From contig CANJBO010000009.1 of NCBI GenBank assembly GCA_947472995.1, forward strand, positions 1 to 60,376: a stretch of DNA of 60,376 nt, given 5' to 3'. The notes under the pieces were generated by a model, which saw only the letters and a program-made list of their open reading frames with translations, ran no database searches and had not been told where the DNA came from. How positions within the stretch are numbered: position 1 is the first letter of the stretch; each line of letters begins with the position of its first letter. Below are positions 1 to 60,376 of this stretch, in pieces. A program made the translations under genes and the position numbers. This DNA is from Chloroflexota bacterium. Lineage in GTDB: Bacteria; Chloroflexota; Dehalococcoidia; UBA2979.

Positions 1-668
1 AGCTGACGGACCTGGTGCGGCGCAAGTCGTACTGCCTGATCCTCCTCGACGAGATCGAGAAGGCTCACCCGGACGTGTTCAACATGCTGCTCCAGATCTT
101 CGACGACGGGCACCTGTCCGACGCGAAGGGCCGCAAGGTCGACTTCCGGAACACGATCATCATCATGACCTCCAACGTGGGGTCGGACCTGATCCGCAAG
201 GACTCGCGTGTCGGCTTCAACACCGCCACCGACGAGGCGAAGTCGGCCGAGGACCAGTACAAGCGCATGAAGCTACGCGTCGAGGAAGAGATGAAGCGGG
301 TCTTCCGGCCCGAGTTCCTCAACCGTATCGACACGCCGGTGGTGTTCCGCGCGCTGCAGCAGGCGGACATCCGCCGCATCGTGAACCTGGAGCTGGACGA
401 CCTGCGGAACAACCTCAAGGAGAAGGGCATGACGGTCGAGGTCACGGAGGCCTTGCTCGACTACCTGGGCACCGAGGGGTTCGATGCGGTCTTCGGGGCG
501 CGACCGCTGCGCCGCGTGATCCAGAACCAGGTGGAGGACCGCCTGTCGGACGCCCTCCTCGACGGGTCGTACGAGGAAGGCGATGCCATCCGCATCGACT
601 ACGTCGACGGCGAGGTGAAGTTCGAGCGTGTCGTGGCCGCCTCCGCGGAGCCGGCGCTCGCGCCGTAG
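1..668 (+). CDS. clpC: ATP-dependent Clp protease ATP-binding subunit ClpC, 3' part (5' end outside the window)
   Basis: This is the C-terminal part of a Hsp100/Clp unfoldase, which feeds proteins to ClpP in the cytosol. The frame is open from base 3, so the gene starts upstream of the window. Visible parts belong to the second AAA+ module: Walker B (LLDEIEKAHPDVFN), sensor 1 (TSNVGS), an arginine-finger region (RPEFLNRID) and the sensor-2 motif GARPLRRVIQ. The tail after the D2 small domain is short, which fits ClpC better than ClpB. A ClpP-docking loop would lie near the D2 small domain; I could not assign it with certainty. A strong hairpin terminator follows at 694-724. ClpB remains the alternative name. 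Confidence 0.93.
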   Translation, partial: LTDLVRRKSYCLILLDEIEKAHPDVFNMLLQIFDDGHLSDAKGRKVDFRNTIIIMTSNVGSDLIRKDSRVGFNTATDEAKSAEDQYKRMKLRVEEEMKRVFRPEFLNRIDTPVVFRALQQADIRRIVNLELDDLRNNLKEKGMTVEVTEALLDYLGTEGFDAVFGARPLRRVIQNQVEDRLSDALLDGSYEEGDAIRIDYVDGEVKFERVVAASAEPALAP

Positions 669-693
669 CCTCGACGATTCGAGACACATCGAG

Positions 694-724
694 CGGCCGC
701 CCGGCGACGGGCGGCCGTTTCGTT
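694..724 (+). terminator. Intrinsic terminator of clpC
   Basis: A perfect 10-bp stem (CGGCCGCCCG at 694-703 with CGGGCGGCCG at 708-717) closes a GCGA tetraloop and is followed by TTTCGTT. It lies 25 bases after the clpC stop codon. A smaller hairpin CTCGA-CGAT-TCGAG lies between the stop and this stem. Confidence 0.85.
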
Positions 725-775
725 GCACGGCGCGGCGTGGGGTGCCCGAGGCGGACGCGCGGATAGCGGGCGGGT

Positions 776-872
776 GGGGCGGCCCAACCCCTGGCCCTCC
801 CGGCGCGGGAGGGGTTCTGAAAACATCAGATGATGTCGTGAGGAGCTGCGTCCCCTCACACTCCCGGCGGAC
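776..872 (+). repeat. Extragenic palindromic repeat, copy A (forward)
   Basis: Two modules are visible. Module 1 starts GGGGCGGCCCAACCCC and contains the hairpin CCCTCCCG-GCG-CGGGAGGG. Module 2 starts GATGTCGTGAGGAGCTGCG and contains the stem GTGAGG (838-843)/CCTCAC (854-859), followed by ACTCCCGGCGGAC. Both modules recur inverted at 13430-13520. Module 1 and a diverged module 2 recur at 59064-59144. No coding potential is seen. The repeat sits between the clpC terminator and the nudC promoter. Confidence 0.8.
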
Positions 873-889
873 GAAGCTGCGACGCAGCA

Positions 890-917
890 TTGCGCACCAC
901 GGCGCGCGCAGTACGCT
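890..917 (+). promoter_or_regulatory. Putative nudC promoter
   Basis: TTGCGC (890-895) lies 16 bases before TACGCT (912-917), about 31 bases before the nudC start. The -10 resembles others in this window of the form GCTANNCT. Prediction by eye only. Confidence 0.4.
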
Positions 918-947
918 GCGCGGACGCGAGCACGAGGCGAGGACGAC

Positions 948-1862
948 ATGACAGCAGCGAACGTGTACGGGCAGGACGGCCTCGACCGGCTGGTCGAGCG
1001 ACGACGGGACGCGACGTGGTTCGCGCAGGTGCTGACGGACGACGCGACGCGGTTCATCGTCGGGTGGCGCGAGCGGCTGCCGGTCCTCGACACCGCCGAG
1101 GGCGTCCGGCTCGCCGGCGCGGACCATCGTGCGATCGCGGGGCTCACGCTCGGCGTCCCGATCCTGCTCGGTGAGGTCGAGGGCGCGACCTACGTCGCGA
1201 TCGACGCGAGCAGGAGCGACGAGGCGGACGTGCTGGCGGCGCTGCCGGCGGGCGCGCGCCTCGCGGAGATCCGGGAGATCGGCGCGCTGCTGCCGGGCGC
1301 CGAGGCGGGCATGGCTGCCTCGCACCGCGGGGTGCTGCTCTGGCATGCGGCGTCGAGGAACTGCGGGCGCTGCGGCGCCTCGATGATCGCGGCCGACGCG
1401 GGGCACACGCTGCGCTGCACGAACGCCGACTGCGCCGCGACGCTGCACCCGCGCATCGACCCGTGCGTGATCACGCTGGTCACCGACGGCGAGCGCGTGC
1501 TCCTCGGCCGCAACGGGCGACGGCCCGGATCGATCTTCACGTGCTTCGCGGGGTTCGTGGAGCCGGGCGAGTCGCTGGAGGGCGCCGCCGCGCGCGAGGT
1601 GCACGAGGAGGTCGGGGTGCACCTCGCCTCGCTGCGCTACCACTCCTCGCAGCCGTGGCCGTTCCCCGCGCAGATCATGGTCGGCTTCCTCGCGACCGCA
1701 GCGACGACGGAGATCCACCTCGACACCGAGGAGATCGCGGAGGCGCGCTGGTTCACACGCGAAGAGCTGCGCGGGATCACGCCCGACGGCCCGGTGCAGC
1801 TGCCGCGCGGTGACTCGGTCGCGCGGCGGATGATCAGCGGCTGGATCGAGGGCGAGTCGTAG
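948..1862 (+). CDS. nudC: NAD+ diphosphatase NudC (Nudix, zinc-ribbon type)
   Basis: NudC hydrolyses NAD(H) to NMN(H) and AMP and removes NAD caps from RNA 5' ends. The 304-residue product has the family layout: a variable N-terminal domain, a four-Cys zinc ribbon (C139, C142, C157, C162), a Nudix box at about 202-224 (GFVEPGESLEGAAAREVHEE..), and the NudC-specific SQPWPFP motif at 234-240 that defines NADH specificity. The start is preceded by a GAGG-type ribosome site. The gene runs tail to tail into rodA; the last 29 bases overlap the rodA 3' end on the other strand. Confidence 0.95.
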   Translation: MTAANVYGQDGLDRLVERRRDATWFAQVLTDDATRFIVGWRERLPVLDTAEGVRLAGADHRAIAGLTLGVPILLGEVEGATYVAIDASRSDEADVLAALPAGARLAEIREIGALLPGAEAGMAASHRGVLLWHAASRNCGRCGASMIAADAGHTLRCTNADCAATLHPRIDPCVITLVTDGERVLLGRNGRRPGSIFTCFAGFVEPGESLEGAAAREVHEEVGVHLASLRYHSSQPWPFPAQIMVGFLATAATTEIHLDTEEIAEARWFTREELRGITPDGPVQLPRGDSVARRMISGWIEGES

Positions 1863-2973
1863 CGACCAGCGGGCGCATCGACGAGCGGTGCGCGGCGATC
1901 GACTCGATGATGCCGACCGCGGTGAACACCGCCACGAGCGCCGAACCGCCGGTCGAGACGAACGGCAACGGGATGCCGGTCGCGGGGAACAGCCGCATGT
2001 TCACGGCGATGTGCAGGAACGCCTGCGCCACGATCGCCGTCGTCAGGCCCACGGCTAGCACGCGACCGAACTCGTCGGGCGCGCCGACCGCCGCGCGATA
2101 GCCGCGCCACGCGATCACCGCGAAGAGCGCGATCACCGCGACCGTGATCACCGCGCCGCCGAACTCCCCGAGCTGCGCGAACGCGAAGTCCGAGGACCTC
2201 GGCGCGACGCCGGAGAGCGCGGACGGCGCGCCGTTGAAGCCGCGCCCGGTCGCACCGCCGGCGCTGAACGCGACCTCGATCTGCCGCAGCGTGAACCCGC
2301 TGCCGAGCGGATCGCGCGCGGGGTCGAGGAACACGGCAAGCCGCTCGCGCTGGTAGTCCGGGATCGCGACCGCGAGGGCGAGCGGGAACATCGACAGGCC
2401 GAGCGCGGTGAGCCCGCCGAGGTAGCGCCACGACACGCCCCATGCGAGCGCGGCGGCGAACCACGTCAGCCCGATCACGATCGCGGTGCCCAGGTCGGGC
2501 TCGACGACGATCAACGCCGCGGTGAACGCGAACAGCGCGAGCAGCACTGTCGCGGCGCGCCCGGTCGCGGCACGCTCGGCCGCGAACGCCGCGCCGGCGA
2601 TGCACACCGCGATCTTCGCGAACTCGGACGGCTGCACGGTGATGCCGCCGCCGAGGCTGATCCAGCGCCGCGCGCCGTACTGGTGCGATCCCAGCACGAA
2701 CACCAGCAGCAGCCCGATCGTCGCGACCACGAAGAGGTGCGGCGCGAGCGTGCGCAGCACGCGGTAGTCCGTCTTCGACGCGACGCCGAGGGCGACGAGG
2801 CCGAGCGCGATGTAGACCGCCTGCCGCACGAACTCGCCGCTGATCGCGCGGCGTGCCTCCTCCATCGCGATCGCGTGGCCGATCAGCAGGCCGCCCGTCG
2901 CGAGCAGGCAGGCCGCGATGACGAGGACGGCGTCCGGCACGATCGCGGACCGGATGCGCGCCATCGCGGTCAT
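1834..2973 (-). CDS. rodA: Peptidoglycan glycosyltransferase RodA (SEDS family)
   Basis: RodA is the membrane peptidoglycan polymerase of the elongasome and works with PBP2. The 379-residue product is strongly hydrophobic, with about ten membrane segments and SEDS motifs such as VVEPDLGTA and the C-terminal GIPLPFVSTGGSA. The start was set at the ATG (2971-2973) that overlaps the mrdA stop as ATGA, giving MTAMARIRS. The open frame extends further upstream, but that part lies inside mrdA. It is the last gene of the mre-mrd operon. The stop lies within the convergent nudC. FtsW is less likely given the operon. Confidence 0.95.
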   Translation of the reverse strand: MTAMARIRSAIVPDAVLVIAACLLATGGLLIGHAIAMEEARRAISGEFVRQAVYIALGLVALGVASKTDYRVLRTLAPHLFVVATIGLLLVFVLGSHQYGARRWISLGGGITVQPSEFAKIAVCIAGAAFAAERAATGRAATVLLALFAFTAALIVVEPDLGTAIVIGLTWFAAALAWGVSWRYLGGLTALGLSMFPLALAVAIPDYQRERLAVFLDPARDPLGSGFTLRQIEVAFSAGGATGRGFNGAPSALSGVAPRSSDFAFAQLGEFGGAVITVAVIALFAVIAWRGYRAAVGAPDEFGRVLAVGLTTAIVAQAFLHIAVNMRLFPATGIPLPFVSTGGSALVAVFTAVGIIESIAAHRSSMRPLVATTRPRSSR

Positions 2974-4877
2974 CGCGCGACCCTCGACGATCCGGCGGCG
3001 GGCTGTGCGAAGTACGCCTCGAGGATCTCCTTCGCGACGGGGCCGGCGAAGGTCTGCCCGACGCCGTACTCGAGGTACACGGCGACGGCGATCTGCGGGT
3101 TGTCGTACGGCGCGAAGCCGACGTACCAGCCGTGCGTGTCGTACACGCCGTCCGGGTACGGCACGCCGAACTCGGCGGTGCCGGTCTTGCCGCCGATGCG
3201 CACGCCGTTCGGCACGCCGGTCGCCGCGGTGCCATCGGCGTCGCCCGCGGCGGCGCCCATGCCCGCGCGCACGGTCGCGAGGTGCTCCGCGCTCGCCGGG
3301 ATGCGGCTGGTGATGCGCGGCGTTGTGGGCGTGAACGCGCCGTGGCGCTCGACGCCGCGCACGACGCGGGGCGTCGGCACCTCGCCCCGGTTCGCGATGC
3401 CCGCGGTGAGCGCGGCCATCTGCATCACCGAGGTGGTGAGGTAGCCCTGCCCGATGCCAAACGTGTACGTGTCGCCCAGCAGCCAGTCCTCGCCGATCGC
3501 GCGCTGCTTCCACGCGCTGTCCGGCACGAGCCCGGCCGCCTCGCCCGGGAGGTCGAGGCCCGTCGGCTTGCCGAGGCCGCCCGCGCGTGCCCACTGCGCG
3601 AGGCGGTCCGCGCCGAGGCCCTTCATCGTCTCGCGGCCGTTCTCCCAGAGGCCGCCGGCGACCTCGTAGAAATAGACGTCGGACGAGCGCGCCAGCGCGC
3701 GGTTCAGGTCGACGCTGCCGTGGAACGCCCAGTCGCCGAAGGTGTACGTGACGTTCGGGTCATACTGGCTGCGCACGACGAGCGCGCCGCCCGCGAAGAT
3801 GCGCGTCTGCGGCGTGACGATGCGGTCTTCCAGCGCGCCCAGGGCGACGAGCGGCTTGAAGATCGAGCCGGGCGCGTGCACCTCCATGTACGTGCGGTCC
3901 ACCATCGGGCGCGCGGGGTCCGTGAACAGCGCTGACACCGCCTCGGGCGTGCCGCGCTCGAACACGTTCGCGTCGTACGAGGGGTTCGACACCATCGCGA
4001 GCACCTCGCCGGTGTGCACGTCGAGGACGACGGCCGCGCCGGCGGGGATCGTCGGCGGGCGCGGGGCGCTCGAGGGGCGCAGGATCGACAGGCCCTGCTT
4101 GATGCCGCGCGCCACGGCCGCCTCGGTCGCGCGCTGGAGGCGCAGGTCGATCGACAGCACGAGGTTGCCGCCCGGTGTCGGCGGATCGGCGCCCAGCTCG
4201 CCCAGCTCGCGCCCCCGCGGATCGCTGAGCACGAGACGACGCCCGTCAAGGCCACGCAGCTGCGACTCGTACTGCGTCTCGACTCCGGCGAGACCGATGC
4301 GCGAGGTGAGCGCATAGCCCTGCGTGACCAGCGCCTCCGCGCGCTCCGAGGGCAGCGCACCGACGTAACCGAGCACGGGCGCCAGCGCGCCGGTCGGCTC
4401 GTACAGCCTCGACGGGGCGGTCTCGACGCGCGTGCCGGGGACACCGGCGAGTGCGGCGCGCACCATGATCGCGTCGTCCCCGGTCAGTCCGTCGCGCAGC
4501 AGCACCGGCGCAAACGGATCGATCAGCGCGAGGCCGGTCGTCGCGGCGTGCTCGATGTCGCTGTACGCGATGCGGAGCGCCTGCGCGATCTGCAGCAGCG
4601 CCTCGCGTCGCGGTGCGGCGTCCTGCGGCAGATCGCCGGGGATCAGCGCCGCACGATACGCGGGCACGTTCCGCGCGAGGACCACGCCGTTGCGGTCCGT
4701 GATCAGGCCGCGGGGCGCCTCGACGGCGACGACGCGCGGGATGCCGCCGTTCGCGCCGAGCGGCACCACGGGGTCGAGCACCTGCAGTCGCAGCACCTGC
4801 GCGATCAGCACGAGACCGAGCGCGGCCACCGCCATGCCGAGGATGCGCACCCGCATGCCGCTCGTCTCCGGCGTCAT
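2970..4877 (-). CDS. mrdA: Penicillin-binding protein 2 (elongasome transpeptidase)
   Basis: This class B PBP cross-links peptidoglycan during elongation, paired with RodA. The 635-residue product has an N-terminal membrane anchor at about 8-30, a dimerisation (pedestal) domain and a transpeptidase domain with the three active-site motifs: SxxK (SIFK, S338-K341), SxN-type SSD at 398-400, and KTG(TAEFG) from 564. SSD in place of SxN is common in PBP2. The chosen start overlaps the mreD stop (TCAT on the plus strand, 4874-4877). The stop overlaps rodA by four bases, so translation is probably coupled through the operon. Confidence 0.95.
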   Translation of the reverse strand: MTPETSGMRVRILGMAVAALGLVLIAQVLRLQVLDPVVPLGANGGIPRVVAVEAPRGLITDRNGVVLARNVPAYRAALIPGDLPQDAAPRREALLQIAQALRIAYSDIEHAATTGLALIDPFAPVLLRDGLTGDDAIMVRAALAGVPGTRVETAPSRLYEPTGALAPVLGYVGALPSERAEALVTQGYALTSRIGLAGVETQYESQLRGLDGRRLVLSDPRGRELGELGADPPTPGGNLVLSIDLRLQRATEAAVARGIKQGLSILRPSSAPRPPTIPAGAAVVLDVHTGEVLAMVSNPSYDANVFERGTPEAVSALFTDPARPMVDRTYMEVHAPGSIFKPLVALGALEDRIVTPQTRIFAGGALVVRSQYDPNVTYTFGDWAFHGSVDLNRALARSSDVYFYEVAGGLWENGRETMKGLGADRLAQWARAGGLGKPTGLDLPGEAAGLVPDSAWKQRAIGEDWLLGDTYTFGIGQGYLTTSVMQMAALTAGIANRGEVPTPRVVRGVERHGAFTPTTPRITSRIPASAEHLATVRAGMGAAAGDADGTAATGVPNGVRIGGKTGTAEFGVPYPDGVYDTHGWYVGFAPYDNPQIAVAVYLEYGVGQTFAGPVAKEILEAYFAQPAAGSSRVAR

Positions 4878-5389
4878 GCGAACAGCCCGCCGCTGCTCGT
4901 GCGAAAGCGCCACAGCGCCGCCGCGCACATCGTCGCCAGCAGCGCCGTCGAGATCGCCGCGAAGACGAGCGCAGGCGCGGCGCGCAGCAGATCGCTCGAG
5001 GCACCCTCGAACTGCGCGAGGAGCGCGACATAACCGAGTGCGCCGAGCGCACCGCTCGCGGCAGCCAGCGCGAGCCGGCGGGGCGCCGTGCCCTCACCGC
5101 GCCGCTCGCGGGCGCGCAGGACGCTCGCGACGAGGAGCGCGGGCAGCAGCGCGAGCACGAACACGCCGACGCGCGCCTCGGACAGCGCGCCCAGCACGCC
5201 CGCGGCGGCGAGGGGGACCGGCCACGCCTCGCGCGGGCGTCGCGTTGCCGCCCAGCCCGCGAGCAGTGCCACCGGCAGCACCGGGCTCGCCAGCGGCTCC
5301 AGGAACGCGCCCGGCAGCACGCCGACCTGGAGCACGGCCGCGACGACGGCGAGCACGACGAGCAGCGGCGCGGTCGCCGAGGGGGTCAC
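4874..5389 (-). CDS. mreD: Rod shape-determining protein MreD
   Basis: A 171-residue, almost wholly hydrophobic protein with about five membrane segments, encoded exactly between mreC and mrdA. MreD sequences diverge strongly, so the call depends on position, size and topology more than on motifs. The GTG start overlaps the mreC stop (GTGA), and the stop overlaps the mrdA ATG. MreD is a membrane member of the elongasome linking MreC and the PBP2-RodA synthase. Confidence 0.85.
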   Translation of the reverse strand: MTPSATAPLLVVLAVVAAVLQVGVLPGAFLEPLASPVLPVALLAGWAATRRPREAWPVPLAAAGVLGALSEARVGVFVLALLPALLVASVLRARERRGEGTAPRRLALAAASGALGALGYVALLAQFEGASSDLLRAAPALVFAAISTALLATMCAAALWRFRTSSGGLFA

Positions 5390-6240
5390 GGCGCGCCCGT
5401 GGCGCCGGGGCGCGGCTCGGAGAGCGGCAGGGTCGCGCCGGGGGTGAAGCTCGTCATCACCAGCACGGCCTCGAGGCGGGCGAGGTCGGCGAGCGGCTCC
5501 ACCTCGATGGTCTCGTGAAGGTCCTGCGGGGCGGAATGGACGCGCGTCACCTTGCCCGCGAGCAGCCCGGGCGGCAGCAGCCCGCCGAGCGCCGAGGTCA
5601 GCACGACGTCGCCCGCCGCGACGGCCGCGCCGTGCGGGACGAAGTCGAGGCGCAGCCCGCTGCCGGTGCCCGCCAGCGCGGCGGGCGTCCTGGACGATTG
5701 GATCGTGCCGGAGATGGCGGAATCGCGGTCGGTGAGCAGGCGGATGCGCGCGTGGTCCTCGTCGACGTGCCAGACGACGCCGACCAGCGTCGCGCCGGCG
5801 CCCAGCACCGGCTGGCCGGCGCGCACGCCGTGTCGCGTGCCGCGATCGACGAGCAGCAGGTGACGGCCGGGCGCCGGGTCGCGCGCGAGCACCGAGGCGG
5901 TCACGAACTGTCCCGGCCGGTCGCCCACCGCAGCGACGAGGGCCGCCGCCTGCTGCGCGCTCGTGCGCTCCTCACGCAGCGCGGCGAGGTCCGCCTCGCT
6001 GCGGGTCAGCACGCGGCGCAGCTCGGCGTTCTCGGCGGCGAGGCGCTCGAGCTGGCCGGCGTTGAGCAGGACGTCGGTGACGGGCCGGACGGCGGAGCGG
6101 AGCGAGGCGGCAACCGGGGCGACCACGCTGCTCACGGCCTCCTCGACGCGCCCGGCCTGCGGGAGCGGCGACAGCGCGAGCAGCACCACCGCGCCGAGCG
6201 CGAGTGCGGAGAGCCAGGCGAGCTGCCGGACGATGACCAC
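5386..6240 (-). CDS. mreC: Cell shape-determining protein MreC
   Basis: A 284-residue bitopic protein with a membrane anchor at about 6-25, a coiled coil at about 60-95 (LERLAAENAELRRVLTRSEADL), then the beta-rich MreC core with the typical GxxxGV..GQPVLG and DRDSAISGTI segments. MreC activates PBP2. A 210-base gap separates it from mreB, which is larger than the other junctions of the operon; two hairpins in that gap may modulate readthrough. Confidence 0.93.
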   Translation of the reverse strand: MVIVRQLAWLSALALGAVVLLALSPLPQAGRVEEAVSSVVAPVAASLRSAVRPVTDVLLNAGQLERLAAENAELRRVLTRSEADLAALREERTSAQQAAALVAAVGDRPGQFVTASVLARDPAPGRHLLLVDRGTRHGVRAGQPVLGAGATLVGVVWHVDEDHARIRLLTDRDSAISGTIQSSRTPAALAGTGSGLRLDFVPHGAAVAAGDVVLTSALGGLLPPGLLAGKVTRVHSAPQDLHETIEVEPLADLARLEAVLVMTSFTPGATLPLSEPRPGATGAP

Positions 6241-6370
6241 GCGCCCGCCTCCACGTCACGATCCACCGCGCCTCGATGGGGCGGCGGACTCGGCTCGGCC
6301 GGTGCTGTCACCGGCGGGTGGGGAGGGGAGTCCGACGCGACCGCTGGCCCGGCCGCGTCGGTGTTGCTCA

Positions 6371-6419
6371 CCTCGATGAATCGAGGCGAGCGTTCTGTCT
6401 GGCTGCCACGACGGCAGCC
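6371..6419. other. Two adjacent hairpins between mreB and mreC
   Basis: CCTCGA-TGAA-TCGAGG (6371-6386) is a perfect 6-bp stem with a four-base loop. GGCTGCC-ACGAC-GGCAGCC (6401-6419) is a perfect 7-bp stem. Neither is followed by a T run, so they may be RNA-stability or attenuation elements rather than a full terminator. Confidence 0.5.
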
Positions 6420-6423
6420 GAGT

Positions 6424-6460
6424 GCCGCTACCGCGGCAAGCTGTTCGCCGCTACCGCGGC
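6424..6460. repeat. 14-bp direct repeat across the mreB stop codon
   Basis: GCCGCTACCGCGGC occurs at 6424-6437 and again at 6447-6460. The second copy includes the mreB stop codon (6451-6453). Each copy carries the short palindrome CCGCGG. Function unknown; a slippage duplication is the simplest explanation. Confidence 0.6.
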
Positions 6461-7512
6461 GCGCGCCGGCTGGTCACGGCGGCCTGCACCTTCTGCAGGG
6501 TCTCGGCTTCCTCGAGGGCTTCGGCGCAGCCGCGCACTACGGTGCGCAGCGGGTCCTCGGTCACGTACACGGGGAAGCGCGTCTCGGTGGCGACACGACG
6601 GTCGAGGCCGCGCAGCAGCGAGCCGCCGCCGGTCATCGCGATGCCGCGCATCATCAGGTCGGCGACCAGCTCGGGCGGCGTCGTCTCGATCGTCGCGCGC
6701 ACGGCGCGCACGATCTCGTTCGTCACGCCGGAGAGCGCATCGCGCAGCTCGACGGTCGAGAGGTCGATCGTCTTCGGCAGCCCGGTCGCGAGGTCGCGCC
6801 CGCGCAGGTCCACGGTCCACTCCTCGTCGAGGGGGAACGCGGAGCCGGCGGCGATCTTGATCTGCTCGGCGGTGCGCTCGCCGATCAGCGTGTTATGCAC
6901 CTGCCGCGCGTAGTCGATGATCGCCTGGTCCATCGCGTCACCCGCCGCGCGCACCGACTGCGATCGCACGATGCCGCCGAGGGCGATCACCGCGACCTCC
7001 GTGGTGCCTCCGCCGATGTCGACGCACATCGATCCGGCCGCGTCCATCACCGGCAGTCCCGATCCGATCGCGGCGGCCATCGGCTCCTCGATGAGGAACG
7101 CGGAGCGCGCGCCGGCGCCCATCGCTGCATCGTGCACCGCGCGCTTCTCGACCTCGGTCGCCCCGGAGGGGATGCCGACGACGACGCGCGGTTTCGGGAT
7201 GCCGAGGCCGAAGCGCTCGTTCACGGAGCGGATGAAGTACTGGAGCATCTTCTCGGTCGTGGCGAAGTCGGAGATGACGCCATCGCGCAGCGGCCGCACC
7301 GCGACGATTGTCGAGGGCGTGCGACCGACCATGCGCTTCGCATCCGCGCCGATCGCGAGGACGCGCTTCGACACGCGGTCGATGGCCACGACCGACGGCT
7401 CGTCGATGACGATGCCGCGGCCACGCACGCTCACCAGCGTGTTGGCGGTACCAAGGTCGATGCCGATGTCGTGGGAGAACATTCCCAGGAACGACGAAAG
7501 CGGATTGATCAC
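6451..7512 (-). CDS. mreB: Rod shape-determining actin homologue MreB
   Basis: MreB forms membrane-bound filaments that steer elongasome movement. The 353-residue product has the actin-fold nucleotide motifs: GIDLGTANTLVSV near the N-terminus, VDIGGGTTEVAVI in the middle and MTGGGSLLRGLDRRV near the C-terminus. The GTG start at 7510-7512 gives an N-terminus (VINPLSSFLGMFSHD) that aligns with E. coli MLKKFRGMFSND. The longer open frame upstream has no family similarity. It is the first gene of the mreBCD-mrdA-rodA operon, behind a promoter at 7577-7606. Confidence 0.95.
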   Translation of the reverse strand: MINPLSSFLGMFSHDIGIDLGTANTLVSVRGRGIVIDEPSVVAIDRVSKRVLAIGADAKRMVGRTPSTIVAVRPLRDGVISDFATTEKMLQYFIRSVNERFGLGIPKPRVVVGIPSGATEVEKRAVHDAAMGAGARSAFLIEEPMAAAIGSGLPVMDAAGSMCVDIGGGTTEVAVIALGGIVRSQSVRAAGDAMDQAIIDYARQVHNTLIGERTAEQIKIAAGSAFPLDEEWTVDLRGRDLATGLPKTIDLSTVELRDALSGVTNEIVRAVRATIETTPPELVADLMMRGIAMTGGGSLLRGLDRRVATETRFPVYVTEDPLRTVVRGCAEALEEAETLQKVQAAVTSRRAPR

Positions 7513-7576
7513 AGGTTCACGGGCCCTATTGGGGAGAGGGCGGCGGTGTGTCGTGCCTGGGGAGCTCGACTCGGGG

Positions 7577-7606
7577 AGTCTAGCAGTGCCGCGTCTCGCA
7601 CGGCAA
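7577..7606 (-). promoter_or_regulatory. Putative promoter of the mre operon
   Basis: On the minus strand TTGCCG (7601-7606) lies 18 bases before TAGACT (7577-7582), which is preceded by an extended -10 TGC. The first gene, mreB, starts about 65 bases downstream. Prediction by eye. Confidence 0.5.
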
Positions 7607-7668
7607 TCCGAATCTCTGGCTAATCGACACATCGGATCGTCGGTGGATGTGTCCTGCACGGTCGTAGC

Positions 7669-8796
7669 CTAGATACCGGTCGCGTTTCCGATCACCGAGC
7701 CAATCACGAACGTCAGCACGGCAGCCAGCAGGCCCAGCACGAGCTGCCTCGTGCCGCCGAAGAGCATGCTGCGCCCCGTCAGCAGGGTGATCCCCGCACC
7801 GACGAGGAACAGCGCCCCGGCCGAGAACAGGGCGCTGGCGGCGATCGCGACGGGGCCGGCACCGAAGAGGAACGGGATCACGGGCACGATCGCCCCGGCC
7901 GAGAACAGCACGAACGACACGATCGCCGCGACCCACGGTGAGCCGAGCTCCTCCGGCACGATGTCGAGCTCCTCGCGCGCCAGGGTCGCGAGCGCGCGCT
8001 CGGGGTCCGCGATGATCACGCTCGCCAGCCGCTCGGCGTCGGCGCGCGGCAGGCCCTTCGCCTGGTAGATCAGCGCGAGTTCCTCCTCCTCGGCCGCGGG
8101 GTCGAGGCGCAGCTCCTCGCGCTCGGCCTCGATCTGCGCCTCGGCAGCCTCGCGTGACGACGTCACGGAGATCCACTCGCCGAGCGCCATCGACGAAGCA
8201 CCGGCGAGCAGCCCGGCGAAGCCCGCGAGGAGGATCGCGCCCTGTCCGGGTGCCGCGCCGGCGAAGCCCGCGATCAGCGCGAGGTTCGACACGAGGCCGT
8301 CGTTCGCGCCCAGCACCGCCGCGCGCAGCGCGTTGCCGCCGCCGAGCGCGCGGTGTCGCGCCTCGACGCGGCCGATGATCGATCCGCGCACGCCGGCGCG
8401 CTGCTTCGAGATCGCATCGAAGATGCGCGCGTGCGCCGCCTCGTCGGCGGGGAGGTTCGCGCCCTCGGCGATCAGGTCGCCGGCGTACATGTCGGTCGCG
8501 TCGCCCTCGAACGCCTTGATCGCGGGCAGCACGAGGTCGGTGCCGCCCTTGCGCGCGAGCCACATCAGCAGCCGCGCGCGCCTCGAGGGGCGGTGCGTGG
8601 CGTCGTCCGCGCCGGCGTCGCGGAGCTGCTGCTGCCACAGGCGCAGGTGCCGCGTCTCGGTCTCAGCGAGGCGGCGGTAGACGTCGCGCAGCTGCGGCTC
8701 GCCCTCGATCTCCGCGAGCTGCTGGTAGATGTAGAGGCCGTCCACCTCCTCATCGAGGTAGCGGCGGTAACGCTGGACGTCGGACACGGGCGCCAT
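7669..8796 (-). CDS. Ferritin-like domain fused to VIT1/CCC1 iron/manganese transporter (MbfA-like)
   Basis: The 375-residue product joins an N-terminal rubrerythrin/ferritin-like helical domain (about 1-140) to a C-terminal membrane domain of the VIT1/CCC1 family (about 155-375). The first half carries diiron-type residues (EIEG, ETETRH and later DEAAH). The second has the family start LGANDGLVSNLALIAGFAGA and five or so membrane segments. Known fusions of this type (MbfA, the erythrin-VIT family) export iron and guard against iron-driven oxidative stress. It is downstream of ligA with a 112-base gap and probably has its own promoter. Substrate is inferred. Confidence 0.88.
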   Translation of the reverse strand: MAPVSDVQRYRRYLDEEVDGLYIYQQLAEIEGEPQLRDVYRRLAETETRHLRLWQQQLRDAGADDATHRPSRRARLLMWLARKGGTDLVLPAIKAFEGDATDMYAGDLIAEGANLPADEAAHARIFDAISKQRAGVRGSIIGRVEARHRALGGGNALRAAVLGANDGLVSNLALIAGFAGAAPGQGAILLAGFAGLLAGASSMALGEWISVTSSREAAEAQIEAEREELRLDPAAEEEELALIYQAKGLPRADAERLASVIIADPERALATLAREELDIVPEELGSPWVAAIVSFVLFSAGAIVPVIPFLFGAGPVAIAASALFSAGALFLVGAGITLLTGRSMLFGGTRQLVLGLLAAVLTFVIGSVIGNATGI

Positions 8797-8908
8797 GCGG
8801 TGCTCCTCGACGCTCTGCCGAGCGAACGCGGTCGAGGTCGCATCGTATCGCGCGCAACGGGGCTTCTGCAGGCGCGATGGGGGTGCTTCGCGCGCGACGA
8901 CGAGGCCG

Positions 8909-11762
<2,854 letters not shown>

Positions 11763-11766
11763 ACCG

Positions 11767-12492
11767 ATGGACATCATTCCCGCGATCGACATCCGCGATG
11801 GCCGGTGCGTGCGCCTCGCGCAGGGCGACTACGCGCGCGAGACGGTGTTCGGCGACGACCCGCTCGCGATGGCGCGCCGGTGGGCCTCGATGGGCGCGCG
11901 GCGCGTGCACGTCGTGGACCTCGACGGCGCGCGCGACGGGCAGCAGGCGAACGCCGCGATCATCCGGAGCATCTCGGACGCGCTGCAGGTGCCGGTGCAG
12001 ACCGGCGGCGGCATCCGCACGATGGACACGCTGACGACGGTGCTCGACGCGGGCCTCGACCGCGCGGTGATCGGCACGGCCGCGGTGAAGGACCCCGAGT
12101 TCCTGCGCCAGGCGATCGCGTACGCCGACGACCGGCTGATCGTCTCCGTCGACGCGCGCGACGGCCGTGTCGCCCTCGAAGGGTGGATCGAGGCGACCGA
12201 CCTCGACGCCGTCGCGTTCATCGAGCAGCTGCGCGACGCCGGCGTGCGGCGCGTCGTCTACACCGACATCGGTCGCGACGGCGTGACCGACGGCCCCAAC
12301 TTCGCGATGTACGAGCGCGTCACGCGCGCCATCGGCATCCCGGTGATCTCCGCCGGCGGCGTCGGCTCCGTCGACGACCTCGTGCGCCTCGCAGAATGCG
12401 GCGTCGAGGCGGCGATCGTCGGGCGCGCGATCTACACCGGCGACGTCGACCTCGAGGCAGCGCTGGCCGCGGTGCCGGGCGCGCGAGGCTAG
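11767..12492 (+). CDS. hisA: Phosphoribosylformimino-AICAR-P isomerase HisA
   Basis: HisA performs the Amadori isomerisation of ProFAR in histidine synthesis. The 241-residue half-barrel repeat protein has the catalytic Asp in IPAIDIRDG (D8) and its counterpart in VSVDARDG, with phosphate-binding glycines in QTGGGIR and ISAGGVGS. It starts 4 bases after the hisH stop and ends 4 bases before hisF. The bifunctional HisA/TrpF (PriA) form is possible; trp genes are not visible here, so this cannot be settled. Confidence 0.95.
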
Positions 12493-12496
12493 CGCC

Positions 12497-13267
12497 GTGC
12501 TCACGAAGCGCATCATCCCCTGCTTCGACGTCAACGACGGCCGCGTCGTGAAGGGCGTCTCGTTCGTCGAGCTGCGCGACGCGGGCGATCCCGTCGAGCT
12601 CGCCGCGAAGTACGACGCGGCGGGCGCGGACGAGCTCGTGTTCCTCGACATCACGGCGTCGTCCGACGCGCGGACGAGCGTGTACGACGTCATCCGGCGC
12701 ACGGCGGACCAGGTGTTCATCCCGCTTACCGTCGGCGGCGGCGTGCGCCAGCCCGGCGACGTGCGCCTGATGCTCGAGGCCGGTGCCGACAAGGTCTCGA
12801 TGAACACCGCCGCCGTCGAACGCCCCGATCTGATCGAGGAGGGCGCGCGCGGCTTCGGATCGCAGTGCATCGTCGTCGCGATCGACGCACGCCGCACCGG
12901 CGAGGGCGCGTGGCGCGTCTACACGCACGGCGGGCGCACGGACACAGGCCGCGACGCCGTCGAGTGGGCACGCGAGGCAGCGGAACGCGGCGCGGGCGAG
13001 CTGCTCGTCACCTCGATGGACACGGACGGGCACCAGCATGGCTACGACCTCGGCCTGCTGGCGGCGATGCGTGCGGCGGTGCAGGTGCCGATCATCGCGT
13101 CGGGCGGCGCGGGCACACCGGCGCACTTCTACGACGCGCTGACCGAGGGCGGGGCGGACGCCGTGCTCGCGGCGTCGGTCTTCCACTTCGGGACGGTCAC
13201 GATCCCCGACCTGAAGGCGTACCTCGAATCGCGCGGCGTGCCCGTGCGCCCCGTCGCGCGCGCATAG
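12497..13267 (+). CDS. hisF: Imidazole glycerol phosphate synthase subunit HisF
   Basis: HisF is the cyclase partner of HisH and makes imidazole glycerol phosphate and AICAR. The 256-residue TIM barrel starts at a GTG and has the two catalytic aspartates in PCFDVNDG (D11) and VVAIDARR (about D130), plus VGGGVR and IASGGAG phosphate sites. It ends the his operon; the next 335 bases are repeat sequence, then the convergent hisI. Confidence 0.96.
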
Positions 13268-13319
13268 CGACGAGGCTCGGAGTGGACAGCTCATCGACCG
13301 ACCGGGGGCGAGTGTTTGC

Positions 13320-13520
13320 GAGGGGCGCCCCATCCCCCTGCCCCCTTCCGTGCGCGGGAAGGGGGATGAGACTTGAAGGGCGAAGCCCTTCAAACATCCC
13401 GAATCGGGAGCGCTTCGCAGACTGGCAGAGTCCGCCGGGAGTGTGAGGGGCGCAGCTCCTCACGACATCTTCTGGAATCAGAACCCCTGCCGCGCAGGGA
13501 GGGGCAGGGGTGGGCCGCCC
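13320..13520 (-). repeat. Compound extragenic palindromic repeat, copy B (inverted) with extra hairpins
   Basis: The hisF-hisI gap is a chain of stem-loops. CCCCCTTCC-GTGCGCG-GGAAGGGGG lies around 13340-13366. TTGAAGGGC-GAA-GCCCTTCAA (13373-13393) is a perfect 9-bp stem. TCCCG-AAT-CGGGA follows at 13397-13409. Then 13430-13520 is the reverse complement of copy A: module 2 (GTCCGCCGGGAGTGTGAGG..) followed by module 1 (ending GGTGGGCCGCCC). The chain may also terminate both convergent transcripts. The rest of the gap (13521-13602) shows nothing recognisable. Confidence 0.8.
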
Positions 13521-13602
13521 TGCTTTGCGCCTCGATGGCTGCGAGTGCACGAGCACATTGCTCCCGCGCCGCGCCGCCGCCGTTCGCCCAGCACCTGGAT
13601 CG

Positions 13603-14019
13603 CTACGGGTTGAGGTTCACAAGCGCGCCGGTGGCGAAGTCGATCGCACGGTAGTAGCAGTCGCGGGGCTCGCCCTGCGCGTTCTTCGTGTGGCAGATGC
13701 CGCCGCGGTTGGGCCGCACGCGGTAGACGAGCGAGTTCTGCTCGCAGTTCACGCGCACCTCGAGCAGCTCGAACGTCTCGCCGGACGTCTCGCCCTTGAT
13801 CCACAGCTCCCGGCGCGAGGTGCTCCAGAACACCGCGATGCGTCGCTCCAACGCGGTCTTCAGCGCCAGCTCGTTCACGTACGCCACGAGGATCACCTCG
13901 CCGGTGTCGACGTTCTGCACGGCGCAGGGCAGGATGCCGGGCGACTCCGCCGCCTTCGCGAGCTTGTCGAAGTCGAGCGTGAGGTCGAGGCCTTCCTCGA
14001 GCGGGTTGGCGGTGGTCAT
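13603..14019 (-). CDS. hisI: Phosphoribosyl-AMP cyclohydrolase HisI
   Basis: HisI opens the adenine ring of PR-AMP, the third step of histidine synthesis. The 138-residue protein has the family core FWSTSRRELWIKGETSG and the metal-binding cysteines in VNCEQNSLVY and GGICHT. There is no fused HisE domain. The start is the ATG at 14017-14019 after GGGACC; the much longer open frame upstream is a shadow of the cupredoxin gene. It is alone on the minus strand, facing the other his genes. Confidence 0.95.
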   Translation of the reverse strand: MTTANPLEEGLDLTLDFDKLAKAAESPGILPCAVQNVDTGEVILVAYVNELALKTALERRIAVFWSTSRRELWIKGETSGETFELLEVRVNCEQNSLVYRVRPNRGGICHTKNAQGEPRDCYYRAIDFATGALVNLNP

Positions 14020-14281
14020 CGGCGGTCCCTGTCTGTGCGTATGAGCCCGAACGGCTCTACTACGTAACGCGCCACGAGGGCTGCGCGCAACGCCCGGTGA
14101 TCCGCCAGGCCCCCGGCTGCGAGTAAGGGCGTGTCCCCGTGTTTCTCGGGCCTCCAGAGGGAAGCGTCCGAGGAGTGCGGCTGGCACGCAGGTGTGATTG
14201 CGTCCCGCTGCGGTGAATCTGATCACGGCTGGCGGGCGTAACCACACCATACCCTGCCGCGTTTTGTTCGGATGGAGCAGC

Positions 14282-14791
14282 ATGAAGCGCACCTCGATCG
14301 GCCTGCTGGCCGCCACGGTCATCGCCACACTCAGCATTGCGTGCAACAGCACCTCGACGCCGCCGCCGGCGACTGCCACCGCGACCACGGCGGCTCCGAA
14401 GGCCACCGCCGCCGCCACGACCCCGGCGCCCGCCGCCACGACGCCCGCCCCGGCGGCGACCACGCCGGCCGCTGCCGCGGCCTCCTCGTCGATCGCGCTC
14501 ATCGCGCTCGAGGATGGCGACAGCAAGTACTCGTACGACAACAGCAAGCCGACGGCGAAGGCCGGCGAGATCACGGTGAAGCTGACCAACAAGGCCGGGA
14601 ACATCCGCCCGCACACCTTCTCGGTGCAGGACGCGTCGGGCAAGGACATCCTGAAGTCGGAGCGCGTCCAGCCGGGCGCCTCGATGGACTTCAAGGTCAC
14701 CCTGCCGGAGGCCGGCACGTACAAGATCTACTGCAACATCATGGGTCACGCGGACAAGGGTCAGACCGGCACCCTGACCGTGGTCAAGTAG
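14282..14791 (+). CDS. Cupredoxin-domain lipoprotein
   Basis: A 169-residue exported protein with a lipoprotein signal peptide (cleavage before C21), an Ala/Thr/Pro linker (about 22-70) and a plastocyanin-like domain. The type 1 copper ligands are visible as H111 (RPHTF), C151 and H156 in the spacing C-x4-H. The fourth, axial position (x4 after the second His) is Q161, where bacterial plastocyanin-like proteins usually have Met. Stellacyanins use exactly C-x4-H-x4-Q. The role is probably electron transfer or copper handling at the outer face of the membrane. It is followed 12 bases later by a CopD-like membrane gene. A GGAG ribosome site supports this start. Confidence 0.85.
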   Translation: MKRTSIGLLAATVIATLSIACNSTSTPPPATATATTAAPKATAAATTPAPAATTPAPAATTPAAAAASSSIALIALEDGDSKYSYDNSKPTAKAGEITVKLTNKAGNIRPHTFSVQDASGKDILKSERVQPGASMDFKVTLPEAGTYKIYCNIMGHADKGQTGTLTVVK

Positions 14792-14803
14792 TAGTATCCG
14801 CCG

Positions 14804-15280
14804 ATGGATGCAGAGGCATGGACGCTCGTCTCGCTGCTGATCCACGTGCCCGTCGTGGTCACGTGGATCGCCCTCGTCGGGATCGAGGTCTTCCTCTGCT
14901 CCGTCCGTGACTGGCCCGGGGGCCGGCGCATGCGCCTGATCATGGCGATGCGCTGGCCCACCGTGGCGTTGCTGGTGATCATCGTCGTCACCGGCGTGTG
15001 GCAGACGATGTACAACCCGTTCCTCGAGGTGAACTCCTACGCCACCCTGCAGGAGCTGAAGAGCACGACGGCCTACGGCATGGCGCTGTTCTGGAAGCAC
15101 GTGTTCGTCATGGGCACCGTCGTGCTGTCGCTCGCCAGCCGGTTCGTGCTGGCGCCTCGTGCGCTCGCTGCGGGCGACGAGCGCGTCTCGATGCTGCTGC
15201 GCGCGGTCGTCTGGCTGAACCTGATCGCGTGCCTGCTGACGTTGCTCGCCACGACCCGCATGACGATTACTCTTCACTAG
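14804..15280 (+). CDS. Four-helix membrane protein, CopD-like
   Basis: A 158-residue protein with four predicted membrane segments (about 7-30, 50-70, 93-115, 130-152). Histidines inside segments (H14, H99) could bind haem or copper as in CopD/DUF2269-type proteins. It starts 12 bases after the cupredoxin stop, so the pair is probably one operon for copper or electron transfer. I recognise the topology and pattern, not a specific named family, so the CopD label is tentative. Confidence 0.6.
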   Translation: MDAEAWTLVSLLIHVPVVVTWIALVGIEVFLCSVRDWPGGRRMRLIMAMRWPTVALLVIIVVTGVWQTMYNPFLEVNSYATLQELKSTTAYGMALFWKHVFVMGTVVLSLASRFVLAPRALAAGDERVSMLLRAVVWLNLIACLLTLLATTRMTITLH

Positions 15281-15334
15281 CGCTACACGCTGCACGAGCG
15301 CGGGGCACCTCGACGTTGCGAGTTGTGCGGGAGG

Positions 15335-16246
15335 CTACGTCGAGGCGTCGCGCTCCGCGTCGCGCACGCGCTGGAGCGCGGCGATCGCCACCTGGATCTG
15401 CTCGTCGTCCGGCACGCGCGTTGTCAGGTACTGGAGCGCGAGGTTCCCCGCGAACAGCCAGCGCACCACCGGCCAGCGTTGGTGGAATCCCGCGAACCGG
15501 ATCGCCTCGTACGACAGCGCCGCGACGACGGGGATGAGCACGATCCTCGAGGACAGCCGCCACCACAACGGGTCGCTGCCGGCGAAGGCGAAGACGACCA
15601 TCGACACCAGCGCCACCGTGAGTAGGAACGACGTCCCGCAGCGTGGGTGCTCCTTCGGATAGCGGCGCACCGCCGGGACGTTCAACTCGCGGCCGTCCTC
15701 GTGCGCGTAGATCGCCATGTGTTCTGCGCCGTGGTACTGGAAGACGCGGCGGATGTCCCCGGCGCGGCCCATCCCCCAGATGTAGCCGACGAGCAGCGCC
15801 AGCCGCAGCACGCCCTCGATGGCGAGGGGCATCCACGGCGCCGGGAGCACGCGGTCGAGCCACGCCGTCGCCAGCACCGGGCCGACGAAGAACGCGCCGA
15901 CGCCACAGGCGAACGCGCCGAGCAACATCGTCCAGTCGAGGAGCGAGAGCGGGCGCGTCTCGCCGCGCGCGTCGACCTGCCCGGCGGCGATGGCCGCAGA
16001 CCACGTCAGCGAGCGCATGCCGAGCGCCAGCGTCTCCAGCAGCACCAGCACGCCTCGCAGCAGGGGCACGTGCCGCAGCGGGCCGGAGAACACGCCGGCG
16101 AGCGGCTCGGCGCGCGTGGCGATGCTGCCGTCGGGGCGCCGCACGGCCACCGCCATCGCGGTGGCGCCGCGCATCATCACGCCCTCGACCACGGCCTGGC
16201 CGCCGTAGGTGCCGTGCGGGCCGGGGGAGGGGGTGGAGGCGCTCAC
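15335..16246 (-). CDS. DUF1385 (YqhQ-like) membrane protein
   Basis: A 303-residue membrane protein beginning with the family hallmark YGGQAVVEGVMMRG (about 12-25) and carrying the conserved core YHGAEHMAIYAHEDG and HPRCGTSFLL (His/Glu/Cys-rich). These residues suggest a metal-dependent enzyme, but no activity is established. The GTG at 16244-16246 was chosen because it is the closest start to the conserved block; upstream frame has no similarity. It follows rpmE on the same strand, a linkage common in Gram-positive-like bacteria. Confidence 0.85.
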   Translation of the reverse strand: MSASTPSPGPHGTYGGQAVVEGVMMRGATAMAVAVRRPDGSIATRAEPLAGVFSGPLRHVPLLRGVLVLLETLALGMRSLTWSAAIAAGQVDARGETRPLSLLDWTMLLGAFACGVGAFFVGPVLATAWLDRVLPAPWMPLAIEGVLRLALLVGYIWGMGRAGDIRRVFQYHGAEHMAIYAHEDGRELNVPAVRRYPKEHPRCGTSFLLTVALVSMVVFAFAGSDPLWWRLSSRIVLIPVVAALSYEAIRFAGFHQRWPVVRWLFAGNLALQYLTTRVPDDEQIQVAIAALQRVRDAERDAST

Positions 16247-16387
16247 GCGCACCAGCCTATGCGACGAGGTGGTGCGACGCGAACCAACGGTGGCACTCGC
16301 GTTCGAGGTGGACGAGCCGGCGGGCAGCAAGAAGGGCGACCTCGCGGTCGCCCTCGCTCGTGTCGTGCTCGCCCCGAGGGCCGAGTG

Positions 16388-16585
16388 CTACCGCTCGTAG
16401 CGGCGGCGGAAGCGCTCGACGCGGCCCGCGGTGTCGACGATGCGCTGCTCGCCCGTGTAGTGCGGGTGGCAGTTGGAGCAGACGTCGAGGTGGATGCTCG
16501 GCTTGGTGGACCGGGTGGTCCACTCGTGGCCGCAGGCGCACTTCACGGTGGCCTCTTCGTACGTGGCGTGGATGTCAGCCTTCAT
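16388..16585 (-). CDS. rpmE: 50S ribosomal protein L31
   Basis: A 65-residue L31 of the zinc-binding (C+) type, with C16 and C18 in KCACGHEW and C36 and C39 in [13 protein letters not shown]. It binds the large subunit near the intersubunit bridge. Zinc-containing L31 can act as a zinc reserve. It is encoded downstream of rpmA with a 44-base gap. Confidence 0.96.
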
Positions 16586-16629
16586 GGCAGGCTCCTTCGG
16601 TGATTGTCGTTCGATCGTACCGCGGCGCG

Positions 16630-16941
16630 TTACGCGGCCGGGGCTTCAGCCAGGACCGGAGTCGCAGCGGCTACCGCCGCGGCCTCGGTCGGGATGATCG
16701 AGACCTGCTTGCGGCCGCCCTTGGCGTACGGGCTGAAGTGCACGTGGCCCTCGACGCGGGCCCACAGCGTGTGGTCCTTGCCGACGCCGACGTTCACGCC
16801 CGCGTGCATGCGCGTGCCGCGCTGGCGGACGATGATCGAGCCGGCCGTAACCAACTGCCCGTCCGAGCGCTTCACGCCCAGGCGCTGCGACGCGGAGTCG
16901 CGCCCGTTCTTGCTGGAGCCGCCGGACTTCTTGTGAGCCAT
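16630..16941 (-). CDS. rpmA: 50S ribosomal protein L27
   Basis: A 103-residue L27 starting [16 protein letters not shown], with the flexible N-terminal tail that reaches the peptidyl transferase centre. There is no cleavable Firmicutes-type N-terminal extension. The C-terminus carries an Ala-rich tail of about 20 residues beyond the usual end. It lies 42 bases after rplU. Confidence 0.97.
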
Positions 16942-16983
16942 GTCGCTGTCCTTACCCGTCGTACCGCGGACGTGAGTCCGAGG

Positions 16984-17298
16984 CTACCCGGCCGAGATGT
17001 CGGTGATCACCAGCTGCGTGCGCTGCTGGCGGTGTCCGCGCATCCGCTTGTTGCGGGTCTTGTTCTTGAAGTTGAAGTACGTGACCTTCGGCGCGCGGTC
17101 GTGCGCCTCGACACGGGCGGTGACCGACGCGCCGGCGACCAGAGGCGCGCCCACGGTCGTGGTGTCGCCGTCACCGACGAGGAGCACCTCGTCCAGCGCG
17201 ATCTGCGCACCCTCGTCGAGGTGCAGGCGCTCGACGGCGATCGTGTCGCCGGGACGCACGCGGTACTGTTTTCCGCCGGAGCGGATGATGGCGAACAT
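16984..17298 (-). CDS. rplU: 50S ribosomal protein L21
   Basis: A 104-residue L21 with the normal start MFAIIRSGGKQYRV and the RNA-binding segment KNKTRNKRMRGHRQ near the C-terminus. It is the first gene of rplU-rpmA-rpmE-yqhQ. The ATG at 17296-17298 follows a short leader from the promoter at 17330-17358; the earlier in-frame ATG would overlap that promoter. Confidence 0.97.
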   Translation of the reverse strand: MFAIIRSGGKQYRVRPGDTIAVERLHLDEGAQIALDEVLLVGDGDTTTVGAPLVAGASVTARVEAHDRAPKVTYFNFKNKTRNKRMRGHRQQRTQLVITDISAG

Positions 17299-17329
17299 AA
17301 TGAGCCTTCCGAGGTCGTGTAGACGCTTC

Positions 17330-17358
17330 AGTGTAAAGAGCCCGGCGAGGTCGGTCAA
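17330..17358 (-). promoter_or_regulatory. Promoter of rplU-rpmA
   Basis: On the minus strand TTGACC (17353-17358) lies exactly 17 bases before TACACT (17330-17335). This is the closest match to a sigma-70 promoter in the window and lies about 32 bases before the rplU start. Confidence 0.6.
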
Positions 17359-17382
17359 CGCTCCACCGGTCCCACAGGGCGG

Positions 17383-18231
17383 CTACTCCGGGAGCTGCAC
17401 ATCGGCCAGCACCGCGCGGTGGTCGGAGCCGGGCACCTCGAACACCTCCGTGTGGCAAACCTCGGCGTCACGGAGGAGGACGTGGTCGATCCGCATGCCG
17501 ATGAGGGGCGGGACCGGCCAGTAGGACTGCGACTGGAACAGGCCGTCGCTCACCGACCGCAGCCCGGTGTCCCAGAGGAAGCGCAGGAACAGCGGCGAGG
17601 TGACCGTGGCGTTCAGGTCACCCGTCAGCACGACCGGGCCAGCGACGTCGCGGAGGTGCTCGGTAACGGCGGCGGCCTGCTCCTGGTGCTCCCGGAACGC
17701 GGTCGTCCCGATCGGCGCCGCGAAGTGCACCCCGATGAGGTGGAGCCGCCGCCCGCCGACCTCGATGTCTGCGGTGAGGGGCTGGTAGCCGGGGAAACCG
17801 GGGGGAAGGCGCAGCCGTCGCTGGTCGAGGAGCGGCAGCCGCGAGGCGATTGTCACCCAGGGGGTGTCGGTGGTGAACCGGTAGGGGTACTTCGCCGCCA
17901 GCTCCGGCGAGACGTCGGCGATGTCCTCGTCCAGCTCTTCGAAGACGATGACGTCGGGGTCGTGCGGGAGGATGGCCGCGGCCAGCTCCGGGAGGCGGTC
18001 GTTCGTCAGGAGGACGTTCGAGTTCACGACGCGGATCGTGTCCGCGCGGCAGGCGACGGGCGCGACGACGGCGAGGTGCGTCGAGGCCATGAACGCCAGC
18101 CAGACCGCCCCGACGGCGCCCACGGTGACCAGCATGCCTCGGCGTCGCCCGATCGCGGAGGCGAGCGCGAGCACGGCCAGCGGCAGGGCCGCGTACCCCA
18201 CGAGGTTGAACGCGTCGTCAACGAACCACAT
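17383..18231 (-). CDS. Endonuclease/exonuclease/phosphatase-family protein with N-terminal membrane segments
   Basis: A 282-residue protein with two hydrophobic segments at about 10-27 and 34-55, then an EEP domain facing outside. EEP residues are visible: N (VVNSNVL), E (FEELDED), the GVHF block, GDLNAT, IDHVLL and the final GSDHRAVLADV. Members hydrolyse phosphodiesters in nucleic acids, lipids or sugar phosphates; the substrate cannot be told from sequence. Its start is 88 bases from the divergent DedA-family gene. Confidence 0.85.
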   Translation of the reverse strand: MWFVDDAFNLVGYAALPLAVLALASAIGRRRGMLVTVGAVGAVWLAFMASTHLAVVAPVACRADTIRVVNSNVLLTNDRLPELAAAILPHDPDVIVFEELDEDIADVSPELAAKYPYRFTTDTPWVTIASRLPLLDQRRLRLPPGFPGYQPLTADIEVGGRRLHLIGVHFAAPIGTTAFREHQEQAAAVTEHLRDVAGPVVLTGDLNATVTSPLFLRFLWDTGLRSVSDGLFQSQSYWPVPPLIGMRIDHVLLRDAEVCHTEVFEVPGSDHRAVLADVQLPE

Positions 18232-18319
18232 GCAGTTCCCTGTCCGAACGCCACGCGCTGTTGGTAGCGCCCCGGTCGGCTATGACACACTGTCGGCGAT
18301 CCGACCGAGAGGAGCACGA

Positions 18320-19123
18320 ATGCCAAGGTTCCAGAGCTCGACCGTAGCCACCGCCGCTGGCGTGGCTGGGCTTGCTCTCATCATCTGGGCGCTTCGCGCA
18401 GCGGGCTACATCGACAGCCCCCTGGATCTCGTCACCACTCCCTACGATGCCTTCAACTGGCTGCTGGACCTCGTCTTCCTGACGGTCTACGGCCTGTTCG
18501 GGCGCTTCGGCGCGCCGATCGTGTTCATCGCCGCGCTCACCGAGGCGACCGCCGGGCTGGGCATGATCTTCCCCGGCCAGCAGATCATGTTCATCGGCGG
18601 CGCCGCGGCGGGGAACGGCGACGGGGACATCGTGGTGATGGTCACGCTCGCGACCGTCGGGACGATCATCGGCGACGTCGTCTCGTACAGCCTCGGCCGG
18701 TGGTGGTCGGACTGGCTGTTCCGCTCGCGCTTCGGGCCGCACCTGCGTGTCGGCGCCGCGCTGATGGCGGGCCGCGCGAGGTGGTTCATCCCGCTGTACC
18801 ACTTCTACAGCGTCACACGCTCGGTCGGGCCGGCGGCGGCGGGCGCGCTCCGCGTGCCGCTGCGCATCTGGCTGCCGCTGGACGTCCTCGGCGCGGTGAT
18901 CTTCAACGTCGTGTGGGTGGGGGCGGGCTACTTCTTCGGCAAGATCCTGCTCCAGCCGGACGGCCGGCTGGTCGACATCCCGGTCGTGCGGATCGGCCTC
19001 GTGGTGCTCGCGATGCTGTGGTTCTTCGTCATGCAGCGCATGTTCGAGCAGCGTATGCGCCAGATGCAGGCACTCGACGCTGCCGAGGCGGCCGCCACGC
19101 AGGACGCGACCCCCGGACGCTGA
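18320..19123 (+). CDS. DedA/SNARE-associated (VTT domain) membrane protein
   Basis: A 267-residue membrane protein with the DedA/VTT-domain pattern: FIAALTEATAGLGMIFPGQQ (the Glu-x-x-x-Gly..Pro-Gly region), GDVVSYSLGRWW, and the amphipathic YHFYSVTRSVGPAAAGALRVPLRIW block with conserved Arg and Gly. DedA proteins help flip lipids such as undecaprenyl phosphate or phosphatidylethanolamine. An N-terminal helix (about 10-28) precedes the domain. A GAGG ribosome site precedes the ATG at 18320. Confidence 0.85.
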   Translation: MPRFQSSTVATAAGVAGLALIIWALRAAGYIDSPLDLVTTPYDAFNWLLDLVFLTVYGLFGRFGAPIVFIAALTEATAGLGMIFPGQQIMFIGGAAAGNGDGDIVVMVTLATVGTIIGDVVSYSLGRWWSDWLFRSRFGPHLRVGAALMAGRARWFIPLYHFYSVTRSVGPAAAGALRVPLRIWLPLDVLGAVIFNVVWVGAGYFFGKILLQPDGRLVDIPVVRIGLVVLAMLWFFVMQRMFEQRMRQMQALDAAEAAATQDATPGR

Positions 19124-19125
19124 AC

Positions 19126-19147
19126 TGGCCCCGCCGGAGCGGGGCCA
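19126..19147. terminator. Hairpin between convergent DedA gene and ftsH
   Basis: TGGCCCCG (19126-19133) pairs with CGGGGCCA (19140-19147) around a six-base loop. It lies 2 bases after the DedA-gene stop and 36 bases beyond the ftsH stop. No T run follows on either strand, so efficiency is uncertain. Confidence 0.6.
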
Positions 19148-19183
19148 GTCAACTCGATGACCTCGAGGATGCGTGGAGCGAGG

Positions 19184-21154
<1,971 letters not shown>

Positions 21155-21182
21155 GCGGCTCCCTTTCGCCGAGGTGTGCAGG

Positions 21183-21268
21183 CTGCGCCGGCTAGGGGTG
21201 GGGGCGCAGCGTTACGTTTCAGAGTCGAGGCAGTCCGACTCGTTGAGTTCGGTGATCAGAGTGTAGCA
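21183..21268 (-). promoter_or_regulatory. Putative ftsH promoter and leader hairpin
   Basis: On the minus strand an extended -10 TGCTACACT lies at 21260-21268 with no clear -35. The leader, about 100 bases, contains a 7-bp stem CTGCGCC (21183-21189)/GGCGCAG (21203-21209) close to the start codon, which could affect translation of the protease. Confidence 0.4.
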
Positions 21269-21395
21269 CCGGGTCTGCCCCGGCTCGTGGCTCCGATGTG
21301 GGCGCGTCCACGTGATCCTCGACCGATCGAGGGCGCTCGATATCGGGGCCGGCCCGGGGGACGCCGCCGGGGGCGCGCCGCTGTAGGATCGCTCG

Positions 21396-22046
21396 ATGAA
21401 AGCGTCACGCACCGTTCGCCCGGGATGGGCCGTCGAGCGGGCGCTGTGGCGCAACGGCTTCGCCTCGATCGCCGGCGTGGACGAGGTGGGGCGGGGGCCG
21501 CTGGCCGGTCCGGTGGTCGCCGGGGCGGTGATCATCCCCCGGACGCCCCGTGGCGAGGCCTCCCGCGCGCGCTGGATCTCCCGGCTCCGGGACTCGAAGC
21601 AGCTCACCGCGCTGCAGCGGGAGGAGCTGGCGGAGTGGATCCGCGACGAGTGCCTGTGGGCCGTCCGGCCGGTCTCCTCGCACGTGGTGGACCAGCTGAA
21701 CATCCTCCGCGCGACCCGCCTCGCGATGCGTCGCGCGGTGGACGCCTTGCCTGCGCGGCCCGACGCCCTGATCATTGATGGACGAGAAGTGGTCGAGGGT
21801 GGCTTCGAGCAGCGTCCCGTGATCGGCGGCGATGCCCGGTGCGCGTCCATCGCGGCCGCCAGCATCATCGCGAAGGTGGCCCGGGACAGCATGATGCGCG
21901 ACCTGGATGCCACCTTCCCCGGGTATGGACTGGCCGAGAACAAGGGGTACAGCACCCCGGAGCACCTCGCGGCGCTCTCAGCGAACGGATACACCAGCAT
22001 TCACCGACTGTCGTTTGCCCCTGTCCGCCGGGCGGTCCGTCGATGA
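21396..22046 (+). CDS. rnhB: Ribonuclease HII
   Basis: RnhB removes ribonucleotides from DNA and RNA from hybrids. The 216-residue protein has the type 2 active-site start GVDEVGRGPLAGPVVAGAV (D29, E30), DSKQLT, and later the ALIIDGREVV and GDARCASIAAASIIAKV blocks. Its stop overlaps the yraN start as ATGA, indicating coupled translation. Confidence 0.96.
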   Translation: MKASRTVRPGWAVERALWRNGFASIAGVDEVGRGPLAGPVVAGAVIIPRTPRGEASRARWISRLRDSKQLTALQREELAEWIRDECLWAVRPVSSHVVDQLNILRATRLAMRRAVDALPARPDALIIDGREVVEGGFEQRPVIGGDARCASIAAASIIAKVARDSMMRDLDATFPGYGLAENKGYSTPEHLAALSANGYTSIHRLSFAPVRRAVRR

Positions 22047-22411
22047 CCGAACGCAACCAGCGCCTCGGTGAGGCGGGCGAGCGCATCGCCTCGCGCTACC
22101 TCGAGCAACTCGGGTACGAGGTGGTCGATCGGAACATCCGGCGCCGCGAAGGGGAGATCGACCTGGTCGCGCTCCACGGGGAGACGCTGGTCTTCATCGA
22201 GGTGAAGCTGCGGACCTCGCGCAAGATGGGCGCCGCAGTGCAGGCCGTATCGCCGGCGAAGGGGGCGCGGCTGCGCGGCCTCGCCGAGGCGTACTCGGCC
22301 GACCACCCGGAGCTGCCGGTGAACCTCCGCATCGACCTGGTCGCCATCGAGCTCACCGTCGGTGGCGAGGTCGGCCAGCTGAACCACGTCCAGAACGCGG
22401 TCGAGGGCTAG
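22043..22411 (+). CDS. UPF0102 (YraN-like) nuclease-fold protein
   Basis: A 122-residue protein with the restriction-endonuclease-like core of the YraN family: GEAGERIASRYLEQLGYEV, REGEIDLVALHGETLVFIEVKLR (E-x-D and E-x-K active-site type) and a conserved RIDLVAIE. The family is commonly next to rnhB and is suspected to act on nucleic acids, but its substrate is unproven. The start overlaps rnhB by four bases; the longer open frame upstream lies inside rnhB. Confidence 0.92.
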   Translation: MTERNQRLGEAGERIASRYLEQLGYEVVDRNIRRREGEIDLVALHGETLVFIEVKLRTSRKMGAAVQAVSPAKGARLRGLAEAYSADHPELPVNLRIDLVAIELTVGGEVGQLNHVQNAVEG

Positions 22412-22737
22412 CGAACGCCCTCGATCGGCCTCGACCGCCGGTCACGTACCCCTTCCCGCTCGCAATTCCGTATCAAAATGACGCGTCGAGGTGCCTCGAG
22501 CGCTTGTCATAAGCTTCGTGATGATCGCGGCGATCGCCCGGAACGCCAGTCATTTACTGATCCTCTACTTCGCCCTCGGTCGGCGGGCAATTTCTGACGA
22601 TCGGCATGCACCCTCGATCGGCGCCCGGACGTCCCTCTAGAGCCCGTGATGCCTGCCGAACATGTAGGTACGGCATGAGACCGAGGGCTGGACGCACCCC
22701 TTGCGACGCACGTCGCAGGGCGGATCGGGGGCGGGCG
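22412..22737. other. 326-base gene-free stretch before the HD-GYP gene
   Basis: The sequence is richer in A and T than its surroundings (for example CAATTCCGTATCAAAATGAC and CAGTCATTTACTGATCC). It holds several CCTCGA/TCGAGG-type hexamers (CCTCGATCGGCCTCGACC near 22420). I see no convincing gene or RNA; it probably contains the promoter of the downstream regulator, but no clear -35/-10 pair was found. Confidence 0.4.
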
Positions 22738-23970
22738 ATGCAACAGCGAGAGAGCACCACCGCGTTCGCGCCTGACCTCTCGATCACCCGTGGCACCGTC
22801 CTCCGCCCCGTCCGCCAGGTCGAGATCCTGGCCTACTTCAGCGGCGCCTTCGACATCGCGGAGCAGCAGCAGCCCGGCCACGCGGCGCGGGTCGCGTTCC
22901 TCGCGCAGGAGGTCGCGCGCCGGATGGGCTTCGGCGCCGAGGAGCGCCGCCGCCTGCTGCCCGTGGGGCTCCTCCACGACGCCGGCGTCGCCGTCCGCAA
23001 TGAGCACGGCCACCTGGTGGCCGGCGCGTGGGTCGCCGAGCGCTTCGGCTTCGACGCCGCGGTCGGTGAGGCGATCCTCGCCACGCACGAACGCTGGGAT
23101 GGGCGCGGGCGACCACACGGCCTCGCCGGTGCCGATATCCCCGTCGCCGGCCTGCTGGTGAGCGCGGCCCACTGGGCGTGCGAGTTCGCCGACAGCGCGA
23201 TGAGCCCCCTGCGCGCGCGGGCGCAGCTCCAGAGCTCCTCGCTCGCGGATCTCGAGCCGCTCGCCGGCCGCGAGGTGGCCGCGGCGCTCCGCTCCGCGCT
23301 GCACGACGATCAGACGTGGCTCGCGCTCTGGGACGACGACCTGCCGCGGCTGGTCGCGCAGGTCGGCGTCGACGGCCGCCCCTCGCACCGGAACCTGGAG
23401 CAGGCGGCGCGCGCGATGGGCGAGGTGGTGGACGCCGCCTCGCGTGAGCCGGGCCGCTCGGCCGACGCCTCCGCACTGGCCCGCCAGATCGCCTGCACGA
23501 TGGGCCTGCCGGACGCCTACTGCGACGCGATCGCGATCGCCGGCCACGTGATGGACCTCGGCCTGCTCGGCGTGCCGCGGCACGTCACTGACAAGCCCTC
23601 GATCCTGACCGTCGACGAGATGGAGATGATGCGCTGCCACCCGGGCGTCAGCGCCCGGCTCATCGAGCGCGCGCCCGGCCTCGCCGATGTCGCCGAGTGG
23701 GTGGCCGCTCACCACGAGCGCCCGGACGGTCGAGGCTACCCGGAGATGCTCTCCGGCGAGGAGCTGGCGATGCCGCCGCGCATCCTCGCCGTCGCGGACG
23801 CGTACTGCGCGCTGCGCGCGGAGCGCCCGCACCGCACGGCGTTCGACGAGGACGAGACGATGGCGATGATCGAGATGGGTGCCGGACGCCAGTTCGACGC
23901 CCGGGTCGTGGAGTCGCTGCCTCAGGCGCTGCGGATGCTCCACGACGACGCACCCCTCGGCGTCGCCTAG
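22738..23970 (+). CDS. Tandem HD-GYP-like domain protein
   Basis: A 410-residue cytosolic protein made of two HD-GYP-like halves. The first has GHAARVAFL, LLHDAGV and THERWDGRGRPHGL; GYP is replaced by GRP and the late metal Asp is replaced (SAAHW). The second has AGHVMDLG in place of HDIGK, then CHPGVSARLI and an almost canonical HHERPDGRGYPEML with VADAY. HD-GYP proteins hydrolyse cyclic-di-GMP; here each half lacks some metal ligands, so activity is uncertain and the protein may be a sensor or adaptor. The ATG at 22738 follows GGGGGCGGGCG; an earlier in-frame ATG (22606) is possible but has Arg-rich, unlikely coding. Confidence 0.8.
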   Translation: MQQRESTTAFAPDLSITRGTVLRPVRQVEILAYFSGAFDIAEQQQPGHAARVAFLAQEVARRMGFGAEERRRLLPVGLLHDAGVAVRNEHGHLVAGAWVAERFGFDAAVGEAILATHERWDGRGRPHGLAGADIPVAGLLVSAAHWACEFADSAMSPLRARAQLQSSSLADLEPLAGREVAAALRSALHDDQTWLALWDDDLPRLVAQVGVDGRPSHRNLEQAARAMGEVVDAASREPGRSADASALARQIACTMGLPDAYCDAIAIAGHVMDLGLLGVPRHVTDKPSILTVDEMEMMRCHPGVSARLIERAPGLADVAEWVAAHHERPDGRGYPEMLSGEELAMPPRILAVADAYCALRAERPHRTAFDEDETMAMIEMGAGRQFDARVVESLPQALRMLHDDAPLGVA

Positions 23971-24010
23971 CGCGTCGCCGGTGGTCGCGAGCCTCGACGA
24001 GGCGCCCGCG

Positions 24011-24367
24011 CTAGATGCGCTGGAAGCGATCCACGTTCAGCACGAAGACGATCGCGCCGCCGGCGCGCACCTCGATCGGCTCGGCGCTGAAGGCCGTGTC
24101 GCCGATGAAGGGCAGCGTCTGCACCGGCACGAGCTCCGTGCGCGCGGGACAGATCTCGTTCACGATGCCGAGGACGTTATCGACCGCGGACTCCTCGACG
24201 CCGCTGAAGATCGTCACGTTGCCCCGGCGCAGGAAGCCGCCGGAGGAGCCGACCTTCGTCGCGGGGATGCCACGCTCGACGAGCGCCGCCATCAGCTCGT
24301 CCGCGTCCGTGTCGGAGACGACCATCATCACGAGCTTGGTGGGTGAGCCCTGGTCGACCATCGTCAT
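24011..24367 (-). CDS. Cyclic-di-AMP receptor, PII-like (DarA/PstA family)
   Basis: A 118-residue PII-like protein with the family signature ATKVGSSGGFLRRGNVTIFSGVEE, which aligns with B. subtilis DarA (TTGGFLKSGNTT). The Gly-rich turn and following Thr contact cyclic-di-AMP in known members. DarA proteins signal potassium and osmotic status through unknown partners. The ATG at 24365-24367 overlaps the stop of a small upstream ORF (ATGA), supporting this start; a second ATG two codons later is possible. Confidence 0.88.
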   Translation of the reverse strand: MTMVDQGSPTKLVMMVVSDTDADELMAALVERGIPATKVGSSGGFLRRGNVTIFSGVEESAVDNVLGIVNEICPARTELVPVQTLPFIGDTAFSAEPIEVRAGGAIVFVLNVDRFQRI

Positions 24368-24483
24368 GCCCCTTCCGGATCGGCGCTCGGAGCGACCGGA
24401 AGTCCGGGCTCGCGAGCAGCGAGGATGACCGCGATGGCGATTCCGAGCGCGATGCCGGCAGTGATCGAACACAGACCGCGCAT
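24364..24483 (-). CDS. 39-residue single-pass membrane peptide upstream of the cyclic-di-AMP receptor
   Basis: The product is a hydrophobic helix (about residues 5-23: CSITAGIALGIAIAVILAA) followed by a short Pro-rich tail (REPGLPVAPSADPEGA). A strong ribosome site GAGGAG lies 6 bases before the ATG at 24481-24483. The stop overlaps the receptor start by four bases (ATGA), so the two are probably translated together. I recognise no family. The N-terminal Cys at residue 5 does not form a lipobox. It could be a membrane anchor or partner for the receptor; that is inference. Confidence 0.65.
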   Translation of the reverse strand: MRGLCSITAGIALGIAIAVILAAREPGLPVAPSADPEGA

Positions 24484-24599
24484 CGACGCTCCTCGCCATA
24501 CCGCGAGCAACGTTGTCGCTCGCCGTAGCGCGATGTTAGCAGGGCGGCGTGTTGATGGGATGCAGCCTGTCGGGCTTGCACGCGTGCATAGACTGGCGC

Positions 24600-25352
24600 A
24601 TGCGTTTCTCGATCCTCGGTGTGTTCGTCGTTGCACTGGTCTCGCTGGCGTGTGAACCACGTCCGTCGTCGCGCACGCTCGCGATCCCGGCCGCGCCGAG
24701 CGCGACCGCGAGTCCGACGAGCACGGCGACGCCCACCGCATCCGCGACCAGCACCGCGTCGCCGACGGCGACTTCGACTCCCACACCTACCGCGCCCTCC
24801 GCACTCACGGCGACGCCTGGCGTTTCGCCGACCTCGACCGCTGTGTCCGGCGACAAGGCACCCGTGACCGCGGCGGCGCCAGTGATTGCCACGCCGACAC
24901 GCGCGCAGGATGCTCTGACACCCGCCGAGGTGCTGCTCGTCCAGGGGCTCCGATCGCAACTCAACGGTGAGGTGGATGCGGCACTCAAGGCGTACGAGCA
25001 GGCCCTCCAGCTGGATCCGACCCTGACCGCAGCGCTTTACAACAGCGGCACCATCTACCAGCGTCTGGGCCGCCTTGCGGACGCGGAGATCGCTTACCGC
25101 AAGGCGATCGCGATCAATCCGGCCCACACTCCATCGCTTTTCAACCTGGCGATCGTCCGGACCTCGCTCGGCGCGAACGCCGAGGCCAGCGACCTGTATC
25201 GGCGCGTGATCGCGATCACCCCGGCGAACGCAGGAGCGCACTTCAACCTCGGGTACCTATTGCTGGTAAGTGGTGATACCGAGGGCGCGGTCGCGTCGTT
25301 CCGTACCGCGATCCGGCTCGATCCGTCGCTCGCGAGCAGCGCGCCGATCTAA
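24600..25352 (+). CDS. TPR-repeat lipoprotein
   Basis: A 250-residue exported protein with a lipoprotein signal (LVSLAC), a low-complexity Thr/Ala/Ser/Pro linker (about 25-115) and three to four tetratricopeptide repeats (about 120-245, for example ALYNSGTIYQRLGRLADAEIAYRKAIAINP). TPR domains hold protein partners; here at the outer membrane face or cell surface. TAGACT at 24589-24594, only 6 bases before the ATG, hints at a leaderless transcript. No close operon partner. Confidence 0.85.
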   Translation: MRFSILGVFVVALVSLACEPRPSSRTLAIPAAPSATASPTSTATPTASATSTASPTATSTPTPTAPSALTATPGVSPTSTAVSGDKAPVTAAAPVIATPTRAQDALTPAEVLLVQGLRSQLNGEVDAALKAYEQALQLDPTLTAALYNSGTIYQRLGRLADAEIAYRKAIAINPAHTPSLFNLAIVRTSLGANAEASDLYRRVIAITPANAGAHFNLGYLLLVSGDTEGAVASFRTAIRLDPSLASSAPI

Positions 25353-25381
25353 CAGCGTTCGCGAAACTCGCAGCCACTTCA

Positions 25382-25410
25382 TTGAGCCCTCGATCAGCCG
25401 ATGCTAGCCT
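25382..25410 (+). promoter_or_regulatory. Putative promoter of glyS
   Basis: TTGAGC (25382-25387), 17 bases, then TAGCCT (25405-25410) preceded by TGC. The predicted start site falls about 50 bases before the chosen TTG start codon. No T-box-like structure was seen in the short leader. Confidence 0.45.
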
Positions 25411-25468
25411 TGCCGTCCCGGTGATGGACGCAGCCAGCGTCCGCTCGAGGCGCGCAGGGAGATCGCAT

Positions 25469-26851
25469 TTGACCGACGCAACGAACGACGGCCCCCCGTC
25501 CGAGATGAAGGCCGACCTGGAGACGATCACCTCGCTCGCCAAGCGTCGAGGGTTCGTGTTCCCGTCGGCGGAGATCTACGGCGGGTTCGCCGCGGCGTAC
25601 GACTACGGCCCCCTGGGCGTGGAGATGCGGCGCAACATCCGCGACCGCTGGTGGCGTTCGATGGTGCAGGAGCGCGACGACGTCGTCGGCCTTGAGGCCT
25701 CGATCATCACGAACCCCGAGGTGTGGAAGGCGTCCGGCCACGTCGCGGAGTTCACCGACCCGCTGGTGGAGTGCACGCAGTGCCAGGGGCGCTTCCGCGC
25801 CGACCACGTGGAGAACAACACCTGCGCCACGTGCGGCGCGGTGGGCAAGTTCACGGAGCCTCGACGGTTCAACATGATGCTGAGCACGATCGTCGGTCCG
25901 GTGGCGGACGAGAGCGCGCGCGCCTTCATGCGGCCGGAGACGGCGCAGGGCATGTTCGTGAACTTCGACAACGTGCAGACGACCATGCGGAAGCGCCTGC
26001 CGTTCGGCATCGCGCAGATCGGCAAGTCGTTCCGCAACGAGATCACGGTCAAGCAGTTCATCTTCCGCACGCGCGAGTTCGAGCAGATGGAGATGGAGTA
26101 CTTCTGCTACCCCGATACCTCGCTGGACACGCACACGTACTGGAAGAAGGAGCGGCTGCGCTGGTACTACAGCCTCGGCATCCGGCCGCAGCACCTGCGG
26201 CTGCGTGACCACACGCCCGACGAGCTGTCGCACTACTCCAAGGCGACGAGCGACGTCGAGGTCCACTACCCGTGGGGCTGGGCAGAGGTCGAGGGCATCG
26301 CGCACCGCGGCGCGTACGACCTGACGCAGCACTCGACGTTCTCCGGCAAGAAGCTCACGTACTTCGACCCCGACACGAACGAGCACATCGTCCCGCACGT
26401 CGTCGAGCCGGCGGCGGGCGTCGATCGCATCATGCTGATGCTGCTGCTCGAGGCGTACGACGAGGAGCAGCTCGAGGGCGGCGACTCGCGCGTCGTGCTG
26501 CGGCTTGCGCCGGGCATCGCACCGGTGCAGGTGGCCGTGCTGCCGCTGTCGAGGAAGGACACGCTCGACCCGACCTCGCGGCGCGTGTGGGACGTCCTGC
26601 GGCCGTATTTCCGCACGCAGTTCGACGATGCGCAGTCGATCGGGCGGCGCTACCGGCGGCAGGACGAGATCGGCACGCCGCTGTGCGTGACGGTCGACTT
26701 CGACACGCTGGACGACGAGGCGGTGACGATCCGCGAGCGCGACTCGATGCAGCAGACGCGGGTGCCGATCACGGGCCTCGTGGCGGCGCTGCACGAGCGG
26801 CTGGCGGCGCTGGAGCCGCGCGTCCCCTCGCACGACGAGATCACGCTCTAG
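25469..26851 (+). CDS. glyS: Glycyl-tRNA synthetase (dimeric, class II)
   Basis: The 460-residue single-chain GlyRS charges tRNA-Gly. Landmarks: SLAKRRGFVFPSAEIYGG, the Cys pairs in CTQCQGRF and CATCG (zinc-ribbon insertion), class II motif 2 FRNEITVKQFIFRTREFEQMEMEYF, the acceptor region RPETAQGMFVNF, and a C-terminal anticodon-binding domain (APVQVAVLPLSRK). A TTG start at 25469 is favoured because GGGAG lies 7 bases upstream; the ATG at 25505 has no ribosome site. A tRNA-Gly(TCC) gene is elsewhere in the window. Confidence 0.96.
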   Translation: MTDATNDGPPSEMKADLETITSLAKRRGFVFPSAEIYGGFAAAYDYGPLGVEMRRNIRDRWWRSMVQERDDVVGLEASIITNPEVWKASGHVAEFTDPLVECTQCQGRFRADHVENNTCATCGAVGKFTEPRRFNMMLSTIVGPVADESARAFMRPETAQGMFVNFDNVQTTMRKRLPFGIAQIGKSFRNEITVKQFIFRTREFEQMEMEYFCYPDTSLDTHTYWKKERLRWYYSLGIRPQHLRLRDHTPDELSHYSKATSDVEVHYPWGWAEVEGIAHRGAYDLTQHSTFSGKKLTYFDPDTNEHIVPHVVEPAAGVDRIMLMLLLEAYDEEQLEGGDSRVVLRLAPGIAPVQVAVLPLSRKDTLDPTSRRVWDVLRPYFRTQFDDAQSIGRRYRRQDEIGTPLCVTVDFDTLDDEAVTIRERDSMQQTRVPITGLVAALHERLAALEPRVPSHDEITL

Positions 26852-26983
26852 CGGGAGCGCAGATTCGCGCGACGGCTCGATACGTAGATTTGCACAGGTC
26901 TGTCGATCGCGGTCGGCCTCGTTCGACGTAGTCGTGAGGGCCGGACAATCCGGCGCCCGGCTCCGGCGAACGGTGAGGATGAC

Positions 26984-27346
26984 ATGAAGTACTTCTGCTA
27001 CACGATGGGCGACGAGCGCGATGCGATCCCGCCCCCGGCTCCCGAGGACATGGCGGCGATGGGCGAGTTCGTCGCCGAGATGATGGCGAAGGGCGTGCTG
27101 CTGGCGACCGGCGGCATGGCGCCCACCTCGATGGCTGTCCGCATTCGCTACGAGGAGAACGAGTACACCGTGACGGACGGTCCCTTCGCCGAGGCGCGCG
27201 AGCTGGTGGGCGGCTGGGCGCTCATCGACGTGCCGTCGAAGGACGAGGCGCTGGGCATCGCAAAGCGCTTCCTGAAGCTCGCCGGCGGCGGTGAGTCCAC
27301 GATCCGTCCGGTGTTCGGCCCCGAGGACTTCGCACCGCCGGCCTAG
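26984..27346 (+). CDS. YCII-related (DGPF) domain protein
   Basis: A 120-residue protein with the YCII/DGPF pattern: MKYFCYTMGDE at the start, GVLLATGGMAPTSMA, TDGPFAEARELVGGWALIDV and a final RPVFGPEDF. The family is dimeric with a ferredoxin-like fold; some members sit with extracytoplasmic-function sigma factors, but none is present here. Function unknown. The ATG follows GGTGAGGATGAC. A strong terminator follows. Confidence 0.88.
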   Translation: MKYFCYTMGDERDAIPPPAPEDMAAMGEFVAEMMAKGVLLATGGMAPTSMAVRIRYEENEYTVTDGPFAEARELVGGWALIDVPSKDEALGIAKRFLKLAGGGESTIRPVFGPEDFAPPA

Positions 27347-27376
27347 CCTCGACGCGACGAGGTGTCGAGCACGCCA

Positions 27377-27409
27377 CAGGGCCGCCCGTGAGGGCGGCCC
27401 TGTTCGTGT
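27377..27409. terminator. Bidirectional terminator between YCII gene and GyrI-like gene
   Basis: CAGGGCCGCCC (27377-27387) and GGGCGGCCCTG (27392-27402) form a perfect 11-bp stem with a GTGA loop, followed by TTCGTGT on the plus strand. It separates two convergent genes. Confidence 0.8.
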
Positions 27410-27425
27410 CGCGGTGCTCGCCGGC

Positions 27426-27899
27426 TTACTTGTAGGCGATGGGGATGAACAGGTTGGTGCGCATCTCCTCCGGCGGGGTGTCGGGGCCGCTGCGGTAGAC
27501 CTCGAAGCACAGGCCGTCGCGCAGCGTCTCGCCGCTGCCGGCGAGCCACTCGCCGCTGAGTTCCTCCCACGCGCTGCCGAGGTTCTCGACCGGGCCGATG
27601 TACGTCGCGCAGGCGTAGCGGCCCGCGGCGATGCGCTGCTCGAGGAGCGCGGCCGGCAGCTCGAGGCCCTCCGGTGCGATGACGCCGGCGTCGTAGCGCT
27701 TGGTGCCCGCGGCCGCCTCGTCGTCTGCGACGAGCACCTCGGCGGGGAAGAGGGCGAGCGCGGAGACGCCGGGCTGGCCCATGAGCGCCGGCGCGCCCTC
27801 CACCTCGAAGAACTCGCTCCACGCCTCGCCCGGCGAGGACATGTCCTTGCGAATGACGCCCACGCGGAACGCGGGCACGTCCATCAGTTCAACTTCCAT
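27426..27899 (-). CDS. GyrI-like/SOUL-fold small-molecule-binding protein, paralogue 1
   Basis: A 157-residue protein matching the effector-binding (GyrI-like) pattern: an early FRVGVIRKDMSSPGEAW strand-helix, a central GVIAPEGLELPA..GRYACATYIGPVENLG, and the C-terminal GLCFEVYRSGPDTPPEEMRTNLFIPI. Stand-alone members bind hydrophobic small molecules and are not DNA-binding. It is about 40% like the next gene by eye, so the pair is a tandem duplication. Ligand unknown. Confidence 0.8.
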   Translation of the reverse strand: MEVELMDVPAFRVGVIRKDMSSPGEAWSEFFEVEGAPALMGQPGVSALALFPAEVLVADDEAAAGTKRYDAGVIAPEGLELPAALLEQRIAAGRYACATYIGPVENLGSAWEELSGEWLAGSGETLRDGLCFEVYRSGPDTPPEEMRTNLFIPIAYK

Positions 27900-28005
27900 G
27901 CTCGCTCCCTCTGGCCGCTGGGCGTCTTCCCGGTCTGTCGAGGCAGGATACCCGCCCGGCGCGCAGCAGGGCCGCCCGCCCCTCCAGCGTCGCGTTCCGT
28001 CGAGG

Positions 28006-28473
28006 CTAGGCGATCGGGATGTAGAGGTCGGTGCGCAGGTCGGCCGGCGCGGTGTCGCGCGGGTCGTTCCGGTACATCTCGAAGCAGAGACCGGGCGCCG
28101 CCTCGTGGCCGCTGGTGGCGAACCACGAGGTGAACGCGCCCCAGGCGTCGCCCATGTTGTCGTACGGGCCGGTGTAGCCCCAGCGCACGAAGCGGCCGCC
28201 CTCCGAGCGCTCCTCGGGGAGGCCGGCAGGGGCCTCGGCGCCCTCGGGGAGGACGAGGGAGGCGTCGTAGAAGAGGTCGGCGGACTGGCCCTTCGTCAGC
28301 GCGTCCGTGGGGAAGGCGGAGGCGACGGTGATGTCAGGACGGGCCATCGCCTCCGGGATGCCGGGCATAGCGCTGATCTCGTTCCACGCGTCGCCGGGAC
28401 GGCTCATGTCGGCGCGGACGTAGGCGCGGCGCATCGCGGGCAGCTCGGTGACCTCGACGTCGGTGACTTCCAT
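28006..28473 (-). CDS. GyrI-like/SOUL-fold small-molecule-binding protein, paralogue 2
   Basis: A 155-residue paralogue of the downstream gene at 27426-27899, with the matching blocks AYVRADMSRPGDAWNE, GGRFVRWGYTGPYDNMGDAW and GLCFEMYRNDPRDTAPADLRTDLYIPIA. A GGAG ribosome site (AAGGAGCC) precedes the ATG at 28471-28473. The 106-base gap to paralogue 1 has no terminator of the strength seen elsewhere, so co-transcription is likely. Ligand unknown. Confidence 0.8.
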   Translation of the reverse strand: MEVTDVEVTELPAMRRAYVRADMSRPGDAWNEISAMPGIPEAMARPDITVASAFPTDALTKGQSADLFYDASLVLPEGAEAPAGLPEERSEGGRFVRWGYTGPYDNMGDAWGAFTSWFATSGHEAAPGLCFEMYRNDPRDTAPADLRTDLYIPIA

Positions 28474-28596
28474 CAGTGGCTCCTTCGGGTGGCGGGGCAC
28501 CGCTGGCGGGTGCGCCTCTGCTGGTACGTCGAACGAGACGGCCCTGGATCGACATGCGGTCGTCGATCGTGCCTCGGCGGGCGTCTCAGACAAGCA

Positions 28597-28622
28597 ACAG
28601 GGCCGCCCTGGGGCGGCCCTGT
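28597..28622. terminator. Terminator after fdxA
   Basis: ACAGGGCCGCC (28597-28607) pairs with GGCGGCCCTGT (28612-28622) around CTGG. It lies 25 bases beyond the fdxA stop and is followed on the minus strand by TGCTTG. The stem shares its core with the terminator at 27377-27402. Confidence 0.75.
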
Positions 28623-28646
28623 CGGTGCTCAGCGGGAGGCCGGTGG

Positions 28647-28922
<276 letters not shown>

Positions 28923-28988
28923 CCCGGGTCCCTTCAGGATTCTCCGCTGTCACGCCGCGAAAATCGCGGCGAATCTGCTCTTGAGCCG

Positions 28989-29018
28989 AATATAGAGGCC
29001 TTGTTCGTGCTGACACAA
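28989..29018 (-). promoter_or_regulatory. Putative fdxA promoter
   Basis: On the minus strand TTGTGT (29013-29018), 18 bases, then TATATT (28989-28994). The -10 is one of the best TATAAT matches in the window. The leader contains the stem CGCCGCGATTTTCGCGGCG just before the fdxA ribosome site (GAAGGGACC). Confidence 0.5.
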
Positions 29019-29133
29019 GCGCCCAACGAGATGGTCGGCAGGTGCGTCCGAGGTGCGTAGCGGCGCATGTTGCACATGCTTAAGCGCGTCCCCACCTGCC
29101 GATGCAGTGCCGTCTATTTCTCCCGATGAGCGG

Positions 29134-29646
29134 CTACTTCGACCGCGATCCCCCGAGTTTCGAGGTGATCCGCTGCCACCACGAGGTGCGCGCCGACTGT
29201 CGTGCGGCCTCCGCGTCGCGGGCGGCGGCCTCGATCGCGGCGCGCGCATCGTCGATGGCGCCCGCCATGCGGTTCCGCAGCATGACGGGGTGCTGGACGA
29301 GGTCCATCGCGACGCCGGGGTCGTCCTTCGTCTCGGGGTAGAGCCAGTGCAGCGTCTCGGCGAAGCGCGGCACGGCGGACCGCCCGCCGGCGATCGCGTA
29401 CTGCTTCAGCTCGTTGGTGACGCCGAGGAGCGCCTCGGCGATGCGGGTGAGCTGGTACGGCGAGACGTCCACCTCGACGACCGCGTGGCCGAGCTCCGGC
29501 AACAGTCGGTCGTGGATCGCCTGCAGCCCGAGGTCGTGCTTCTGGAGCGTGGTCGCATCGAGCTCCGACCCCGGCCGCCCGAGGTGGTACACGGTCGCGA
29601 GGTACACGACGTTGGCATCCTCGGCGCGGAGTTGGAGCAGGGTCAT
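29134..29646 (-). CDS. Hypothetical helical protein, downstream of the AAA-TOPRIM gene
   Basis: A 170-residue, mostly helical protein that I do not recognise. Features: LLQLRAEDANVVYLATVYHLGRPGSELD at the start, a central helical region with DVSPYQLTRIAEALLGVTNELKQY, and a charged C-terminus with an Ala-rich helix (DDARAAIEAAARDAEAARQSAR) and a basic end. Codon use is host-like (very GC-rich), unlike the gene before it. The start overlaps that gene's stop by four bases (ATGA) and there is no ribosome site, so it may depend on translational coupling. Confidence 0.65.
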   Translation of the reverse strand: MTLLQLRAEDANVVYLATVYHLGRPGSELDATTLQKHDLGLQAIHDRLLPELGHAVVEVDVSPYQLTRIAEALLGVTNELKQYAIAGGRSAVPRFAETLHWLYPETKDDPGVAMDLVQHPVMLRNRMAGAIDDARAAIEAAARDAEAARQSARTSWWQRITSKLGGSRSK

Positions 29647-31223
29647 GGGGTCAGTGTACTGAGGAACCTACCGAAGTCAGTGTCCAGTAGTTCTTTCTCA
29701 CTCATCTGAGCGGCGATCTTCCAGTTCTCGCCTTTGCCCCAACCATTCTCCACCTGACTCAACTTTTCGAATGGCTCGAGCGCCCTAAACCCACCGCCAA
29801 GCGCGGACTTGATGGCGCGATCGGTGAAATAGTTTTCGGTTGCCCGTCGATCGAGCACTTTGCAGGGAATTTCTGCGACCCCGCACGCGGCGACGAAAAG
29901 TCGGCGAGCTTCTGAAAGAGGCTCGTCTGGATACGAACGTTCGCTATCGACGACAGCTGACACGATGTGCGCGAATCGTCGCAAGTCCACTAGTTCATCT
30001 TGAGCGGCGCCGCTAATTAGATTGCCGCCTCCGAGGTGAACGACCACTACGTCGGTGTGCCCGAGCGTTCGCAAGAATTGCTTCGTGACTTTGACGTCCG
30101 TCTTCCCTTCCACGAGCAACACGCGCGATGCTCCGCCGTCCGCGCCGCCGGTGTATCCGAGTGCCGTTAGGAACTCGGTGAGGGTAGAGACTGAGTCATA
30201 CAGATCCATCTGGGATTCGCGCGGGCCGATCGGCTGCACTGCATATGTCCGATCCGCGTAGAGGCGCGCGAGCGCGAGGCTGTGCGTTGCAAACAGGATG
30301 CCGTCCGACGCATACCGGTCTAGTGCGGAAAGGAACTCAAGTTGGAGCCGGGGATGCAGATGGAGCTCAGGTTCATCGACAAGAATGAGTCGGTGCCGAT
30401 TTATTGCGATGTTGAGCAGAACGATGATGAATTGAGTTAGGCCGGCACCTACCTCGGTCAGCCCAAAATGCCTTCGGTCGATCCTTAGCTGCAGTCCTCC
30501 GTCATTCGCGGCATCGATCTCGAAATCATCGAAACCAAACAGAGCCGCAATGTCGCTGCGTAGGCTGAACGCGAGATCCGCCGCCGACTTATTCTGTCCT
30601 GTCTTGAGATTGCGCCATTGGTGTACTAGGTTGCTTCCGATTTCGATGTCGAAGTAGCGATTGCCGTTGGCGCTGGTGGTCCGCAATTGCCCGTCGAGGA
30701 TGTTGCGGAACGGGCCTATGTAGACCGTGCTCGTGAGCGTCTTGGCTGTGTCCAGCAACGCACCCACGTTGATCCGGATTCCACCTTGGATGACCTGATC
30801 ATCCGTAAACCCGCTGCTGCTATTTGGGAAAGCGAGACCACTGCCGCTGTAGAGAGACAGCGAGAAGAAGTTCGGTCTGTCCCGCTCGATGACGAACACC
30901 GCCCGCCCGACGTCGGTGTCTCCGACCCCGGACCACTCCAGCGAGATTTCCATTGGAAGTTCGTTCGCGAACGCAAAGTTTTCACTTTGATCCCGAACCT
31001 CTGGGGGGAAGGTAAATTCCATTCGATTGGCCATCGCTCGCCCGATGGCCGACGATTCGTGAAGACTCGCAAACATCGCACGGTAGTCGTACAGGAATCG
31101 GAGCAACGACGACTTTCCGCTGTTGTTTACTCCGATAAACGCAGTGGCACCCGGTCCAATTTCGAATCGTGCCGGATGCTGCGACGTGAAACGCCGGTAG
31201 TTCTTGATCATCAGCGTCGGCAT
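29643..31223 (-). CDS. AAA15-type ATPase with C-terminal TOPRIM domain (OLD-like nuclease candidate)
   Basis: A 526-residue protein. The N-terminal ABC-type ATPase has Walker A GVNNSGKSS (31-39), a signature-like EVGAGLTQ (257-264), Walker B LILVDEPELHLHP (D283, E284) and ATHS (312-315). The C-terminal TOPRIM-like domain has LLVEGKTDV (E372), GGGN (398-401), VVDSE (D426, E428) and ENYF (463-466). This is the layout of OLD-family nucleases, several of which are phage-defence effectors. Base composition is visibly poorer in GC and codon use differs from all neighbours, which indicates transfer. It starts 5 bases after the uvrA stop and overlaps the next gene by 4 bases. No UvrD-like (Gabija) or reverse-transcriptase partner is present. 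Confidence 0.85.
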   Translation of the reverse strand: MPTLMIKNYRRFTSQHPARFEIGPGATAFIGVNNSGKSSLLRFLYDYRAMFASLHESSAIGRAMANRMEFTFPPEVRDQSENFAFANELPMEISLEWSGVGDTDVGRAVFVIERDRPNFFSLSLYSGSGLAFPNSSSGFTDDQVIQGGIRINVGALLDTAKTLTSTVYIGPFRNILDGQLRTTSANGNRYFDIEIGSNLVHQWRNLKTGQNKSAADLAFSLRSDIAALFGFDDFEIDAANDGGLQLRIDRRHFGLTEVGAGLTQFIIVLLNIAINRHRLILVDEPELHLHPRLQLEFLSALDRYASDGILFATHSLALARLYADRTYAVQPIGPRESQMDLYDSVSTLTEFLTALGYTGGADGGASRVLLVEGKTDVKVTKQFLRTLGHTDVVVVHLGGGNLISGAAQDELVDLRRFAHIVSAVVDSERSYPDEPLSEARRLFVAACGVAEIPCKVLDRRATENYFTDRAIKSALGGGFRALEPFEKLSQVENGWGKGENWKIAAQMSEKELLDTDFGRFLSTLTP

Positions 31224-31228
31224 AGTCG

Positions 31229-34200
31229 CTACCCCCTCGCCCCCACCTTCGCGCGCTTGTTGGCCGGGGCCTTCGAGGCGCGCGTTGGCTTGGCGGCGGG
31301 CGGGGCGGCTGCGGCCTTCGCGGCGGCGGCGCGGGACTTCTTCGTCGGGAGCGGGGCGGGGGCGGTGGGGAGCGCGGTGCGCTTCGCCTTCGGCTTGCCG
31401 GCGATCGAGGGGTGCTTCGCGAGGACGTCGATGAGGAAGCGGCCGGTGGCGGACTCCTCGACGCGCGCGACCTCCTCGGGGGTGCCGGTGGCGAGGATGC
31501 GGCCACCCTTCGCGCCGCCGGCGGGGCCGAGGTCGATCAGGTGGTCGGCGCACTTGATGACGTCCAGGTTGTGCTCGATCACCACGACGGTATTGCCGCC
31601 GTCGACGAGCTTCTGGAGCACCTCGAGCAGCGCTTCCACGTCCGAGAACGCGAGGCCCGTCGTCGGCTCGTCCAGGATGTACGCGGTGCGTCCGGTCGCG
31701 CGCCTCGACAGCTCGGTCGCGAGCTTGATGCGCTGCGCCTCGCCGCCGCTGAGCGTGGTGGCGGGCTGTCCGAGGCGGATGTAGCCGAGGCCGACGTTCG
31801 CCAGCGTGTCCAGCTTGCGGCGCGGCGCGGGGAACGCGTCGAAGAACTCGACCGCCTCCTGCACCGTCATGTTCAGCACCTCCGCGATGGTCTTGCCGCG
31901 GAAGTGGATCTCCAGCGCCTCGCGGTTGTAGCGGTCGCCCTTGCAGACCTCGCACGGGACGGTCACGTCGGGGAGGAACTGCATCTCGATGACGTTGTAG
32001 CCGTCGCCCTTGCACGCCTCGCAGCGGCCGCCCTTCACGTTGAAGGAGAAGCGGCCGGGGCCGTAGCCGCGCGCCTTGCTCTCCGGCATCTGCGAGAACA
32101 GGTCGCGGATCAGCGTGAACAGCCCCGTGTACGTCGCGGGGTTCGAGCGCGGCGTGCGCCCGATCGGCGACTGGTCGATGACCACGACCTTGTCGAGGTG
32201 CTCGATGCCCTCGATCGCATCGTGATCGCCGCCGCGCTCGCGCGCGCCGTTCAGGTCGTGCTCCAGCTGCCGCGCGAGAATCTGGTTCACCAGCGATGAC
32301 TTGCCCGACCCGGACACGCCGGTCACCGCGATGAACGTGCCGAGCGGGAAGTCGGCGCTCACGTTCTTCAGGTTGTTCTCACGCGCGCCCTTGATGCGGA
32401 GGGCGAGGCCGTTGCCGCGACGGCGCTGCGGGGGCATGGGGATCATGCGCGCGCCGCTCAGGTACTGGCCGGTGAGCGAGGCCGGGTTCGCCATCACCTC
32501 GGCGGGGGTGCCGAAGGCGACGACGTTGCCGCCGCGCTCGCCCGCGCCGGGGCCGATGTCGATGAGGTGGTCGGCGGCGAGCATCATCGCCTCGTCGTGC
32601 TCGACGACGAGGACGGTGTTGCCGAGGTCACGGAGCCTCGACAGCGTCGTGATCAGGCGCTCGTTGTCGATCGGGTGCAGGCCGATACTCGGCTCGTCGC
32701 AGACGTACAGCACGCCCATCAGCGCGGAGCCGATCTGCGTGGCGAGGCGGATGCGCTGGCCCTCGCCGCCGCTCAGCGTGCCGGCCGAGCGGTCCAGCGT
32801 CAGGTAGTCGAGGCCCACGTCGCGCAGGAAGACGAGCCGCCCGCCGATCTCCTGCAGGATCTGCCGCGCGATCGCGAAGTCGCGTGTCGAGAGCGGTGTC
32901 GAGGTCTCGTCGCGCAGCCCCTCGGTCCACGCGAGCGAGTCGGCGACCGACAGCCGCGCCACATCGACGATCGAGCGCTCCGAGCCATCCTCGGAGGGCA
33001 CCGTGACGGCGAGCATCTCCGGCTTCAGGCGCGCGCCGCGGCAGGCGGGGCAGGGGACGGGCACCATGTAGCGCTCGATGTCGGAGCGCACCCACTCGGA
33101 CTCCGTCTCCTTGTAGCGCCGCTCGAGGTTGGTGAGCACGCCCTCCCACGTCACGCTGTACTTGCGGACGCGCCCGCTCTTGCTGCTCTTGAACTCGATC
33201 TCATCGACGGCCAGGTCGCCGGTGCCGTGCATCAGCGCCTGGTACTGCTTCGGCGTGAACGAGTCGATAGTCTGCTTCGTCGTGAACCCGAACGCCTCGC
33301 CCAGCGCGGTGAGGCGGCGGCGGTACCAGCCGAGGCTGGTCGCCATGCGCTGGAACGGCGTGATCGCGCCCTCGTCGATGCTCAGCTTCCGGTTCGGCAC
33401 GACGAGGCTCTCGTCGAGCTGCATCTTGAAGCCGAGGCCGGTGCAGTCGGGGCACGCGCCGTGCGGCGTGTTGAACGAGAAGTTGCGTGGCTCGATCTCA
33501 CCGACGGAGTACGGCGGGTGCGTGGTGTTCGAGCAGGCGAAGTGCTCGCTGTACGTCTGCTCCTCGACGACGGTCGAGTCCTGGTTGCCCGTCCCGAACA
33601 GCGCGAGGACGACGATCCCCTCGCCGAACTTCAGCGCCTGCTCCACGGAGTCGGAGACGCGCTGCCTCGTCGCATCGAACTCCTCCTCGCCGGGGGCGGG
33701 GACGACGATGCGGTCCACGACGACGTCGATGTCGTGCCACTTGGTGCGGGCGAGCACGATCGGCTCGTCCATGCTCATCACGGTGCCGTCCACGCGCGCG
33801 CGCACGAAGCCGCCTCGACGGATCGCGTCGAGGACGTTGGTGTGCTCGCCGCGCTGGTGGCGGATGACGGGCGCGAGGATCATCGCGCGGCGGCCGGGGT
33901 CCTGCGTCAGGATCGCGTCGACGATCTGCTGCGCGGTCTGGCGGCGGATCACCTGCCCGCAGTGGATGCAATGCGGCACGCCGACGCGCGCGAACAGCAG
34001 GCGCAGGTAGTCGTAGATCTCCGTCACGGTCGCGACGGTCGAGCGCGGGTTCCTCGACACGCCCTTCTGGTCGATGGAGATCGCGGGGGAGAGGCCCTCG
34101 ATGTAGTCGACGTCGGGCTTCTCCATCAGGCCGAGGAACTGGCGGGCGTACGCGGAGAGCGACTCGACGTAGCGTCGCTGGCCCTCGGCGTAGATCGTGT

Positions 34201-34333
34201 CGAAGGCGAGCGAGGACTTGCCCGAGCCGGAGACCCCCGTGATCACCACGAGCTTGTCGCGGGGGATCTCGACGGTCACGTTCTTGAGGTTGTGTTCGCG
34301 CGCGCCGGTCACGACGATGCGGTCGAGGGGCAT
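31229..34333 (-). CDS. uvrA: Excinuclease ABC subunit UvrA
   Basis: UvrA finds bulky DNA lesions and loads UvrB. The 1034-residue protein has two ABC ATPase halves with Walker [10 protein letters not shown] near both N-termini, signature [12 protein letters not shown] and [12 protein letters not shown], zinc modules ([30 protein letters not shown]), and the UvrB-binding region. The start [19 protein letters not shown] at 34331-34333 fits the family; the longer frame upstream does not. Beyond the usual end it carries a Lys/Ala/Pro-rich tail of about 55 residues, histone-tail-like, which may add DNA affinity. Confidence 0.97.
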
Positions 34334-34490
34334 GGAGACGCCTGTCCGGTAGCCATCCGGGTGTCGCGCCGGGGGAGTGGGCGCCGCCTCGAACGGTCGA
34401 TGGTTGAATGTCCGCTGTTCCGAACGACTATCGTACCGCCGAGTGCACCCCGCTCCAAGCGTCACCGGGTGCAGAGATGAAGGAGCCCGC

Positions 34491-35090
34491 GTGCGCGTGC
34501 TGGTGGTCGCCGAGGATGCCGAGGTCCGTGCCGCGCGGGCGCGTGACCTCGAGCGGGTAGGGCACGAGGTCATTGCGGCCGACGGCGCGCACCTGACGGC
34601 ACGGGTGCGGGCGGCGGCGCCCGACGCGCTGGTGGTCGTCGCGCCCGCCTCGACGAGCGCGCTGCGGCTGCTGCTCGGGCGCGCCCGCGCGGCGGCGGAG
34701 GTCGAGGTGCCCGCGGTGGTGCTGCTCGACGGTGGGTCGCTGTGGCTGCTGCTCGCGGGGTCGTCGAGGACGCTGCGGGCGGCGACCGGTACGGCGGTGT
34801 TCGAGCGTGTCGGCCGGCGGCTGGCCGGCCCCGCCGGCGAGGTCTCGCTCACCCCGTCCGAGGCAGCCGTCCTCGCGCACCTCGCGGCGCAGCCGGGCGC
34901 GTTCGTGTCGATGGCGCAGCTGGCGCACACGCTCTGGGGCGAAGCCTCGACGGACCGGTACGCGCGCGGGGCGATCCGGACGCACATCCACACCCTGCGC
35001 GGCAAGCTGGCGGCGGCGGGCGTGCCGGACGCGATCGAATCGCGCTCGGCGGTGGGCTATCGGATCGCGGCGGGCGCCGTCGGCATCTAG
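34491..35090 (+). CDS. Pseudoreceiver plus winged-helix (OmpR/PhoB-type) regulator
   Basis: A 199-residue protein. Residues 1-100 resemble a response-regulator receiver (VRVLVVAEDAEVRAARARDLERVGHEV), but the phosphoacceptor strand reads DALVVVAPAS with no Asp, so phosphorylation is unlikely. Residues about 105-195 form an OmpR-type winged helix (LTPSEAAVLAHLAAQPGAFVS.. and RAIRTHIHTLRGKL-like segment ending GYRIA). GTG at 34491 follows AAGGAG with a 5-base spacer. It is divergent from uvrA (157 bases) and its stop shares CTAG with the next gene. Target unknown. Confidence 0.82.
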   Translation: MRVLVVAEDAEVRAARARDLERVGHEVIAADGAHLTARVRAAAPDALVVVAPASTSALRLLLGRARAAAEVEVPAVVLLDGGSLWLLLAGSSRTLRAATGTAVFERVGRRLAGPAGEVSLTPSEAAVLAHLAAQPGAFVSMAQLAHTLWGEASTDRYARGAIRTHIHTLRGKLAAAGVPDAIESRSAVGYRIAAGAVGI

Positions 35091-35572
35091 TTCGGTCGAG
35101 GCGCTTCGGGGCGGGGATCCTCGTCGGGCAGCGTGTCCTCGTCCGTGGCGTCGCCCGCGGGCGGGGCGTCCTCGGGCGGGGTGCCGCCGAGGCTGAACAG
35201 GCCGGGCGGGAAGCCCTCGGGCAGGGTGCCGCCGCCCATGTTCCGCATCTGCTCGCGGAGCTGCGACTCGACCTCGCGCATCTGGTCCTCGGTGATGCCC
35301 ATCAGCTGTAGCGTCTCGCGCACCAGCCGCTGCACCTCGTCGAAGTCGCCGCGGATCAGCGCGTCGGCGACCTCGAGCTGCGTCTCCACGGCGCGGAAGC
35401 GCTCGCGGCGCTCGGTGTCGTTCGTCGTGCCGAGGATGGTGCCCATCAGGCGCGTGAAGAGGTTCGTGGTGCGGGCGATGCGGACGCGATCGTCGGGGTC
35501 CTCGGGGAACGTCCCGGTCACCTGGACCTCGAGGCCCGCGCGGGAGTCGGACGCGATGTACTGGTTGGGCAT
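35087..35572 (-). CDS. Hypothetical protein with acidic, proline-rich C-terminus
   Basis: A 161-residue soluble protein that I do not recognise. Residues 1-110 are predicted mixed then helical (TERRERFRAVETQLEVADALIRGDFDEVQRLV, ITEDQMREVESQLREQM); residues 115-161 are acidic and Pro-rich, probably disordered. The start MPNQYIASDSRAGLEVQVTG follows an open intergenic stretch. It ends tail to tail with the winged-helix gene, sharing CTAG. Confidence 0.65.
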   Translation of the reverse strand: MPNQYIASDSRAGLEVQVTGTFPEDPDDRVRIARTTNLFTRLMGTILGTTNDTERRERFRAVETQLEVADALIRGDFDEVQRLVRETLQLMGITEDQMREVESQLREQMRNMGGGTLPEGFPPGLFSLGGTPPEDAPPAGDATDEDTLPDEDPRPEAPRPN

Positions 35573-35634
35573 GGCACCGCCTGTCGGCTAGAGGTGGGGC
35601 GTCGATCGTACTCGACGGGCGGGGGTGCCCGCGC

Positions 35635-36915
35635 TCAGAGTGTCGAGGCGGTCGCCTCGATCGGCGCGGGAGGTGCCGGGCGGCGCGGGCGGCGGGCGAG
35701 GAAGAAAAACACGGAGCCGAGGCCGGACAGGATGGCAAGGATCGTGAAGCCGAGGCGGAAGTCGCCCGTCCGGTCGGAGAGCACGCCCGCCACGATCGGG
35801 CCGGTGATCGTCCCGCCCATGACGAGCAGCGACGAGATGCCGAGGATCGCGGCGAACGCGCGCCGTCCGAAGTAGTCGGCGCGGATCGCGTGCATCATCG
35901 GCCCGCGCAGCCCCCACGCTGCGCCGTGCATCACCGCGAACGCGAAGATCGGCGCGGGCTGGCTGGCGTAGGCGAGCAGCAGCAGCGCGGCGGTGTGGAA
36001 GCCCATGCAGCCGATCGAGATGTGCCGCCGGTCCCAGCGGTCGCCGACGACCGTGCCGAACGCGATCCCCGCGACCTGCGCGAGCGTCAGCACCGTCAGC
36101 ACGACCGACGAGAACCCGAGCGAGTAGCCGAGGTCCTCCGTGAGGAACAGCACGATGTGCACGTTCACGGCGGACACGATCAGCAGCGCCGAGGCGTGCC
36201 CCAGCGAGATCAGCCAGAACGCCGGCGTCATCAGCGCCTCGCGGAGCGTGAAGCCGTCCTCCTCCAACGTGCGCGGTGTCGCGTCGGCGCCGGCGGGGTC
36301 ATCGATGCGACCGCCATCGACCTCGAGGCCGTAGTCCTCGGGGCGTCGTCGCACGATCTGCGTCAGCGGGAGGCCGACGACGAGCACGATCACGCCCGAG
36401 GCGAACGCGGTGCCACGCCACCCGAACGTCGCGAGGGCGAGCGCGACGGCGCCGATCATCAGCCCGCCGATCGCGCCGCCCATCTGGAACGTCGACAGCG
36501 CGCGGCCTCGACGACGGTCGAACCAGTTCACGATCGAGACGGTGAAGGGGAAGACGCCGGCGAGGCTGGAGCCGACGGCCATCGTCAGGAATGCGGCATA
36601 GAAGCCGGGCAGCGTGTCGATGTAGCTGAACGCGATGAACCCTACGCCGAACAGCACGATGCCGGTGCGCATGCTCGCCCGCGGTCCGAAGCGCTCGACC
36701 AGCCAGCCCTGCACCGGGCCGAGCATGCCGTTCTCGACCTGCTGCATGGAGTACGCCGCGGAGAGCTCCGCGTTGCTCCAGCCGAACTCCTGCCGCAGCA
36801 GGGCCACGTACGCGGCGTAGGAGCGCTGGAGCAGGGCGGCCGCCAGGATCTGGTTCACGAACCCGGCCGCGACGATCCACCAACCATAGAAGAGGCGCGG
36901 TCGGGGTTCGGGCAT
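35635..36915 (-). CDS. Major facilitator superfamily transporter (OxlT/monocarboxylate-like)
   Basis: A 426-residue protein with twelve membrane segments and MFS loop motifs (GWLVERFGPRASMRTG between helices 2 and 3; GDRWDRRHISIG in the second half). The start FYGWWIVAAGFVNQI and the R(R/P)PEDYGL loop are typical of the OxlT/MCT-like OFA family, which carry carboxylates. Substrate unknown. The ATG at 36913-36915 was chosen; a GTG seven codons upstream is possible. A 224-base stretch after it, up to the DUF998 gene, shows nothing. Confidence 0.85.
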   Translation of the reverse strand: MPEPRPRLFYGWWIVAAGFVNQILAAALLQRSYAAYVALLRQEFGWSNAELSAAYSMQQVENGMLGPVQGWLVERFGPRASMRTGIVLFGVGFIAFSYIDTLPGFYAAFLTMAVGSSLAGVFPFTVSIVNWFDRRRGRALSTFQMGGAIGGLMIGAVALALATFGWRGTAFASGVIVLVVGLPLTQIVRRRPEDYGLEVDGGRIDDPAGADATPRTLEEDGFTLREALMTPAFWLISLGHASALLIVSAVNVHIVLFLTEDLGYSLGFSSVVLTVLTLAQVAGIAFGTVVGDRWDRRHISIGCMGFHTAALLLLAYASQPAPIFAFAVMHGAAWGLRGPMMHAIRADYFGRRAFAAILGISSLLVMGGTITGPIVAGVLSDRTGDFRLGFTILAILSGLGSVFFFLARRPRRPAPPAPIEATASTL

Positions 36916-37139
36916 GCAGGCGAGTATGGCACTCACACCCGCATGCGCCAGCCGCGCCCCGCTCGCGCTGTCCGCGATGTTTCAGCGCGACAGCGCTCCG
37001 GCAACGCCCGCGGCGGCTCGCGTCGAGGTCAGTCGCGTCGAGGTCGCATCGCGTAAATGCGCGTCACGTCTACCTCGAGCTCGGCGGTTTCGGCGTCCTG
37101 GCGCGTGGCGGCCGTGCCCGGGACGACCCGCGCGCGGAG

Positions 37140-37775
37140 TTAGCGCCGAGGGTCGATGGCGTCGCGATCCTCGGGCCGCGCGACGAGCAGCCAGGCGCCG
37201 ATGATGCCGGTCCACGCGAACGGCACGGCGAGGAACGCGCGCTGCACGAGCCCCTTGTGGGCCGGGAACAGACCGAACAGCACGGGGACCAGCAGCACCG
37301 CGCCGAGGATGCCGCTCGCGAGCGAGAGGCCTCGCATCGTCTGGCTGCGCGCGGCGTCACGGAAGTGCGCGGCGAAGACGAGCGGTGTCACGACATCGAG
37401 GGTGAACGCCGTGAGCGCGACGCCGAGGTGTGCGCGCGCGAGCGGGGTGGGCTCGGTCCCGGCGGGTTGCAGCGGGAACATCCCCACCCCGACCGTCGCG
37501 ACGCCCAGCATCGCGACCAGCGCCGATCCGATGCGCCCGGGGCGGCTCGGCGCACCTCGTGCGAGCCCACGTGCCAGCAGGAGGTCGAGGATGCCGACGA
37601 TCACGAGGCCGAGGCGCATCACCCACGCATGCGGCCCGCTCTGGCGGGCCAACTCGCTCACGTGCTGCGAGACATGATCGTAGCCCGGCACGATCGCACC
37701 GGCGGCGGCCAAGAACGCCGTGAAGACGGCGGGCGAGGCCATGCCCGCGAGGCCCCCGATCGTCCGTCGATCCAC
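37140..37775 (-). CDS. DUF998 membrane protein
   Basis: A 211-residue protein with six membrane segments and the DUF998 hallmark PGYDHVSQHVSELARQSGPHAW near the N-terminus, followed by GVGMFPLQPAG and an intramembrane HFRDAAR block. The His/Asp/Glu pattern is conserved in the family, whose function is unknown (proposed membrane sensor or enzyme). Monocistronic; divergent from the tRNA-Gly gene. Confidence 0.82.
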   Translation of the reverse strand: MDRRTIGGLAGMASPAVFTAFLAAAGAIVPGYDHVSQHVSELARQSGPHAWVMRLGLVIVGILDLLLARGLARGAPSRPGRIGSALVAMLGVATVGVGMFPLQPAGTEPTPLARAHLGVALTAFTLDVVTPLVFAAHFRDAARSQTMRGLSLASGILGAVLLVPVLFGLFPAHKGLVQRAFLAVPFAWTGIIGAWLLVARPEDRDAIDPRR

Positions 37776-37912
37776 CTGCGGCTCCTCCCGGTCTCGCTGC
37801 GAGCGTAGTCGCCCTCGTCGATCGGAAGCGTCGAGTCATCGGATCCGGTGGCACAAGTTCGCATCGATCGAGGACTGAACGGCCCGCTCGTAGGGGCACG
37901 CGCGACGTCGCG

Positions 37913-37941
37913 TTGAGTTCGCGATCGTCCCCGGCTACGCT
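37913..37941 (+). promoter_or_regulatory. Putative promoter of tRNA-Gly
   Basis: TTGAGT (37913-37918), 17 bases, then TACGCT (37936-37941), 19 bases before the tRNA 5' end. Confidence 0.5.
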
Positions 37942-37960
37942 GTCGGAGCGGTCCATCGGC

Positions 37961-38036
37961 GCGGGGGTAGCTCAGCTGGTAGAGCGTCTGCCTTCCAAGC
38001 AGAATGTCGCGGGTTCGAGTCCCGTCCCCCGCTCCA
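37961..38036 (+). tRNA. tRNA-Gly (anticodon TCC)
   Basis: The full cloverleaf can be drawn: acceptor GCGGGGG/CCCCCGC, D arm GCTC..GAGC, anticodon loop CTTCCAA giving TCC, T arm GCGGG TTCGAGT CCCGT-like, discriminator T, and an encoded CCA (38034-38036). It reads GGA (and perhaps GGG) glycine codons. Confidence 0.96.
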
Positions 38037-38134
38037 TCTCACTGTCTCGCATCGTCGACCCCATACAGCGCGGCTGGCTCGTCAGCGTGTGGCGGCGCGT
38101 GTACAAGCAGGGGGCGCGCCCCCAGGGCCGCCGT

Positions 38135-38676
38135 GCGCTCCGTTGCACAGGTCATCACGAGCGAGGGTACCGGCTCGGCGTTCTACATCGGCAACGACGA
38201 GTGGCTGCCGGCGGCGCACGTGGTGTCCGGGATCACGGCGGTGCTGCTCAAGTCGGACATCGTGTCGCTGAGCGCGACGGTCGTGGGGGCGGACCGGACG
38301 CGCGACAGCGCCCATCCTGCGGTCCGCGACACCCTTGGTGAGCGCGCTCGCGATCGCTCGGGCGGCGACAGCGGACGCCGGGAGCGGCGTCTGGGTGATC
38401 GGCTCCCGCTCGGCCTGTCGGGCACGCCCACGCTGACGAAGGGCACGCGGTCAGTCGTCATCAACGGGACCGAGCGCATGCAGACGGACGCCGCGGTGAA
38501 CTCCGGGAACAGCGGTGGGCCGCTGACAGACGACTGCGGGAACGTGCTGGGCGTCGTCTCCAAGATCGTCGGCGAGGACGCCACCGGGCTGGGGTTTGCG
38601 ATGCGCGCGAGCACGATCTCCGCCGCGAACGAGGCGATCTCCCAGTGCGCCCGCGCCGATCGAGGCCCGGCGCTAG
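38135..38676 (+). pseudogene. Frame-disrupted trypsin-like (HtrA-type) serine protease
   Basis: Protease signatures are clear but lie in different frames. Frame A has TGSAFYIGNDEWLPAAHVVSG with the catalytic His. From about 38311 the coding similarity moves to frame +1 (ILRSATPLVSALAIARAATADAG..), as if one C were extra in GCGCCCATC. From about 38405 it returns to frame A (LGLSGTPTLTKG), as if one C were missing in GGCTCCCGC, and continues through NSGNSGGPL with the catalytic Ser. The end again needs a one-base shift to reach the TAG at 38674-38676; without it the frame runs on. No signal peptide or good start is visible. It may be a decayed gene or contain base-call errors. Confidence 0.7.
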
Positions 38677-39470
38677 GCGGCGCGGAACGCGCCGCTGTAC
38701 CACTCGATCCGCTCGATGATCGCCTCGCCGCCGCCGAGCTCCTCGATGATCGGGAGCATCGCCACCTCGCCCTGCGGGTCGAACGGCTCGGGCGGCAGCA
38801 GCCCGTCGCCGATGCCCAGAGACGCCGTCAGCTCGCGCGCGCGCGTCACCGCCCACGAGATGCCGCGCTGCGCGCCGGAGTGGTGCTCGCCGATCGCGTC
38901 GACGATGTCCGCGGGGAAGCCCCACGCGCGGCCGATCGACTCGCCCCACTCGGCGTGGTTCATCCCGAAGATCATGCGCTCGGCGTTCGAGGCGGGGATG
39001 CCTCGACGTGCCAGGTCGACGACCTTCGCGTAGCGCTCCGGGTCCTGCGCCGCCATCGCGAGGCGGCCGATGTCGTGCAGCAGGCCGGCGGTGAACGCCT
39101 CGCTGTGCCGGACCTCGCCCCACGCGGCGGCATCGGCGAGGAGGCCCGTCGCGATCAGGTGCCGCCACAGTTCGGTCTCGTCGATGTGTGCGCGGGCGAT
39201 CGCGCCGAAGCTGCTGGCGAGCGCAATGCTCATCACAAGCCGTCGCGTCTCGCTCACGCCGATGCGCACCATCGCCACGCGCGAGGTGCGGACGGGCGCG
39301 CCGGGCGACGAGGCGGCCGAGTTCGCGGCGCGCAGGAGCGCGGCGGTCAGCGCGGGGTCGGCCTCGACGACCGTGGAGAGCTCGTCGAACGACGGGGCGA
39401 CGTTCGAAATGAGCGACATCGCCTGGATCTGCGCGACGGGCAGCGACGGGATCTCGATACGTGGGGGCAT
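38673..39470 (-). CDS. HDOD-domain protein
   Basis: A 265-residue HDOD protein: LPPLP-like start (EIPSLPVAQIQAM), ADPALTAALLRAANSA, VRIGVSETRRLVMSIAL and the HD-like core SEAFTAGLLHDIGRLAMA. Here the HD dyad itself (H-D in LLHDIGR) is kept, while HDOD proteins often lose other metal ligands; no EAL or GGDEF domain is attached. HDOD proteins act in signalling in cell motility and stress. GGAGG precedes the ATG at 39468-39470. Its 3' end faces the broken protease. Confidence 0.87.
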   Translation of the reverse strand: MPPRIEIPSLPVAQIQAMSLISNVAPSFDELSTVVEADPALTAALLRAANSAASSPGAPVRTSRVAMVRIGVSETRRLVMSIALASSFGAIARAHIDETELWRHLIATGLLADAAAWGEVRHSEAFTAGLLHDIGRLAMAAQDPERYAKVVDLARRGIPASNAERMIFGMNHAEWGESIGRAWGFPADIVDAIGEHHSGAQRGISWAVTRARELTASLGIGDGLLPPEPFDPQGEVAMLPIIEELGGGEAIIERIEWYSGAFRAA

Positions 39471-39535
39471 GACACGGCCTCCAGTGCGGGGCGCCTAGAG
39501 CATCGGCAGCCGCCCCGATCTTCTGAAGGCGCGCG

Positions 39536-42500
39536 TCAGCCTCGCGGCAGCGCGGGAGCCGAATCGACCAGCGCGGCGGCCAGCACCTCGGCGATGTGTA
39601 GAGGCGCCCGGCCGGTGAAGTGGGCGATCTGCTGGCGGCAGGAGACGCCGGTGATCAGCACGTCGACTTCGGGGGCGGCGGCGAGCGCGGGGAACAGCGT
39701 GCGCTCGCCCATCGCGCGCGACACCTCGTAGTGCTCCGCCTCGAAGCCGAACGAGCCCGCCATCCCGCAGCACGCCGAGTCGACGAGGCCCGTCGCGAGG
39801 CCCTCGACGAGCCCGAGTGCGGCGAGCGTCGCGTCCATGCCGGTGAGCGCCTTCTGGTGGCAGTGGCCGTGCAGCAGCGCCGCCCGCGCCGGTCCGCCCG
39901 CGAAGCGAGCGCGGACAGCGGGGTCCTCGGCGGCGACGCGTGCGACGAGCTCCTCGAGCATCACGGCCTGCGACGCGACGGCGCGCGCGGCGAGCGAGTG
40001 CAGCAGGTCGGGGTACTCGTCGCGGAGCGTGAGCAGGCAGGACGGCTCGGTGCCCACGATCGGGACGCCGCGCTCGGCGTACGGCGCGAGCAGCTCGACG
40101 TTGCGCATCGCCCACGTGCGCGCCTCGCGTAGCTGCCCCTTCGAGATCAGCGGCCGGCCGCAGCAGCCGAGACGATCGACGACGGTCACCGCATAGCCGA
40201 GGGCCTCGAGCACCGCGACGGCAGCCTGCCCGACCTCCGGGTGGTAGTAGCGCACGAAAGTGTCGTCGTAGAGCACCACCTCGCCGCGCGTCGCCTCGCG
40301 CGGGACGGCGGGGGGCGTGCGGTGCGCCCACCACCGGCGGAACGGGTGGCGCGCGAAGCGCGGCAGCGGGCGGTCGCGGTGGATGCCGAGCGCGCGGTGC
40401 AGCAGCGCGCGCACCGGCGGCAGCGAGGCGCCGAGGTTGAGCAGCGGCACGAGCGGCCCCGTCATGCTTGCGAGCCGGCTCCACGTCGCGATGTGGCCGA
40501 ACAGCCGCGCGCGCAGCGGCAGGCCGTGCGCCTCGTGCCGCGCGGTGAGCAGCTCGTACTTCAGCTTGGCGAGGTCGACGCCGGAGGCGCACTCGGACTT
40601 GCACGCCTTGCACTCGACGCACAGATCGAGCGCCTCGTGCAGGCGGTCGCCGGCGAGTGCCTCGACGGGGAGCGCGCCGTTGAGGGCCTGCCGGATGAGG
40701 TTCGCGCGCCCGCGCGTGGAGTGCTCCTCGTCGTGCGTCACCATGTAGGAGGGGCACATGGTGCCCTCGTCCTTCAGGCAGATGCCCTGCCCGTTGCACT
40801 GCTCCGCGGCGCCGGCGAGGCCACCCTCGCGCGCCCAGTCGAGCACCGTCGAGGGCTGCGCGTTCACGGTCGCCGGGCCGAGGCGCAGGTTGTCGAGGAA
40901 CGGCGGCGTGTCCACGATCTTGCCGGGGTTGAGGATCCCCGCGGGATCGAACGTCCGCTTCACCTCGCGGAACGCCTCGGTCAGTCGCGCGCCGAACATG
41001 CGCTCGGTGAACACGCCGCGCAGGATGCCGTCGCCGTGCTCGCCGGAGAGGCTGCCGCCGAACTCGACGACCAGGTCGGCGACCTCGCTGGCGATCGCGT
41101 GCATCGCCTCGGCGCCGGCAGTCGTCTTGATGTTGATGGCGGGGCGGATGTGCAGGCAGCCGACGGAGGCGTGCCCGTAGTGCGCCGCCTCCGCGCCATA
41201 CTTCTGCGCGATCGCGTCGAAGCGCTCCACGAAGTCCGCGAGGCGCTCGGGCGGGACCGCCGTGTCCTCGACGTAGGCGATCGGCTTGGTGTCGCCGCGC
41301 ACGCTCATCAGCAGGCCGAGACCCGCCTCGCGCATGCGCCACACGCGCGCCTGCTCGCGCGCGTCGGTGGTGCTGACGCAGTCGAACGCGAGGCCGGGTC
41401 GCACCATCTCGCGCTCGACGCGGTCGAGGTGCGCGCGCAGGCCGTCGAGCGTGTCGCCGTAGACCTCGACGACGAGGAGCGCGCCGGCGTCGCCGCGCAC
41501 GAAGTCCACGAGGTCCTCGTAGCCGAGGCTCGCGCGACAGCGGTCGATGATCGTGTCGTCGATCAGCTCAATCGCCGCGGCGTCCAGCGTGAGCGCGGGG
41601 ACGATCGCGCGGCACGCCTCGATCACGGAGCGGAAGTGCAACGCTGCGATGCCCTTCAGTGCCGGCACCGGCACGAGGCGCACGCGCGCCTCGACGACGA
41701 TCGCCAGCGTGCCCTCGGAGCCGACGATCATGCGCGCGAGGTCCATCGCGCCGTCGTCGGTGAACTCGTCGAGGTTGTAGCCGGAGACGCGGCGCTGGAT
41801 GCGGGGAAAGCGCGCGGCGATCTCCTCACGCTCGCGATGCGCGATGCGGCGCACGCCGCGGTACACGTCGCCCTCGAGCCCCGGTGCGTCGAGGCGGGCG
41901 CGCAGATCGTCGCCGTCGCGCGCCTCGAACGTCGCGAGCGATCCGTCGGCGAGCACGACGTCCACCGCGATCACCTGGTCGATCGTCTTGCCGTAGATCA
42001 GCGAGTGCGCACCGCAGGAGTTGTTGCCGATGCCGCCGCCGATCGTCGCGCGGTTTCTCGTCGCGGGGTCGACGGCGTACTGGAGTGCGTGTGGCCGCAG
42101 CGCGCGGTTGAGGTGGTCGAGGACCACGCCGGGCTGCACGCGCGCCCAGCGCTCGTTCGCGTTCACCTCGACGACGCGTGTCATGTGGCGCGAGCAGTCG
42201 AGGACGATCGCGTGGTTCACGGCCTGCCCGGCGAGGCTGGTGCCGGCGCCGCGCGTGAGCACCGGGACGCCGCGCGCCGCGGCGACGCGGACGGCGTGCT
42301 GCACATCGGCGGTCGTGCGCGGGAAGACGACCGCGATCGGCTCCATCTCGTAGATCGAGGCGTCGGTCGCGTAGAGCAGCCGCGAGGCGCGGTCGATGCG
42401 CACGTCCTCGTGGCCGCCCGACAGCCCGGCGGCGAGCTCGGCGGCGAGGCCCGGCAGCGCGAGCGCGGCACCTTCGAGGAGATCGAGCGCACGCTGGACG

Positions 42501-42583
42501 CTGGGCTGCGCGGGCGGCGTCTCGCCGCGGATCACGGAGCGGAGGGGGCCGGGCGACGAAGTGGTGGCGTCGACGGGGGGCAT
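39536..42583 (-). CDS. FAD-linked oxidase fused to Fe-S/CCG-domain protein (GlcD-GlpC type, D-2-hydroxyacid dehydrogenase)
   Basis: A 1015-residue two-part enzyme. The first half is a PCMH-type FAD domain (VFPRTTADVQHAVRVAAARGVPVLTRGAGTSLAGQAV, TIGGGIGNNSCGAHS) and the FAD-oxidase C-terminal domain (GHASVGCLHIRPAIN, SGEHGDGILR). The second half has a 4Fe-4S binding domain (CNGQGICLKDEGTMCPSY; CVECKACKSECASGVD) and two cysteine-rich CCG domains (GCCGRP; HCHQKAL and CCGMAGSFG). Fusions of this type oxidise D-lactate, D-2-hydroxyglutarate or glycolate and pass electrons to quinone. Substrate not decidable. It follows the AarF-type kinase gene by 38 bases. Confidence 0.92.
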   Translation of the reverse strand: MPPVDATTSSPGPLRSVIRGETPPAQPSVQRALDLLEGAALALPGLAAELAAGLSGGHEDVRIDRASRLLYATDASIYEMEPIAVVFPRTTADVQHAVRVAAARGVPVLTRGAGTSLAGQAVNHAIVLDCSRHMTRVVEVNANERWARVQPGVVLDHLNRALRPHALQYAVDPATRNRATIGGGIGNNSCGAHSLIYGKTIDQVIAVDVVLADGSLATFEARDGDDLRARLDAPGLEGDVYRGVRRIAHREREEIAARFPRIQRRVSGYNLDEFTDDGAMDLARMIVGSEGTLAIVVEARVRLVPVPALKGIAALHFRSVIEACRAIVPALTLDAAAIELIDDTIIDRCRASLGYEDLVDFVRGDAGALLVVEVYGDTLDGLRAHLDRVEREMVRPGLAFDCVSTTDAREQARVWRMREAGLGLLMSVRGDTKPIAYVEDTAVPPERLADFVERFDAIAQKYGAEAAHYGHASVGCLHIRPAINIKTTAGAEAMHAIASEVADLVVEFGGSLSGEHGDGILRGVFTERMFGARLTEAFREVKRTFDPAGILNPGKIVDTPPFLDNLRLGPATVNAQPSTVLDWAREGGLAGAAEQCNGQGICLKDEGTMCPSYMVTHDEEHSTRGRANLIRQALNGALPVEALAGDRLHEALDLCVECKACKSECASGVDLAKLKYELLTARHEAHGLPLRARLFGHIATWSRLASMTGPLVPLLNLGASLPPVRALLHRALGIHRDRPLPRFARHPFRRWWAHRTPPAVPREATRGEVVLYDDTFVRYYHPEVGQAAVAVLEALGYAVTVVDRLGCCGRPLISKGQLREARTWAMRNVELLAPYAERGVPIVGTEPSCLLTLRDEYPDLLHSLAARAVASQAVMLEELVARVAAEDPAVRARFAGGPARAALLHGHCHQKALTGMDATLAALGLVEGLATGLVDSACCGMAGSFGFEAEHYEVSRAMGERTLFPALAAAPEVDVLITGVSCRQQIAHFTGRAPLHIAEVLAAALVDSAPALPRG

Positions 42584-42621
42584 CGGCGGGAGCGTAGCAC
42601 GCGCTCTCGCGCGGGACGGTG

Positions 42622-43983
42622 CTACGACGCGACCTCGGCGTCCGGGTCGAGGTAAGGGATCAGCGCCGAGAGCAGGTCCGTGCGCGAATCGAGCGTCTTG
42701 CCGAGGCCGGACAGCAGCCCCATCACGCGCGCGATCAGGATCACGTCGCCGGGCACATCGACGAGCGGGTTGCCGCGCAGCACGCGACCGAGCCGCTGGT
42801 TCACCTCGGCGACCATCTCCTGGTCGGCGTACGGCCGGCCCGAGCGCAGGACGTCGCCGAGGAACGCCTCGCCCAGCGCGGTGTACGTCTCGGGGTCCTC
42901 GTCGCGGGTGCGGAAGCCCATGTCGGTCATCGTGTCGGTGATCAGCTCGGGGCGCTGCGCGACAATCGCGCTGGTCAGCACGATCAGCTGCTGGCGGAAC
43001 TCCTCCGGGATGACCTTCGTCAGGCCGAAGTCGACGAGCGCAATCTTCGCCGGCTGGCCGGCCTCGCCGGGGATGACGAACAGGTTGCCGGGGTGCGGGT
43101 CGGCGTGGAACACGCCGTACTTGAGGATCATCGTGTTGAACAGGTCGATGAGCGTCCCCGCGACCTGCGCCGTGTCGACGCCGCGCGCGTGCAGCGTCTC
43201 GACGTCGTTGATCTTGACGCCCTCGATGAAGTCCATCGTCAGCACGCGGCCGGTCGATCGCTCCCAGTAGATCTTCGGCACGACCACGTCGTCCCGGTCG
43301 GCGAGGAGGCGCGCGACGTGCTCGGAGGCGCGGCCCTCGTGCACGAAGTCGACCTCCTCGGGCGCGTTGCGGCGCATCTCCTGCGCGATCGGGCGGAAGT
43401 CGATGACCGTCTCGAGGCGCGCCCAGATGCGCGCCAGCATGTCGATGACGTCGAGGTCCCAGCGCACGATGTTCGCGATGCCGGGGTACTGCACCTTCAC
43501 GGCGACGGGCGTGCCGTCGTGCAGCCGCGCCCGGTACACCTGGGCCAGCGAGGCGGCGGCGATCGGACGCGTGTCGAACTCCGCGTAGGCCTCGGTCACC
43601 GGCATGCCGAGCTCGCCCTCGACGATCGGGCGCATCTCGACCCAGGGGCGGGGCGGGACCTGGTCGTGGACGAGCGAGAGCGTGCGGACGTACTCGTCCA
43701 TCAACACATCGGCGCGGCTGCCGAGGAACTGGCACGTCTTGATGATCAGCCCCTGCTGGCGGATCGCGCGGCGCACCACCGCACGCGCGGCGCCGAGGTG
43801 GAACTGGTGCGTCGCATCGCGCATCGCCTCCGCGCCGTAGATGCGGCGCTTGATGCGCAGCCAGCGCCAGAGCAGCCAGAGGCGGATGATCGTCGCGGCG
43901 ATCGGGATCGTGCGGCCGATGCGGCCCGTGGGCGGGCGCGGCGTGCGCCGGACCGGGCCGGTGCTTGTGGCGGTGCTGGTCAC
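42622..43983 (-). CDS. ABC1/AarF/UbiB-family atypical kinase
   Basis: A 453-residue ABC1 kinase-like protein. Visible: an N-terminal membrane-associated segment (about 25-45), the KxGQ region reading KTCQ (82-85), the ATP lysine in VAVKVQYPG (K163), VDFVHEGRASEH, HADPHPGN at 293-300 and the DFG at 318-320. UbiB-type proteins support isoprenoid quinone synthesis through an unusual ATPase activity. The Gly-to-Cys change in KxGQ is notable. A GTG start is used. It is upstream of a quinone-reducing dehydrogenase candidate, in keeping with a link to quinones. Confidence 0.9.
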   Translation of the reverse strand: MTSTATSTGPVRRTPRPPTGRIGRTIPIAATIIRLWLLWRWLRIKRRIYGAEAMRDATHQFHLGAARAVVRRAIRQQGLIIKTCQFLGSRADVLMDEYVRTLSLVHDQVPPRPWVEMRPIVEGELGMPVTEAYAEFDTRPIAAASLAQVYRARLHDGTPVAVKVQYPGIANIVRWDLDVIDMLARIWARLETVIDFRPIAQEMRRNAPEEVDFVHEGRASEHVARLLADRDDVVVPKIYWERSTGRVLTMDFIEGVKINDVETLHARGVDTAQVAGTLIDLFNTMILKYGVFHADPHPGNLFVIPGEAGQPAKIALVDFGLTKVIPEEFRQQLIVLTSAIVAQRPELITDTMTDMGFRTRDEDPETYTALGEAFLGDVLRSGRPYADQEMVAEVNQRLGRVLRGNPLVDVPGDVILIARVMGLLSGLGKTLDSRTDLLSALIPYLDPDAEVAS

Positions 43984-44002
43984 GTCGAGGTCCCCCCGGT
44001 CC

Positions 44003-44022
44003 CGGATCGATTGTGCGATCCG
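44003..44022. promoter_or_regulatory. Inverted repeat between AarF-type and P450 genes
   Basis: CGGATCG (44003-44009) and CGATCCG (44016-44022) form a perfect 7-bp inverted repeat separated by ATTGTG, in the 115-base divergent region. It could be an operator or a hairpin. TACGCT at 44087-44092, only 6 bases before the P450 start, is a possible -10. Confidence 0.4.
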
Positions 44023-44098
44023 TCACATGTACGATAACACCCGCCGGCCGGGGGCCGCGACGTGTGCGGCGGCACGCGGCACCGGCTACGCTGGGGGG

Positions 44099-45310
44099 GT
44101 GAACGCCTCAGTCGTCTTCAACCCCTTCGTCCCCTCGTACCGCCGCAACCCGTACCTCCAGCTCGATCGGCTGCGCGCGGCGGACCCCGTGCACCGCAGC
44201 GACGTGCTGCAGTCGTGGATCCTGACCCGCTACGAGGATGTCCTGCGCGTCACGCGCGATCATCAGACGTTCTCCTCGGACGCGCGGGTTGCCACCGGGC
44301 AGCTCGCGGCAGCGCTCTCCGAGCAGCGGTCGAACTCGCCGCTGGGGGACACGCGCAGCCTGCTCGCCTCGGACCCACCGGAGCACACGTTCCTCCGCGG
44401 CATCGTGAACCGCGCGTTCACCCCGCGCTCCGTCGAGCAGCTCCGGCCGCGCATGGAGCAGATCGCGGAGTCGCTGCTCGACGAGGCGCCGGACGACGGC
44501 GAGTGGGACCTGGTCGAGGGGCTCGCGCAGCCGCTGCCGGTGATCGTGATCGCGGAGCTGCTCGGCATCCCGCCCGAGGACCGTGCGCGGTTTAAGACGT
44601 GGTCCGCGCACATCGCGCTCACGACCGACATCATGCAGAGCGAGGACACCCTCGAGACGATCCGCGGCGCGATGGACGAGCTGGTCGAGTACTTCGAGGG
44701 GTTCATCGCCGACCGGCGCGCGCACCCACGCGAGGACCTGATTTCCGCGCTCGTGCTGGCGGAGAACGAGGGGCGACGCCTGACCGGGCCGGAGGTCGTC
44801 GCCTTCGCGACGCTGCTGCTGGTCGCCGGCAACGAGACGACGACGAACCTCATCGGCAGCGGCATGCGCGCGCTCCTCGCCCACCCGGAGGCGATGGCGG
44901 CCCTGCGCGCGGCGCCGGAGCGCATCCCCGCGGCAATCGAGGAGATGCTCCGCTACGACGGCCCCGTGCAGGGCATCGTCCGCATCGCGACTGCGCGCAC
45001 GACCATCGGTGACCGCCAGATCGAGGCGGGCGAGGTCGTCATGGGGATGACCGGCGCGGCGAACCGCGACCCGGCGCAGTTCCCGGATCCCGCGACGTTC
45101 GACATCGACCGCGCCGACACGCGGCACCTCGCGTTCGGGCAGGGCATCCACTACTGCGTCGGCGCGCCGCTCGCGCGGATCGAGGCAGCGATCGCGTTCC
45201 GCATGCTCCTCGACCGCTGGCCGACGATCGAGGCGGCCGGCGACGCGGAGATCGGCGGCACGTTCCTGATCCGCGGCCCGGTGCGCCTGCCGCTCGCCAT
45301 CCGGCGCTAG
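44099..45310 (+). CDS. Cytochrome P450
   Basis: A 403-residue soluble bacterial P450. Landmarks: I-helix AGNETTTN (243-250) with the Glu-Thr-Thr dyad, K-helix ExxR (E282-R285), and the haem loop FGQGIHYCVGAPLAR with ligand C353. The size and motifs fit class I P450s fed by a ferredoxin and reductase; no redox partner is adjacent, although fdxA is in the window. Substrate unknown. GTG at 44099 follows GGGGGG. It is 2 bases from the next gene, so they are one operon. Confidence 0.96.
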   Translation: MNASVVFNPFVPSYRRNPYLQLDRLRAADPVHRSDVLQSWILTRYEDVLRVTRDHQTFSSDARVATGQLAAALSEQRSNSPLGDTRSLLASDPPEHTFLRGIVNRAFTPRSVEQLRPRMEQIAESLLDEAPDDGEWDLVEGLAQPLPVIVIAELLGIPPEDRARFKTWSAHIALTTDIMQSEDTLETIRGAMDELVEYFEGFIADRRAHPREDLISALVLAENEGRRLTGPEVVAFATLLLVAGNETTTNLIGSGMRALLAHPEAMAALRAAPERIPAAIEEMLRYDGPVQGIVRIATARTTIGDRQIEAGEVVMGMTGAANRDPAQFPDPATFDIDRADTRHLAFGQGIHYCVGAPLARIEAAIAFRMLLDRWPTIEAAGDAEIGGTFLIRGPVRLPLAIRR

Positions 45311-45312
45311 CC

Positions 45313-45675
45313 ATGCCGCCGGAGCCGTACGACCCTGACAACGTCTTCGCCCGGATCCTGCGCGGCGAGATCCCCAGCACGCGCGTCTTCGAGGATGACG
45401 AGTTCCTGGCGATCCGCGACGTCAGCCCTCAGGCGCCCGTGCACATCCTGGTGATGCCGAGGCACCCCGGGACGACCGGACCGTCCGACCTCGACGACGC
45501 GGACGCGCCGTGGGTCGGCCGGATGGTCGTTCGCGCGACGCAGATCGCGCGCGACGAGGGACTGGCCGAGGACGGCTACCGGCTGGTGATGAACTGCGGT
45601 CGTGACGGCGGACAGACCGTGCCGCACCTCCACCTGCACATCCTCGGCGGGCGGGCGCTCGGCGCGCTCGGTTAA
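45313..45675 (+). CDS. HIT-family protein (HINT-like), P450-linked
   Basis: A 120-residue nucleotide hydrolase/transferase with the histidine triad VPHLHLHILGG (H105, H107, H109) and the N-terminal NVFARILRGEIPSTRVFEDDEFLAIRD. HINT enzymes hydrolyse AMP-lysine and similar phosphoramidates. The start lies 2 bases after the P450 stop. A second HIT gene is at 57 kb. Confidence 0.95.
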   Translation: MPPEPYDPDNVFARILRGEIPSTRVFEDDEFLAIRDVSPQAPVHILVMPRHPGTTGPSDLDDADAPWVGRMVVRATQIARDEGLAEDGYRLVMNCGRDGGQTVPHLHLHILGGRALGALG

Positions 45676-45850
45676 AATCGCCCGCGAGGACTCGATCGAG
45701 GCACGATCGCGGTAGCAGTTTTCCCGCGGTGGGTAGATGCTATCCGGCACGGTCGCGCGGACAGCGGGGTTTCCCTGATAGGACTGACCGCACGCTGACC
45801 ATAGGGTGATCGCGGGGGCGCCGCTCCCCGTCGACGTTCCTCGAGGGCGC

Positions 45851-46516
45851 ATGATTCAACCGACAACCGATGCCGTGGCACCCCGCCCGGTCGACCCGGA
45901 TGTGCTGGTCGAGGCGTTGCTCTACTCCGTCTCGCACGACCTGCGCTCGCCCCTGCTCACCCTCTCCCTCGCCGGGGAGCTGATCGCCGAGTCGCTGGGC
46001 GACCGCCTGCGCGAGGAGCCGAGCAGCGGCCTCGTCGCGCTCGACGCGCTGGAGCACGGCGCGCGCGACCTCGAACGGATGCTGCAGGCGCTGGCGACCG
46101 TCTCGCGCGCACGCCGCCGCCCGCTGGAGCCGGTGCACGCGCACCTGCGGATGCTGCTGGGCGGGCACATCGTTCTGTCTGACGCGGGCGACCTCGGTAG
46201 CCGCGTCGTGCAGGTCGACCCGGTCGCCGTGCGCGAGATCATCGACGCCGTCTGCGGCGACGACCCCGTCGAGGTACAGGTGCAGGTGCTGGACGCGTTC
46301 GTCGTGCTGCGCCTGCCGACGGACGCCGCGCTGGACGACGTCGAGGGTGCGCCGCTGGTCACGCTCGCGCGGTCGCTGCAGCGCCACGCCGGCACGCTGA
46401 TCGAGACGCTGGCCGCCGCCGAGGTGGTCATGGAGCGTTGCGGGGGCGGCCTCGACATCACGGACGGCCGCGTGCGCCTCTGGCTCGCCCGCAGCGAACC
46501 GGACGCCGGCGCATGA
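45851..46516 (+). CDS. Histidine-kinase-like phosphotransfer protein with degenerate ATPase domain
   Basis: A 221-residue protein with a good HisKA motif LLYSVSHDLRSPLLTLS (phosphorylatable H29) followed by a helical dimer region. The C-terminal part only loosely resembles a HATPase: no N-box Asn, no DxGxG box, but a late GGGLDITDGRVRLWLA like the last kinase strand. There is no sensor domain or membrane segment. It may transfer phosphate (Spo0B/HPt-like) rather than make it. Its stop overlaps the response-regulator start as ATGA, so the two form one unit. GTG at 45806 is an alternative start. Confidence 0.75.
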   Translation: MIQPTTDAVAPRPVDPDVLVEALLYSVSHDLRSPLLTLSLAGELIAESLGDRLREEPSSGLVALDALEHGARDLERMLQALATVSRARRRPLEPVHAHLRMLLGGHIVLSDAGDLGSRVVQVDPVAVREIIDAVCGDDPVEVQVQVLDAFVVLRLPTDAALDDVEGAPLVTLARSLQRHAGTLIETLAAAEVVMERCGGGLDITDGRVRLWLARSEPDAGA

Positions 46517-46929
46517 GCGCGCTGCGTCCCACCGCCGTCCTCGTCGTCGATGACGACGCGAACCACGCGTGGATCGCCCGCCTCGTCCTCGATGCGCTCG
46601 CACCCGGACTCCCCGTCGAGGTCTGCATCGACGCCGCTGCGGCGCGTGAGGCGATCGGCGGGCTGCCTCGCGGCGCGCTGGTGCTGATGGACCGCCGGCT
46701 CGGCGGCGTCGAGACGTTCGACACGGTCGTGGACTGCCGCTCACGGCGCCCCGACGTCCCGGTGGTCATGCTGTCCGCGATGTTCACCTCGATCGACCGG
46801 GCCTACGCGATCGCCTGCGGGGCGCGTGATGCGATCGAGAAGCCCTCGACGCTTGCGGAGTGGCGCTCGGTGCTCGGCGTGCTGATCGCAGCGGACGCGC
46901 CCGCGCCGCGCGTGTCGCGCGCCGCCTGA
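46513..46929 (+). CDS. Single-domain response regulator
   Basis: A 138-residue receiver-only protein. Landmarks: acidic pocket VVDDD (12-15), phosphoacceptor D60 in VLMDRRLGG, Ser88 in MLSAM and K110 in AIEKPS. There is no output domain, as in Rcp1/CheY-type regulators. The start overlaps the HK-like gene by four bases, so it is the likely partner. Confidence 0.9.
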   Translation: MSALRPTAVLVVDDDANHAWIARLVLDALAPGLPVEVCIDAAAAREAIGGLPRGALVLMDRRLGGVETFDTVVDCRSRRPDVPVVMLSAMFTSIDRAYAIACGARDAIEKPSTLAEWRSVLGVLIAADAPAPRVSRAA

Positions 46930-46947
46930 CGGCCGTGCGTGGGGCGC

Positions 46948-46956
46948 TGCTACTAT
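46948..46956 (+). promoter_or_regulatory. Extended -10 of the CAT-anticodon tRNA gene
   Basis: TGC-TACTAT at 46948-46956 lies 11 bases before the tRNA 5' end. No good -35 was found 16-18 bases upstream; the TG extension may compensate. Confidence 0.4.
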
Positions 46957-46967
46957 GTCGGGCGTGC

Positions 46968-47044
46968 GGGCCCGTAGCTCAGCGGCCTAGAGCAGTCGGC
47001 TCATAACCGATCGATCCCTGGTTCGAATCCAGGCGGGCCTACCA
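46968..47044 (+). tRNA. tRNA with anticodon CAT (Met elongator most likely; Ile2 possible)
   Basis: The cloverleaf is complete: acceptor GGGCCCG/CGGGCCT (G-U at the first pair), D arm GCTC/GAGC, anticodon loop CTCATAA, five-base variable loop, T arm CCTGG TTCGAAT CCAGG, discriminator A and encoded CCA (47042-47044). CAT-anticodon tRNAs may be initiator Met, elongator Met or lysidine-modified Ile2. A paired first position, as here, argues against the initiator. Elongator versus Ile2 cannot be settled by eye. Confidence 0.93.
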
Positions 47045-47076
47045 TCGGCCGCAACCCGCCGGACCACTCGCTCGAC

Positions 47077-47661
47077 GTGACTATCGGGGGTCCTGTGCGC
47101 GAACGCGTGCGCCTCGCCGTGGCAGGCTACACACCGCAGGAGATGCCCCTCGACGCCCAGCGCGAGGCGGCCGTGCTGCTGCTGCTGCACGAGCTCGACG
47201 GCGTCGAGCACCTGCTGTTCCAGGTCCGATCCTCGACGGTGCGGCACCACACCGGGCAGATCAGCCTGCCGGGCGGCGCCCGCAGCGCCGGCGACGAAAC
47301 GCTCCTCGACACCGCGCTGCGCGAGGTCGAGGAGGAGATCGGCGTGCCGCGCGATCACATCGAGATCTTCGGCCGCATGAACGACAGCTACGCCCGCTCG
47401 TCCAACTTCCGCATCCGCCCGTACGTCGGCGCAATCGAGCGCGGCGCGCGCCGGTTCGCGCTCGACCCGCGCGAGGTGGCGCAGCTGATCGAGGTGCCGC
47501 TGGCACATCTCCTCTCGACGGACTCGCACGGCTGGCACGCCTCCGAGGACGACGGCAACCTCGAGGCGGCGCCGGCGTACGTCTTCGGCGAGCACGTCAT
47601 CTGGGGCGCGACGTGGCGCATCCTCCGCCAGTTCATCGAGGTCGTCGAGGCGCACCCGTGA
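47077..47661 (+). CDS. Nudix hydrolase, CoA pyrophosphatase type
   Basis: A 194-residue protein with the CoAse-type Nudix region HHTGQISLPGGARSAGDETLLDTALREVEEEIG, in which HxGQISxPGG precedes the Nudix box as in NudL/NUDT7. It likely cleaves coenzyme A or its esters to phosphopantetheine and 3',5'-ADP. The GTG at 47077 is the longest start; a GTG at 47095 after GGGGGTCCT may be the real one. The stop overlaps the next gene as GTGA. Confidence 0.88.
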   Translation: MTIGGPVRERVRLAVAGYTPQEMPLDAQREAAVLLLLHELDGVEHLLFQVRSSTVRHHTGQISLPGGARSAGDETLLDTALREVEEEIGVPRDHIEIFGRMNDSYARSSNFRIRPYVGAIERGARRFALDPREVAQLIEVPLAHLLSTDSHGWHASEDDGNLEAAPAYVFGEHVIWGATWRILRQFIEVVEAHP

Positions 47662-48260
47662 CGCTGATCCTCGTCCGTCACGCGCAGTCGGAAAGCAACG
47701 CGAGCGGGCTGTTCACCGGCAGCATGAACGTGGCGCTGACCGACCTCGGTCGGCGGCAGGCGCAGGCGCTCGCCGGCCGGCTGGCGAGCCTGCCGATCGC
47801 GGCGGTCTACGCGAGCGGGCTCCAGCGCGCGCAGGACACGGCGCGCCCCACGGCCGAGCGGTTCGGCCTCGACGTGACGGTGGTCGAGGCGCTGCGGGAG
47901 GCCGGCCTCGGCGAGGCGGAGGGCCGCTCGTGGGCGGAGGTGCGCGAGCGCTGGACGCTCGGCACCGACGCGCGCTGGGCCGACGAGGTCCCCGGCGCCG
48001 AGCGCGGCGACGACGTCCGCGCGCGCGTCTCGGCCGGCATCGACGCGCTGATGGAGCGGCACCGCGACGAGCTGGTGCTGTGCGTGAGCCATGCCGGGAC
48101 GATCACGCACGCGCTCCAGCACGTCCTCGGCCTGACGCTGGAGCAGGGCGTGCGCCTGTCCGTGCAGCAGGCGGCATTCAACGTGATCGAGTGGTCGACG
48201 CGGGGGTTGGTGCTCACGGCGTTCAACGACCGCTGCCACCTGGACGACGTGACGGGCTGA
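47658..48260 (+). CDS. Histidine phosphatase (phosphoglycerate mutase-like) family protein
   Basis: A 200-residue protein with the catalytic RHAQSESNASGLFTG near the N-terminus, the SGLQRAQDTA helix and the second His in VSHAGTI. The family removes phosphate from small molecules or proteins (cobalamin phosphatase, sugar phosphatase, ribonuclease H fusions and others); substrate unknown. GTG at 47658 overlaps the Nudix stop, so the two are translationally coupled. Confidence 0.88.
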   Translation: MTLILVRHAQSESNASGLFTGSMNVALTDLGRRQAQALAGRLASLPIAAVYASGLQRAQDTARPTAERFGLDVTVVEALREAGLGEAEGRSWAEVRERWTLGTDARWADEVPGAERGDDVRARVSAGIDALMERHRDELVLCVSHAGTITHALQHVLGLTLEQGVRLSVQQAAFNVIEWSTRGLVLTAFNDRCHLDDVTG

Positions 48261-48290
48261 CAGCCAGCGGGGCGTCGAGGCGCCCGGCGT

Positions 48291-49223
48291 CTATCCGACC
48301 GCGGTCGGGGCGATCTGGGCGCGCAGGATCTCGATGCGGTCGCCGCCGCCGCAGCTGACGCGCCATCGCTCGCCGCGCTCCGCGCGCAGGCGATCGACCA
48401 GCGGCGTGGCATCTCCGTAGTCCACGGCGAGCGTGAGCGCACCGCCGTAGAACCGGCGCACACGCGTCTCCTCGACGCCCGGCAGCGCGCGCACCGTGGC
48501 GACGAACGTGTTCAGCTCCACGAACGAATCGAAGGGCGACGCGACCACGGTCACCTCGCGCACCTCGAAGCAGCCCGCGGGTGTCTCGACGTAGGGCGCG
48601 AACGCGGGCTCTTCGTAGGAGACGACTGGCGGGGCGTATGTCGCCACCGTTTCGTTCGCAGGCTCCTCGAAGGTCGGGCGGGCGGCGGGGAGGTTGACGC
48701 GCCGGCGGGACGACGGGCGGTTGATGACGGAGGGACTGCGGTCCAGCGTCGGCGGCTGCGGATCGTTCGGCCGGAAGACGCGAAACCGCGTGCGCCCCGG
48801 CAACAGTGTCTCGCCCGGCTGCTCGTGCACCGCGTCGCGCGGGGCGAGCACGGCGAAGATGACGTTGCGCGCCGCCTCGATGTTCACCAGGTGGTCCGGG
48901 TCGGCCTGCACCGCGCGCGCGAGCGTGTCGAATGAGTCCGTCGCGACCCGGAAGCGCGCGTCACCCAGGTTCGCGCGCGTCATGTCCACGTGCACGACGC
49001 CCGGCGCCTGCTCGAGGCGCGCGGCGAAGCGCATCAGCTCGGTCTGCGAGGCGAACGGGCCGGCACGCAGCTGGAGCGTGCCATCGTCCGTGGCGATGCA
49101 GATGCACGGCCCCCCCTCGACGCAGCCGAGGCAGCAGAACGCGTCGCCCTCCAGGGACAGGTGCTCGACCTCGTCGAGGACCCAGGCGCACTGCGCGCAG
49201 GCGATGGCGGAGAGGGGAGTCAT
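48291..49223 (-). CDS. Cys-rich protein with two repeated alpha/beta domains
   Basis: A 310-residue protein without signal peptide. Residues 9-42 hold seven cysteines (C9, C12, C30, C31, C34, C40, C42), a likely zinc site. Residues about 51-110 and 224-285 are copies of one domain: both show PF-x-S-x2-EL-x2-F and then PGV followed by a Gly-containing strand and a helix ending LRA or VQAD. They are joined by a Pro-rich linker of about 90 residues. I recognise no named family; the fold looks like ferredoxin-like/HMA-type small domains. Function unknown. Confidence 0.7.
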   Translation of the reverse strand: MTPLSAIACAQCAWVLDEVEHLSLEGDAFCCLGCVEGGPCICIATDDGTLQLRAGPFASQTELMRFAARLEQAPGVVHVDMTRANLGDARFRVATDSFDTLARAVQADPDHLVNIEAARNVIFAVLAPRDAVHEQPGETLLPGRTRFRVFRPNDPQPPTLDRSPSVINRPSSRRRVNLPAARPTFEEPANETVATYAPPVVSYEEPAFAPYVETPAGCFEVREVTVVASPFDSFVELNTFVATVRALPGVEETRVRRFYGGALTLAVDYGDATPLVDRLRAERGERWRVSCGGGDRIEILRAQIAPTAVG

Positions 49224-49303
49224 GAGGGAAAGAGTGTCATCGCCGAGGCAGGACGGCGGTTGCCGGAGCGTTGAGATCGGGTAAAGGATGACGGCCGGGC
49301 GTG

Positions 49304-51721
49304 CTAGACCGTCTCCAGGTAGGCGACGGTGACGCCTTCGCCGCCCTCGGTGCGGTCGGCCGGCTCGTGGCTCTTCACCAGCGGGTGGCGGTCCAGCAGC
49401 TCGCGGACGGCGCGGCGCATCGCGCCGGTGCCCTTGCCGTGGATCAGCAGGACGCGCGCCCGCCCGTTCCGGGAGGCGTGGTCGAGGAACTCCTCGACGC
49501 GGGGGAGCGCCTCGTCCAGCCGCTGGCCGCGCACCTCGATCGACATGCCGACGTCGGGCGGGATGGAGACGGCGATCGTCGTCTCGCGCATGTGCGACAC
49601 CGGGACCTGGCCCCCCGTGCGCTCCACCTGCTCGAGGCGGGCGTTCGTCCGGATCGAGCCGAACTGCACCGGGAACGTGCCCCGCTCGTCCGGCTCGCCC
49701 AGCACCTCGCCGGCGGTCGTCATGCCGCGCAGCCAGACGAGGCCCCCCGGGCGCACCTCCCCGGTGCGCAGCGGCCGCGCGAGGATCGGTGGCAGCTCGT
49801 CGAGGACGGGCATGGGGGTGGCGGGGGCGACGGCGATGCGCTCGGCGGCCTTCGTGGCGCGCTCGTAGTCGGCCCGCGCCTGCTCGAGGCGCGCGGACTC
49901 GACGTCCCGCTTCGTGCGCTCCAGGAAGCGCTCGACGTCGCGCAGCTCGCGGCGGACGCGGGCGCGCGCCTCCTCGCGGATGTTCGTGGTCTCGGCGATC
50001 AGCGCGCTGCTGCGGCGCTGGAGGTCGGCACGGATCGCCTCGGCCTCGTCGGCGGCGAGGCCGGCCCGCGCGGATCGCTCCTCGGCGGCGTTCAGCTGGG
50101 TGCGCAGGTCGCCGAGGAGCGACTCGAAGTCGCGCTCCTCCGACGAGAGCGTGCCGCGTGCCGCCTCGATCACGTCACGCGGCATGCCGAGGTTGCCGGC
50201 GATGGCGAGTGCGTTCGACTGGCCGGGCAGGCCGATGGACAGCCGGTACGTGGGGCGCAGCGTCGCCATGTCGAACTCGACGGAGGCGTTCGTGACGCGC
50301 GGGGTGCGGTGGGCGTAGACCTTCAGCTCGCTGTGGTGCGTGGTCGCGATCAGCGCCGCGCCCTGGTGGATCAGCCGGTCCACGATCGCGATGCCGAGCG
50401 CCGCGCCCTCGGTCGGGTCGGTGCCGGCGCCGACCTCGTCGAGGAGGACGAGCGAGCCGGCGTGGGCGCGCTCGATGATGTCGATGACGGCGGTCATGTG
50501 GCCGGAGAACGTCGAGAGCGACTGCTCGATCGATTGCTCGTCACCGATGTCGGCGAAGATCTGCGTGTACACCGGCACCTGCGAGCCCTCGCGGGCGGGG
50601 ACCGGCAGGCCGGCGAGCGCCATCAGGCAGAGCAGCCCGGCCGTCTTCAGCGCGACCGTCTTGCCGCCAGTGTTCGGCCCCGTGATCAGCAGCGCGTCGA
50701 AGTCGCCCCCCACCCGGATCGAGGTCGGCACGACGTGCCCGGACAGCAGCGGGTGCCGCCCCTCCTCCAGCCGCAGCTCCCCGGGTGCCTCGACCAGCCA
50801 CGACTGGCGCGGGCCGGCCGAAGCGAGGTCGCGCGCATCGAGGGCCGCCGCGAGCCGTGCCTTCGCCTGCGCCACGTCGAGGTGCGCGAGCCGCGTCGTG
50901 GCATCGGCGATGTCGAACTCGGCCTCGCCGGCGGCGGCGGACAGCTCGCGCAGGACGCGCTCGATCTCGTGGCGCTCGCGTAGCTGCAGCTCGCGCCACT
51001 CGTTGCCCAGCTCGACCACCGCGAGCGGCTCGATGTAGAGGGTCGCGCCGGAGGCGGAGGTGTCGTGCACGACGCCGCGCACGGAGCCGCGGAAGTCGGC
51101 CTTCACCGGCAGCACGTAGCGGCCGTCGCGCATCACGATGATCGAGTCCTGGAGCGCGTTGCGCATCGTGCTGGACTGGAGCAGCGACTGGAGCCGCTGC
51201 TGGAGCCGGTCGTGCGCCGCCGCCAGCGCGCGACGGATCGAGGCGAGCTCCGGGCTGGCGCTGTCGCGCACGGCGCCCTGGTCGTCGATGGCGTCCTCGA
51301 TCAGCGTGCGCAGGGGGCCGAGGTCCGGGATGCCGTTCGCGATCGTCGCGAGCAGCGGCACGTCGTCCACGAACCGCGCGAGGGCGCGGCGGGCGAGGCC
51401 GGCGGCGCGGCAGAGGCCGGCGATGTCCATCAGCTCCGGGGGCGTGAGCATGCTGCCGCGCTCGGCGGCGCGGATGCGCTCGCGGACGTCGCGCGCGCCG
51501 GCCATCGGCACCGCGACGCCGAGCCGGTCGAGCGTGATCGCCTCGCCAGTCTCGCGCTGGCGCCGCACGACCGCCTCGAGGTCCGTCACCGGCCGCAGCG
51601 CGAGCGCCGCCTCGCGGCCCGCGGACCACGCCGTCAGCCCGGCGAGCCGTTCGAGGACGGCCGGGAACTCCAGGACATCGAGGGTTCTATCGTCCACGGC
51701 CGGCGCCCATTCCCCGCGCAT
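49304..51721 (-). CDS. mutS2: Endonuclease MutS2
   Basis: An 805-residue MutS2. It has the core and clamp helices, the ABC ATPase with Walker A GPNTGGKT, Walker B LVLLDEVGAGTD and ATTHHSELK, a long coiled coil (about 520-630), a KOW-like beta segment (GGLVWLRGMTTAGEVLG) and a C-terminal Smr domain with HGKGTGAMR. MutS2 restrains recombination and, in Bacillus (RqcU), splits collided ribosomes. There is no mismatch-recognition FxE domain, separating it from MutS. Confidence 0.97.
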   Translation of the reverse strand: MRGEWAPAVDDRTLDVLEFPAVLERLAGLTAWSAGREAALALRPVTDLEAVVRRQRETGEAITLDRLGVAVPMAGARDVRERIRAAERGSMLTPPELMDIAGLCRAAGLARRALARFVDDVPLLATIANGIPDLGPLRTLIEDAIDDQGAVRDSASPELASIRRALAAAHDRLQQRLQSLLQSSTMRNALQDSIIVMRDGRYVLPVKADFRGSVRGVVHDTSASGATLYIEPLAVVELGNEWRELQLRERHEIERVLRELSAAAGEAEFDIADATTRLAHLDVAQAKARLAAALDARDLASAGPRQSWLVEAPGELRLEEGRHPLLSGHVVPTSIRVGGDFDALLITGPNTGGKTVALKTAGLLCLMALAGLPVPAREGSQVPVYTQIFADIGDEQSIEQSLSTFSGHMTAVIDIIERAHAGSLVLLDEVGAGTDPTEGAALGIAIVDRLIHQGAALIATTHHSELKVYAHRTPRVTNASVEFDMATLRPTYRLSIGLPGQSNALAIAGNLGMPRDVIEAARGTLSSEERDFESLLGDLRTQLNAAEERSARAGLAADEAEAIRADLQRRSSALIAETTNIREEARARVRRELRDVERFLERTKRDVESARLEQARADYERATKAAERIAVAPATPMPVLDELPPILARPLRTGEVRPGGLVWLRGMTTAGEVLGEPDERGTFPVQFGSIRTNARLEQVERTGGQVPVSHMRETTIAVSIPPDVGMSIEVRGQRLDEALPRVEEFLDHASRNGRARVLLIHGKGTGAMRRAVRELLDRHPLVKSHEPADRTEGGEGVTVAYLETV

Positions 51722-52038
51722 CGTGCGCCTCGACGCCCGCCGTCCGACATAACGCCACGAATAAACGCCACGAGCCGGCGCGCGTCCGGGAGGGGCACGC
51801 GCGGGGTGTCGCGGCAGCGGTCGAGGACGTGGTCATGGTGCTTCGATTGTAGGCATCGGACGGTCTGTGGACGGAGCGCCGCGCACGTAAAGGGAATGAG
51901 ATCGCATGCCGCGCGGAGACGGCGCATCATATGAGGCATCGCGGAGCGGGCGGCGCGTTGATCGTACCCCGATGCTTCGTACGATCAGAACTCGCCCCAA
52001 CATGTTTCGCCCGCTGACCGAACCCTCGAGGAGCTCTC
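51722..52038. other. 317-base intergenic region between mutS2 and the aminotransferase gene
   Basis: It holds a 10-bp direct repeat AACGCCACGA (51751-51760 and 51764-51773), 13 bases apart, just upstream of mutS2 on its strand. It also holds the inverted repeat described at 51959-51987. The rest shows no gene; some A/T-richer words (CGTAAAGGGAATGAGATC, CATCATATGAGG) suggest divergent promoters without clear boxes. Confidence 0.5.
51959..51987. promoter_or_regulatory. Perfect 9-bp inverted repeat upstream of the aminotransferase gene
   Basis: TGATCGTAC (51959-51967) and GTACGATCA (51979-51987) are separated by 11 bases. The half-site centres are 20 bases apart, close to two turns of the helix, as expected of a dimeric repressor site; it could also form a leader hairpin. 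It is 51 bases before the GTG start. The regulator is unknown. Confidence 0.55.
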
Positions 52039-53130
52039 GTGAACCTGCGTATTCCCGGACCCACCACCGTGCCGGCTGAGATCGCCCAGGCGGGCGCCGC
52101 CGACATGATCAACCACCGCGGCCCCGAGTTCGCCGCGATGATCGAGCGGACGACGGCCGGTGTGAAGAAGGTCTACATGACCGAGAACGACGTGATGACC
52201 CTCACGTCGTCCGGCACCGGCGCGATGGAAGCCGCCGTGGTGAACCTGATGGCCCCGGGCGACGAGGTGCTGGTCATCTCGATCGGCGAGTTCGGCGACC
52301 GGCTCATCAACCTCGTGCGGATCTACGGGGGCAAGGGCACCGAGCTCAAGTTCGACCAGGGCCTCGCCGCCGACATGAACCAGATCGAGGCCGCGCTCAA
52401 GGCGAACCCCGGGATCAAGCTCGTGCTGGTCACGCACAACGAGACCTCCACCGGCGTCATGCAGCCGATCATCCCGGACCTCGCGAAGCTCGTGCACTCG
52501 GTCGACGGTCTGCTCGTCGTCGATGCGATCTCCTCGCTCTCCTCGGTCCCCGTGAAGGTGGACGAGTGGGACCTGGACGTCGTGCTGTCGGGCTCGCAGA
52601 AGGGTTGGATGACGGCTCCCGGCCTCGCGTTCGTCTCGATGAACGAGCGGGCGTGGGCGCGCGCCGACGCGAACAAGAGCCAGGCGCGCTTCTACTTCGA
52701 CCTGCGCCGCCACCAGGCCTCGGCCCTGACCGGCCAGACGCCGTGGACCCCCGCGGTCTCGGTCTGGTTCCAGCTCGACAAGGCGCTGGACATGATGTTC
52801 GCCGAGGGCATGGACAACGTGTACGAGCGGCACCACCGCCTCGCCTCCATGACGCGCAACGGCGTGAAGGCGATGGGCCTCTCGCTCCTCGCGACCGAGG
52901 GCATCGAGTCGGACACGGTCACGGCGATCAAGCTGCCGGAGGGCGTGGACGGGCAGAAGCTGCTCAAGGTCGCGCAGGACCAGTTCAACACGGTCTTCGC
53001 CGGCGGCCAGGGTTCGCTCCGCGGCAAGATCATCCGCTTCGGGCACCTCGGCTGGGTGCACGAGGAGGACATCACGGCCGGCCTGGACGCCTTGCGCGGG
53101 TCGCTCGCCGAGGTGGGCTACAAGGCCTAG
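52039..53130 (+). CDS. Class V aminotransferase (serine/alanine-glyoxylate type, probable phosphoserine or serine aminotransferase)
   Basis: A 363-residue PLP enzyme with the class V signature LSGSQKGW containing the Schiff-base lysine K188, THNETSTGV and VVDAISSLSS. It resembles the archaeal/chloroflexal aminotransferases that replace SerC and convert 3-phosphohydroxypyruvate to phosphoserine; serA follows directly, supporting that role. Serine-glyoxylate aminotransferase is the alternative. GTG follows GAGGAG. A hairpin separates it from serA. Confidence 0.88.
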   Translation: MNLRIPGPTTVPAEIAQAGAADMINHRGPEFAAMIERTTAGVKKVYMTENDVMTLTSSGTGAMEAAVVNLMAPGDEVLVISIGEFGDRLINLVRIYGGKGTELKFDQGLAADMNQIEAALKANPGIKLVLVTHNETSTGVMQPIIPDLAKLVHSVDGLLVVDAISSLSSVPVKVDEWDLDVVLSGSQKGWMTAPGLAFVSMNERAWARADANKSQARFYFDLRRHQASALTGQTPWTPAVSVWFQLDKALDMMFAEGMDNVYERHHRLASMTRNGVKAMGLSLLATEGIESDTVTAIKLPEGVDGQKLLKVAQDQFNTVFAGGQGSLRGKIIRFGHLGWVHEEDITAGLDALRGSLAEVGYKA

Positions 53131-53150
53131 CGGCCCAGCAACGGACGAGC

Positions 53151-53179
53151 GGAGGCGGGGTGACCCGCCTTCGCTGTTT
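53151..53179 (+). terminator. Terminator-like hairpin between aminotransferase gene and serA
   Basis: AGGCGGG (53153-53159) pairs with CCCGCCT (53164-53170) around GTGA, with two further pairs outside, and is followed by CGCTGTTTC. It lies 22 bases after the aminotransferase stop and 45 before serA, so it may lower serA readthrough. Confidence 0.55.
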
Positions 53180-53224
53180 CATCAGGCATATCACGCAGCG
53201 CATGCGCAGCACCGGGAGACGGTC

Positions 53225-54802
53225 ATGGCGAAGATCCTCGTAGCGGACAGCATTGCGAAGGAGGGCATCGATCTCCTCGCGAAGCACCACGAGGTGGTCG
53301 TGCAGACCGGCCTCAAGGAAGACGACCTGTGCGAGGCGGTGAAGGACGTGGCCGCCCTCGTCGTGCGGAGCCAGACGCAGGTCACCGAGAAGGTGATCGC
53401 CGCGGCCAAGCACCTGCAGATCATCGCCCGCGCGGGCGTCGGCGTGGACAACGTGGACGTCGAGGCGGCCAGCAAGCACGGCGTGATCGTCGTGAACGCG
53501 CCGTTCGCGAACACCCTCTCCACCGCGGAGCACGCCTTCGGCCTGATGATCGCGCTCGCGCGGCACATCCCGCAGGGGCACGCCTCGCTGCAGGCGGGCC
53601 AGTGGAACCGCTCGAAGTACACCGGCCTCGAGCTGAACGGGAAGACGCTCGGCGTCGTCGGCCTCGGCCGCATCGGCACCGAGGTCGCCCGCCGCGCGCG
53701 TGCCTTCGAGATGCGCGTCGTCGCCTTCGACCCGTACGTCTCCGACGAGCGCTTCAGCGCGATGGGCGTCGAGCGCAAGAGCCTCGAGGACCTGTTCGCG
53801 GAGTCGGACTTCGTCACGCTGCACACCGCGCTCCAGGCGGAGACGCGCAGCCTGGTGAACGCGGAGCTGCTCGCGAAGTCCAAGAAGGGCATCCGCATCA
53901 TCAACGCCGCCCGCGGCGCGCTGATCGATGAGCAGGCGCTCCTCGACGCCGTCGAGTCGGGCCAGGTCGCCGGCGCCGCCCTCGACGTGTTCTCCGAGGA
54001 GCCCGCCGTCGGCAACATCCTCACCACGCACGAGCGCATCGTGGTCACGCCGCACCTCGCCGCCTCCACGAACGAGGCGCAGGACCGTGCCGGCGTGGAC
54101 GTCGCCGAGCAGGTGATCGAGGTGCTCGCGGGCGGTGCCCCGCGCTTCCCGGTGAACATCCCGACCGTCGCCGCCGAGTCGATGGCGGTGATCGGCCCGT
54201 ACATCGAGGCCGCCGCCGCCGCCGCGCGCGTCGCGCGCCAGCTCGCCACGGGCAGCCTCCAGAAGGTGCGCGTCGAGTACCTCGGCGAGATCGGGAACCA
54301 CAACACGAAGCCGCTCACGCTCTCCGTGATCGTCGGCCTGCTCGACTCCGTGACGTCCGAGAAGGTCGCGGCCGTGAACGCGCTCGCGCAGGCGGAGGCG
54401 CACGGCCTCCGCATCGAGGAGGAGAGCGGCCCGGCGCAGGAGCCGTACGCGAACCTCGTCGTCGTCACCGTCGGCACGGACACCGGCGAGGAGCGCGTCG
54501 CCGCGACGAACACCGCGAACGGCGTCAGCGTCGTGGCGATCAACCGCTACGGCGTGGACGTGCGCGAGGGCGGCTCGCAGCACTACCTGGCGATCGAGAA
54601 TGTCGACCGCCCGGGCCGCATCGGCAGCGTCGGCACGATGCTCGGCGGCTGGGGCGTGAACATCGCGTCGATGTCCGTCTCGCCGAGCGACGGCGGCCGT
54701 GCGCTGATGCTGGTCGGGGTGCAGCGCGAGCTGACGGACGAGGAGTTCGCGCAGGTCGCGGCCCTCGACGGCATCGACCAGGTGCGCCAGATCACGCTGT
54801 AG
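53225..54802 (+). CDS. serA: D-3-phosphoglycerate dehydrogenase SerA
   Basis: A 525-residue long-form PGDH: substrate domain, Rossmann NAD domain (GVVGLGRIGTEVARRARAF), catalytic Arg/Glu/His (NAARGALIDEQAL, TPHLAAST with the catalytic His), an intervening domain (about 320-450) and a C-terminal ACT domain (about 452-525; ENVDRPGRIGSVGTMLGGWGVNIASMSV) expected to bind serine for feedback inhibition. It starts the serine pathway. GGGAGA precedes the ATG. Confidence 0.97.
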   Translation: MAKILVADSIAKEGIDLLAKHHEVVVQTGLKEDDLCEAVKDVAALVVRSQTQVTEKVIAAAKHLQIIARAGVGVDNVDVEAASKHGVIVVNAPFANTLSTAEHAFGLMIALARHIPQGHASLQAGQWNRSKYTGLELNGKTLGVVGLGRIGTEVARRARAFEMRVVAFDPYVSDERFSAMGVERKSLEDLFAESDFVTLHTALQAETRSLVNAELLAKSKKGIRIINAARGALIDEQALLDAVESGQVAGAALDVFSEEPAVGNILTTHERIVVTPHLAASTNEAQDRAGVDVAEQVIEVLAGGAPRFPVNIPTVAAESMAVIGPYIEAAAAAARVARQLATGSLQKVRVEYLGEIGNHNTKPLTLSVIVGLLDSVTSEKVAAVNALAQAEAHGLRIEEESGPAQEPYANLVVVTVGTDTGEERVAATNTANGVSVVAINRYGVDVREGGSQHYLAIENVDRPGRIGSVGTMLGGWGVNIASMSVSPSDGGRALMLVGVQRELTDEEFAQVAALDGIDQVRQITL

Positions 54803-54824
54803 CGCGCCGTCGAGGTTACATACG

Positions 54825-54852
54825 AGCAGCGCCCCGGCAACGGGGCGCTGCT
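54825..54852 (+). terminator. Terminator of serA
   Basis: AGCAGCGCCCC (54825-54835) and GGGGCGCTGCT (54842-54852) form a perfect 11-bp stem with a six-base loop, 22 bases after the serA stop. The tail GCGTGTCG is poor in T. Confidence 0.7.
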
Positions 54853-54924
54853 GCGTGTCGAGGGTGACCGGCCGCGACCTCGCGCGGTACCGTTGGCGGG
54901 TAGCAGCACGCATCGGAGGCTCGC

Positions 54925-55560
54925 ATGAGCATCGTCTACGCCACCAGCACCATGTCGCTCGATGGGTACGTGAGCGGGCCCCACCAGACGCTCGATCACC
55001 CGTTCGGCGACAACTCGGCACGCTCGCTGCACCGCTGGATGTTCGAGCAGTCCGAGCTCCCGGCGAACGCCGCCGCGCGCGACCTGATCCTCACGGCGGG
55101 CGCCTACGTGATGGGGCGCAACATGTTCAGCCCCGGCCGCGGTGCGTGGGACCTCGACTGGCGCGGCTGGTGGGGTGAGGACCCGCCGTACCACGCACCG
55201 GTGTTCGTGCTGACGCACCACGCGCGCGAGCCGCTCCCGATGGAGGGCGGCACGACGTTCCACTTCGTGACCGACGGCATCGAGTCGGCGCTCGCGCAGG
55301 CTCGGGCGGCGGCCGGCGAGCGCGACGTGTCGATCTGCGGCGGCGCCGCGACCATCAACCAGTACCTCGCCGCCGGGCTGATCGACGAGCTGCGGCTGAA
55401 CGTCGCCCCGCTGATCCTCGGGCAGGGCGAGCGGCTGTTCGAGGGCGTCCGCGAGGTCCAGCTCGAGCACGACGAGTCGACCGGCACCGAGCTGGCGACG
55501 CACATCCGCTACCGCGTGCTCCGCACGCCGCCGCTCAAGCCGACCTACCCCCAGGGCTAG
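54925..55560 (+). CDS. Dihydrofolate reductase/RibD C-terminal-domain family protein
   Basis: A 211-residue protein with the RibD_C/DHFR-like pattern: VYATSTMSLDGYVSGP at the start, AYVMGRNMFSPGRG, ICGGAATINQYLAAGLIDELRLNVAPLILGQGERLF. Stand-alone members are flavin- or NADPH-dependent reductases of unknown substrate. GGAGG lies 5 bases before the ATG. Its stop shares CTAG with the convergent DUF1015 gene. Confidence 0.9.
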   Translation: MSIVYATSTMSLDGYVSGPHQTLDHPFGDNSARSLHRWMFEQSELPANAAARDLILTAGAYVMGRNMFSPGRGAWDLDWRGWWGEDPPYHAPVFVLTHHAREPLPMEGGTTFHFVTDGIESALAQARAAAGERDVSICGGAATINQYLAAGLIDELRLNVAPLILGQGERLFEGVREVQLEHDESTGTELATHIRYRVLRTPPLKPTYPQG

Positions 55561-56864
55561 TCGTCGAGGCTGTTGAAGACGAGGCCGGTCGCGAGCTTCG
55601 GGTAGAAGTACGTCGACTTCTGCGGCATCACCTCGCCGGCGTCCGCGACCGCGGTGACCTGCTCCACGCGCGTCGCGTTGATCAGGATGGCGATGCGCGC
55701 CGAGCCGGACTCGACCGCCTCGCGGGCCTCCTCAACGCTCTCGGTGAACTCGACGCGGCCGGCGGCGAGCGCCGCACGGTCGATGCCGAAGATCGGCGTC
55801 AGCACGGTCTCCGTCAGCACCACGGCGTCGAGGCGCTTCGAGGCCAGCGACAGCCGCACCGGCATCGCCGAGTCGATCGCCTCCTGCGTGCGGGCCGTTG
55901 CCAGGTGAATCGAGTGCGGCCCGTCGATGCCGAGGATCGCGAACGCGGTCGGCCCGTAGGCGTTCTCCTGCACGCGCTGCCACGCCGCCTCGACGGCGTC
56001 GTGGTCGCCATCCGCGGCCAGCACCTCGACGCGATAGAGCGCCGACAGCCGGTCGAGGAGCCGCTCCGGCAGATCGGCGTCCTGCACGAGGCGGTGGATC
56101 GGCAGGATCACGAGGCCGGGGTCGTCCTCGGGGATGAGGCCCATCAACGCGAAGTTCTCCGGCTCGTTGCCCGTCCAGCGCTTGCCGGCCTTCGCCGCGC
56201 ACTCGTCGCGGTAGTCGAGGGCCGTGTGCGTACGGTGGTGGCCGTCCGCGATCGTGACGTTGGTCGCGTCCAGGACGCCGGTCAGCGTGGCAATCTGCGC
56301 CTTGCCCGTCACGGCCCACAGCCGGTGGCGGTCGCCCAGCTGGTCGGTCGCCTCGAAGTCCGGCTTCGTGGCGGCGACGCTCGCGATCAGGTCACGCGCG
56401 GCGTGCGCGGGGTCGAGGAACGTCGCGAAGATCGGCGAGATGTTGGTGCGCGTCGCGCGGATCAGGCGCAGGCGCTCCTCGCGCGGGCCGGAGAGCGTGG
56501 CCTCGTGCGGGCGGACGATGCCCTCCTCGGGGCGGTGCAGGCGGGTGCGCGCGAAGAACGAGCGGCGGTCCACCCAGCGGCCCTCGATCTTCACGTGCTG
56601 CTCGTACACGTACAGCGCCGGCGTGCTGTCGCGGACGAGCGCGCCGTCCTTCACCCACGCGTCCAGCGTCCGCTTCGCGCCGGCGAAGCGCGTGTCGCCG
56701 CTGCCCGCGGGGTTCTCGAGGTGCGCCGCGTTGTGGGGGGACCGCGCGTGCAGGTCCGCGATGGCGTCCGCGCCGACCACGTCGTAGGGCGGGGCGATCA
56801 CGTCGTTCGGGGTGACGCGGGCGGGGTGGTAGCGGAGTGCCCGGAACGGTCGGATCTCGGTCAT
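55557..56864 (-). CDS. DUF1015 protein, candidate serine-metabolism partner
   Basis: A 435-residue soluble protein with the DUF1015 start IRPFRALRYHPA and APPYDVV, then YVYEQ, GIVRPHEATLSGPREERL, the conserved IADGHHRTHTALDYRDE and a C-terminal YFYPKLATGL. The DGHHR block resembles the ParB-like fold of serine kinase SerK. The gene is next to serA and no serB is in the window, so a role in serine phosphate metabolism is possible. That link is inference; the family has no confirmed activity that I can state. Confidence 0.85.
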   Translation of the reverse strand: MTEIRPFRALRYHPARVTPNDVIAPPYDVVGADAIADLHARSPHNAAHLENPAGSGDTRFAGAKRTLDAWVKDGALVRDSTPALYVYEQHVKIEGRWVDRRSFFARTRLHRPEEGIVRPHEATLSGPREERLRLIRATRTNISPIFATFLDPAHAARDLIASVAATKPDFEATDQLGDRHRLWAVTGKAQIATLTGVLDATNVTIADGHHRTHTALDYRDECAAKAGKRWTGNEPENFALMGLIPEDDPGLVILPIHRLVQDADLPERLLDRLSALYRVEVLAADGDHDAVEAAWQRVQENAYGPTAFAILGIDGPHSIHLATARTQEAIDSAMPVRLSLASKRLDAVVLTETVLTPIFGIDRAALAAGRVEFTESVEEAREAVESGSARIAILINATRVEQVTAVADAGEVMPQKSTYFYPKLATGLVFNSLDD

Positions 56865-57008
56865 CGATGGTCGCCTTTCCTCGAAGCCTGCGGACGGGAC
56901 GGGCCGGCTCTTTGACGGCCCGCGACGAGCGTTCCTAGACTGGCGCCCGTACCCCGCCGAAACTCCGGTGGAGGCGACGCGACGTCATCGCACGAGACAA
57001 GGCTACCG

Positions 57009-57332
57009 ATGCAGCGCTTTTGCGTCTTCTGCGAGATCGTCGCCGGCCGCGAGCCGGCCGACGTCCTGTTCGAGTCGGACGAGGTGCTGGTGATCCGCAA
57101 CCGCCTGAAATGGGTGCCGGTGATGCTCCTCGCGATGCCGAAACAGCACATGGCCCAGTCCGAGTTGTGGTCGAGCATGGGCGCGGTGGGCGAGGCGGCC
57201 GTGAAGGTCGGCAACGAGCAGTGCCCCGGCGGCTTCCGCCTCATCTCGAACTTCGGCTACGACGGGATGCAGTCGCAGGAGCACGCCCACGTGCACATCC
57301 TGGGCGGCATGTTCCTCGGCGAGTACGCGTAG
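57009..57332 (+). CDS. HIT-family protein
   Basis: A 107-residue HINT-like protein with CVFCEIVAGREPADVLFESDEVLVIRN at the N-terminus (CxxC zinc pair) and the triad EHAHVHILGG (H92, H94, H96). It hydrolyses nucleotide phosphoramidates or related compounds. It is shorter than the HIT gene at 45.3 kb and not its close duplicate. Standing alone. Confidence 0.93.
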   Translation: MQRFCVFCEIVAGREPADVLFESDEVLVIRNRLKWVPVMLLAMPKQHMAQSELWSSMGAVGEAAVKVGNEQCPGGFRLISNFGYDGMQSQEHAHVHILGGMFLGEYA

Positions 57333-57441
57333 CACCGGATCGATCGTGACGCCCTGCGTCTCGGGCTTCGCCGCCGGGTAGCTCCATGTCCGAAGCCTCG
57401 CGGGGCGATGCTCGGCGTGCACCGCCATAGATAGTGTGACC

Positions 57442-57470
57442 TTGACGGTTAACTTAGTGCGAACTAAGTT
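57442..57470 (+). promoter_or_regulatory. Promoter with overlapping palindromic operator, before the metal-binding lipoprotein gene
   Basis: TTGACG (57442-57447), 17 bases, then TAAGTT (57465-57470). The palindrome AACTTAGT-GCGA-ACTAAGTT (57451-57470) fills the spacer and the -10. Its 20-bp size, AT-rich arms and position match DtxR/IdeR-type iron boxes in style (TTAGGTTAG..CTAACCTAA), although the exact consensus differs. The downstream gene is a siderophore-type binding protein, so repression by metal is a good hypothesis. Confidence 0.65.
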
Positions 57471-57503
57471 CCGACGGTGCATGACCATACATCGGAGGGC
57501 TTC

Positions 57504-58523
57504 GTGGACACTTCGCTGCGCTCGATTCGATCTCGGGGCGTGCTGCTCCTCGCTGCGGCGGCGCTCCTCGCGACGCTCGCAGCCTGCGGGAATGCGGGCA
57601 CGGTTCCCGCGAGCACCTCGACTCCGGCCGGATCGACGGGCACCGCCACGCCGGCCGCTGCCACCGTGTCGCGCGAGTTCAAGCACGAGCTGGGGACGAC
57701 CACCATCACCGGTGTGCCGAAGCGCGTCGTCGTGCTCGAGTACTCCTTCGCCGACAATCTCGGGACGCTGGGCATCAATCCGGTCGGGTACGCCGTGGAC
57801 GCACCGCCGGCGTACATCGCGAAGTACACGAAGGATGCCGGCGCCGTCGCCGTGGGCACCCGGGCGGAGCCGAACCTCGAGGCGATCGTCGGGCTGAAGC
57901 CCGACCTGATCCTCGGCGACCTCCAGCGTCACGAGAAGATCTACGCGAAGCTCAGCGCGATCGCGCCCACGCTCGTCTTCAACAGCCTCCGAGGCAGCTA
58001 CCAGGATCAGCTCGATACGTTCGGGATCATCGCCGATGTCCTCGGGAAGAAGAGCGACGCCACGCCGCTCGTGAAGACGCACCAGGCCGCCTACGCAGCC
58101 GCGAAGAGCACGAAGTCCGACGCTCCGCCGATCCTGATCGGCGTGGTGAGTGGCAGCGGCTTCACCGCCCACACGAACGAGAGCTTCATGGGCTCGTTCC
58201 TCGAAGGACTCGGCCGGACGAACGCGCTCAAGCCTCGTAACGGGGAGACGCAGTACACGCTGGGACTCGAGGGCATCGCGAACGTGCGCCCCGGCGCCAT
58301 CGTGCTGCTCTGTGAGCCCGGCGTGCAGAAGAACGTCGACGACCTCGCGGCATCGCCCGTGTGGAAGGCCTTCGACGCGACCAAGAACAACCGGATCTAC
58401 ATGTACGACGTGAACCTGTGGTCGAAGGGCCGCGGCCTGATCGCCTACGACCTGATCCTCGCCGACGCGATCGAGAGCGGGCTCCTCAAGGACGTCCCGA
58501 GTACCCGGACCAGCTGCCGCTGA
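57504..58523 (+). CDS. Iron-siderophore/haem-type ABC substrate-binding lipoprotein
   Basis: A 339-residue exported protein with a lipoprotein signal (LATLAAC), an Ala/Thr/Ser/Pro linker and the class III binding-protein (FecB/FepB-like) fold: KRVVVLEYSFADNLGTLGI, VGTRAEPNLEAIVGLKPDLILGD, and a long helix linking the lobes (about 195-220). The ligand is likely a ferric siderophore or haem. The GTG at 57504 follows GGAGGG. No permease or ATPase genes follow in the window, so it is an orphan receptor here. Base use is somewhat less GC-rich than neighbours. Confidence 0.87.
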   Translation: MDTSLRSIRSRGVLLLAAAALLATLAACGNAGTVPASTSTPAGSTGTATPAAATVSREFKHELGTTTITGVPKRVVVLEYSFADNLGTLGINPVGYAVDAPPAYIAKYTKDAGAVAVGTRAEPNLEAIVGLKPDLILGDLQRHEKIYAKLSAIAPTLVFNSLRGSYQDQLDTFGIIADVLGKKSDATPLVKTHQAAYAAAKSTKSDAPPILIGVVSGSGFTAHTNESFMGSFLEGLGRTNALKPRNGETQYTLGLEGIANVRPGAIVLLCEPGVQKNVDDLAASPVWKAFDATKNNRIYMYDVNLWSKGRGLIAYDLILADAIESGLLKDVPSTRTSCR

Positions 58524-58574
58524 TTCGCGGACCGCGGGTCATGCGAGGCCTGCACGAACCCGACGAGGCGGACG

Positions 58575-58880
58575 CTACGCGGGCATGGCGCTCTCGCGCT
58601 GGAGGGCGCTCTGCAGGAACTTCTGGCCGTACTTGAAGTCCTTGAGCGAGGTCCAGCGCCCCGGCCCGACGTTCACCGGGAAGACCAGTGCCACGTCCGT
58701 GGGCTCGATGCACAGCGCGACCGAGTCGCGGATCGCCTCGGCGCTGTGGTCCGACTCGACGAGCCAGGTGCCGTCGTTGAGGGGCCACGAGGCGACGCCC
58801 GCCGCCTGCACCGCGCCCGACAGCGTGGGGTAGTCGGCAACCGGCCGCCCGAGGCGGCAGAAGAGTCCGTACAGCATCAC
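58575..58880 (-). CDS. Small SinR-like/Cas2-VapD-fold-like protein
   Basis: A 101-residue protein: LYGLFCRLGRPVADYPTL at the start, SWPLNDGTWLVESDHSAEAIRDSVALCIEPTDVALVFPV in the middle. The pattern (start strand, DY, TWLV, SAxxIRD, ..D..LVF.V) resembles SinR-like small proteins with a Cas2/VapD ferredoxin-like fold. No cas gene or array is present. The function is unknown. The start may be the second Met (58877). Confidence 0.55.
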   Translation of the reverse strand: MMLYGLFCRLGRPVADYPTLSGAVQAAGVASWPLNDGTWLVESDHSAEAIRDSVALCIEPTDVALVFPVNVGPGRWTSLKDFKYGQKFLQSALQRESAMPA

Positions 58881-59063
58881 GCTCTCCCGTCGTCCGGCTG
58901 CCCTGGGGAGAACAGCGGCCCAACGCAGGCACTCGCGATGGACATAACCTAGACGGCGGGGATCCCTGCGTCAAGGCTTCTGATCATTCGATCGATCATA
59001 TTTCTGCCGAAGCGTGCGAGGAACGCGCGAGGAGCAAGCTCTCGTCGCTACTGCATGCTGCGC

Positions 59064-59144
59064 GGGGCGGCCCACCCCTGCCCCTCCCGGCGCGGGAGGG
59101 TTCGGAATGGAACATGGGGGCTAGGCCCCCACACCCCCGCGGAA
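59064..59144 (+). repeat. Extragenic palindromic repeat, copy C (diverged)
   Basis: Module 1 is clear: GGGGCGGCCCACCCCTGCCC followed by CTCCCG-GCG-CGGGAG. Module 2 is diverged: TGGGGGC-TAG-GCCCCCA (59115-59131, 7-bp perfect stem) followed by CACCCCCGCGGAAG, comparable with CACTCCCGGCGGA of copies A and B. It lies between the SinR-like gene and the end of rph. Confidence 0.75.
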
Positions 59145-59163
59145 GGGAGCCTGTCGACCGGTG

Positions 59164-59904
59164 CTACCTCGTGCGCCACGCCTTGAGCGCGGCGTCCTGC
59201 TCCTTGAACAGCCGCTCGATGCCCTCGCAGGCGAGGTCGACCATCGCGCGCATCTCGTCGCGGGTGAACGGCTCCGCCTCGGCGGTGCCCTGGACCTCGA
59301 CGAGCTGGCCTGTGGACAGCATCACGACGTTGAAGTCGACGCCGGCGGTGGAGTCCTCGGCGTAGTCGAGGTCGAGCAGCGGCACGTGGTCGATCATCCC
59401 GACGGAGACGGCGGCGACGTGGTGCTTCAGCGGCGAGGTCGGCAGGCTGCCGTTCTTCTGCATGCCCTCGACCGCCAGCGCGAGCGCGACCCACGCTCCG
59501 GTGATCGAGGCGGTGCGCGTCCCGCCGTCCGCCTGGATCACGTCGCAGTCGAGGGTGATCGCGGTCTCGCCGAGCATCTTCATGTCGATGCACGCGCGGA
59601 GCGAGCGCCCGATCAGGCGCTGGATCTCCATCGTGCGACCGCCCTGCTTGCCTCGCGCGGCCTCGCGCTCGTTGCGGGTGTTCGTGGCGCGCGGCAGCAT
59701 CCCGTACTCGGCCGTCACCCAGCCCTGCCCGGTGCCCCGCAGCCAGCCCGGCACGCCCGGCTCGACGCTCGCGGTGCAGAGCACGCGCGTGTCGCCGGTC
59801 GCGATGAGCGCGGAGCCCTCGGCGTGCTTCAGGTAGCCGGGCTCGATCGTGACCGGCCGCGCCTCGCGCGGGGTGCGGTCGTAGGAGCGCTGGATCGCGG
59901 GCAT
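59164..59904 (-). CDS. rph: Ribonuclease PH
   Basis: A 246-residue phosphate-dependent 3'-5' exoribonuclease that trims tRNA. Family blocks: [19 protein letters not shown] at the N-terminus, [21 protein letters not shown] (phosphate and RNA-binding), [15 protein letters not shown], and the active-site region [19 protein letters not shown]. The ATG at 59902-59904 gives the normal length. Monocistronic. Confidence 0.97.
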
Positions 59905-60007
59905 GGGCTGTTCCTGTCGCAGTACATACGGTCGTTGGGTCGCTTCGCGGGACGCAGCCTACACGCTACCCTCGACGCCTCTTGCGCGCCGCATCCGTCG
60001 AGGGCAC

Positions 60008-60376
60008 ATGACCGCATACCGCCTGACTGCCGACGAGGATGGGAAGACGCACCTCGCGCCGCTGGACCTCTTCGACTGGCCGTTCGAGAACGGGCCGGGC
60101 GACTTCAAGGGCGTCGGCGGGGCCGTGCTCGGCGACGCGAGCCGCGTCATGCTCATGCGCTTCGAGGTCGGCGCGCGGCCCGGCTTCCACCGCGCGGTGC
60201 CGTCGTTCGGTGTCGTGGTGGCCGGCGAGCTGGTGGTCACGGACTCCGCGGGCGAGTCGGTGACGCTCGGCGTCGGCGACGCGATCCGCGTGGAGACGAC
60301 GGGTCGAGGCGGCTGGCGCCTCGGTAACCGGGGCGAGGAGATGGCGCTGCTGGCGCTGGTGCAGATGCCGCCGAAG
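60008..60376 (+). CDS. Cupin-like protein, 5' part (3' end outside the window)
   Basis: The reading frame is open from the ATG at 60008 to the end of the window (123 codons, no stop). It starts MTAYRLTADEDGKTHLAPLD and shows a cupin-type core: RFEVGARPGFHRAVPSFGVVVAGELVVTD, then SVTLGVGDAIRVE. The G(X)5HxH-like site is weak: only one His (H67 in FHRA) is visible. A GAGGG ribosome site precedes the start. Function unknown. Confidence 0.65.
   Translation, partial: MTAYRLTADEDGKTHLAPLDLFDWPFENGPGDFKGVGGAVLGDASRVMLMRFEVGARPGFHRAVPSFGVVVAGELVVTDSAGESVTLGVGDAIRVETTGRGGWRLGNRGEEMALLALVQMPPK

Follow-up and report, generated by a model that had tools for sequence, protein, structure and literature searches.

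The palindrome that lies across the promoter of a siderophore-type binding-protein gene in the window, the whole 60,376-nucleotide stretch of DNA analysed here and contig C9 of a 1.78-Mb genome (55 contigs, 73% complete), very probably serves a metalloregulator of the DtxR/IdeR family as operator, its form TTAG-N6-CTAA being that of a half-site for a single dimer. This reading is built on sequence comparison, from which we infer the identity of the binding protein, its action as a repressor and the metal to which it responds. The kind of operator is already known; what appears to be new, as not found in the literature searched, is the recurrence of single-dimer sites, their altered first base, and regulators that lack Gln43 and carry an atypical metal site. 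The elements of the promoter region are the following:

57442 to 57447, forward strand: -35 hexamer TTGACG, 12 bases before TTAG (an offset of 11-13 in 8 of 23 site-gene pairs, see below)
57451 to 57470, no strand assigned: putative operator palindrome AACTTAGT-GCGA-ACTAAGTT, a perfect 8-4-8 inverted repeat of 20 bp, with no further match in the window at three or fewer mismatches and a match in 0 of 100 dinucleotide shuffles
57454 to 57467, no strand assigned: 14-bp core TTAGT-GCGA-ACTAA, a probable DtxR/IdeR single-dimer half-site with quintet base 1 changed in both arms, agreeing with 8 of 10 positions of TTAGG-N4-CCTAA; the genome's second copy has the same core
57465 to 57470, forward strand: predicted -10 TAAGTT, overlapping the right arm's CTAA; a weak match, with 3 of 6 consensus bases
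57494 to 57499, forward strand: probable ribosome-binding site GGAGGG, by eye
57504 to 58523, forward strand: iron-siderophore ABC binding lipoprotein, FecB/FepB-like, Peripla_BP_2, from profile matches; the longest open reading frame starts at GTG 57477

As the earlier note had described, the inverted repeat is perfect and stands between TTGACG and through TAAGTT; these two hexamers are 17 bases apart, so that the palindrome occupies most of the spacer together with the -10. It is not among the repeats listed by a search with a minimum arm of 12 bases, since its arms have only 8. The downstream product was also rightly recognised as a FecB/FepB-like lipoprotein: it matches Peripla_BP_2 (PF01497) with an E value of 8.5e-28, its N-terminus is lipoprotein-like (LAAC, by eye), and its top NCBIfam match, below the cut-off, is the Fe(3+)-dicitrate binding-protein subfamily. 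The designation "siderophore-receptor" promoter has to be corrected, the gene encoding a binding protein and not a receptor. By eye, translation more likely starts at GTG 57504, served by GGAGGG, than at GTG 57477. The gene occurs in 2 of 44 genomes of the order (this one and one at 31%) and in 2 of 393 of the class (this one and one at 39%); its nearest named relative, at 57%, is on a contig of a Chloroflexi MAG where the upstream region is cut off, and plasmid matches stay below 60%, the best mostly from Deinococcus. From its near-absence among close relatives the gene looks accessory or horizontally acquired, and upstream footprinting through its orthologues yielded little. In the window it sits between a HIT gene and the gene for RNase PH. 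In genome G019 a symmetrical ATTAGATCGATCTAAT directly follows RNase PH (L120, 1453), and this place and that in the window may be syntenic, since RNase PH adjoins both.

The closest described counterpart of the site is the half-site of Saccharopolyspora erythraea IdeR in PMC8464063 (Marcos-Torres et al. 2021). According to that paper, IdeR binds a half-site with one dimer, for which TTAGGNNNNCCTAA was proposed, and the 19-bp IdeR box consists of two such half-sites offset by 5 bp (PMC8464063). The window site has the two inverted quintets with the 4-bp spacer exact and keeps C2, T3, A4 and A5 in both arms; it differs in base 1 of both quintets, A instead of C, in outer bases that lengthen the dyad, and in standing before iron-uptake promoters and not the nuo cluster. 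Its score of 8 out of 10 is reached by 0.2% of random 80-mers from the window. The 19-bp IdeR/DtxR box TTAGGTTAGSCTAACCTAA, as given in PMC10317159 and PMC8464063, holds this half-site twice, and boxes of IdeR-repressed genes overlap the -10 or the start site (PMC10317159). Of these two dimer sites the window has one, the quintets of the second dimer matching at 0 and 1 of 5 positions and, in the other register, at 3 and 1 of 5. Hence the remark of the earlier note that the sequence is not the usual consensus applies to quintet base 1, while the rest corresponds to that half of the customary 19-bp box which a single dimer occupies. Changing C1 to T1 has no significant effect on SeIdeR binding while C2 stays, C1 to A is not among the variants described in the section concerned (PMC8464063), and the occurrence of half-sites in other species is left open (PMC10317159). 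Our search of the literature on half-sites and on Chloroflexi/Chloroflexota found no paper on this operator, and TTAGGNNNNCCTAA in PMC8464063 only.

The scan for further copies proposed in the earlier note located a second one before siderophore-transport genes, the kind of occurrence whose absence would, by that note, have told against the reading. TTAGTN4ACTAA occurs at exactly 2 places in the 1.78-Mb genome; the reversed control has 0, base composition predicts 0.05 per genome, and none turned up in 12 simulated genomes. The second copy, GTCTTAGTGCACACTAAGAT, is on contig C10 and has the same core as the window site; on one side it is flanked by two FecCD permease genes followed by a gene for a fused double FecE-like ATPase, and on the other by a divergent Suc_Fer-like gene. 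The looser pattern TTAGN6CTAA, at one mismatch or less, is found at 5 places (37 in the reversed control), of which the same two are exact; exact copies being limited to the window and C10 contexts, both lie at promoters of iron-siderophore transport genes. The ATPase on C10 (L003, 625-2277) is a protein of 550 aa with two FecE-like ABC ATPase domains head to tail, beside the two permease genes. On contig C3 (C3:57758, L081, about 1400-1540) a near-miss, TTAGTAGTATTTAA, and several TTAGT/ACTAA quintets lie upstream of a peroxiredoxin-like gene, which is a possible third member of the regulon.

Among relatives, the site is found before the FecCD gene in all three of the nearest FecCD orthologues, that of C10 itself and those at 72% (G303, of another family of the class) and 68% (G043), in the latter two with the permease gene on one side and a divergent Peripla_BP_2 gene on the other. 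TTAGN6CTAA is present at none of 27 more distant FecCD loci. Of 30 DtxR loci examined, 5 have a TTAGN6CTAA site and 25 have no exact one within about 1.5 kb; a further site belongs to a second DtxR locus of G021, about 100 bases before the gene. In three genomes of genus g10 the site follows the DtxR gene at a distance of 84-93 bases and precedes an iron-type binding protein, with a fourth (G024) showing a different arrangement and no site; in two genomes of genus g2 the distance from DtxR is about 1.2 kb and the site again precedes a gene of this type, and in G018 a perfect TTAGG-N4-CCTAA stands 97 bases after DtxR.

Over the 34 genomes outside g2 and g10-g12, a family scan with ATTAGN6CTAAT gave 9 matches and its reversed control 3; viewed loci of these 34 have a GC content of 0.64-0.74 (0.32-0.49 in the ten genomes of g2 and g10-g12, where matches were mostly left out of context viewing). 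Two of the nine lie at DtxR genes and one each at a Suc_Fer-like gene, a TOBE-containing ABC ATPase, an FTR1 permease and an iron-type binding protein; a seventh precedes a DUF5122 lipoprotein, a gene type with a site in G015 too, and two lie beside or before genes with no evident link to iron. The DUF5122 (beta-propeller) lipoproteins of two genera (L123, 1501 and L010, 1501) share the site as well as the TTGAC spacing and are a possible new member of the iron regulon. Binding proteins of SBP_bac_6 type would carry ferric iron, judging by their by-eye likeness to Fbp-type proteins and their DtxR neighbours; their NCBIfam matches are weak and to phosphonate-type models. It should be noted that the nitroreductase-like, hemL-like, peroxiredoxin-like, inositol-phosphate-synthase-like and aspartate-oxidase-like genes were so called by eye from translations, without Pfam.

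Some counts speak against this reading. TTAGTN4ACTAA is not enriched across the family (29 places against 71 in the reversed control, most of both in g2 and g10-g12; the contexts viewed leave out L008, L014-L019, L021, L024 and L025), and an exact CTTAGTN4ACTAAG is found in 6 of 393 genomes of the class, the five places in other genomes (L030-L034) not being at iron genes. With these counts and the 25 DtxR loci that show no site, the claim therefore rests on the contexts in GC-rich genomes, on the orthologues and on promoter geometry, and does not rest on counts as such.

As to this geometry, the 18 sites, when oriented by gene, form 23 site-gene pairs, and in 8 of these TTGAC stands 11-13 bases upstream of TTAG (the three g10 genomes included are close relatives and not independent), against a mean of 0.015 and a maximum of 1 over 195 control offsets. 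The 23 pairs leave out the class matches L030-L034, L013 (aspartate-oxidase-like), L118 (inositol-phosphate-synthase-like) and L120 (beside RNase PH), the near-misses L081-L083, the site L115 (G002, upstream of DtxR), and matches in other genomes whose context was not viewed. At sites with this spacing the -10 coincides with the right-arm CTAA, as it does in the window, and the sites thereby overlap iron-uptake promoters as those of a DtxR regulon do.

The genome's own 73%-complete assembly contains two Fur-family genes and no DtxR-family gene recognised by PF01325 or an alignment of six DtxR sequences, which is why the regulator of the window site is one that we infer. Of the family's 44 genomes 36 encode a DtxR-family regulator, as do 15 of the 15 good ones and all five congeners. 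The eight genomes with no DtxR match are 67-88% complete, and in two of them, G008 and G020, iron genes are preceded by sites; that the gene is missing from a partial assembly is therefore not strong evidence. We aligned 31 of the relatives' proteins to IdeR (30 loci, L051-L080, plus L012, from 40 DtxR rows of which 2 are fragments). His79, Glu83 and His106 are kept in all 31 and Glu105 in 30, while the sulphur ligands of IdeR, Met10 and Cys102, are found in none: 28 proteins have Asp10/His102 and 3 have Arg10/Ser102. Either pair is a predicted metal site of an uncharacterised kind, and these ligands do not reveal which metal is sensed. According to PMC8464063, Gln43 of IdeR makes the sole direct base hydrogen bond, to quintet base 1; the relatives' regulators have Gly (26), Ala (3) or Ser (2) there and Gln in 0 of 31. 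A hand count over the 11 sites that were not selected for base 1 gives C 12, A 5, G 5 and T 0 of 22; the tally over all 18 sites is biased, since several were found with patterns that fix A at this base. That the regulators have lost Gln43 would fit a tolerant base 1, as a correlation only.

Many bacteria use Fur as their usual iron repressor, and one of the genome's two Fur homologues might bind the palindrome. We consider this very improbable. The best agreement with a Fur consensus is 9 of 19 positions, which 34% of random 80-mers equal, and the sites in relatives adjoin DtxR-family genes. Readings as a Zur-like or PerR-like box were dropped as well, since the agreement with these consensuses is equalled by 36% (no better than chance) and 7% of random 80-mers, respectively. 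The earlier note had expected a DtxR/IdeR- or Fur-type operator; of this pair the former is upheld by half-site geometry, by the second copy and by recurrence before iron genes or beside DtxR-family genes in relatives, and the latter is not. Full symmetry of the 20-mer is typical of many dimeric repressors, and this, together with the assembly's lack of a DtxR gene, would also suit an unrelated dimeric regulator of MarR, TetR or Rrf2 type with a chance likeness to the half-site; with DtxR-family genes adjoining the sites in several relatives and a spacing exactly that of IdeR, we give this little credence. That the palindrome arose by chance and has no function, as its having just two copies in the genome might suggest, is hardly credible in view of the shuffles (0/100), the reversed control (2 against 0), the 12 simulated genomes with none, the only two exact TTAGN6CTAA in the genome, the sites in 3 of 3 nearest FecCD orthologues and the TTGAC offset (8/23 against 0.015).

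A DtxR-family regulator could also sense manganese, as MntR does, or another metal, the genes then answering to Mn and not to Fe. The box of Escherichia coli MntR, which regulates manganese uptake, has the same 8-4-8 layout and TAG-N6-CTA core as the window site, with different arms. For the group A regulators a thermophile MntR model gives slightly higher scores than DtxR does, with neither anywhere near its cut-off. The Asp that 28 of 31 regulators have at the Met10 position recalls MntR, which has Asp or Asn there according to PMC10317159; the Glu of MntR at the Cys102 position (same source) is absent, these regulators having His. Moreover, the targets are transporters of siderophore or ferric-iron type, FTR1 and Suc_Fer-like genes, not manganese transporters, and we regard regulation by manganese or another metal as unlikely.

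For the preferred DtxR/IdeR-type operator the mechanism would be as follows. With ample metal, most likely Fe2+, a single repressor dimer would sit on the two NCTAA quintets and, covering spacer and -10, exclude RNA polymerase; when the metal is scarce, the dimer would leave and the binding protein be expressed, presumably in step with the genes at the genome's other copy, namely the Suc_Fer-like gene and the FecCD/FecE transporter operon, which are unlinked to it. A broader proposal, to which we give somewhat less than even chances, is that the whole family controls its iron regulon through no other operators than single-dimer DtxR half-sites, and that the DtxR proteins reading them lack Gln43 and have a metal site neither IdeR- nor MntR-like (Asp10/His102).

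If true, the laboratory Q43A variant would have its counterpart in nature, with DNA read by shape and tolerance at the first base. In several genera of this little-studied family, iron-uptake genes are repeatedly preceded by half-sites, which often keep a constant place relative to the -35 and are paired with regulators naturally devoid of the residue that reads base 1, the very base that varies. Such natural pairs of site and regulator would make indirect readout by DtxR proteins testable, and the half-site pattern may be used for annotation of the iron regulon in these genomes.
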